This document shows positions 1-30,403 of a stretch of 30,403 nucleotides of DNA, piece by piece (position 1 is the first letter of the stretch; every line of letters begins with the position of its first letter). This DNA is from a virus. The position numbers were made by a program, and so were the translations under genes. The stretch covers positions 1-30,403 of IMG/VR virus record IMGVR_UViG_3300035250_000054; one strand, given 5' to 3'. A model generated the notes under the pieces. That model was not told where the DNA came from and did no database searches. It worked only from the letters and a program-made list of their open reading frames with translations.

Positions 1-44
1 CGAAAAAGCTGGAAGCCGTCCGAAAAGTGATCGAAAAAATCTGA
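1..44 (+). CDS. int: Integrase, 3' end only (neighbouring element copy)
   Basis: Last 13 complete codons and the TGA stop (42-44) of an integrase gene whose body lies outside the window. The bases are identical to 29838-29881, the end of the complete integrase. Its presence here, directly before an att site, shows that another copy of the element, or the circularised end of the same one, lies to the left. Nothing about the missing catalytic part can be judged. Confidence 0.85.
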   Translation, partial: KKLEAVRKVIEKI

Positions 45-51
45 CAAAAAT

Positions 52-69
52 CTTACAGTTTTCTGTAAG
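52..69. other. Perfect hairpin after integrase stop, left copy
   Basis: CTTACAG-TTTT-CTGTAAG is a perfect 7-bp inverted repeat with a 4-base loop, starting 8 bases after the integrase stop and ending about 23 bases before the tRNA-like att core. No T-run follows, so it is a weak terminator candidate. It may be a site for a recombination accessory protein or an mRNA-stabilising hairpin. It recurs unchanged at 29889-29906. Confidence 0.6.
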
Positions 70-92
70 TCTCGCAATATAAGGAAGAAAAA

Positions 93-139
93 CGGCCTGT
101 CAAGCCGGAGGTCGCGAGTTCAAGTCTCGTCAGTCCCGC
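93..139 (+). other. att site, 3' portion of tRNA-Asp (left copy)
   Basis: The sequence folds as the 3' half of a tRNA: anticodon stem CGGC/GCCG around the loop CTGTCAA (anticodon GTC, Asp, at 99-101), a 5-base variable region, a T arm GCGAG-TTCAAGT-CTCGT, a 3' acceptor strand CAGTCCC and discriminator G138. No 5' half exists; integrase sequence lies upstream. A tRNA 3' end immediately after an integrase gene is the classic attP/attL/attR arrangement. The block 85-139 is identical to 29922-29976, but the bases just outside it differ. Confidence 0.85.
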
Positions 140-144
140 TCTCT

Positions 145-190
145 AAAAAGCCTGTTTGTCGTCGATAAAAAGACGGACGCAGGCTTTTTT
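145..190. terminator. Bidirectional intrinsic terminator, left copy
   Basis: AAAAAGCCTG (145-154) pairs with CAGGCTTTTTT (180-190), and the inner GTCGTC pairs with GACGGAC. The A-run on one side and the T-run on the other make it a plausible rho-independent terminator on both strands. It would end the rightward repressor-integrase transcript and the leftward late transcript, which finishes at 279. Confidence 0.8.
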
Positions 191-240
191 ATTTGTGTTC
201 ATTGTATTGGATAATTTGATGTAATTCGCAAATGTATGCG

Positions 241-262
241 ACAAAATTCGTACAAAATTCGT
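241..262. repeat. Tandem 11-bp direct repeats near att (left copy)
   Basis: ACAAAATTCGT occurs twice head to tail (241-251, 252-262), followed by a partial third copy ACAAAAAG (263-270). The rest of 191-278 is AT-rich, with no ORF. Short direct repeats about 100-150 bases from an att core fit integrase arm-type binding sites, but this is inference. They are fully conserved at 30078-30099. Confidence 0.55.
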
Positions 263-278
263 ACAAAAAGACGGAGGT

Positions 279-1019
279 TTATTGCTCTATAAGATTGATT
301 GAAGTTGAAAAACGCTGATGCGCCACTTCGGTCATATCCAATCCGGAAGCCATCCGGACGAAATAGGTGTTAGTATCATCATTGAACAAAAACGGAACGT
401 CCAATGAAACGATGTCGCGCATGGTAATCAGGTCATCCTTAAAAGATGAAGATATGTTGGACCATGTAAGCGTCCAGCTTTTTTTCGTATCTGCAAGCCG
501 TTGCGCGTATTGTTTGCCGGAATAGGCTTCGTTTATGTTTGTCCTGGCGTTTCTGCTTTCGGCAATGGATGTGTCCGGCCGTGTGTCGAATGTAAGCTGT
601 TTCAAAAACAATGCTTCTCTCATATCACTCATTGCACCGCCCCTTGCATAAAAGAACCAATACTGACTTGAACCAGAGCCGACTGATATTGTTGAAACAT
701 CCCATCCAATCGGTAGCGTTGCTTGCAAATTGATGGTTAGACCTGTCGGGCTACTTCCATCACTCGAGCTTGATCGATAAAAAGAAAATCGGTTCGATTC
801 TGAAGTGCCTGAATAGACCGCAAAAAAGTCCAATGTTTGAGCAGAACCGAAATTGTAACGAACCGCATCATCTGCATCAAAATCCGCACCCAAAGATGTG
901 CTTCCATCCATTAAGCTCTGTTCATTTGGGATAGAATCGGAAGCGGTGAATCCACTCGATTCAGTTCCATCGGCAAGCGTTATATCATCAAATGGAACAG
1001 GCGAATAAGCGAAATACAT
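279..1019 (-). CDS. Tail protein, paralogue 1 (last late gene)
   Basis: A 246-residue protein, the last gene of the leftward late operon. Its function is not recognised from a named family, but its place after tape measure and hub indicates a distal tail or tail-tip component. It is a paralogue of the next gene upstream: both are about 247 residues, share an N-terminal region suggestive of a beta-rich domain (an FGSA or LGSA turn followed by hydrophobic strands), and end in a closely similar C-terminal module, TLTWSN...F...PFLFNDD...GLDMTEVAHQRFSTS here against TLNWTS...F...PVLFYDD...GLNMTEVAFNRYSTS there. The start ATG shares base 1019 with the upstream gene's stop (TAATG-like coupling). A diverged copy of its C-terminal part is at 30116-30403. 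Confidence 0.8.
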   Translation of the reverse strand: MYFAYSPVPFDDITLADGTESSGFTASDSIPNEQSLMDGSTSLGADFDADDAVRYNFGSAQTLDFFAVYSGTSESNRFSFYRSSSSDGSSPTGLTINLQATLPIGWDVSTISVGSGSSQYWFFYARGGAMSDMREALFLKQLTFDTRPDTSIAESRNARTNINEAYSGKQYAQRLADTKKSWTLTWSNISSSFKDDLITMRDIVSLDVPFLFNDDTNTYFVRMASGLDMTEVAHQRFSTSINLIEQ

Positions 1020-1762
1020 CAGACTTCTTCCAATGTTAAGGAAGTCGAATATCTATTGAATGCGACTTCAGTCATATTCAGTCCGGTGAGCCGGCAGTAC
1101 CAATAATCCGAATCGTCATAAAAAAGAACAGGATGCAGATCGCCGTGCGTTGTGTTCTTCATCGTTTCCAGCGTTGTTTTGAACGTCGAATCGATGGAAG
1201 TCCAATTTAGTGTGAATACCTTTTTCGGCGCGTGCCGCCTTACGGATCGGAATCTGCTGCCCGGCGTTGTGTTGTCCGTGATGCCGTGCTTCGCTGCGTA
1301 AGTAATCCCCATATCCGGCTCAAAGTCGAATGTCGTTCTCTTACCGATTAAAAGTTCAGTAAGATTTGCTACTGTTCCCGATGAAGACCGCAAAAACCAA
1401 TATCTTTTTGTGGCTTCCGTGAATGTCCCGACAGTCCATCCTTTTGAAAAATTAGCAGTAATATCTTCTACGTTGTTATGATCGCTGGAATTGCTGTTTG
1501 CACTTGCATACAGAATAAGATCATTTGTTTCGGCTGCTGAAAAATAAACAGCTACCGTATCCGCCGCCTTTGCGCTGCCAAGATCAAATCTGATTGTGTC
1601 CTGCGCCCCGAATGACGAAATTGCTTGATATACATTTTGATCGTTAATTCTTTCCTCGTTTGTTACGGATGCAGATGCGCTGAAATTGAACGTGCCAGGG
1701 AAATATGTTCCATCTTCACGAATTGCATTAAATAAATCAATCGTATCGTACAGAATCCACAT
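1019..1762 (-). CDS. Tail protein, paralogue 2
   Basis: A 247-residue structural protein, paralogous to its downstream neighbour over the C-terminal 80 or so residues (GLNMTEVAFNRYSTS motif), with a weaker match in the N-terminal half. Start and stop codons overlap the flanking genes by single bases, so the three tail genes 279-4005 are probably translated as a coupled set. No enzymatic motif, signal peptide or membrane segment is visible. Likely a tail-tip or receptor-proximal protein, by position only. The duplication may have produced two rings or two halves of one structure. Confidence 0.78.
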   Translation of the reverse strand: MWILYDTIDLFNAIREDGTYFPGTFNFSASASVTNEERINDQNVYQAISSFGAQDTIRFDLGSAKAADTVAVYFSAAETNDLILYASANSNSSDHNNVEDITANFSKGWTVGTFTEATKRYWFLRSSSGTVANLTELLIGKRTTFDFEPDMGITYAAKHGITDNTTPGSRFRSVRRHAPKKVFTLNWTSIDSTFKTTLETMKNTTHGDLHPVLFYDDSDYWYCRLTGLNMTEVAFNRYSTSLTLEEV

Positions 1763-4005
1763 TATTTTCTGATTTCCACAGCAGTAAAAGAAGCTGCGTC
1801 CGTTGTCTTTTGTGTTTTTGTAATCACGAAGATTTTCCCGGAATAGCTTTCACCGAAAAACTTTGATGTCGGCGCGTCTGAAAATTCCACCACATCGCCG
1901 ATTTCCATTGTCACTGCAAATTTGCCGAATGCTTTTCCTGATACAAGTATCCCGACATCGCCTAAAATGCCGTCATAATATCCGGCCCAATTATCGTTTG
2001 TGTTGTCTGAAGATGGATCGGCAGAGCTTGATACATTCGCCACAAGTGCATCCAGTTTCACTTCCTTTGTATTTTCTTCTGTCTGAATGTTCCAGTCCGT
2101 ACGAGCCGATGAATTCGTGAGTGTTGCCGAAGTCATGTGTCTATCTTCTGCCGGATGCCTTTCGGAATGCAGTTCCCATTTTGTAATTAAACTTGAAAAA
2201 TCTGTATGTGAAATGCTGAGATCGGAAACATCATGCTTCGTTAAGGTGTGATCTGCTGATGTGCCTGACTTATTCGGCAGATACCAATACCGCATCGTTC
2301 CGTCCGGGCGGTACATGAATACAAATGCGCCTTCCTTTTGAAGTTTATTAAGCACATCCCCTAAGTCTTCCGGCTCTAAAAGCCAATACCTTATATTCCA
2401 TCCGCTTCGTGCCGTATCAAGTGCAGACCATCCCGTTATATTTCCATCCGAATCATCAACGCCGGCGTATCTTTTCAGGATGTCCCTGTGTGCTTCCTGA
2501 ATTGTTGTGGCTGCACCGCTTCCGCCTGAGTATGATTTTGAAATTCCATCCATGCCGGAATAAAGGTGTTTGATTTTGGAAATGAAATCCATGCCGGATT
2601 GGATATTGTCATTATCTAAGGCGACTTCTACATCCACAAGACAGCGCACATCCTTTAATTTCATAGATGCAGTTGCTGAAGCACTCGCGCCCGTAGCCAC
2701 AAGTTTCAATTCACCCTCAATTTCAATATCCTGCAATCCTGAGTTTGCTTTATACAGCGTTATCATATCGGCTGATTGATCTGAGCTTTCCGAAAATGTT
2801 CCGCTTGATCCGGATATTGTATTGTTTGTCCTTATTGTATCTGCCGGCGAAGTGCTGCCTGCCTGAGAATAGGAAACATTGTTCCAATTCACCGTCAAAG
2901 CAGCGGCTTCTGCGCCGGTTCTTGTCCAGTCTGCTTCGGTTGTTATTTCCCATTTGATTGACGTTACTTTTCCGTCAATCTGCGGAAGTTTCAATTTTAT
3001 TGTTTCCGTGTCGTAATATGTTCCTGCACCAGTTGTTGTGCCGTCAGTTATTTCAAGCGTTACTGTTGCTTCTGTACTCGTGTCATCTGCCGTTGGCGTA
3101 TCGTAAGCATTCGCCGCGCTTGTCCATCCGCCTGCGTTAGTTGTTGCTTCCGGCTTGAATTTGAATGACCTTCGTATCGTATAATAATTCGTCAGCACAT
3201 TATCGGAATCATAAACTTCTGTATCATTGTCGAATACGGATCCGCTTGTGGATGTAACTGGAAAAAATCTGTCTAAATTTTCATCGTAATAATGCAAACG
3301 TCCGTCCGGCGTTCCGTCTGCTGAATTATCCCTCGGTGCAAGCGACATCATCGTAATATGCTGCACGCGGTCCACCGGCATAGGAAATAATGTTTTCCCT
3401 GTCGAATAGTCCGGCGATGCAGATGTGCTTGTGTTCGGCGTGAATCCGCCGTATGCAACAGGCTTGTATCTTTTGGACGTTGTGGCAGTCGTGTTGGGAA
3501 TGGAAATAAAATCCCAGGGACGCTTTGCCTTTATCGATATATTGATCTTGTCCGCCGTGTGCGACATCTTCTCAATCCTGCCCTGATATATCTGAAGCAC
3601 AACGCCGATTGCATCCCAGTCCCGGTCTTCGTCTTCCCAGTTCGTTGTGAGTGTGTCCCATGTATCGGCAGGCGCGTCTTCCAGATAAAGATATATCTTG
3701 CAGTCCTTATTGATATATTTATTCGTGCCGCCGAAAAGTTCTTCCGAAAAGTCCGCACCGTTATATTTGAAATTCGCAACGGATAAAGATATGTTTGATG
3801 TGGATGCTTTTGATTCGGCAAGATTCATCGCATCCCGGATGGACGGTTTGTTTAAGACCGCCCCGTAATACGGCGTGCCTAAATAGTCGATGTCCTCAAA
3901 CGAAAGCCCGACATAATTCGTGGAATCGTAATATAATTGTATCAGCCATGTCGCTTTGACCGGCCGGTGTAAGGCTTCATCCCAAGTTGATGGAAGTGTC
4001 AGCAT
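1762..4005 (-). CDS. Tail hub / baseplate-like protein
   Basis: A 747-residue protein encoded just after the tape measure gene, where siphoviruses place distal-tail and tail-hub genes. The N-terminal about 170 residues (TWLIQLYYDSTNYVGLSFED..., ...IYQGRIEKMSH...) look like the beta-rich start of hub-type proteins that describe a path of strands and measured segments. A low-complexity Ser/Thr/Asp-rich middle (about 270-430) follows, then a C-terminal region (about 470-745) with aromatic-rich strands. I saw no peptidoglycan hydrolase motif. It is adjacent to the tape measure (shared base 4005) and to the paralogous tail proteins. The hub assignment is positional inference; a receptor-binding role is the main alternative. 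Confidence 0.75.
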   Translation of the reverse strand: MLTLPSTWDEALHRPVKATWLIQLYYDSTNYVGLSFEDIDYLGTPYYGAVLNKPSIRDAMNLAESKASTSNISLSVANFKYNGADFSEELFGGTNKYINKDCKIYLYLEDAPADTWDTLTTNWEDEDRDWDAIGVVLQIYQGRIEKMSHTADKINISIKAKRPWDFISIPNTTATTSKRYKPVAYGGFTPNTSTSASPDYSTGKTLFPMPVDRVQHITMMSLAPRDNSADGTPDGRLHYYDENLDRFFPVTSTSGSVFDNDTEVYDSDNVLTNYYTIRRSFKFKPEATTNAGGWTSAANAYDTPTADDTSTEATVTLEITDGTTTGAGTYYDTETIKLKLPQIDGKVTSIKWEITTEADWTRTGAEAAALTVNWNNVSYSQAGSTSPADTIRTNNTISGSSGTFSESSDQSADMITLYKANSGLQDIEIEGELKLVATGASASATASMKLKDVRCLVDVEVALDNDNIQSGMDFISKIKHLYSGMDGISKSYSGGSGAATTIQEAHRDILKRYAGVDDSDGNITGWSALDTARSGWNIRYWLLEPEDLGDVLNKLQKEGAFVFMYRPDGTMRYWYLPNKSGTSADHTLTKHDVSDLSISHTDFSSLITKWELHSERHPAEDRHMTSATLTNSSARTDWNIQTEENTKEVKLDALVANVSSSADPSSDNTNDNWAGYYDGILGDVGILVSGKAFGKFAVTMEIGDVVEFSDAPTSKFFGESYSGKIFVITKTQKTTDAASFTAVEIRK

Positions 4006-5846
4006 TAAGCAAGGTTGTTTCGCTGTGCTTTTTCAATCGCAGGAATAATGGTATCTATCACAGTGTCATCTACAAGCGGCGCGGAAATGTTTAATGTGAT
4101 GCCGCCCTTCGGTCCGGATATGTTCGGACTGCTCAAAGGTTCGACCTGAACACGCTCGCGTCCGCCGGGATTGTCGCCTACTATAATGGCCTGCGGGCCG
4201 GACGTAACGAAGTCGCCGCCTTGTGCGAAAGAAATACGTTCAATAGCAGATCCCATTGCAGATCCAAAAGCAGCACCGCCGGCAAGTGCCAAAGGTGCGG
4301 TCAGCCATGCTAAAGGACCGGAAGTTTCCAGCATGGATGCAATCCATTTAGAAACTGCCTTCTGAATTTCGGCAGATATGAAAGCTGTTGCTGCCCTTTT
4401 TGCCGCCTCTTCCGCCGCACCTAAAGCATCTGAAGTAGATGTAATTGAAGATGCTGTCAATATGGAAGCCGCAGCCGCCTGATTCAGATTGTCCTGGAAT
4501 AATTCCCATCCCTTATTTGCGTCATCCGTTTCATTATTGACAAGCCCCATCGCTTCGGCAAGTTCAGGATATTGTTCTTTTAACTTTTCTATCCATTCGG
4601 ATTCTTTTTCGCTTTGAGCGACACTTTCACGCTGCTTTTGAACGAATGCGTCGTATTCAGCATTCTCTTCAGATTTTGCACCGATTCTTTCTATAACGCC
4701 ATCCTTGAGTGCTGCGGTATAAATTTTTTCTGCTTCGGCTGCTGTCAATCCCATCTTATTGATTCGCCACGATGCTGCTTTCAAAAAAGCCTGGAATTTT
4801 TCCGATCCTTTTGTGCCTTCCTCAAACATTGATTCCAATTCTTTTTTCGTGGACTTAACTTTTTCCCTTTGTTCGGCATCATCAAGCTGAAGGAAACTTC
4901 GTTCGCTTAATTCCTTCATTTCATCATTCAATCCTGCAATTTCGCCCTCTGTTGTTGAAAATACACCTGCAAGTTCAAGCATTTTACCAATAGCAAGGCC
5001 AGCACCAACTATTAATGCACCCCATCCCGTTTTCACAAGCGTTGCCTGAAATTGTATTGTTCTAACTTTAGCCAACAATGCCGCGCTGTTATATGCTGCA
5101 AACGCTATCGTAATCCCGGCAACACCGCGCGCGAAATCCTGCATTGTTTTCAAGTTTATTGATTCAGCGATTTCTTTTACAGCGTCAGCAGCCTTAGTAA
5201 TTGCCGGTGCTAATAGTTCACCAATGTCCTCACCGACATCACCAATGGCATTATTCATTTGGTCTATTGATCCAGCCATTGTGTCCACGATAGCCGTTGC
5301 CTGACCGCCGAAAAACTTTGTCATACCTCCGACAATAGAATCAAGCCGTTCTGTGCTTCCAGCCGCACCTTCTGCACTTACACCGTATCTGGCAAGTGCA
5401 TTTGTGCTTGATCCTACCGATTTACCGACAAGATCGGCGGCTTGAACCAAGTCCATTCCCTTTGCCGCCGCCAGATCAAGCGTTGCGATTGTTGCTTTCT
5501 TTAATTGTTCTTCATCCTTGATAAACATTGCAAGCATCGCCTGTGCCTGAATGATCGTTTCATCGCCGAAAGTTGTAACTTGCTGAAGTGCGGAAGCCTG
5601 TTCCTGAAGTGCCTTGCTATTTTTTCCCAGAGCCGTTTCTAATTTTTTTACTGCTAAAGTTTGTTCACGTTCTAAAGCAACAACGGATTTAATAGCATTG
5701 ATGATTCCCCTCGCAGCGAAAAATCCGCCGGCTGCCGCCATTGCTGACTTGCCGAGGCTCTTCATTTTATTATCTACGCCGCCGAGGCCTTTTTCCGCTT
5801 TTTTCGCGCCCTTTAGTCGGACATTTAGGTCTATATTTTTAGCCAT
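4005..5846 (-). CDS. Tape measure protein
   Basis: A 613-residue protein with the usual tape-measure layout: a lysine-rich start (LNVRLKGAKKAEKGLGGV), long Ala/Glu/Lys helical stretches, an Ala/Gly-rich hydrophobic segment near 225-285, a second near 495-540 (PLAWLTAPLALAGGAAFGSA), and a Gly/Pro C-terminus. It sits directly downstream of the G/GT chaperone pair, the universal order in long-tailed phages. At about 0.15 nm per residue the length predicts a short tail, near 90 nm, if the family rule holds. The start overlaps the end of the T-frame gene by 8 bases. Confidence 0.9.
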   Translation of the reverse strand: MAKNIDLNVRLKGAKKAEKGLGGVDNKMKSLGKSAMAAAGGFFAARGIINAIKSVVALEREQTLAVKKLETALGKNSKALQEQASALQQVTTFGDETIIQAQAMLAMFIKDEEQLKKATIATLDLAAAKGMDLVQAADLVGKSVGSSTNALARYGVSAEGAAGSTERLDSIVGGMTKFFGGQATAIVDTMAGSIDQMNNAIGDVGEDIGELLAPAITKAADAVKEIAESINLKTMQDFARGVAGITIAFAAYNSAALLAKVRTIQFQATLVKTGWGALIVGAGLAIGKMLELAGVFSTTEGEIAGLNDEMKELSERSFLQLDDAEQREKVKSTKKELESMFEEGTKGSEKFQAFLKAASWRINKMGLTAAEAEKIYTAALKDGVIERIGAKSEENAEYDAFVQKQRESVAQSEKESEWIEKLKEQYPELAEAMGLVNNETDDANKGWELFQDNLNQAAAASILTASSITSTSDALGAAEEAAKRAATAFISAEIQKAVSKWIASMLETSGPLAWLTAPLALAGGAAFGSAMGSAIERISFAQGGDFVTSGPQAIIVGDNPGGRERVQVEPLSSPNISGPKGGITLNISAPLVDDTVIDTIIPAIEKAQRNNLA

Positions 5847-6279
5847 TGTTCTTAAATCTCATGATTGCGTTTATTTCCTTATCAATGATTGTGAAGCATT
5901 CCAAACGATGTGCTGAAGCGTCATCCAGATTCCCAAGCGAAACGCCGAACCTTTGCACATAGTTATATTCCTGAATCACTTCCCACATCCAATCTTCCAC
6001 AAGAAGCGAGCAGTCGCAGAGTAGCGGCGCAAGATGGTATAATTGCTGGCCCGTTGTCCATTTGCCTTCCATTGCTTGTTCGAGTTCATTCCAGATGTCA
6101 TCTACACTTTCAATTTCAATCTCGGGATATTTCCCTTTTTTATTAACCAAGCCCCGAACCGTATAAGGAAGGGATGCGAACAAATCAGGCGGCTTCGGCA
6201 CGCCTTCGTGCCATAGCCACACAGAAAGGCTCAGGGCTTGGATTTTTTTTCCGTCAAGCCAAGATAAGCCATGAAACAC
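5839..6279 (-). CDS. Tail assembly chaperone, T frame (GT by -1 frameshift)
   Basis: A 146-codon open frame overlapping the G gene by 49 bases and ending at the tape measure start. An A8 run on the coding strand (6243-6250) lies in the overlap. Reading AAA in the G frame and slipping back one base gives ATC in this frame, so the expected product is a fusion of G residues 1-85 and 134 T-frame residues, about 219 in all. The ATG at 6279 is therefore probably not used as an independent start. G and GT bind the tape measure and recruit major tail protein during tail assembly in phage lambda; the same role is inferred here from position and overlap. Confidence 0.82.
   Translation of the reverse strand: MFHGLSWLDGKKIQALSLSVWLWHEGVPKPPDLFASLPYTVRGLVNKKGKYPEIEIESVDDIWNELEQAMEGKWTTGQQLYHLAPLLCDCSLLVEDWMWEVIQEYNYVQRFGVSLGNLDDASAHRLECFTIIDKEINAIMRFKNNG
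6191..6218 (-). other. Stem-loop downstream of frameshift site
   Basis: On the coding strand GGCT-AT-GGCACG-AAGG-CGTGCC-GA-AGCC forms a 6-bp and a 4-bp stem separated by a small internal loop. It begins 24 bases after the A8 slippery run. That spacing is longer than the usual 5-9 bases for frameshift stimulators, so its involvement is uncertain. Confidence 0.5.
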
Positions 6280-6497
6280 GCCTGAAGCAGCGCGTCCACC
6301 TCTGTCATTTCGAGATCGGCAAGGACAGATTCATCAATGCCTGCAATGTCGGACACCTTTGCCAGCAGATCGTAATATCTGCCGACATCCATTTCGCCCT
6401 TCCACCACACTTCCGCATTTATTGCGTGCAGTTCGCGCCTCTGTTTGTAGCTGATGTCCCGGATGTCCCATGACTTATTTAGTGCTTCTATCTTCAT
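6231..6497 (-). CDS. Tail assembly chaperone G
   Basis: An 88-residue, mostly helical acidic protein between the major tail protein and the tape measure gene, matching the position and size of lambda-G-type chaperones. It ends three codons after the A8 run, at LTEKKSKP, as expected for the unshifted product of a G/GT pair. It probably coats the tape measure before tail tube polymerisation and is absent from the mature virion. Sequence similarity alone would not identify it; position plus the frameshift signal do. Confidence 0.82.
   Translation of the reverse strand: MKIEALNKSWDIRDISYKQRRELHAINAEVWWKGEMDVGRYYDLLAKVSDIAGIDESVLADLEMTEVDALLQACFMAYLGLTEKKSKP
6243..6250 (-). other. A8 slippery heptamer for -1 frameshift
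   Basis: The coding strand reads GGAAAAAAAATCC, containing A-AAA-AAA in the G frame. A -1 slip joins G codon 85 to the T frame exactly. This is a standard homopolymeric slippery sequence. Confidence 0.8.
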
Positions 6498-6511
6498 CCC
6501 TTCCGCCTTCC

Positions 6512-7504
6512 TTACGATGCCGTTATGGAAACAATGTTGTCGCTTGTGCTTGTAGAATTCCCCACAGCAATAAACGGCAATGTCTGGATCATGTGAGATC
6601 CTCCGATATCGATCGCAGCTTCATTTATCGCAACCAACGGAACGCTAACTGTGAAACCGCTTGATTCCTGAATGTTCAATGCGCCAGTCCCGGAATGAAA
6701 ACTTGCAATCAAATCGTATGTTTCAGCATCCATTTTTGCTGAAAGCGATCCGGTAACATCCATTGCGCCTGTCATTGCGTATCCATACGGATCGAAATTG
6801 GTCGTATCCTTGTACGAAACACGTTCCACAGATCTTGAAACACCGAGTTCCCAGCTATAAAGCATGAGAGCATTTGATGCAAGCGTTGTGGAATTTGTGA
6901 GCGATCTGATGTTTTTTGCGCTACCTGTGTCATCTGTGGATGAAGACGGTGTAAGCGATGTATGAGACGGCTGGTATGCTGTCATCAAATTGATCGTAAC
7001 CATTAAGTCGCCGCCTTCACTTCCTGTATCTTCCGTAAAAGATATTCCCGTCGCCACGCATGATTTACAAACAAGATCACCCTTGCTGTCATCATCGCTT
7101 TGTCCGCCGTTCTTGAACAAAACTGTCATCTGTGATGTAGATGAAGTTCCGTCCGTGTACGTTGTCGGAAAAGAATACTCCCCTGTAAGCGCGTGTGCTG
7201 AAGATGAATCTTCAAACATAAGCTGGCAGGCGCGAGCTATGGATGAAACCGTGCCTCTAAGCGTAAGGTCAAATGTATAAACCTTAGTATCCGGCCGGTG
7301 ATTCACCTGATTGGAAAAGTTTACAGCCGCCCCTGTTCTCTGCGATGCAAGTTCAACCGGTGAAGCAGACTCGGGCAGCGAGAATGATGTAACCTGAGGC
7401 TTGTACCATGTACCACCCACAAGTGTCGCAGTTCCGAATGTTGCTTCCACGCCGAGATAGACAATGATGTCTTGGGAAGGCTGAAACTGAGTATCGTATG
7501 CCAT
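6512..7504 (-). CDS. Major tail (tube) protein
   Basis: A 330-residue protein rich in Ser, Thr and Gly with short beta strands and few lysines, encoded just before the G/GT chaperones. The N-terminus (IIVYLGVEATFGTATLVGGTWYKPQV) resembles tube proteins that start with an account of the input segment and then a strand pairing. The long Ser/Thr stretches and the C-terminal region fit a tube domain with a surface decoration domain. The start overlaps the stop of the 59-residue gene upstream at 7504. Function is assigned by position and composition. Confidence 0.8.
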   Translation of the reverse strand: MAYDTQFQPSQDIIVYLGVEATFGTATLVGGTWYKPQVTSFSLPESASPVELASQRTGAAVNFSNQVNHRPDTKVYTFDLTLRGTVSSIARACQLMFEDSSSAHALTGEYSFPTTYTDGTSSTSQMTVLFKNGGQSDDDSKGDLVCKSCVATGISFTEDTGSEGGDLMVTINLMTAYQPSHTSLTPSSSTDDTGSAKNIRSLTNSTTLASNALMLYSWELGVSRSVERVSYKDTTNFDPYGYAMTGAMDVTGSLSAKMDAETYDLIASFHSGTGALNIQESSGFTVSVPLVAINEAAIDIGGSHMIQTLPFIAVGNSTSTSDNIVSITAS

Positions 7505-7683
7505 TAGTCAGTCTCCTTCTTTTGTTTTTGTTTTGATTCTTCCAGATGCGCTGCGATCTCTTTCGGAACAACAGTAATCTCTACTTCGCCGCCATCTAAT
7601 AAAATCTGGTGCTTGTGAGGACTGCCGATTGTCCAGAAATTGACCTTCGCCTTTGCATAGGAAGATTTTGCTTTGTATTTCAT
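7504..7683 (-). CDS. Small conserved-looking tail-region protein, 59 aa
   Basis: Starts MKYKAKSSYAKAKVNFWTIG and ends with a charged Lys/Glu tail (EESKQKQKKETD). The start overlaps the preceding stop as ATGA (7680-7683) and the stop shares base 7504 with the major tail protein start, so translation coupling is likely. The central part alternates hydrophobic residues like a small beta fold (HQILLDGGEVEITVVP). I do not recognise a family; short genes in this place can encode tail-tube-associated factors. The fit into an otherwise empty 175-base gap supports it as real. Confidence 0.72.
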   Translation of the reverse strand: MKYKAKSSYAKAKVNFWTIGSPHKHQILLDGGEVEITVVPKEIAAHLEESKQKQKKETD

Positions 7684-8165
7684 GAGATTACCTCCGTGTT
7701 AATACATTCAAAGGTCATATCCGCCCTCTGAATGTCGGGCTGCTCTTCGTCTTCGAGATATGATATTCCCGAAATTTTAGCCTCCTGCCATTTGTAAGAT
7801 GAGGGCGAATAATTCGTGTTATTCATAATAAGTCTTTTCACACGCTCTGCGCGTTTCGTTAAATGTGATTTAACATTCTCAAATTTGCCGGGCTTCTGCA
7901 TTATGTACGATATAATGATCGTATAATTGCGTGTCTGTGCGCTGTTCAATAATTCAACAAGGTCGTCGCCGTCCGGCGTTAATACGAAGGATTCCGTTCC
8001 CTTCGGTCCGTCCCAAGACACAGGAAGATTGAATTCCGCTTCCAATAGCTTTTCGAGACTATCCATAACTGATAGAATTGAGTTTGTGTAACTCATTGGT
8101 AAATGTTCCCAGAGTTTGAGTTCCGTGTTCCAGTAGCTATTACGAGTTTCCCAAGTATATCCCAT
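7680..8165 (-). CDS. Tail terminator / completion protein (putative)
   Basis: A 161-residue protein before the major tail protein, in the tail-terminator slot. A helix of the form SILSVMDSLEKLLEAEF near residues 28-44 and later strands (NYTIIISYIM, KISGISYLE) fit the alpha/beta fold of terminator proteins, but the family match is not certain. The start is ambiguous. The ATG at 8165 has GGAG 13 bases upstream. A 26-codon ORF starting at 8173, with a better-spaced GGAG, ends in ATGA overlapping an internal ATG at 8096, so translation could begin there (138 residues). Confidence 0.7.
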   Translation of the reverse strand: MGYTWETRNSYWNTELKLWEHLPMSYTNSILSVMDSLEKLLEAEFNLPVSWDGPKGTESFVLTPDGDDLVELLNSAQTRNYTIIISYIMQKPGKFENVKSHLTKRAERVKRLIMNNTNYSPSSYKWQEAKISGISYLEDEEQPDIQRADMTFECINTEVIS

Positions 8166-8174
8166 GAATTCATA

Positions 8175-9140
8175 TTATCTCCATAATTGCGCCGTCTTTA
8201 TTTCAGCATTCTCAGCCGGCTGGCCGTTTAATTCCACTTCCCATTCGTCTGAAGACGACAGCAAACCGGCAGAAAATCTGACGTATGCGCCCGATCCGAT
8301 ATAATCCCATCCGCCCGTTACGGTTTCCGCGTCTATAATCTTGGAAATCTTGATCCCCGTGTCATCGCGTCCCCATGACGAATATGTAACGGATGAAGCG
8401 GATCCCGCTGCCAATGTTCCGCCTGTCTGAATCTGCACCTTCAGGATGTCCCAATCCGTTGAAGGCGTTCCCTTCCAATCGACAATGCCTGAAGTCGTGC
8501 TGCCGTTTATGCTGACTTCACGCACCTGAACAGCCTGGAATTCCGCTTCATTCCACAAATGATACTGCCCTGCTTTGAGCAAGTCTAAAGTTCCAAGCCC
8601 TGTTTCCGGGTCAATGATTTTCTTTTCAAGTTCATCCGCAAGTTCTGCATTCATCGGGCTAACCAATGCAGCGCATGTGAGCGTCGCATTTGCGTTAATA
8701 ATGAGCCAATCGTAATCCCGTGAGGAAGCTGACTGGGTCCCTACGCCTTTTCGTTTCAGGATCGGACGGCCGACATAACTTCGGATGCGTTCTGCCTGTT
8801 CGTTGTTTATTCGTGTTTTAAGCGTTTCCCAGTCCACACCGGCTTCCATGCGTTCTTCATTCGGATCCGTTGTGAGGTAGAAATAGACCACATCGGCAGC
8901 AGAATCGAAATACCATTCATCTGTCGCGTCCACATCGCCCAATGATGCCTGCGCCGCACCGAGTTCGCGTCCGTTCTTGTAAAGCATAGAAATAAATCCA
9001 GACGAATTCGCCCGGTACACATTCCCGGAATGCGTTTCCCAGTCGGTGATTAAATTCTTTTGATCGTACGCGCCAAGATCAGGAACGATGGCGATCAGGT
9101 CTGTGTTGGTGTTGGAATAACTAACGTCGTATGTACTCAT
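8175..9140 (-). CDS. Head-tail connector region structural protein
   Basis: A 321-residue protein. The first about 100 residues are beta-rich (ANSSGFISMLYKNGRELG, DEWYFDSAADVVYFYLTTDP). Residues about 110-200 are helical (NNEQAERIRSYVGRPIL, NAELADELEKKII) like head-tail adaptor proteins, and the C-terminal 120 are beta-rich, reminiscent of a decoration or lectin-like module. It lies between the lysis cassette and the tail-completion gene, the place for adaptor or connector genes. The exact role is not recognised. The start overlaps the 62-residue gene upstream by 4 bases. Confidence 0.7.
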   Translation of the reverse strand: MSTYDVSYSNTNTDLIAIVPDLGAYDQKNLITDWETHSGNVYRANSSGFISMLYKNGRELGAAQASLGDVDATDEWYFDSAADVVYFYLTTDPNEERMEAGVDWETLKTRINNEQAERIRSYVGRPILKRKGVGTQSASSRDYDWLIINANATLTCAALVSPMNAELADELEKKIIDPETGLGTLDLLKAGQYHLWNEAEFQAVQVREVSINGSTTSGIVDWKGTPSTDWDILKVQIQTGGTLAAGSASSVTYSSWGRDDTGIKISKIIDAETVTGGWDYIGSGAYVRFSAGLLSSSDEWEVELNGQPAENAEIKTAQLWR

Positions 9141-9325
9141 GATTTTCCTAAATTTTCAATGTTTACCAGGACAGGAATGTCCATGTCCTGAATTGTTTCA
9201 AACAGCGTTACAAGTTTGGCAATGTCTTCCTCGTTCATCTTGTCCGCTAATATGTCCGTGAGGCTTAAACTGTCCGAAAGCCCTTTGATGACTTCAATCT
9301 GTTCGCCGAGCGTCATTTGTCCCAT
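9137..9325 (-). CDS. Small acidic protein, 62 aa, unknown
   Basis: An acidic helical protein (MTLGEQIEVIKGLSDSLS...) with no recognisable domain, wedged between endolysin and connector genes and overlapping both (13 bases and 4 bases). The tight overlaps suggest a real, coupled gene. The phrase EDIAKLVTLFETIQDM suggests amphipathic helices. It could be a lysis regulator or the first small structural gene; no function is assigned. Confidence 0.62.
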   Translation of the reverse strand: MGQMTLGEQIEVIKGLSDSLSLTDILADKMNEEDIAKLVTLFETIQDMDIPVLVNIENLGKS

Positions 9326-9702
9326 ACTTCAAAATGCACAAGATCATCAAACTTCTGATCTGTTACCACTTCATTGTCCCTGTCCCAGTTTCCGCCCCAG
9401 CGAATCGCCACTTTTTGGCGGTCGGCTTCCTGCATCACACGCCCGGCCATGAATACGAATTGATCGGTGTTCTTCCAGTCCGGCACGGGATACGGCGCAA
9501 TGTCCACAGCTTTTCCTTCGATATGTTTCGACTTCATTGTCTTCGATGCGCCTTTTTTGACAAGTTCCTTCTGCCTCGCTTCGGTCCGGATTCCTTCAAG
9601 AATCGTGATGTCGTAATGCTTCACGACCTCGTTCAGTACGTTCCGAAGTTTCACATCCACGCCTCTGAGGCGTTCTTTTGATCTTGTTCCGAATGAAGGC
9701 AT
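9313..9702 (-). CDS. Endolysin, M15-type peptidase
   Basis: A 129-residue single-domain peptidoglycan peptidase of the VanY / L-alanyl-D-glutamate peptidase type (M15). Visible motifs are GIRTEARQKELVKKGASKT (38-56), SKHIEGKAVD (58-67) with zinc ligands H60 and D67, and VHFEVWD near the C-terminus with the third ligand H123. It has no signal peptide, so release through a holin is expected. The chosen ATG at 9702 overlaps the upstream stop as TAATG; an in-frame ATG 10 codons upstream is less likely. The substrate would be the peptide stem of host peptidoglycan. Confidence 0.9.
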   Translation of the reverse strand: MPSFGTRSKERLRGVDVKLRNVLNEVVKHYDITILEGIRTEARQKELVKKGASKTMKSKHIEGKAVDIAPYPVPDWKNTDQFVFMAGRVMQEADRQKVAIRWGGNWDRDNEVVTDQKFDDLVHFEVWDK

Positions 9703-9929
9703 TAGATCCGTTTCTTCAGTTCGCCCAGCCAAACATCGTCTAATTTCGTTTTCGTGGATTTCACATATTTTTCCGCCAGGCTTAAAAAGAGTTCCTTCAG
9801 GAATGCTTCCGAAAGAAATGCCTTTGTGCCTTTAACTATCCACGACCTTACGAACGGGATGTATGCTGCGCCGCCAAGTGCGACAAGTGTTCCAAGTATT
9901 GTTTTCCAATTTGCTGTTAAAAATTCCAT
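9702..9929 (-). CDS. Holin-like membrane protein, 75 aa
   Basis: One N-terminal transmembrane segment (TILGTLVALGGAAYIPFV, about 10-27), then a basic amphipathic C-terminal helix rich in Lys and Leu. It is directly upstream of the endolysin with a TAATG overlap, the usual holin position. It could oligomerise in the inner membrane to time lysis, but two other small membrane proteins upstream also qualify, so which is the holin is unresolved. Confidence 0.65.
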   Translation of the reverse strand: MEFLTANWKTILGTLVALGGAAYIPFVRSWIVKGTKAFLSEAFLKELFLSLAEKYVKSTKTKLDDVWLGELKKRI

Positions 9930-9933
9930 GTTA

Positions 9934-10155
9934 TTATTTCCTTATTCCGAAAAAGCCCAAAGCAAGACTGATAATAACGCCAAACACAGAACCCACAGTT
10001 TTAATACGAGTGAGTTCATCCTTGTTTCGATAGACTTGCTGAAAATGCTTCTCATTTGTTTCAAATTTCTCTTTCATCCATTTAAGATCAGTTTTTATTT
10101 CGCTTACGTCTTCGCGAAGTTTGTCGCGGTATTCATCGACTGCCTTCTTATTCAT
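9934..10155 (-). CDS. Coiled-coil protein with C-terminal TM, 73 aa
   Basis: A charged coiled-coil N-terminal region (EYRDKLREDVSEIKTDLKWMKEKFE) ends in one hydrophobic segment (GSVFGVIISLALGFFGI). This layout is that of XhlA-type haemolysin / holin-accessory proteins in lysis cassettes. It is the second of several small membrane genes upstream of the endolysin. The role as holin partner or spanin-like factor is inferred from topology and neighbourhood. Confidence 0.65.
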   Translation of the reverse strand: MNKKAVDEYRDKLREDVSEIKTDLKWMKEKFETNEKHFQQVYRNKDELTRIKTVGSVFGVIISLALGFFGIRK

Positions 10156-10179
10156 TTCTTATCTTTCTCTTGAAATATC

Positions 10180-10365
10180 TCACTTTTTCACCTTTTTGAG
10201 ATAATCACCCGTTGTGTCAATTTCATATTTTTCAAGAATTTCCACGGGCGAAAGTGTTTGTAAATCCATCTCGCTAAGATTGTCTGCCACCCATTCAAGC
10301 AGTTTGACATCGCTCGTGGATTCGACATACTTAATCCGCATTCCGTTGCTTGTGCTACTTTCCAT
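10180..10365 (-). CDS. Small protein, 61 aa, unknown
   Basis: A soluble acidic protein with two short helices (DVKLLEWVADNLSEM; SPVEILEKYEI) and a lysine-rich C-terminus. It starts inside the last codons of the preceding gene (overlap of 11 bases), consistent with coupled translation in the lysis cassette. No family is recognised. Confidence 0.6.
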   Translation of the reverse strand: MESSTSNGMRIKYVESTSDVKLLEWVADNLSEMDLQTLSPVEILEKYEIDTTGDYLKKVKK

Positions 10366-10621
10366 CCATTTTACCCTTTATCCAATTCAAGTCATCCCTC
10401 ACATCATTGATCGCTTCCTGCTGGCGTTCATATCTTCTGTCGGCGGATTCGGCAAGATCGTCTGCAATCTGCTCAATCCTGTCATCGCTCTTATTAAATC
10501 TGTCAATCAGTTTTACCACAATTTCGTAATTGTTTTTTCCCTGCTGATACAAGACTTTCTGAAGGAATGTGATGAGACCGCCGAAGATCGCCAGTAATGA
10601 TAGGATGATCTTTTCATCCAC
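10355..10621 (-). CDS. Membrane-anchored coiled-coil protein, 88 aa
   Basis: An N-terminal transmembrane segment (IILSLLAIFGGLITFLQKVLY) is followed by a long charged coiled coil ending DDLNWIKGKMDGK. The GTG start overlaps the stop of the preceding 42-residue ORF as TAGTG. The topology is a mirror image of the 73-residue protein downstream (N-terminal rather than C-terminal anchor), and both carry a DLxW motif near the end of the coil (DLNWIKGKM and DLKWMKEKF), hinting at a shared origin or a heteromeric pair. It probably acts in lysis or as an envelope-spanning factor. Confidence 0.65.
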   Translation of the reverse strand: MDEKIILSLLAIFGGLITFLQKVLYQQGKNNYEIVVKLIDRFNKSDDRIEQIADDLAESADRRYERQQEAINDVRDDLNWIKGKMDGK

Positions 10622-10749
10622 TATTCACCTTCAGAATCTTTCTTTTCTTTAATCGCCCTTTTATACGCATCAATCAGAACATTGATTTCGTTCAGGCTCT
10701 GCTCAAGCCGTGCCTTTTCAGCTTTCAGTTGTTCGAGGCGTTCATTCAT
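10621..10749 (-). CDS. Tiny coiled-coil ORF, 42 aa
   Basis: Encodes a highly charged helix starting MNERLEQLKAEKARLEQSLN with leucines in heptad spacing and ending in an acidic tail (KKDSEGE). It begins inside the tail fibre gene (overlap 10742-10749) and its stop overlaps the GTG start of the 88-residue membrane protein. The heptad pattern, the overlaps and the filling of a 120-base gap make it likely real. Function unknown. Confidence 0.6.
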   Translation of the reverse strand: MNERLEQLKAEKARLEQSLNEINVLIDAYKRAIKEKKDSEGE

Positions 10750-12046
10750 TTTCAAGTGCCTCTACTTTTGCGGAAAGTTCTTGGACTGCTTTTACAAGCA
10801 TGGCGATTATCGGTCTGCCATTAAATCCCCAATTCCAATCAGGATTGCCTTCATCGTCTAATGCTCGTTCATATACCGCTTCTTGATATTCAACTGCTTC
10901 CTGTTTTACACTTGGAATTTTATCCAATAAGTCCTGTTTTGTATCGCCAGAATTGTATTCAAAACCATAAGAATCCATAAATGCTTTGATTTCATCTTTG
11001 GTATTCTCATCTGTTGGAAGTTCGCCTTCTTTCCATTCGGCTAATTCCTGTGCTTGTATTTCAGGTGAGACAAGATTCATCTTTTCTTCTCTCGGTGCAG
11101 ATTCTGGCAAGTGTTCAAAGACTTCTTGAGCGAAAAATCCTAATTGTTTAGTGCTGTTTTCATCGTTCTTCCAAGAGAAATATCTCGGAGTAAGATTCTG
11201 AATAACACTTAATCCTTCGGCAATTTCGCCTAAATCATTTTTCAATCTTGAATCTGATGTAGAGACCAGATTTTTAGACCCATCTGTTTGAACATCTGAA
11301 CTTGCAGTAAGTCCCGGTATATTGATGTTGCCGTCACAAACAACAGTCATTAACCTATTACCACTAACATCATCCAAGACTAAATTATTTACATTAGCAT
11401 CATCTCCAGCTTTAATGTATAACCCATGTCCATCGGTAGCATGAGTATTTCTTATTTGTGCGATGTAATTTGTAGTGCTATCTTCAACATATAATGCTAC
11501 TGTTGAAGATGGTGTAGTCCCGATACCGACATTTTCCTTAAATTCGACATTGCCTGATGAGTCGATTTGAAAGAAATCTGTACCGGGAGCGGCATCGTGA
11601 GTACTTGAACCACTACTCCTCGCTATTGTAAACCTATCAGAACCATTCCAATCTCTACCCATATACCATTCTGTCTGTCCTGTTGGGTCTAACATATAAG
11701 TGCCAAGTCCACGCATATTGGATTCTTCGGTAGAAGCTATCATAACTATTTCAGCATTACTGTTTCCTACCCCATATCCTTCTAACCATAATTTTGCTTG
11801 GGTACTTGTATTTTTAATATACAGCTTATCATTCCCACTACCTTCAATATGTAATTGTGCATTAGCATCAGGACTCTCCGTACCAATTCCCACCGCAGTC
11901 GTCCCCAAGCTCAATGCCGAGGCAGTTCCATTGCCATCCACTACATAGTGTTCTGTTGCTTCTATACCATCATCATCGCCGATGTGTAGAAGCTGAGTGT
12001 ATGTGGCGGAAATTGAGTCGCCTGTTAAATCTGTGTTTGCCGCCAT
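10742..12046 (-). CDS. Tail fibre / tailspike with S74 chaperone
   Basis: A 434-residue protein. The N-terminal half carries fibre repeats with the AVGIGTESPDANAQLHIEG and NVGIGTTPS...ALYVED signatures found in bacterial and phage fibres. From about residue 258 it has an intramolecular chaperone of the endosialidase type (peptidase S74): the TSDSRLKNDLGEI motif with the likely autocleavage serine at S264, ITPRYFSW-like and GFFAQEVFEHLP motifs, and a C-terminal coiled coil (VKAVQELSAKVEALENE). Such chaperones trimerise the fibre and are then cleaved off. Residues about 345-378 form an inserted HeH/LEM-like segment (TKDEIKAFMDSYGFEYNSGD), which is unusual. The gene sits between capsid and lysis genes rather than at the tail end. 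Confidence 0.88.
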   Translation of the reverse strand: MAANTDLTGDSISATYTQLLHIGDDDGIEATEHYVVDGNGTASALSLGTTAVGIGTESPDANAQLHIEGSGNDKLYIKNTSTQAKLWLEGYGVGNSNAEIVMIASTEESNMRGLGTYMLDPTGQTEWYMGRDWNGSDRFTIARSSGSSTHDAAPGTDFFQIDSSGNVEFKENVGIGTTPSSTVALYVEDSTTNYIAQIRNTHATDGHGLYIKAGDDANVNNLVLDDVSGNRLMTVVCDGNINIPGLTASSDVQTDGSKNLVSTSDSRLKNDLGEIAEGLSVIQNLTPRYFSWKNDENSTKQLGFFAQEVFEHLPESAPREEKMNLVSPEIQAQELAEWKEGELPTDENTKDEIKAFMDSYGFEYNSGDTKQDLLDKIPSVKQEAVEYQEAVYERALDDEGNPDWNWGFNGRPIIAMLVKAVQELSAKVEALENE

Positions 12047-12184
12047 TTATTTCTTCGCTTTCTTTTTCTTTTTCTTTTCGTTGCCTTCAGCGTCGCATTC
12101 GACGAATCTGTCCTTCAGGCTTCCGAGATCATGAAGCACCGGATCGTAAACGATGACTTTTCCGTTTGGCTTTTTGAAATACAT
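12047..12184 (-). CDS. Small basic protein, 45 aa
   Basis: Starts MYFKKPNGKVIVYDPVLHDL and ends in a run of lysines (EKKKKKKAKK). The chosen ATG at 12184 is preceded by AAAGGAAATAAT, a good ribosome-binding site; the longer frame to 12238 would run through a hairpin and is unlikely. The stop abuts the tail fibre start. Short proteins beginning with a similar motif occur next to phage capsid genes, but no function is known to me; the basic tail suggests nucleic acid or capsid surface contact. Confidence 0.72.
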   Translation of the reverse strand: MYFKKPNGKVIVYDPVLHDLGSLKDRFVECDAEGNEKKKKKKAKK

Positions 12185-12212
12185 ATTATTTCCTTTCTTT
12201 TTAGCGGATCGA

Positions 12213-12229
12213 GGCGGCAGCAAGCCGCC
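12213..12229 (-). promoter_or_regulatory. GC-rich hairpin after capsid gene
   Basis: GGCGGC-TTGCT-GCCGCC on the coding strand is a perfect 6-bp GC stem with a 5-base loop, 19 bases beyond the capsid stop. No T-run follows, so it is more likely an mRNA-stability element or partial attenuator, setting high capsid expression relative to the fibre genes, than a full terminator. Confidence 0.55.
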
Positions 12230-12247
12230 CCGAACCAATACAGACGT

Positions 12248-13114
12248 TTAGCTTACGTCGTGAAGCATGTAAACGCCGAAGTTGTCGTATATTTCGACCG
12301 CTGCGGCATTCAGGACACCGACATACTCGGTGGCGCGTGCCGAAGCATCGCGCTGCTCTTCGATTGAGATCGGACCGCTAAATCCGAAGCCCATTCCCAT
12401 AGCACCCTTTGAAAACATACCGGCTGCTGCATCGCCGCCGGAAGATACGTCTTCATCGATTTCTGCTGACCAATACACATCTACGCCTGCGACACGGCCC
12501 ACGAAGCCGTTTGCAAGTGCTTCAGCAGATGTCGGATTGTCCGCCATCTGTGATCCGGAATTGGTATTGATGAGAAGCTGCAAGAGTCCCTTTGAACTCC
12601 ACACGCCTTTCGGGCTTAATACCAGGTTATACGGCATTGCCGCCCCGGCTGCATGAAGCTGACGGCTTGCGCCGAATACATGCGCCAAAGTGAGTGCTGT
12701 GCCGGCTGATGATTCTGTCTGCGAGAAGCCGCTAAAAAGCGAAACGAGTAGATCGTCTGCTTTTAAGGCAAGCTCATGACCGATAATCTGTCCGACATCG
12801 CCCGTCAAATTCTGAGGGCTGGACTGCTTTGCCAGATCAGTAATGTCAGAACGAACGATATATTCCGCAATCGTCGCCTGTGCTTTTGATACTGTTCTGG
12901 TTGTGGTTGTTGAGTAATCCGTTCCATCCGTACCGCTGCCTACATTGGAAGACGCAGGCGCGCCGTAATATGGAAATGATACTGTACCTGATCCCTTCGG
13001 TGCAGATGCGCTCGTTACCAGTGGAATCATTACACCGGATTCCTGAAACGCTATAATAGCGTCAGCAAGAATTTGTTCACCGGCCTGAATATCAGATTTT
13101 TTTGTTACTGCCAT
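12248..13114 (-). CDS. Major capsid protein
   Basis: A 288-residue protein after a scaffold-like coiled-coil gene and before the fibre. Its composition is typical of capsid subunits: Ala/Gly/Ser-rich, with a helical N-terminal arm (GEQILADAIIAFQESGVMIPLV), a Thr-rich region near 65-75, a long central helix (DVGQIIGHELALKADDLLVSLF, 105-126), and beta strands toward the C-terminus (FVGRVAGVDVYWSAEI; AAAVEIYDNFGVYMLHDV). It has a good ribosome site, AAAGGATTAAC, before the ATG. The fold is probably HK97-like, as in all tailed phages, but no diagnostic motif alone proves it. Confidence 0.85.
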   Translation of the reverse strand: MAVTKKSDIQAGEQILADAIIAFQESGVMIPLVTSASAPKGSGTVSFPYYGAPASSNVGSGTDGTDYSTTTTRTVSKAQATIAEYIVRSDITDLAKQSSPQNLTGDVGQIIGHELALKADDLLVSLFSGFSQTESSAGTALTLAHVFGASRQLHAAGAAMPYNLVLSPKGVWSSKGLLQLLINTNSGSQMADNPTSAEALANGFVGRVAGVDVYWSAEIDEDVSSGGDAAAGMFSKGAMGMGFGFSGPISIEEQRDASARATEYVGVLNAAAVEIYDNFGVYMLHDVS

Positions 13115-13115
13115 G

Positions 13116-13364
13116 TTAATCCTTTATGATTTTTCCATGTTCATCAAAATTGACACCAGAGAAATACTTTTTAGCCGGCGGTTTCAAGCCACGCGTGCTG
13201 CGGTCGTAACGCTCTTCCATCAGATCGACCATATCCATCCGGTCCGCTTTCGATCCGTAAATCTCAACGTCCGGCTGGCCTTCAGAATCGGTCTTAACAA
13301 CAATATCGTCGTTTGGATCAACGTCCACGCCTGCAATCGTGTCTTTTTTGCCATCAACTATCAA
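13116..13364 (-). CDS. Capsid-adjacent protein, 82 aa
   Basis: An acidic N-terminal half (VDVDPNDDIVVKTDSEGQPDVEIYG) and a basic C-terminal half. The start is TTG at 13364, overlapping the end of the scaffold gene by 11 bases, with GGGGAAAT upstream; no ATG is available in frame nearby. The stop is one base before the capsid ATG. Position between scaffold and capsid suggests a decoration, head-stabilising or assembly factor; no family is recognised. Confidence 0.68.
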   Translation of the reverse strand: MIVDGKKDTIAGVDVDPNDDIVVKTDSEGQPDVEIYGSKADRMDMVDLMEERYDRSTRGLKPPAKKYFSGVNFDEHGKIIKD

Positions 13365-13911
13365 ATATATTTCCCCAAATAGATGTCTTCTGCTGCTCGT
13401 CGCGCATCTTCTTGTATCCTTTCGGATCCTTCAGCGCGAATTCCTTCAAGGATTCGTATCCGCCGAAGTCGCCGCTTCCGGGCTTCCCGGTTTCGACCTT
13501 CAACACGCGAGTTGCGACTTTATCTACATGCGCCTCTAATTTTTCAAGGCTCATGTCTTCATAGATTGCACGGTCATCTTCCGGCAGTTTCGCAAGAAGC
13601 GTATCCCTGCGTGCCGTTTGGTAAGAATCAAACGCATCCGCCTTTTTCTGCGCTGATTCAAGTTTGGAATTCAGGTCGCTTACAACCGTGTCGTATTCGC
13701 CCTTTGCTTCCAAATCCTTCAGCTTCCGGGATTCCTTTTCGTCCGTGATGGACTTCCGGATGTCCGAGAGTTCAGACTTCAGCGTATTCTTTTCATCGAC
13801 CAGTTCCTTAAACCGTGCATAAGGCACTGTGTCAACGGACTGCTTTTCATCGGCAGCAGTTTTACCGGTGTCCTGTTTTTCGTCCTGGACTTTGACTTCT
13901 TGTTCACTCAT
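13354..13911 (-). CDS. Capsid scaffold protein (putative)
   Basis: A 185-residue, Glu/Lys-rich, almost wholly helical protein with a disordered N-terminus (SEQEVKVQDEKQDTGKTAADEK), coiled coil at about 35-100 (ELVDEKNTLKSELSDIRKSI...), and a C-terminal region around residues 145-182. Phage scaffolds of this kind (DUF4355-like) precede the capsid gene, as here. It would direct procapsid assembly and leave before or during packaging. No protease gene is seen, so loss by exit rather than cleavage is more likely. Confidence 0.82.
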   Translation of the reverse strand: MSEQEVKVQDEKQDTGKTAADEKQSVDTVPYARFKELVDEKNTLKSELSDIRKSITDEKESRKLKDLEAKGEYDTVVSDLNSKLESAQKKADAFDSYQTARRDTLLAKLPEDDRAIYEDMSLEKLEAHVDKVATRVLKVETGKPGSGDFGGYESLKEFALKDPKGYKKMRDEQQKTSIWGNIFDS

Positions 13912-13930
13912 GTTAACCTCTTGTTTGAGT

Positions 13931-14392
13931 TCATTTCCCTATATTGATTTCAATGGAATCACGCTCATATTCTTTCACGTTTGAATCCACCCTTTTATCA
14001 ATTCTGTGTACAATATCGGCTTCAATCCGATTCAAAACTTTCTTGTCGAACAGATCATACCCTCGCCTTGCGTTTGATTCCGCTTTTGCCGCATTCACGC
14101 CAGAGAGTCCGATCTGTACAAAATCTTTTCCCACCTTCGTCCGCTTCAGTTCGTCTAACATCTTGCCGGTCAGCGTTAAGTCCACGAATGATGTTTGCGT
14201 GGATGAAATAGATGCACCCTTCTGCCCTGCTTTTCTGCTTGCTTTTGCTTCGGCGTAATCTTTTGAATACTTGCCCTTCAGGATTCCGCCACGTACATAT
14301 TCACGCACCTTGTTTGCAGCATGATCGCCGATGTCCTTCCAGCTTCTTAACGGAACGGTCGGTAAATCTCTTGCTCGTAAAACTTTAGGCAC
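13931..14392 (-). CDS. Head morphogenesis-associated protein, 153 aa
   Basis: A basic protein with a GTG start overlapping the preceding gene by 8 bases. The middle portion (SFVDLTLTGKMLDELKRTKVGKDFVQIGLSG) and the end (RGYDLFDKKVLNRIEADI) resemble the virion-morphogenesis / neck-type proteins that bind the portal-capsid interface, but I cannot name the family with certainty. It sits between the head morphogenesis protein and the scaffold. Confidence 0.65.
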   Translation of the reverse strand: MPKVLRARDLPTVPLRSWKDIGDHAANKVREYVRGGILKGKYSKDYAEAKASRKAGQKGASISSTQTSFVDLTLTGKMLDELKRTKVGKDFVQIGLSGVNAAKAESNARRGYDLFDKKVLNRIEADIVHRIDKRVDSNVKEYERDSIEINIGK

Positions 14393-15101
14393 GTGCAGCC
14401 ACCTGATTTCTTAAATCTTTTTCCGGATACTGAGCCTGATCCGTATAAGGCACGAATTCATGCCGGCAGTTAAAATGTCCGCCGGATGTAAACGCATCGC
14501 CGAAACGTGAATCAATGTCCGCCATTGTCATCGGCCCGGCTGCCGAAATCTCTAAGCAAATATCACTTGTCCTGTCATCCACCGGTCCGTTGTAGATGTA
14601 AAGTTTGTCCTTCGGTGCATTGTTCGCCATGTCTCGCGTTACGGTGCGTGAGAATCTTCTGATGGAATCATTCACGATCTGATTCGCTGTTGTTTCACTC
14701 ATTCCCAAGTTCAGCAATGATTCGGCGAATGCAGTTTCACTTTGCCTTCCGATAATGGATTCGATCATGAGCCGCTTCATGATTTCCGCCTGTTCGCCGA
14801 TCTTGGATGAAAAGAAATCCGCATCCATCTTAATCAATGAATTGAGTGTGCTTTCCGGAACGGTAGCGAATGCTTCCATGCTTTTGAGCGTATTAATATA
14901 GTTCTTCGTTATTGCACCGAGTTCGCCGTTCAGTTTGAAATCATCCAGCAGCAATGTCTTCATGTCCAAGTCCACAAGTTCTTTTACAATCTGTTCAGGC
15001 GGCAGTTTGCTCGCCTCAAATCGTCCGTACATAGATGAAACAAGTTCCAAGACTTTTGTCCATGCCTTGCCAAACTTTTCTTCGTTGAATGCCGCGGCCA
15101 T
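14385..15101 (-). CDS. Minor head protein, Mu gpF / SPP1 gp7 type
   Basis: A 238-residue protein immediately after the portal gene. The C-terminal third has the conserved signature of the phage head morphogenesis family: YIYNGPVDDRTSDICLEI near 167-184, then GGHFNCRHEFVPY with conserved Cys/His/Arg around 206-218. The N-terminal part is helical. In SPP1-type phages this protein rides with the portal and takes part in DNA delivery. The start ATG shares base 15101 with the portal stop. Confidence 0.84.
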   Translation of the reverse strand: MAAAFNEEKFGKAWTKVLELVSSMYGRFEASKLPPEQIVKELVDLDMKTLLLDDFKLNGELGAITKNYINTLKSMEAFATVPESTLNSLIKMDADFFSSKIGEQAEIMKRLMIESIIGRQSETAFAESLLNLGMSETTANQIVNDSIRRFSRTVTRDMANNAPKDKLYIYNGPVDDRTSDICLEISAAGPMTMADIDSRFGDAFTSGGHFNCRHEFVPYTDQAQYPEKDLRNQVAARA

Positions 15102-16372
15102 TATGCTTGTAAAATATCCACTAAGGACGGTGCTTCAGGCTGTACTTCCGCCTCTGTTAAAATTTCGTCTATTTCTTCATCGGTAAGTTTGTCCTGGTTC
15201 ATCGACTTCATCACTTGCTTCTTGGTCATGAATCCGTTTGCCAGCATCCAATCGAAATGCGCGCGTTCTTCCGCTTTGTCCATCACTTGTTCCGGCTCTG
15301 CGAAATCAACAGCATAGTCATCGTCAATGTTTACGCCGTGAAATCCTGCTATTTCCCTGTCAAGTTGAAAGCGTGCGTGTTCAAACGGCCGCCAGATGTC
15401 ATTCACCGATGCTTTGCGTGCATCCCAGTTTTCAATGTTTTCAATTTTTAACGCTATCCCGGAAGACGCTTCTGAATCCACAAATCTTGCGACAAGGTGA
15501 TTGTTGAGTGCCGTTGATTGAATGATGGACTTCGCCACGTTCAGAAGTTTCTGCGGATCGCCGCCTTCCAATCTGTTGAGCGATGATCCTTCCGGAAGCA
15601 TGATAACTTCGTCTATGCTTGCGCGAATCGGCGTGTCGTCATGCACGCCCGTTGCGTATTTAATACCAAGCGAATCAATCCGTGCAGCTATCATGATCTG
15701 CTGCATCAATATATCGAGATGCTCGTTTGCCGAAACAATATCCGACGCACCGCATTGGAAAAATTCATCCACAAGTTCGGGATCGCGGTGTGCGAATGTT
15801 ACCGGAATGCGTCCGTACACATTGACACCTTCGTCATCCAAGTTCCAGACCTTGCCCTTCTGATCGAAACGGAAATGCTCTTCGTTGGACCAATACTCAT
15901 ACACCCTGTTCGTCCTGTCGTTCAAATTGGCAAGCGGATAATAGACTGCCATTACTTCCGTTGATCCGCTGACGAATATCGGCCAAAAGTATGGCAAGAT
16001 GTCGTATTCAAGGTGATCGTCTTCCCATCGTGAAATAAGCCCCATGCTTCCCAAAAGGAACGTCATCTTTTCCATTTGCCTCATCTTGGAATCAATGTCC
16101 CTCGGCAGAATGTCGTTATATCCGTCATTCGATCTCAACGGGCTATCCTTGTAAGCCAGCGATCTGGCGTTTACCATCCGCTTGGTAATGTTGGATGTGT
16201 ATAATGGAAGCTGAATGCCTTTTTGAAAATAATCTTTAATGTGCGGCTCATGTTCGCCCTCATAGAAGTCCACAAACTTCATCCTGCGTTTTAAGTTCTT
16301 ATCGTCTGCACGGGCGATTTCCTGCTTGACCGATTTGAGGACAATGTCCCTTGATAGATCCGGGATAATCAT
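15101..16372 (-). CDS. Portal protein
   Basis: A 423-residue protein downstream of the large terminase, near the length of SPP1 gp6-type portals. An early FYEGEHEPHIKDYF segment (50-64), SNITKRMVNARSLAYKD (60-76), aromatic strands in the middle (VYEYWSNEEHFRFDQKGKVW) and helices at the C-terminus (EPEQVMDKAEERAHFDWMLANGFMTKKQVMKSMN) follow the portal pattern, including the acidic end. As a dodecamer it would form the DNA entry channel and bind the terminase. The start overlaps the small membrane gene by 4 bases (ATGA). Confidence 0.88.
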   Translation of the reverse strand: MIIPDLSRDIVLKSVKQEIARADDKNLKRRMKFVDFYEGEHEPHIKDYFQKGIQLPLYTSNITKRMVNARSLAYKDSPLRSNDGYNDILPRDIDSKMRQMEKMTFLLGSMGLISRWEDDHLEYDILPYFWPIFVSGSTEVMAVYYPLANLNDRTNRVYEYWSNEEHFRFDQKGKVWNLDDEGVNVYGRIPVTFAHRDPELVDEFFQCGASDIVSANEHLDILMQQIMIAARIDSLGIKYATGVHDDTPIRASIDEVIMLPEGSSLNRLEGGDPQKLLNVAKSIIQSTALNNHLVARFVDSEASSGIALKIENIENWDARKASVNDIWRPFEHARFQLDREIAGFHGVNIDDDYAVDFAEPEQVMDKAEERAHFDWMLANGFMTKKQVMKSMNQDKLTDEEIDEILTEAEVQPEAPSLVDILQA

Positions 16373-16533
16373 GCCTGCCCCTGATGTAAATTTTTATAGA
16401 ATTTCATAAGTGATTTCCTTACAAGTTTGCTCTGCGCCTTCGCCATTTTATTCTGGAATTTCCACGCGGCAATAAGGCCGATAATAAATAACACATTTAA
16501 GGTGATGGATATGCCGAGGATGAATTCTACCAT
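16369..16533 (-). CDS. Small membrane protein, 54 aa
   Basis: One transmembrane segment at residues 3-25 (FILGISITLNVLFIIGLIAA) followed by a strongly basic C-terminal helix (KFQNKMAKAQSKLVRKSLMK). The start overlaps the terminase stop by 7 bases and the stop overlaps the portal ATG as ATGA, so it is embedded in a coupled chain. A membrane protein between terminase and portal is uncommon; it could be a superinfection-exclusion factor or a membrane tether. Function unknown. Confidence 0.68.
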   Translation of the reverse strand: MVEFILGISITLNVLFIIGLIAAWKFQNKMAKAQSKLVRKSLMKFYKNLHQGQA

Positions 16534-17732
16534 GTCTGATAGCCCACCTTTCTTTCGCGGATCGGAAACAGCCAGAACACCGCGTAACCTATTGCGTCCG
16601 AGGCGTGCGTCTGTTCGAGGTCGCGCTTGTCGATGTCGTTGTTCCGCCAGACGTTCTGCTCAAAGTCCATCAATAGATTCGGCGCGTTTTCAATCGTCAA
16701 TCTGCGTTCCTTTAGAAGTTTATTCACCGCATTCACCCTGTCCCTGACGTGCGGATTGGACTTCGGTGACAACACCTTGAAGCCGTGCTGCCGTAAAATG
16801 TCGTGATCGCTTAATGATGCGGATGTTTTTCGTGCGGATCCTGTTGCGTCCGGGTAGATGTTGATGCCGGGATATTTCTTCTGGACCGCTTCGGCCATGT
16901 CGTATGTGCCTGAGTTCTTCATTCTGAATTCATCGAAGACGTGCATTTCGTTCTTATTTGATGCGAAGATCAAACATGACATAGCATCCACGTTGAAGTC
17001 CATCGCCCCGGATATGGTCCATCCTTCAAGTTCCCTGTGTAAAACGTGAATGTCGCGGTCGAATTCTTTATACACCCGGCCCTGAGTCAGATTGACAAAT
17101 TTTCCGTGTAAGTAAGCGTCGATCTGTTCCGGCGTGTATGCGCTTGTCAAATTTTCTTTATACTCGTCAGGAAGATGCGGATTGTCCAATGTGGAAGCGC
17201 GGACAGTTCCGATGTCTATCTTCTCTGAGTTTGTTAATTGAAAGCCCCAGTTTAATTGTTCCGGCGTTCCTGTTAAGAATATCTCACGCTGTTCTGCGTC
17301 CGGATGGCGTACCCTTGCAAGCATTTGATCGAATACATCGCGCTTCTGAATAAACGGCTCATCGATACCGCTCCAGCTCAAATTTGGTCCGCGAAGTGAG
17401 TCCGGCTTGTCGCCCGATCCGATCCATATGCGTCCGTTCCAATTTGAAATGATGAATTCACCCTTCAGTTGGTTGTAGGTATAATTCATGCCGGCTTTAT
17501 CCATGATCTCTTTCAGCGTGATAATGATCGTCTTCTGACCCAAGTTGTGCGAAGGTGAAACGTACATTCCGGGCTGCGGTGCGTTTAGGTAAGACAGATA
17601 CAGGCTTCTCAGCGCGCCGATGTACGTCTTGCCCGATCCGTAGCCGCCCACCATCAGCTTGACGAAGTTCGGAAGATCCCACCACCGCCTCTGATGCGGA
17701 AGCATGTTTTCTTTTAGGATTCGGAATTTCAC
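16527..17732 (-). CDS. terL: Terminase large subunit
   Basis: A 401-residue packaging motor. Walker A is GGYGSGKT (29-36); Walker B ends with the catalytic glutamate in LSWSGIDEP (118-126); the coupling motif is LTGTPEQ (153-159). The C-terminal RNase-H-like nuclease has acidic residues at D245 (AMDFNVD), D295 (IYPDATG) and D379 (HASDAIGYAV). Together with the small subunit and portal it would cut and package concatemeric DNA. At 401 residues it is at the short end of the family but all core motifs are present. It overlaps the small subunit gene by 4 bases. Confidence 0.95.
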   Translation of the reverse strand: MKFRILKENMLPHQRRWWDLPNFVKLMVGGYGSGKTYIGALRSLYLSYLNAPQPGMYVSPSHNLGQKTIIITLKEIMDKAGMNYTYNQLKGEFIISNWNGRIWIGSGDKPDSLRGPNLSWSGIDEPFIQKRDVFDQMLARVRHPDAEQREIFLTGTPEQLNWGFQLTNSEKIDIGTVRASTLDNPHLPDEYKENLTSAYTPEQIDAYLHGKFVNLTQGRVYKEFDRDIHVLHRELEGWTISGAMDFNVDAMSCLIFASNKNEMHVFDEFRMKNSGTYDMAEAVQKKYPGINIYPDATGSARKTSASLSDHDILRQHGFKVLSPKSNPHVRDRVNAVNKLLKERRLTIENAPNLLMDFEQNVWRNNDIDKRDLEQTHASDAIGYAVFWLFPIRERKVGYQTW

Positions 17733-18031
17733 TCAACGATGACTTCATCCTTTGTAATCTTTTGTTCAACGAATTCCTTCGGCTTGCCTTCTGTTCTGTC
17801 TGCAATAAACTGAACCGCCCAGGCACGGCCTTCTAAAGCGTATCCGAATACTTTGCTCATTACCACTTCCAGCTTGTTCTTGCTGCCGTCCTTCAATCCT
17901 TCTTCCTCACCGATCCTTCTTAATAAGTCTGGAATGGACTGTGATCCCTTTGGTCTGCCGTTTGGATTGCCGGATACACCCGGTTTGAATTGTCCGTTGG
18001 CTTTCCTGTTGTTTCCTGTTTCTTCAGGCAC
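17729..18031 (-). CDS. Terminase small subunit-like (DUF5681 type)
   Basis: A 100-residue protein with the NGQFKPGVSGNPNGRPKGS motif (about 13-31) of DUF5681 proteins, which commonly precede terL, and a helical remainder ending FVEQKITKDEVIVE. The GTG start overlaps the methyltransferase stop by 8 bases. A DNA-recognition role in packaging is the likely function, although DUF5681 proteins are not all proven terminases. Confidence 0.78.
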   Translation of the reverse strand: MPEETGNNRKANGQFKPGVSGNPNGRPKGSQSIPDLLRRIGEEEGLKDGSKNKLEVVMSKVFGYALEGRAWAVQFIADRTEGKPKEFVEQKITKDEVIVE

Positions 18032-19289
18032 TTGCAGCCTCGAATCTTTCCGCCTTGTTTCCTGTATAATCTTCCCATCGTTTTACAATTACATCGCAAT
18101 AGTGTTCATCTATTTCCATGCCGTAACATTTACGATTGGTCTTTTCACAGGCTATGAGCGTTGAGCCAGAGCCGAGAAATAAATCGAGAATTAAATCACC
18201 CTCTTTTGATGAGTTTTCAGTTGCTCTTAATACTATTTCGACAGGCTTCATTGTTGGGTGGAGCTTGTTTGCGACAGGTTTATTCTCAAGCCATAAAGTT
18301 GATTGGCTCTTGTCCCCATACCAATTATCCGACTTCCCCTTGATATGGCAATAAAAAATAGGTTCGTGTTGAAACTTGTATCTTCCAAACCCCCATGCGA
18401 AGGTGTTTTTACCCCATACGATTTGATTCCTAACCTCAATGTCATAATCGTTTAACACTTGCTCTGTTACCATCTGCCAAGACGAAGCATGACATATATA
18501 AAATGATCCCCCCCCCTTAACAAATTTTTTATAATTTCCAAACACTTCGGATAAAAACTTCACATACTCATCTTCAGACATAGCATCATTCTTAATTGTC
18601 ATTTTTTCATTCGTTCCACCTTCATAATCGACATTATAAGGCGGATCAGTAAACACCATATCAGCCTTCTGTCCATCCATCAATCGTTCAACATCTTCCT
18701 TCTTGGTTGCATCCCCGCACAATAAACGATGCTCTCCCAATAGCCATAAATCACCAGTCTTGGTAACGGCTTCTTCTACTTCGGGAATTTCGTCATCGTC
18801 AATCAGTCCTTCGGTGGGTTCATCTTCGTAGAATTGCAGTTCATCATCGGTAAATCCCCACTCAGTCAGTTCGCCCACATCAAAGTAATTCGCTAAAGCA
18901 TCGAAGTCCCATTCACCGACGTTTTTATTTAGGCGGATGTTCAATTCTTTTTCCTTGTCCGGATTCAGATCCACCTCTACACAGGGAATATCCTTCAATC
19001 CCAAATCTCGCGCTACTCTCAGCCTTTGATGTCCGCCGACCAGAATGTTTTTTCTGTCTTTATGTGTATTCACAATTAACGGATCAACAATTCCGAACCG
19101 GGACATTGAATCCTTCAAATTATGATATTGCTCTTTTGTTAGCTGACGCGGATTGTATTCTGCTTCAATCAATTTGCCGATCGGATAATAAACTGTTTTC
19201 ATTTTGCCTGTTTTTTTATAGGACAATTCCCCGTTTTTGAAATTCCTGACGTATTTATTTCGGGCCGTGTCGGCCATAGTCTGTGTCAT
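18024..19289 (-). CDS. ParB-domain DNA methyltransferase (late region)
   Basis: A 421-residue two-domain protein. Residues about 30-130 are a ParB/sulfiredoxin-like domain (YNPRQLTKEQY; GGHQRLRVA, 85-93). Residues 180-410 are an N6-adenine/N4-cytosine methyltransferase with motif IV DPPY (215-218) before motif I DLFLGSGSTL (369-378), the beta-class order. It uses S-adenosylmethionine; DPPY fits adenine or N4-cytosine, and the target sequence is unknown. The ATG at 19289 follows AAAGGATTCC, a good ribosome site, and overlaps the FmdB gene. The end overlaps the terminase small subunit, so it is expressed with packaging genes. A 9-base G tract in the catalytic region could switch the frame. Confidence 0.93.
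   Translation of the reverse strand: MTQTMADTARNKYVRNFKNGELSYKKTGKMKTVYYPIGKLIEAEYNPRQLTKEQYHNLKDSMSRFGIVDPLIVNTHKDRKNILVGGHQRLRVARDLGLKDIPCVEVDLNPDKEKELNIRLNKNVGEWDFDALANYFDVGELTEWGFTDDELQFYEDEPTEGLIDDDEIPEVEEAVTKTGDLWLLGEHRLLCGDATKKEDVERLMDGQKADMVFTDPPYNVDYEGGTNEKMTIKNDAMSEDEYVKFLSEVFGNYKKFVKGGGSFYICHASSWQMVTEQVLNDYDIEVRNQIVWGKNTFAWGFGRYKFQHEPIFYCHIKGKSDNWYGDKSQSTLWLENKPVANKLHPTMKPVEIVLRATENSSKEGDLILDLFLGSGSTLIACEKTNRKCYGMEIDEHYCDVIVKRWEDYTGNKAERFEAASA
18508..18516 (-). repeat. G9 homopolymer in methyltransferase coding strand
   Basis: Nine consecutive C on the plus strand read as G9 in the gene, encoding K-G-G-G-S near residue 258-262. Runs of 8 or more G within methyltransferase genes are known slipped-strand phase-variation sites. 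Here the frame is open. Confidence 0.7.
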
Positions 19290-19449
19290 GGAATCCTTTT
19301 CCGTTCAGGATGAAGTTGGAAGATGTGATGATGCGTTCTGTTTTAAGTGAATTGCAGTTCGGACATTGTTCGCTATGCGCGTCATTCATGGCGCGGATCG
19401 TTTCAAAAATCCACGCGCAGCGTTTGCACTTGTAATCGTATCGTATCAT
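19255..19449 (-). CDS. FmdB-type zinc ribbon protein
   Basis: A 64-residue protein starting MIRYDYKCKRCAWIFETIRA with a CxxC pair (C8, C11) and a second CxxC (SEQCPNCNS) about 18 residues later, then a basic hydrophilic tail with GKGFHDTDYG. This is the FmdB / putative regulatory zinc ribbon pattern, widespread in bacteria and phages. A small DNA-, RNA- or protein-binding regulator is likely. First gene of the late block, directly behind the structured leader; it overlaps the methyltransferase start. Confidence 0.8.
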   Translation of the reverse strand: MIRYDYKCKRCAWIFETIRAMNDAHSEQCPNCNSLKTERIITSSNFILNGKGFHDTDYGRHGPK

Positions 19450-19558
19450 CTAAGGCCTTAGAGGTACGCCGGCCGTTCCTTTTATCGCCTAAGTAATGCC
19501 TGTTATGCAGGCGGTGCGAGTGAGGAAGCCGGAAGCCTCTTCACTCTATTGTCATGAA
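19450..19558 (-). promoter_or_regulatory. Structured leader before the late genes
   Basis: A 109-base gap, the longest leftward gap in this part of the operon. In transcription order it holds a hairpin GAGTGA/TCACTC (19541-19546 with 19518-19523), a 5-bp hairpin GCCTG-CATAA-CAGGC (19512-19498), a competing pairing CGCCT/AGGCG (19509-19513 with 19486-19490), and a perfect 12-bp palindrome CTAAGGCCTTAG (19450-19461) immediately before the FmdB ATG, where its AAGG could be the ribosome site. The mutually exclusive pairings and position suggest a late-gene control region. No confident -10/-35 was found. Confidence 0.55.
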
Positions 19559-19861
19559 TTAAACGGTCTGGAAGTGCTTACAGGCCCGGTGGAAGGCTTG
19601 TGATGCGGCTTGAGGTGATATACCTTTTAAGTCGGCTATCCCGGTAAAAGAAAAGCCCTGTATGGTGTGCATATACACGATGTCTCTCTGTAATTCAGAT
19701 AGTTCGGGCCACGAAGACTCGGTGGCTTTTGCAAATTTCAGTTCATCAGAATCGTATTGATCCCGGTGATATAAGTATTCTACGGCCAATTTGAAGACGT
19801 TTAATCTTTTGACCGCCTTTTGTGCGAGTTCGGCGTTTTCTTGGTTATATCCTTGATCCAC
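19559..19861 (-). CDS. Sigma-region-4-like HTH regulator
   Basis: A 100-residue protein whose C-terminal half (LQRDIVYMHTIQGFSFTGIADLKGISPQAASQAFHRACKHF) is a helix-turn-helix of the sigma-70 region 4 / ArpU-RinA type. It is the last gene before the structured leader and the terminase block, the usual site of late-transcription activators. It may switch on the late genes just downstream. Start is GTG at 19861, overlapping the 40-residue gene by 17 bases. The N-terminal half is charged and helical without a known domain. Confidence 0.72.
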   Translation of the reverse strand: MDQGYNQENAELAQKAVKRLNVFKLAVEYLYHRDQYDSDELKFAKATESSWPELSELQRDIVYMHTIQGFSFTGIADLKGISPQAASQAFHRACKHFQTV

Positions 19862-19967
19862 GTTTCTTCTTTTTTTTGTATTGAATTGCCGTGCGTCCGT
19901 GCTTTTTCAGCCACTCGTTTTTATCATGGCGTTTTCTTTTTCTCAATTTTGCATCCTTATTCGGCAT
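19845..19967 (-). CDS. Tiny highly basic protein, 40 aa
   Basis: Begins MPNKDAKLRKRKRHDKNEWL and continues basic to the end (KKKKKRGSRI). It overlaps the 56-residue gene upstream by 11 bases and the sigma-like gene downstream by 17. Very basic 40-residue proteins with this kind of start occur in phage operons. The composition suggests RNA or DNA binding. Function unknown. Confidence 0.62.
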   Translation of the reverse strand: MPNKDAKLRKRKRHDKNEWLKKHGRTAIQYKKKKKRGSRI

Positions 19968-20127
19968 CCAAAGCCCTTTTCGCTCTGTCGCCTTTGTCCA
20001 GGCTGATCTTTCTGCGGTCTATTTCAGCGTCTATTTCGTAATGCTTTCTGTTGGCGTAGAATTCAAGAGCGTCGCGCAGCTTCTTGTTCAGAAGCAAAAG
20101 TTCCTGGCATTGTTTACAGTTGATCAA
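19957..20127 (-). CDS. Small CxxC protein, 56 aa (TTG start)
   Basis: Encodes INCKQCQELLLLNKKLRD and ends DKGDRAKRALDAE. The start TTG (20125-20127) follows AGGGGATAGG, an adequate ribosome site, and begins inside the end of the cytosine methyltransferase gene. The pattern of an N-terminal CxxC, a helix, and a C-terminal DxGxRAxxAL is common in uncharacterised phage proteins. Probably a small zinc-linked or dimeric helical protein. Confidence 0.62.
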   Translation of the reverse strand: MINCKQCQELLLLNKKLRDALEFYANRKHYEIDAEIDRRKISLDKGDRAKRALDAE

Positions 20128-21298
20128 TTAACCTATCCCCTACAGCCTCAACCACAGGCACACTTACCGCGTTACCAAGTTGCTTGTATCTTTGCGCGTC
20201 AGATTGCCCTTCTGTCCATCCATCCGGAAATCCTTGCAGCCGTTCACATTCTGTTGGCGTTAGTCTGCGAATAGCTGATTTATTTTGAATAAAACCACCT
20301 TTTTTAGCTGCATTTATTGTTGGACTCAAACCATTCTCGCTATAAACACGCCTTGACGATTCAAATTCAACCTCTTTTTCGTAGATGCTTGTCACTTCTT
20401 CATCATAAGTATCGTCAAATTGTAATAATACTTTGAGTTTTACCCATATTTCCGGACTTGGGACTGCCCTGTATTTATCGCTACGAAAATAGTGTTCTAT
20501 TTGGGTTTTGGGCAGTTGAAGACTCTCTGCAATTTCTCGAATGGTTTTATTGCCCTTATTTTCTTTTAAATATTCATTGATTTCTTCAGGTGTATCGAAT
20601 GCCCTTTTTTTTGCTATAATTTTCAAATCACCTATTTTTATCAACGGAATATGTCCACCCCCTTGTGAAGTGTTTAGGGTTGATGAATATCCATTGTAAA
20701 ATCTCAATCTTTTTTCTTTTCTCCTCATTGATTCATCAATAAATATGGCCTCAGTTGATTGGTTTGTTTCTCCGATAGGAAATATTTCATCTCCACTTCC
20801 TTCTCCAAAACATCCGACAAGATATATTCGCTCTCTATTTTGGGGTAAAAACCAGCGTGTATTAAGCAGTTGCCATTCAAGTCGATAGCCCCCAATGTCG
20901 GTAAAGGCTTTGATAATTGCCCAAAAGTCTCTGCCATCGTTGCTGCTGAATGTTCCTTTAACATTTTCCCAGATAAAAAAATGTGGTTTGCAGTCAGTGA
21001 TGAGTCTAATTGCTTCCCCAATAAGGGATGATCTGTTTCCGCCAAGTCCAGCCCGCTTCCCTGCGATGCTAAAATCTTGACAAGGTGAGCCGAAAGTGAT
21101 AATGTCGATTTTTGGTAAATCTTCGTGTCGAATAGCTCTAACATCGCCTAAATCCACCGCATCGGGAAAATTCTTTTTGTATGTTGCTTTTGCATATTTG
21201 TCAATTTCACTAAATCCAACCCAATCAAACTCAAACCCTGCCTGTTCCAGCCCAAGATGGAATCCGCCTATGCCTGAGAATAGGTCGAGCATTTTCAT
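20114..21298 (-). CDS. C5-cytosine DNA methyltransferase with inserted HTH
   Basis: A 394-residue C5 methyltransferase. Motif I is DLFSGIGGFHLGL (5-17), the catalytic Pro-Cys is in GSPCQDFS (70-77, C73), then ENVKG (111-115), QNRERIYLVG (153-162), the RLTPTECERLQGFPDG motif (345-360), and GNAVSVPV (375-382). The target-recognition stretch (about 175-340) contains two similar motifs, SSTLNTSQGGGHI near 205-217 and SPTINAAKKGGFI near 325-337, on either side of an insert with a helix-turn-helix look (TIREIAESLQLPKTQIEHYF). This suggests a duplicated target-recognition module and possibly more than one target. The gene is AT-richer than the structural genes. It likely protects the phage against restriction. 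Confidence 0.93.
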   Translation of the reverse strand: MKMLDLFSGIGGFHLGLEQAGFEFDWVGFSEIDKYAKATYKKNFPDAVDLGDVRAIRHEDLPKIDIITFGSPCQDFSIAGKRAGLGGNRSSLIGEAIRLITDCKPHFFIWENVKGTFSSNDGRDFWAIIKAFTDIGGYRLEWQLLNTRWFLPQNRERIYLVGCFGEGSGDEIFPIGETNQSTEAIFIDESMRRKEKRLRFYNGYSSTLNTSQGGGHIPLIKIGDLKIIAKKRAFDTPEEINEYLKENKGNKTIREIAESLQLPKTQIEHYFRSDKYRAVPSPEIWVKLKVLLQFDDTYDEEVTSIYEKEVEFESSRRVYSENGLSPTINAAKKGGFIQNKSAIRRLTPTECERLQGFPDGWTEGQSDAQRYKQLGNAVSVPVVEAVGDRLIDQL

Positions 21299-21372
21299 TC
21301 ATCCGCCCACCACAGATAAACTGCCGCCGCTATCACGCCCCAACCGATGATTTCTAAAATAAGTTCTAACAT
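21295..21372 (-). CDS. Tiny hydrophobic peptide, 25 aa
   Basis: Encodes MLELILEIIGWGVIAAAVYL followed by WWADE, essentially one transmembrane helix. Its stop overlaps the methyltransferase start as ATGA and its own start overlaps the upstream 36-residue ORF, so it may mainly couple translation. Small size keeps confidence low. Confidence 0.42.
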   Translation of the reverse strand: MLELILEIIGWGVIAAAVYLWWADE

Positions 21373-21476
21373 CTCGCCATCACGATCATTGGATTGTCCA
21401 ATCTGTTTTCCCAAAAGAACAGAATCAGTTCTTCTGCCTTGTCAAGATCGGGAAATTGTAGAAATTGCAGTATCAT
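21366..21476 (-). CDS. Small ORF, 36 aa, unknown
   Basis: Begins MILQFLQFPDLDKAEELILF and ends RLDNPMIVMARC. Its start lies 63 bases after the preceding zinc-ribbon gene and its end overlaps the 25-residue peptide. No ribosome site stands out and the gap 21477-21538 otherwise holds nothing I can identify. Real coding status is uncertain. Confidence 0.4.
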   Translation of the reverse strand: MILQFLQFPDLDKAEELILFFWENRLDNPMIVMARC

Positions 21477-21538
21477 AAAATCTCACAGGAAAGCCCTGGA
21501 CGGCACGCCCAGCCAACCGCGTATGTTTGCCAGCCTTT

Positions 21539-21775
21539 TTAGGCCTTCCTGCAAATCGGACAAATCTTCCGTTCCTTTCCTAATTTTTCAAAATCAGAAT
21601 AATGTTCAATTTCAACATCATTGAAAATTTTCACAAATTCCCAGCATCTATTGCAATTTGAGCAATACTTCACTTCTTTATCGCACCGGCGCGCATCGTT
21701 GTTTTGATAACGTTTCGGTTTGCCATAAATGGAATGATATGCCGAAAGCCTGTCAATAGCCCATTGAATACTCAT
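21539..21775 (-). CDS. Zinc-ribbon protein, 78 aa
   Basis: Starts MSIQWAIDRLSAYHSIYGKP. The four-cysteine ribbon is CSNCNRC (about 38-44) and CPIC near the C-terminus. The chosen ATG overlaps the exonuclease stop as ATGA, so the 27 residues of upstream frame are excluded. The protein may bind DNA or assist the exonuclease encoded just before it, but no family is recognised. Confidence 0.68.
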   Translation of the reverse strand: MSIQWAIDRLSAYHSIYGKPKRYQNNDARRCDKEVKYCSNCNRCWEFVKIFNDVEIEHYSDFEKLGKERKICPICRKA

Positions 21776-22686
21776 GATGCCACGCTTCTGTAATTCGTTT
21801 TGACTTGGACCGAATTCTTTTTGTGCCGTATGTAAGGCGTTTTGCATCCTTCGCATCTATACACCGGAAACTTATTTGCACCCGTGAGATACACGGCTTC
21901 CGTTTCGTCGATATTTTCACAAGCGCAATTCGGACACACATCCATATCCAATAGAATTCCCAAATTCGGATGATTCTTGATGTACGGCCTGACTTTCAGA
22001 TACACTTCTTCGAGGCCGAGAACATCGTGTTCGTTGTAGGTGTTCATCCGGTCGAGTGCTTCCTTTTTTCCGTCCCGGCAATCCACCCAAAGCTGAAAAT
22101 CCGTCTTCAATTTTTGTTCCAGCTTGAAATGTTTCGTTAAGAAATCCTGTTTATACGACACGAATGCGAAATGCCTTTTGGCAACCTTCAGCGTGTCGAT
22201 CGTTTTATACGGCGAAGGCGGATCCATGCCGTTGTCTAAAAAACGTGCGTTTAATTTGCGGATGTCGAACCGGTCGCCGTTGTGTGCGATAACAATATCA
22301 GCTTCATCCAATAATTTCCAGATGGATGTCAATACGCGCTTATCGTCTCTTGCCCTTGCTTCGGACGGCGTTACAATGTCGCTCATGATGTCGCCGTACA
22401 GCCACTTTGCCGCCCAGCTTAGAACAAACCAGCTTTTTTCGTTCCCGTTCTTGTCTTTTATTATATTCGTGTGCGGAATCCGTTGCTTGAATAAGCCCCA
22501 GACATACACTTCCATCAGGGCCGTTTCAATATCGAACAAGAGAATTTTCGGCATAATTCCGCCGGCGGTGTATTCCGGTGTGGAAAAATATCGCGTGCAG
22601 ACGTTGCAGGTCCATCGCTGCAATCCCTGACGGATGCCTCTTTTTTTGACGTGCGTGCCGGCACAGTTAGGGCAAATGGCTCTCAT
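21772..22686 (-). CDS. DEDDy 3'-5' exonuclease-like, two zinc ribbons
   Basis: A 304-residue protein from the ATG that overlaps the preceding stop as ATGA. The core (45-260) is the RNase-H-fold exonuclease family related to DNA polymerase proofreading domains: FDIETALMEVYVWGL at 51-65 (acidic D52, E54), an IVIAHNGDRFDIRKLNARFL motif in the middle, and YNEHDVLGLEEVY with the Y-x3-D signature. It carries an N-terminal four-Cys ribbon (C5, C8, C27, C30) like that of transposase InsA proteins, and a C-terminal ribbon (CPNCACEN and YRCEGCKTP). It is expected to degrade single-stranded or 3' ends of DNA or RNA. Two added ribbons are unusual for the family. Confidence 0.82.
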   Translation of the reverse strand: MRAICPNCAGTHVKKRGIRQGLQRWTCNVCTRYFSTPEYTAGGIMPKILLFDIETALMEVYVWGLFKQRIPHTNIIKDKNGNEKSWFVLSWAAKWLYGDIMSDIVTPSEARARDDKRVLTSIWKLLDEADIVIAHNGDRFDIRKLNARFLDNGMDPPSPYKTIDTLKVAKRHFAFVSYKQDFLTKHFKLEQKLKTDFQLWVDCRDGKKEALDRMNTYNEHDVLGLEEVYLKVRPYIKNHPNLGILLDMDVCPNCACENIDETEAVYLTGANKFPVYRCEGCKTPYIRHKKNSVQVKTNYRSVAS

Positions 22687-23120
22687 GGTTGTTCCTTTGG
22701 TGTGTGAGTTATGTGCAGATCGTTGTTCCATTCTATAAATTTTGCATGAAATTCATCATATCTCATGCCACCCCTGATAGTTGTGAAATTGTTAAAAGAC
22801 CCTCCACACCCTTTTTTTTCACCATCGCAATCTATCTTGCGAAACCAGTTTGCTTTTTTCCCTTTTGAATTTTGTCTTGTATTTAATCTATCTTCATAGA
22901 CAAATACTATTTTATATCCGAGATCGCTCACATCGCTATATTCAACCCATGATTCCCATTCTATATTTCTGGACGCTTTATATTCAATTAAAATTGGTTC
23001 ACACCAACTTGTCCAGAATATTTTATCAGTAACATGGCTAAATTTTGATAATTCATGCAAATCGTCATAAAATTGGTTTTCAAATCGAACGCCAACATTC
23101 AGTCTGCTTTCAAAATCCAC
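22683..23120 (-). CDS. Possible PD-(D/E)XK nuclease, 145 aa
   Basis: I do not recognise a family by name. The layout fits a small PD-(D/E)XK nuclease: a helix with E14 (RFENQFYDDL), D32 in the TDKIFW strand, then ILIEYKAS with E46-x-K48, followed by a strand (YKIVFVYED). A CxxxxxxC pair occurs near 98-105. It follows a ParB-type methyltransferase with a one-base overlap (23120) and overlaps the exonuclease start by 4 bases. Candidate restriction or Holliday-junction-type nuclease; the assignment is inference from a short motif. The gene is AT-richer than its neighbours, like the methyltransferase upstream. Confidence 0.5.
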   Translation of the reverse strand: MDFESRLNVGVRFENQFYDDLHELSKFSHVTDKIFWTSWCEPILIEYKASRNIEWESWVEYSDVSDLGYKIVFVYEDRLNTRQNSKGKKANWFRKIDCDGEKKGCGGSFNNFTTIRGGMRYDEFHAKFIEWNNDLHITHTPKEQP

Positions 23121-24337
23121 TAATCTGCGATCCTGTTTTTTGTCATTTTAATAGAATCAAAATCAATATCTGAACCGATGAAATAACATTCATTGTTCAA
23201 TGCTGCCAGTCCGGTTGTACCACCACCACAGAATGGGTCAAATATTTTATGTCCTGGTTTACAGAATGCTTTTACTATATCTGAGAAAGCATCATAATTT
23301 TGCCCCCAATAATGTTTTGTTTTATCATCTCCTGTGGATTTAAATACATCATTTCCGATATATGAATTATTTGATTCTCCTTTTGTAAACCATAAAAGAG
23401 GCTTCCATCCAGTTGCCAATTTTCTGGCATGAATATTGTTATGACCACCAAGCACTAATTCACAACATACCCAGTGATATTTTAAATACATTGATAATCT
23501 CTCAAATATTTCTGGTAAATAAATATGACCTGACAAAGCCAAACATGATCCGCCTGGCTTTAATACGATTGATGCAGTTTTTGATAATTCTGAATAAGTA
23601 TCAATAAATTCATACGGATAAGGCGGATCCGTAATAATTACATCAACAGAGTTTGGTCCAAGTATTTCCGCCATTTCTTCGCATGATTTATGATATAACT
23701 CATATCGTTCCGTTTTGTCTGGTAAATCTTCACTAAGCTGTGCAATATCATGTTCACGTTTATATGTAGATGCTTTCCGGTCTAATTGTCTGTGTTCTAA
23801 TGTTCCGCCAGGATTGACAAGTTTCAGATTTTCTGTTGTTTTTTCTTGTTGTCTTTTGTTCTTGATGAATACACTTGTCAATCTTGTTGTCTTTTTAGCT
23901 GGATATTTCTTTCCGTCTTTTCCGGTTACAAAGTCTGGTTGAGTTGGTCCATTTGGACTAACTGATCTTTTTACAGTTGTTACACCAACTCCACTTGCAT
24001 CCGCAATAGACTGATACGTCATTCCGCTTTTCCGCATTTCTTCCCAATGCGGTTTCATTTGTTCTGTAGTTAGATGTCTGCGAAATATATTTAACCGCCG
24101 GACATGATTAAACTTCTCATCTTCACTCATTCCCCCTCGGACCAAACGCGGATAATCTTCGATCTTTATGCCTGCAGATTTTAATTCATTCCAAATTTTT
24201 ATACGGTGATGTCCGTCTAATGTGTTTCCATTTTCGTCTATTTCTACCGGTACAAGTATTCCGTTTTCTGCTATATCTGCCTTTAGTAGCTCAAATTCAT
24301 TCGTACTTAATTCCGGAAATAATTGATATTGGCTCAT
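23120..24337 (-). CDS. ParB-domain DNA methyltransferase (early region)
   Basis: A 405-residue protein. The N-terminal ParB-like domain has DGHHR (41-45) and RRLNIFRRHLT (80-90), then a helix-turn-helix (GMTYQSIADASGVGVTTVKRS, 105-125). The C-terminal methyltransferase has DPPY (237-240) before DPFCGGGTTG (367-376), the beta-class motif order, with the substrate-recognition part between. Product and target are N6-adenine or N4-cytosine in an unknown sequence. It overlaps the NinG-like gene by 4 bases and the nuclease candidate by one. Base composition is visibly AT-rich, unlike the structural genes, suggesting later acquisition. Confidence 0.92.
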   Translation of the reverse strand: MSQYQLFPELSTNEFELLKADIAENGILVPVEIDENGNTLDGHHRIKIWNELKSAGIKIEDYPRLVRGGMSEDEKFNHVRRLNIFRRHLTTEQMKPHWEEMRKSGMTYQSIADASGVGVTTVKRSVSPNGPTQPDFVTGKDGKKYPAKKTTRLTSVFIKNKRQQEKTTENLKLVNPGGTLEHRQLDRKASTYKREHDIAQLSEDLPDKTERYELYHKSCEEMAEILGPNSVDVIITDPPYPYEFIDTYSELSKTASIVLKPGGSCLALSGHIYLPEIFERLSMYLKYHWVCCELVLGGHNNIHARKLATGWKPLLWFTKGESNNSYIGNDVFKSTGDDKTKHYWGQNYDAFSDIVKAFCKPGHKIFDPFCGGGTTGLAALNNECYFIGSDIDFDSIKMTKNRIAD

Positions 24338-24699
24338 TCTGTTTCCTTTATTTCTTCTAAAAGTTCCTGTAATTCAAAATTCTTGAATTTGCGTGTTTGT
24401 TTATGTCTGAAGCGCAGTTCGTCAAACTTTTCCTGCCCGAATTTTTCGATGTACCACCGGAAGTACGGCCATTGGTCAGATCCATGTGAATAATTACACG
24501 GCCAGCATTGTGTATGACAGTTGCCGTCGCTTGATACGTCCCACCTGGTCGAATAATTTTTCCGTGTGAAAATATGACCGCAGCCGAGGCGTTCATGAGA
24601 GCCGCATTGAACACAGCATTTGTCGCGTTTTCTGACGTATTCTGAGACGGCGCGGTCAAGATTGCGCACTAATGTTTTGCGTGATGGTTTTCTTGGCAT
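24334..24699 (-). CDS. NinG/Rap-like recombination nuclease
   Basis: A 121-residue basic protein with the pattern of lambda NinG: RKTLVRNLDRAVSEYVRKRDK, then CVQCGS, GCGHIFTRKNYSTRWD and NCHTQCWPCNYSHG, ending in FGQEKFDELRF. The Cys pairs and His residues look like the zinc/HNH-like fold of NinG, which promotes Holliday-junction processing in lambda recombination. It overlaps the replication gene by 44 bases, so the start could be a few codons later (GTG at 24669), but the basic N-terminus reads well. Partner to the Erf-like annealing protein. Confidence 0.82.
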   Translation of the reverse strand: MPRKPSRKTLVRNLDRAVSEYVRKRDKCCVQCGSHERLGCGHIFTRKNYSTRWDVSSDGNCHTQCWPCNYSHGSDQWPYFRWYIEKFGQEKFDELRFRHKQTRKFKNFELQELLEEIKETE

Positions 24700-25504
24700 G
24701 TGGTCTTTCGGGTATGAGATCGGCAGCGTGGCAGTCTGACGATGTTTGTAAACTTTTAAGCGTTGGATAAAAAAGCTGATTGCTGCACTTGGAACAATAA
24801 GCTACATATTCGCCGTTCGGCGTTTTCTTAAATTTCGTTTTTTCCCGCTTCGGCGCGGCATATTTGTCAATTCCCTGTTCGCATAAATACCGCAAATCCC
24901 TGATGCCGCTTTCCTTGTCGCCTAAAAAAGCATCCACAAGCGTTTCCGTTTTGTCGGTCCACCGGATCAGCATTCCTTCTATGTGATGTCTGTAAGCCGG
25001 ATAATGATCTTCCATTAAGCCGAAACGATTGCGCAGCTTGTCAAAAAGATGCTTTTGAAATTCAAAGTCGCGCGCGTTTTCTTTCTTTCTTTCTTTTTTT
25101 ACATTCTTTCTTTCTTTAGGTGTTGCAGTCAATTTGTTGTCAATTTGTTGTGAGTGTGCAGTCAGTGTGTTGTCAGTGTGTTGTGAGTTCTGGTAAGTCT
25201 CGTATTTACAGATACTTAGGTGTGTGAAATCCTGAGTGTTTTTTTTCAATATCATTCCATCTTTTTCCAAAAGATGTAAAAAGTGTCGAACACGCCCTAC
25301 GGACATATCCCATCTTTTAGCCAACGCACCCAGGCTTGTTGCAAGTTCGCCGCGCTTAACAACGACAAGCGCATTGTTGTATAATTTCTTTTTTTCCCGG
25401 TGATTTGCGCGGACCAAAAGGTCTATCCATGCGCGGAAATAATCCGGCTTCTGGAATGTCCAATGCTCAATGGCGGATCGGTCTAATTTGATCCAGCCGT
25501 TCAA
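24656..25504 (-). CDS. Replication initiation protein with internal iterons
   Basis: A 282-residue protein. The N-terminal 85 residues form a winged-helix domain typical of phage replication organisers (GWIKLDRSAIEHWTFQKPDYF..., LATSLGALAKRWDMSVGRVRHFLHLLEKDG). A linker follows with an 11-residue repeat (SQHTDNTLTAH / SQQIDNKLTAT), a Lys/Glu stretch, a helical domain, and a C-terminal zinc-like motif (CSKCSNQLF...C). The linker DNA is an iteron array, so the protein probably binds its own gene as origin, as lambda O does. It should recruit host replication proteins, because no phage helicase is seen. Confidence 0.82.
   Translation of the reverse strand: MNGWIKLDRSAIEHWTFQKPDYFRAWIDLLVRANHREKKKLYNNALVVVKRGELATSLGALAKRWDMSVGRVRHFLHLLEKDGMILKKNTQDFTHLSICKYETYQNSQHTDNTLTAHSQQIDNKLTATPKERKNVKKERKKENARDFEFQKHLFDKLRNRFGLMEDHYPAYRHHIEGMLIRWTDKTETLVDAFLGDKESGIRDLRYLCEQGIDKYAAPKREKTKFKKTPNGEYVAYCSKCSNQLFYPTLKSLQTSSDCHAADLIPERPHAKKTITQNISAQS
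25077..25189. other. Putative replication origin (iterons plus AT-rich tract)
   Basis: Inside the replication gene, GTCAATTTGTT (25128-25138, 25139-25149) and GTCAGTGTGTT (25161-25171, 25172-25182) are four iterons on an 11-bp period, with degenerate 11-bp copies at 25150-25160 and 25183-25193, arranged as a 33-bp tandem duplication (25124-25156, 25157-25189). Next to it is a pyrimidine/purine asymmetric AT-rich tract (25077-25118) of CTTT repeats. Iterons followed by an easily melted AT-rich tract inside an initiator gene is the lambda ori plan. Confidence 0.72.
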
Positions 25505-25561
25505 AAATTGCCCTCCGCTATTGCTCTCAAGACCTGAAAAAGCATATACCAGAATGCGAAT

Positions 25562-25762
25562 TTAAGAATTAGGCTTTCGCCCTTTGTCATGTTCCCCTGT
25601 TTGCGGATTGATGTTCCTTTCATGTTCTTCCTCGTATGTTGAATAGGTGATGCGGAAGCCTCGCAGTTCCGCTAAAGCGATGACATCCTGCCGGAATTGT
25701 ATCAAGTCCTCTTCCGTTGCTGAGGATGATGTGTTGAATCGTGTTACGTTTATTGTTGGCAT
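25562..25762 (-). CDS. Small protein, 66 aa, unknown
   Basis: Begins MPTINVTRFNTSSSATEEDL and ends in a charged tail (DKGRKPNS). The middle (DLIQFRQDVIALAELRGFRITYSTYEEEHE) is a predicted helix then strand. The ATG at 25762 is preferred over a GTG at 25828 because the extra 22 residues look non-coding and overlap an inverted repeat, though no ribosome site is clear for either. Possibly a helper of the replication gene that follows; unassigned. Confidence 0.6.
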   Translation of the reverse strand: MPTINVTRFNTSSSATEEDLIQFRQDVIALAELRGFRITYSTYEEEHERNINPQTGEHDKGRKPNS

Positions 25763-25774
25763 GTGGAATGATTC

Positions 25775-25821
25775 GGGCGGCCCTTTACAAAGGAGTGGGA
25801 GGTATGACGTTTGAGCCGCCC
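25775..25821. promoter_or_regulatory. GC-rich inverted repeat before the 66-aa gene
   Basis: GGGCGGC (25775-25781) pairs with GCCGCCC (25815-25821), enclosing a second small palindrome CCTTTACAAAGG. It overlaps the space upstream of the ATG at 25762 and could fold in the mRNA to affect translation. On the plus strand it is followed by TTTT, but no plus-strand gene ends here. Confidence 0.4.
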
Positions 25822-25827
25822 TTTTCA

Positions 25828-26118
25828 CTAACCAGAAAATTCATCATATTCTTTTTGAAATTTGTACGGATACGAAGCCACATCTGCGATCTGCCGGGCG
25901 TTGAATTCCTTCGTTTCGATCAGCCAGTTCAAGAAGAACGGCCAGTCGTCCCCTTCCCACCAGAATTTTTTAAGTACAAAACCCGTAAGCGTTTTATCAG
26001 AAGTTTTAGATCCGCTTCCGGCCATGTGTCCAGAGGTTCGTCCGAGATCGACCTTTTCGCGCGCAAGGTCTGAGGCAAAGGTAAATGCGTCTGTGCTATG
26101 GCGTATTTCCTTATCCAT
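25828..26118 (-). CDS. Early protein, 96 aa, unknown
   Basis: A charged protein with two parts: an N-terminal polar helix (ATDAFTFASDLAREKVDLG-like) and an aromatic C-terminal half (LKKFWWEGDDWPFFLNWLIETKEFNARQIADVASYPYKFQKEYDEF). It abuts the Erf-like stop (ATG directly after). Position in the recombination cluster suggests a DNA-metabolism helper. No family recognised. Confidence 0.6.
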   Translation of the reverse strand: MDKEIRHSTDAFTFASDLAREKVDLGRTSGHMAGSGSKTSDKTLTGFVLKKFWWEGDDWPFFLNWLIETKEFNARQIADVASYPYKFQKEYDEFSG

Positions 26119-26697
26119 TTATCCCTCTTCACTTCGTCTTTGTATCATTCCGGAAAGTTTTTCAATCGCGTCGGATGCTGCCTTTTTGGAATGTCCCTGC
26201 GGATCCGCAAGCCAGCCTTCCGTCGTTGTCCGTTCTTCATCCGAAACGTGATGGCTTTGGATCATTTCACGCAGCTTGTCTTCCTGCGTCTTCGTCATGA
26301 AGCCGTTTTTCTTGGCTTCAGCCTGGTCTTTTACGCTTGCCGGACGCTTTGTTTTCTGCTGACCAATGGCATTCGCCACTTCATCTGCACTTGCGTATTC
26401 GGTCCCGGCGTATCCTGCGGCAGCCAATGCCCTTCCGATGGCTGACGTTTCGCAGTTTTCCAACGCGGATGTCTTATTGATCTGCGACGATCCTTCCTTT
26501 TCGTATGCGTGTCCGGTGTAAGACTGCACCGATTCCTTTTCCGAAATCGTGAGCGTCGCTTTCATGATGACAATTCCGTTTTCAAACGAAATGACATCCG
26601 TGTTCAGCGAATAATTGCCGCGTCCGATCTCAGTCTTCAGCGATTGCATCCGTTCGGCAACCGTGAAGTATTCTTTTCCGTGTATGTTTACTGGCAT
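26119..26697 (-). CDS. Erf-like single-strand annealing protein
   Basis: A 192-residue protein with the pattern INIHGKEY...VAERM near the N-terminus, NTDVISFENGIVIMKATL (32-49), and the strongly conserved GHAYEKEGSSQINKTSALEN followed by CETSAIGRALAAAGYAG (62-98) and YASADEVANAI (101-111). This signature is shared by phage proteins annotated as Erf-like annealing proteins. It would coat single-stranded DNA and pair complementary strands in phage recombination, upstream of the NinG-like nuclease. The C-terminal 75 residues are a less conserved charged tail. Start overlaps the previous gene by 10 bases and follows GAGGACATC. Confidence 0.78.
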   Translation of the reverse strand: MPVNIHGKEYFTVAERMQSLKTEIGRGNYSLNTDVISFENGIVIMKATLTISEKESVQSYTGHAYEKEGSSQINKTSALENCETSAIGRALAAAGYAGTEYASADEVANAIGQQKTKRPASVKDQAEAKKNGFMTKTQEDKLREMIQSHHVSDEERTTTEGWLADPQGHSKKAASDAIEKLSGMIQRRSEEG

Positions 26698-26969
26698 GAT
26701 GTCCTCACTTCCTTTTTTGCTTTTTGTTCAAATTCTCTCAGAAGATATTTCATATTAGAATACTCCTCCCATCCAAGCCCCTCTTCGTCGTATAGAATTG
26801 CGATAATTTTGTTTATTATTCTTCTTATGTCGTCCGTATCGAATTTTGGTCCACTTATTTTCTCAGTATAGATTTCGTCAATACATTTGTAGCACATCCT
26901 TTCATCGGTGTCGCCGCCCTTGTCATCGTAATAATCTTCGCATTCGATACATGTGTAAAGTTCTGCCAT
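26688..26969 (-). CDS. Early zinc-binding protein, 93 aa
   Basis: N-terminal CIECEDYY (C7-x2-C10) and CYKC (C26-x2-C29) likely bind a zinc ion. The rest is a helical, acidic region (DDIRRIINKIIAILYDEEGLGW...). Ribosome site AGGAGGACAAAC precedes the ATG. One of several Cys-rich small proteins in this early operon, probably regulatory or protein-binding; no function is recognised. Confidence 0.68.
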   Translation of the reverse strand: MAELYTCIECEDYYDDKGGDTDERMCYKCIDEIYTEKISGPKFDTDDIRRIINKIIAILYDEEGLGWEEYSNMKYLLREFEQKAKKEVRTSCQ

Positions 26970-26980
26970 GTTTGTCCTCC

Positions 26981-27457
26981 TTATTTAATTTTGAGCCGTG
27001 TTCCTTGCACAAGTTCCGCGCCAAGCACACCGCCGTTTTTAAGTGCGTCTTTTATCTTCTTTTTGTCAAGTTTGATGACCGTTTCTTCGGATTTGTATTC
27101 ATCCGGAACAAGTTCTTCCGATTGGATTTCCACTTTCGGCGGATTATTTACCACCGATAAAACAAAGTGCGGCGTTTCAATTTTCAAGATTCCGCACGCT
27201 TCCATATTGTCTTTCAAATAAGTCCGGATCCGTTCAGCCTTGTTTTCAAGTGCCTTCCTTCGCTTGGCCATGTTCTTTTCCGCTTCCTTAATTCCGGCGA
27301 TCGTATTTTCGATGTTGCCGATAAAAAAGCCGATGTTCATGGACTTGTATTCAAGCTCGCCCTTCAGCCCTTCAAGTGTGTCTTGAACGGCCTCGTCATC
27401 AGCATCAACAAGTTCTTCAAGTGCCTGGAATTCACTTGCTATTTCATATAGTTTCAT
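26981..27457 (-). CDS. Gp157-like protein
   Basis: A 158-residue coiled-coil protein of the siphovirus Gp157 type: MKLYEIASEFQALEELVDAD at the start, a middle coil (EAEKNMAKRRKALENKAERIRTYLKDNMEACGILKIETPHFVLSVVNNPPKVEI), and an end KALKNGGVLGAELVQGTRLKIK with small positive strands. Gp157 proteins are linked to phage resistance/adhesion inhibition in streptococcal phages; here it is an early protein. The start at 27457 uses AAAGGAAAAAAC; the longer frame would add 21 residues of non-coding look. Confidence 0.84.
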   Translation of the reverse strand: MKLYEIASEFQALEELVDADDEAVQDTLEGLKGELEYKSMNIGFFIGNIENTIAGIKEAEKNMAKRRKALENKAERIRTYLKDNMEACGILKIETPHFVLSVVNNPPKVEIQSEELVPDEYKSEETVIKLDKKKIKDALKNGGVLGAELVQGTRLKIK

Positions 27458-27533
27458 GTTTTTTCCTTTCGTCCTCTTGCCCTCTGTTGTAGGAATTCGC
27501 CCCAAACAAAGCGGCAACAAAAAAGCCGAACAT
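27444..27533 (-). CDS. Tiny membrane peptide, 29 aa
   Basis: Encodes MFGFFVAALFGANSYNRGQE plus a charged tail, i.e. a hydrophobic N-terminal segment then charges. TATAGGAACA provides a ribosome site. It overlaps the Gp157-like start by 14 bases and fills a 93-base gap that otherwise has no gene. Function unknown. Confidence 0.42.
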   Translation of the reverse strand: MFGFFVAALFGANSYNRGQEDERKKHETI

Positions 27534-27550
27534 TGTTCCTATAAAAAAAC

Positions 27551-27805
27551 TTACCATTCGTCCGGCTCGTTAATATCCAGTTGAAATCCGCAGTCATCAC
27601 ACATCAGCAATTCCTCAAGTCCGGTGTCTGCTTCTTTCTTTTGATATGTCGTTTCATTGTGTTCGCATCCGGGAATGCAATTTTCGCACCAGAAATAATC
27701 GTAATCAGAAGGCAATGCACATCCGCAGCGTTCACATAGTTCGCCCTCGTGGTATACCTTCAAATCAGGTTCGGTGAGTAAAAAGTGTTCCATGACTTTT
27801 CCCAT
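27551..27805 (-). CDS. Early cysteine-rich protein, 84 aa
   Basis: Cys pairs: CERCGC (24-29), CENC (40-43), then GCEHNETTY, and CDDCGFQLD near the C-terminus, giving two possible zinc ribbons. The start uses AGAGGACAAAATC, the same type of ribosome site as its neighbours. Likely a small zinc-ribbon protein; the specific partner is unknown. Confidence 0.68.
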   Translation of the reverse strand: MGKVMEHFLLTEPDLKVYHEGELCERCGCALPSDYDYFWCENCIPGCEHNETTYQKKEADTGLEELLMCDDCGFQLDINEPDEW

Positions 27806-27916
27806 GATTTTGTCCTCTCATGTTATTGGCCCGACGCTCGCGAGTGGATCCGAGGACGCAGATCCGCCGAGCCTGTTATTGTATGTCCTCATTGTCCGCA
27901 TGGTTTGTGGAATCAG

Positions 27917-28102
27917 TTATTTTTTACGCCTTTTTATTCGTTCAATGGCCTTCGATTGATGACCGATTTGTCTGAGATACAGTCCGCGAACAGCAAACAA
28001 TGTTTCAGAATCGCCTTCATCACATTGTTTCTGAATTGTTTGCTTTTCAATGTCAGACATATTTGCGTTTTCGATTGTCTTTTTTATTTGTCCTCGTGTC
28101 AT
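27917..28102 (-). CDS. Early small basic protein, 61 aa
   Basis: A helical protein starting MTRGQIKKTIENANMSDIEK and ending in a basic cluster (IERIKRRKK). Ribosome site GAGGACAATC. It lies between the excisionase-like gene and the zinc ribbons. Possibly a small regulator. About 110 bases downstream (27806-27916) contain no convincing gene. Confidence 0.6.
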   Translation of the reverse strand: MTRGQIKKTIENANMSDIEKQTIQKQCDEGDSETLFAVRGLYLRQIGHQSKAIERIKRRKK

Positions 28103-28114
28103 GATTGTCCTCTT

Positions 28115-28294
28115 TTATTTCAGGTTAGTGTTAATGAAAGTATTCAATGCGGATTCAGGAATGCGGATTGTTCCGGTGTCCCCAAGTCTCAGATGTCGCA
28201 TTTTCCCAAGATGTACAAGGCGGTAAATTGTAAAACGGCTGATATTCAAACGCTTGGCCACCTCGTTCACCGTTAAAAATTTGTCGTTAATCAT
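28115..28294 (-). CDS. xis: Excisionase-like HTH protein, 59 aa
   Basis: A 59-residue protein starting MINDKFLTVNEVAKRLNISR, continuing FTIYRLVHLGKMRHLRLG and ending in an IRIPESAL strand and helix. This is the MerR/excisionase-type winged helix-turn-helix of small phage regulators. First gene of the leftward operon, divergent from the repressor. Expected to bend att DNA for excision or to control early transcription. A family-level call only; transcription-factor and Xis roles cannot be separated by sequence. Confidence 0.78.
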   Translation of the reverse strand: MINDKFLTVNEVAKRLNISRFTIYRLVHLGKMRHLRLGDTGTIRIPESALNTFINTNLK

Positions 28295-28364
28295 ATATGT
28301 TTTTCTGTTTAATTTGTGTCAAATGTTGTTTCGTTATTGTCAATTTACATTTTGTAAATGATAT
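28295..28364. promoter_or_regulatory. Divergent control region with operator palindrome
   Basis: 70 bases between the repressor and the excisionase-like gene. ATTTACA-TTT-TGTAAAT (28343-28359) is a perfect 7-bp inverted repeat with a 3-base spacer, a good repressor operator. Two TTGACA-like -35 hexamers face left (28343-28338 and 28322-28317), but no well-spaced -10 is obvious. No ribosome site precedes the repressor ATG, so a leaderless transcript like lambda cI is possible. Confidence 0.62.
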
Positions 28365-28949
28365 ATGTCAAGAGAAATTGTAGAAAAAATCATATTAGAG
28401 ATTCGGCATAAGTACGGATTGAAAAACGACGGCGAAGTTGCTGCCAAATTAGGCGTATCTCGGCAAATGCTGCACAATTACAAGGTTGCAGGCCAAATTC
28501 CGCAGAAATATCTTAATCCAATAGGAATTGATATGTCGGATGACAAATTGTCAATGCCGGCGGAAATTGGCAAATTGCCCGTTGTCGGTATCGCACAGGC
28601 AGGACCGGGCATATTTTCAACAGACGGCGATTATCCGCCAGGCGATGCGGATGAATACATTTCGCGTCCGCACGGAATAAAGGACACGCAGGCGTTCGGG
28701 ATCATTGTAAAGGACAGGTCCATGATGCCTGCTTTTCGCAATCAGCAGCGCGTCGTGGTAAGCCCGAATGTTCAGGTGGAAAATTCGGATCGCGTCGTTG
28801 TCGGCTTGAAAGACGGAAAAAGGTTGATCGCCGAATGGCATAAAAAAGACGGACATGTAGAATTGGTAAAATACAATGCGGACAACATCGTGGTTGAATT
28901 TGATGATATTGAATTCGCGTATAAAATTGTCTGGTCGCGTGAGTTATGA
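28365..28949 (+). CDS. CI/LexA-type repressor with S24 peptidase
   Basis: A 194-residue repressor. Residues about 1-50 carry a CI-type helix-turn-helix (EVAAKLGVSRQMLHNYKVAG). The rest is an S24/LexA autopeptidase: predicted cleavage at A79-G80 (VGIAQAGPGIF), catalytic serine S119 in DRSMMPAF, and a lysine in VVGLKDGKRLIAEW (K149 or K152). It should bind the palindromic operator just upstream, block the leftward operon, and be destroyed after DNA damage. It overlaps the integrase gene by 4 bases (ATGA), so both are made together. No ribosome site is seen before its ATG. Confidence 0.9.
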   Translation: MSREIVEKIILEIRHKYGLKNDGEVAAKLGVSRQMLHNYKVAGQIPQKYLNPIGIDMSDDKLSMPAEIGKLPVVGIAQAGPGIFSTDGDYPPGDADEYISRPHGIKDTQAFGIIVKDRSMMPAFRNQQRVVVSPNVQVENSDRVVVGLKDGKRLIAEWHKKDGHVELVKYNADNIVVEFDDIEFAYKIVWSREL

Positions 28950-29881
28950 GTAAACTTGTCAAACGCGGAAAAAAGTATTATTACCGATCCGGCTATGAAT
29001 TCTTTTCCTTAAAAACGGAAGTCAAAAGCCGGGCCGAAGTAATCAAAAAGAAATTAGATGAACAAAAGGAATTGGAACGCTTCGGCATCTTCACGCCTTC
29101 CGATATTTCCGTTAAAGATGCGAAAAACGAATGGATTCAATTTGTGAAATTCGACAAGTCCGATGCCTGGTGGAAGTCGAACACGCACAAAATAGAACGC
29201 TTCGTAAATGAGTTCGGCAGCCGTCCGATCGCTTCCATCCACGCACGCGACATAAACAGCTATATTTCAGCCTTAAAACAAGGCCATGCGCCGAATACGG
29301 TGCTAAACTACATGAAGCCGATCCGCCAGTTGTTCAAATTCGCCGTTTCCTGTGGCTATATCGAACGAAATCCGCTTGAGTCGGCACAGCTACCGAAGGC
29401 CGAGGAAAAACGCCGTTTCGAGGCGATTTCAAAAGACATTCTTTTAGACATATTTAATGATGAAAGCATCGAATTGAAACATCGGCAATTCTGGATGTTA
29501 TGCTATTACACCGGGCTGGATTCGGGCGATGCCGGAACGCTTGAAAAAGTCAAGAACGGGACAATTCAGATCAAGCGTAAAAAGTCAAATGTTCCGGTGC
29601 AGATCCCGAAGCATTCCAAATTGAATTTCGACATTGAAAATATCATGCCTTCCAGGAACAAACGATCGCATTCATCCAAACTTTTGAAAAGAAAATTAGC
29701 GGAACACGGAATTCGCGGATCCATTAAGAATTTGCGCGCTTCGTTCATTTCGCATTTGCACGATGCCGGGCTTTCGGCTCAGGATATTAAGATCGCGGTC
29801 GGCCACACATCCGAAAAGATGACGGCGCATTATACCACGAAAAAGCTGGAAGCCGTCCGAAAAGTGATCGAAAAAATCTGA
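28946..29881 (+). CDS. int: Tyrosine-recombinase integrase
   Basis: A 311-residue tyrosine recombinase. The N-terminal arm region is small and basic; a core-binding domain lies at about 53-150 (VKDAKNEWIQFVKFDKSDAWW...); the catalytic domain runs from about 155. The conserved lysine (RKKSNVPVQIP), second arginine (IKNLRASFISHLHDAGLS), GH (VGHTSEKMTAHYT) and tyrosine Y are present. However, at the box-I arginine position (TGLR in most) there is YTGLDSGDAGTL, and the H of HxLR is replaced by K (KNLR). Function may be intact if the family tolerates this, or altered. It ends 48 bases before the att core and shares a 4-base overlap with the repressor. Confidence 0.9.
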   Translation: MSKLVKRGKKYYYRSGYEFFSLKTEVKSRAEVIKKKLDEQKELERFGIFTPSDISVKDAKNEWIQFVKFDKSDAWWKSNTHKIERFVNEFGSRPIASIHARDINSYISALKQGHAPNTVLNYMKPIRQLFKFAVSCGYIERNPLESAQLPKAEEKRRFEAISKDILLDIFNDESIELKHRQFWMLCYYTGLDSGDAGTLEKVKNGTIQIKRKKSNVPVQIPKHSKLNFDIENIMPSRNKRSHSSKLLKRKLAEHGIRGSIKNLRASFISHLHDAGLSAQDIKIAVGHTSEKMTAHYTTKKLEAVRKVIEKI

Positions 29882-29888
29882 CAAAAAT

Positions 29889-29906
29889 CTTACAGTTTTC
29901 TGTAAG
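29889..29906. other. Perfect hairpin after integrase stop, right copy
   Basis: Same CTTACAG-TTTT-CTGTAAG inverted repeat as at 52-69, with unchanged sequence, between the integrase stop and the att core. Confidence 0.6.
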
Positions 29907-29929
29907 TCTCGCAATATCAATAAGAAAAA

Positions 29930-29976
29930 CGGCCTGTCAAGCCGGAGGTCGCGAGTTCAAGTCTCGTCAGTCCCGC
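29930..29976 (+). other. att site, 3' portion of tRNA-Asp (right copy)
   Basis: Identical in 29922-29976 to 85-139 at the left. Same tRNA-Asp 3' half (anticodon GTC), with the same discriminator G. Immediately outside the identical block the bases differ (CAAT against AAGG on one side, AGTCG against TCTCT on the other). This is the end of the complete element in the window. Confidence 0.85.
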
Positions 29977-29981
29977 AGTCG

Positions 29982-30027
29982 AAAAAGCCTGTTTGTCGTC
30001 GATAAAAAGACGGATGCAGGCTTTTTT
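29982..30027. terminator. Bidirectional intrinsic terminator, right copy
   Basis: Same stem as at 145-190 (AAAAAGCCTG paired with CAGGCTTTTTT), with one substitution in the inner part (GACGGATG for GACGGACG). Ends the repressor-integrase transcript on one strand and the next unit's late transcript on the other. Confidence 0.8.
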
Positions 30028-30077
30028 ATTTGTGTTCATTGTTTTGGATAATTTGATGTAATTCGCAAATGTATGCG

Positions 30078-30099
30078 ACAAAATTCGTACAAAATTCGT
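30078..30099. repeat. Tandem 11-bp direct repeats near att (right copy)
   Basis: Two ACAAAATTCGT repeats and a partial third, unchanged from the left copy, in the AT-rich stretch between the terminator and the tail gene end. Confidence 0.55.
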
Positions 30100-30115
30100 A
30101 CAAAAAGACGGAGGC

Positions 30116-30403
30116 TTATTGCTCTATAAGATTGATAGAAGTCGAAAAACGCTGATGCGCCACTTCGGTCATATCTAATCCTGAAGCCATCCGGACGAAA
30201 TAGGTATTTGAATCATCATTGAATAAAAATGGAACGTCCAATGAAACGATGTCGCGCATGGTAATCAGGTCATCCTTAAAAGATGAAGACATATTGGACC
30301 ATGTAAGCGTCCAGCTTTTTTTCGTGTCTGCAAGCCGTTGCGCGTATTGTTTGCCGGAATAGGCTTCGTTTATGTTTGTCCTGGCGTTTCTGCTTTCGGC
30401 AAT
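30116..30403 (-). CDS. Tail protein, 3' end only (next element copy)
   Basis: C-terminal 95 codons and stop of a second copy of the tail gene at 279-1019; the rest lies beyond the window. It differs from 279-566 at 12 of 288 positions, and only two residues change (T to S in the NDDTNTYF motif and I to M in SNISSSF). The substitutions are mostly synonymous third positions, so this is a diverged functional homologue rather than sequencing error. Confidence 0.85.
   Translation of the reverse strand: MAESRNARTNINEAYSGKQYAQRLADTKKSWTLTWSNMSSSFKDDLITMRDIVSLDVPFLFNDDSNTYFVRMASGLDMTEVAHQRFSTSINLIEQ

Follow-up and report, generated by a model that had tools for sequence, protein, structure and literature searches.

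The stretch of DNA analysed here, referred to as the window, is the whole IMG/VR record IMGVR_UViG_3300035250_000054 (30403 bp), which comes without any flanking contig and carries the end class 'linear', no end repeats having been found by that classification. Its gene content looks like that of a temperate siphophage of ordinary type (Table 1). At each end of the record the same junction is present and reads, from left to right, as the end of the integrase gene, approximately 48 bp of phage DNA, a 47-bp core, a hairpin followed by a T run, and the end of a block of leftward genes which contains the tape measure, endolysin, capsid and terminase genes. The final 44 bp of the integrase gene recur without change at positions 1–44, and the two hairpin copies fold at -20.4 and -22.3 kcal/mol; a comparable hairpin lies at the same place in all four relatives that were folded. 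Neither tRNA genes nor Rfam families were found in the window. Three DNA methyltransferase genes (18024–19289, 20114–21298 and 23120–24337) occur together in this one 30-kb phage (window 18024–24337), of which the first and the third have a ParB-like N-terminal part.

Table 1. Positions of the features in the window and the basis of their assignment.
Feature	Positions	Strand	Basis
Terminal overlap copy 1 (putative strain allele A of the circular junction)	1..566	.	aligns with 29838–30403
Terminal overlap copy 2 (putative strain allele B of the same junction)	29838..30403	.	aligns with 1–566
Predicted attP core copy 1, 47 bp, identical to Marinimicrobia tRNA-Asp from its anticodon arm to its 3' end	93..139	+	exact match in tRNA-Asp(GTC) of 7 Marinimicrobia genomes
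Predicted attP core copy 2, identical 47 bp	29930..29976	+	sequence match
Hairpin then T run just past the core, copy 1 (predicted terminator)	145..191	+	folding energies
Hairpin then T run just past the core, copy 2 (predicted terminator)	29982–30028	+	folding energies
Gene ending the structural block on the tail side, 246 aa, without recognised family; 3' part in both copies	279..1019	-	ORF, family searches
Tape measure protein (siphophage-type tail)	4005..5846	-	PHROG 28, 6e-9
Terminase large subunit (query for finding relatives)	16527..17732	-	PHROG 2 (6e-40), PF03237
Repressor with S24 peptidase domain, overlaps the integrase start	28365..28949	+	PHROG 4, PF00717
Tyrosine integrase, 311 aa	28946..29881	+	PHROG 1 (7e-36), Pfam PF00589

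The predicted attachment site and its host

The core reads CGGCCTGTCAAGCC...CAGTCCCGC (47 bp) and is found exactly in eight public genome contigs. Seven of these belong to Marinimicrobia (SAR406, Neomarinimicrobiota), and in them ARAGORN calls a complete tRNA-Asp(GTC) with the core as its 3' part. The preliminary description had named tRNA-Asp as the attachment site, which is right. As phage DNA flanks the tRNA-Asp 3' part on both sides, the two copies are predicted attP sites, and neither is a boundary between host and phage. An integrase gene adjoining a tRNA 3' part that exactly matches a host tRNA gene is the arrangement of temperate tailed phages which use a tRNA 3' end and a tyrosine recombinase, and the window likewise has its integrase beside attP; in contrast to those phages, its host (Marinimicrobia) and its integration are predicted. 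The integrase would insert the phage at the Marinimicrobia tRNA-Asp gene, whereupon the 47 bp of the phage would restore the tRNA and the hairpin would supply a terminator for the restored gene.

Short direct repeats at 43–68 and 240–267, of the ACAAAATTCGT type to the right of the core and with a similar element to its left, are candidate integrase arm sites; in relatives these core-flanking repeats stay matched to one another, as with ACAAAATTAGGACA in L006. Two clusters of substitutions between the copies (81–84 and 140–144) flank an identical stretch of 55 bp (85–139), and host DNA captured by imprecise excision was considered as their origin and rejected. The 3' flanks of the host gene (AGATA, AGCAA, ACAGA, AACAA and others) match neither junction allele and the core flanks vary freely among relatives, so that conservation of the core alone explains the clusters.

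The exact tRNA match in seven genomes, together with terminases that are 52–57% identical in three Neomarinimicrobiota genomes, compared to 40% for the nearest isolate terminase by protein (Vibrio phage vB_VpaS_KF4), points to Candidatus Marinimicrobia (Neomarinimicrobiota) as the probable host. The integrase is at most approximately 31% identical, over part of its length, to those of isolate phages, and a near-identity search with 24 kb of the window against 50,697 phage records returned nothing. A Marinimicrobia phage is no novelty as such, since a 2015 report described viruses in this phylum from public genome data (PMC4533152).

In two Neomarinimicrobiota genomes a related prophage-like block of ~30 kb (G194:C18, ~60–91 kb; G195:C13, ~1–32 kb) has a tRNA-Ser/Arg/Glu cluster on one side and a tRNA-Gln gene on the other; in the half of the G194 block that was scanned, no repeats of use as attL/attR were found. 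An apparently unrelated larger phage (L138:1230–1430, IMGVR_UViG_3300013115_000236) carries a tRNA-Asp gene of its own, in which 33 bp of the anticodon-arm region are identical to the Marinimicrobia tRNA-Asp, and it may share its host with the window phage. The same 47-bp tRNA-Asp part, without the tRNA 5' half, stands beside a different integrase at L013:650–2106 (PAZC01000001.1), next to a Vsr-like endonuclease, a C5 methyltransferase and a large ATPase-like gene (names given by eye from translations). This region resembles the integrase-bearing end of an island for restriction or defence that sits in tRNA-Asp, and the contig, binned as Opitutia, may be from Marinimicrobia.

Terminal overlaps in the window and its relatives

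The two ends of the window align at an offset of 29837 over 566 bp with 21 substitutions (at 81, 83, 84, 140, 141, 144, 178, 206, 278, 300, 306, 339, 345, 369, 372, 374, 387, 393, 453, 456 and 489), no indels and 96.3% identity, and this overlap is the sole direct repeat of at least 25 bp within the window. The preliminary description had reported this alignment, and re-alignment reproduces it exactly; its count of 12 substitutions in the tail-region gene with two residue changes was confirmed codon by codon (11 codons; I/M and T/S). With most of the coding substitutions silent, each allele has the look of a functional gene, and the differences are, as had been proposed, real divergence and not error; purifying selection has acted on them. 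The extent of this divergence fits the diversity of the phage elsewhere. Three contigs from other metagenomes (L019, L020 and L021) represent the same phage and are 93.3–94.9% identical to the window at the nucleotide level over 3.3–6.2 kb of the terminase–capsid block, reaching 98% in one segment, so that the ~4% at the junction is ordinary strain divergence. The segment with the small terminase and a methyltransferase (window 17729–19289) is a mosaic spot: the putative small terminase protein has a 99% match in L021 and only 45% in L019 and L020, while most neighbouring genes match at 92–99%.

A related integrase (66–75% identical) is present in six IMG/VR contigs, all of which show the order integrase, tRNA-Asp 3' part, hairpin and phage gene, and never a host tRNA or host DNA at this place. 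Further relatives were collected by terminase and by exonuclease matches. Searches of viral contigs with the tail gene at the junction and with the gene at 8175–9140 gave no relatives. In two relatives (L005:1592–2100 and L008:365–870) the attP region is common until just past the ACAAAAT repeats and is followed by wholly different genes, from which the tail-side gene adjoining attP seems to be exchanged as a unit.

Besides the window, eight records of at least 26 kb were read whole and tested for terminal overlaps, namely G250, G252, G254, G255, G260, G261, G262 and the genome contig G193:C20. G250 (IMGVR_UViG_3300003894_000003) carries an exact 100-bp terminal repeat and closes into a circle of 28,387 bp, whose break lies upstream of the small terminase gene and whose int-attP junction is internal. 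In G261 (3300032132_000035) the exact terminal repeat measures 127 bp and the circle 28,429 bp, with the break adjoining the capsid gene. The overlaps of two others are imperfect: 108 bp at a methyltransferase gene in G262 (3300030105_000998), and 715 bp with 59 substitutions, no indels and 91.7% identity in G255 (IMGVR_3300030104_001409), where it sits at the terminase/portal boundary, away from att. No terminal overlap was found in G252, G254, G260 and G193:C20 (26–31 kb). Imperfect overlaps thus occur in three of the nine records tested, the window included, and the five contigs with an overlap break at five different map positions. The four overlapping relatives are marine contigs, ~28 kb round, whose gene order is largely that of the window; the terminases of G250 and G255 are 62–64% identical to that of the window. 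Among the four, only G250 was found with a close relative of the window integrase (67%), and it has the same attP core. They differ from the window in where they break, and the tail-side genes adjoining attP in G250 are different. As the overlap goes with the end of the contig, wherever that lies on the map, it is a property of circular assembly that is independent of the att site.

The pattern of identical runs within the overlaps carries a further signature, which the preliminary description did not mention. In the window the overlap begins with an identical run of 80 bp and ends with one of exactly 77 bp, the longest internal run being 71; in G255 the start run is exactly 77, the end run 90 and the longest internal run 73. 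Shuffling the order of the runs places the two longest ones at both ends with a chance of 0.004 for the window and 0.0005 for G255. In a de Bruijn graph with k=77, the paths of two strains would run apart while no 77-mer is common to both and would rejoin at the first shared one, and both overlaps are bounded by shared words of at least this length with none inside. From the run lengths we infer k=77 and the type of assembler for IMGVR_UViG_3300035250_000054. This model predicts an overlap at 4–566 in the window, compared to the observed 1–566; one end of each contig overshoots the prediction (80 in the window, 90 in G255), perhaps because of a third allele. G262 is without the run signature (leading run 17, last base mismatched), and its imperfect overlap may have another cause.

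A probable over-extended circular contig and its alternatives

Taken together, we consider it highly probable that the window is a complete circular phage genome, 29,837 bp round, and that its contig, built from coexisting strains, overran its own ends. The phage DNA would have been sequenced in a circular or concatemeric, attP-containing form, either as excised or replicating circles or as concatemers packaged in virions, and from mixed strains, a mixture which we infer for the sample of IMGVR_UViG_3300035250_000054. Two strains that differ across the int-attP-tail junction and share 77-bp words on either side would create a bubble in the assembly graph; the contig would have entered one arm of the bubble, circled the shared remainder and left by the other arm, which would give the overlap of 566 bp at 96.3%. 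The imperfect overlap was missed by the end classification of the record. This reading, one of two offered in the preliminary description, is well supported by the run signature, by the overlaps of relatives at other positions and by the strain diversity: the ends overlap in register without indels, and the position of the overlap is arbitrary among the relatives. It also has precedents. According to the CheckV authors, terminal repeats cluster at certain lengths, among them 55, 77 and 99 bp, probably on account of assembler k-mers, and are likely footprints of circular templates (PMC8116208). The 'DTR contigs' of CheckV likewise owe their end repeats to a circular or concatemeric template and have run lengths equal to assembler k-mers, including 77; in contrast to these, the repeat of the window far exceeds k in length and has an identity of only 96.3%, probably owing to the two strain paths, and the record is hence classed as linear. 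The assembler PenguiN detects circular genomes that were over-extended by looking for '(near-)identical terminal repeats' (PMC11443906); there this is a general method, whereas the window is a single record.

The other reading offered was that sibling prophages stand in tandem at tRNA-Asp, with an attP-like site between units and two successive junctions that have diverged. Both copies are indeed complete int-attP-tail junctions with a part of tRNA-Asp, as an array would give, and the same graph could result if three or more units in an array were sequenced with short reads and collapsed. However, two different complete junctions demand at least three units, and the record holds 1.02 units and no host DNA, so that no tRNA 5' half joined to an array is present. 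An array should have its diverged junctions at the att site, whereas the diverged overlap of G255 lies at the terminase gene and the overlaps of the relatives fall at terminase, methyltransferase and capsid positions, none of which is a site of integration. No viral contig was found that joins an exact Marinimicrobia-type tRNA-Asp 5' half to the window phage, the sole viral contig with an exact host-type tRNA-Asp sequence being an unrelated phage which carries its own tRNA genes, and the related terminase is single-copy in each of the three genomes of the phylum. A search of the genome contigs gave no match to the integrase, nor was a relative (E below 1e-25) found in 245 Neomarinimicrobiota genomes, a set that weighs little as it holds one genome per species, many of them probably incomplete; no attL/attR pair was therefore obtained. 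The evidence thus speaks against the array, and because the genome searches are weak a slight chance is left to it. We regard it as very unlikely, and a stable array of at least three sibling prophages at the chromosomal tRNA-Asp of Marinimicrobia, with diverged junctions and the rest collapsed in assembly, as very unlikely indeed.

Direct repeats at both ends of a record would also be seen in a linear virion genome with fixed terminal redundancy, whose 566-bp direct terminal repeats have drifted apart. This is extremely unlikely, as related genomes break at different map positions and thus have no fixed terminus, and the cut at the repeat would fall midway through the int-attP region. Moreover, replication normally keeps terminal repeats identical, with which such drift conflicts. 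It is likewise hardly probable that the contig is a chimera in which two unrelated phage populations were misjoined and the remainder comes from only one. The relatives are mosaic, and in L019 and L020 the small terminase/methyltransferase segment departs from that of the window, with a match of 93–98% elsewhere; the two copies, however, are in perfect register without indels, and the gene order round the circle agrees with that of the exactly closed relatives G250 and G261. A chimera differs from the strain-mixture reading only in how distinct the strains are.

On the over-extended reading, the record is best regarded as the complete genome of a circular phage, 29,837 bp long, for which two alleles of the junction are known. 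It also serves as a caution that complete circular phage genomes can be filed as linear fragments when strains differ where the assembler broke the circle, and a search for imperfect terminal overlaps bounded by identical runs of length k would recover such genomes. What is gained is a complete genome from a group of temperate phages very likely infecting Marinimicrobia, an abundant marine phylum, together with an exact predicted integration site, tRNA-Asp, for this group.
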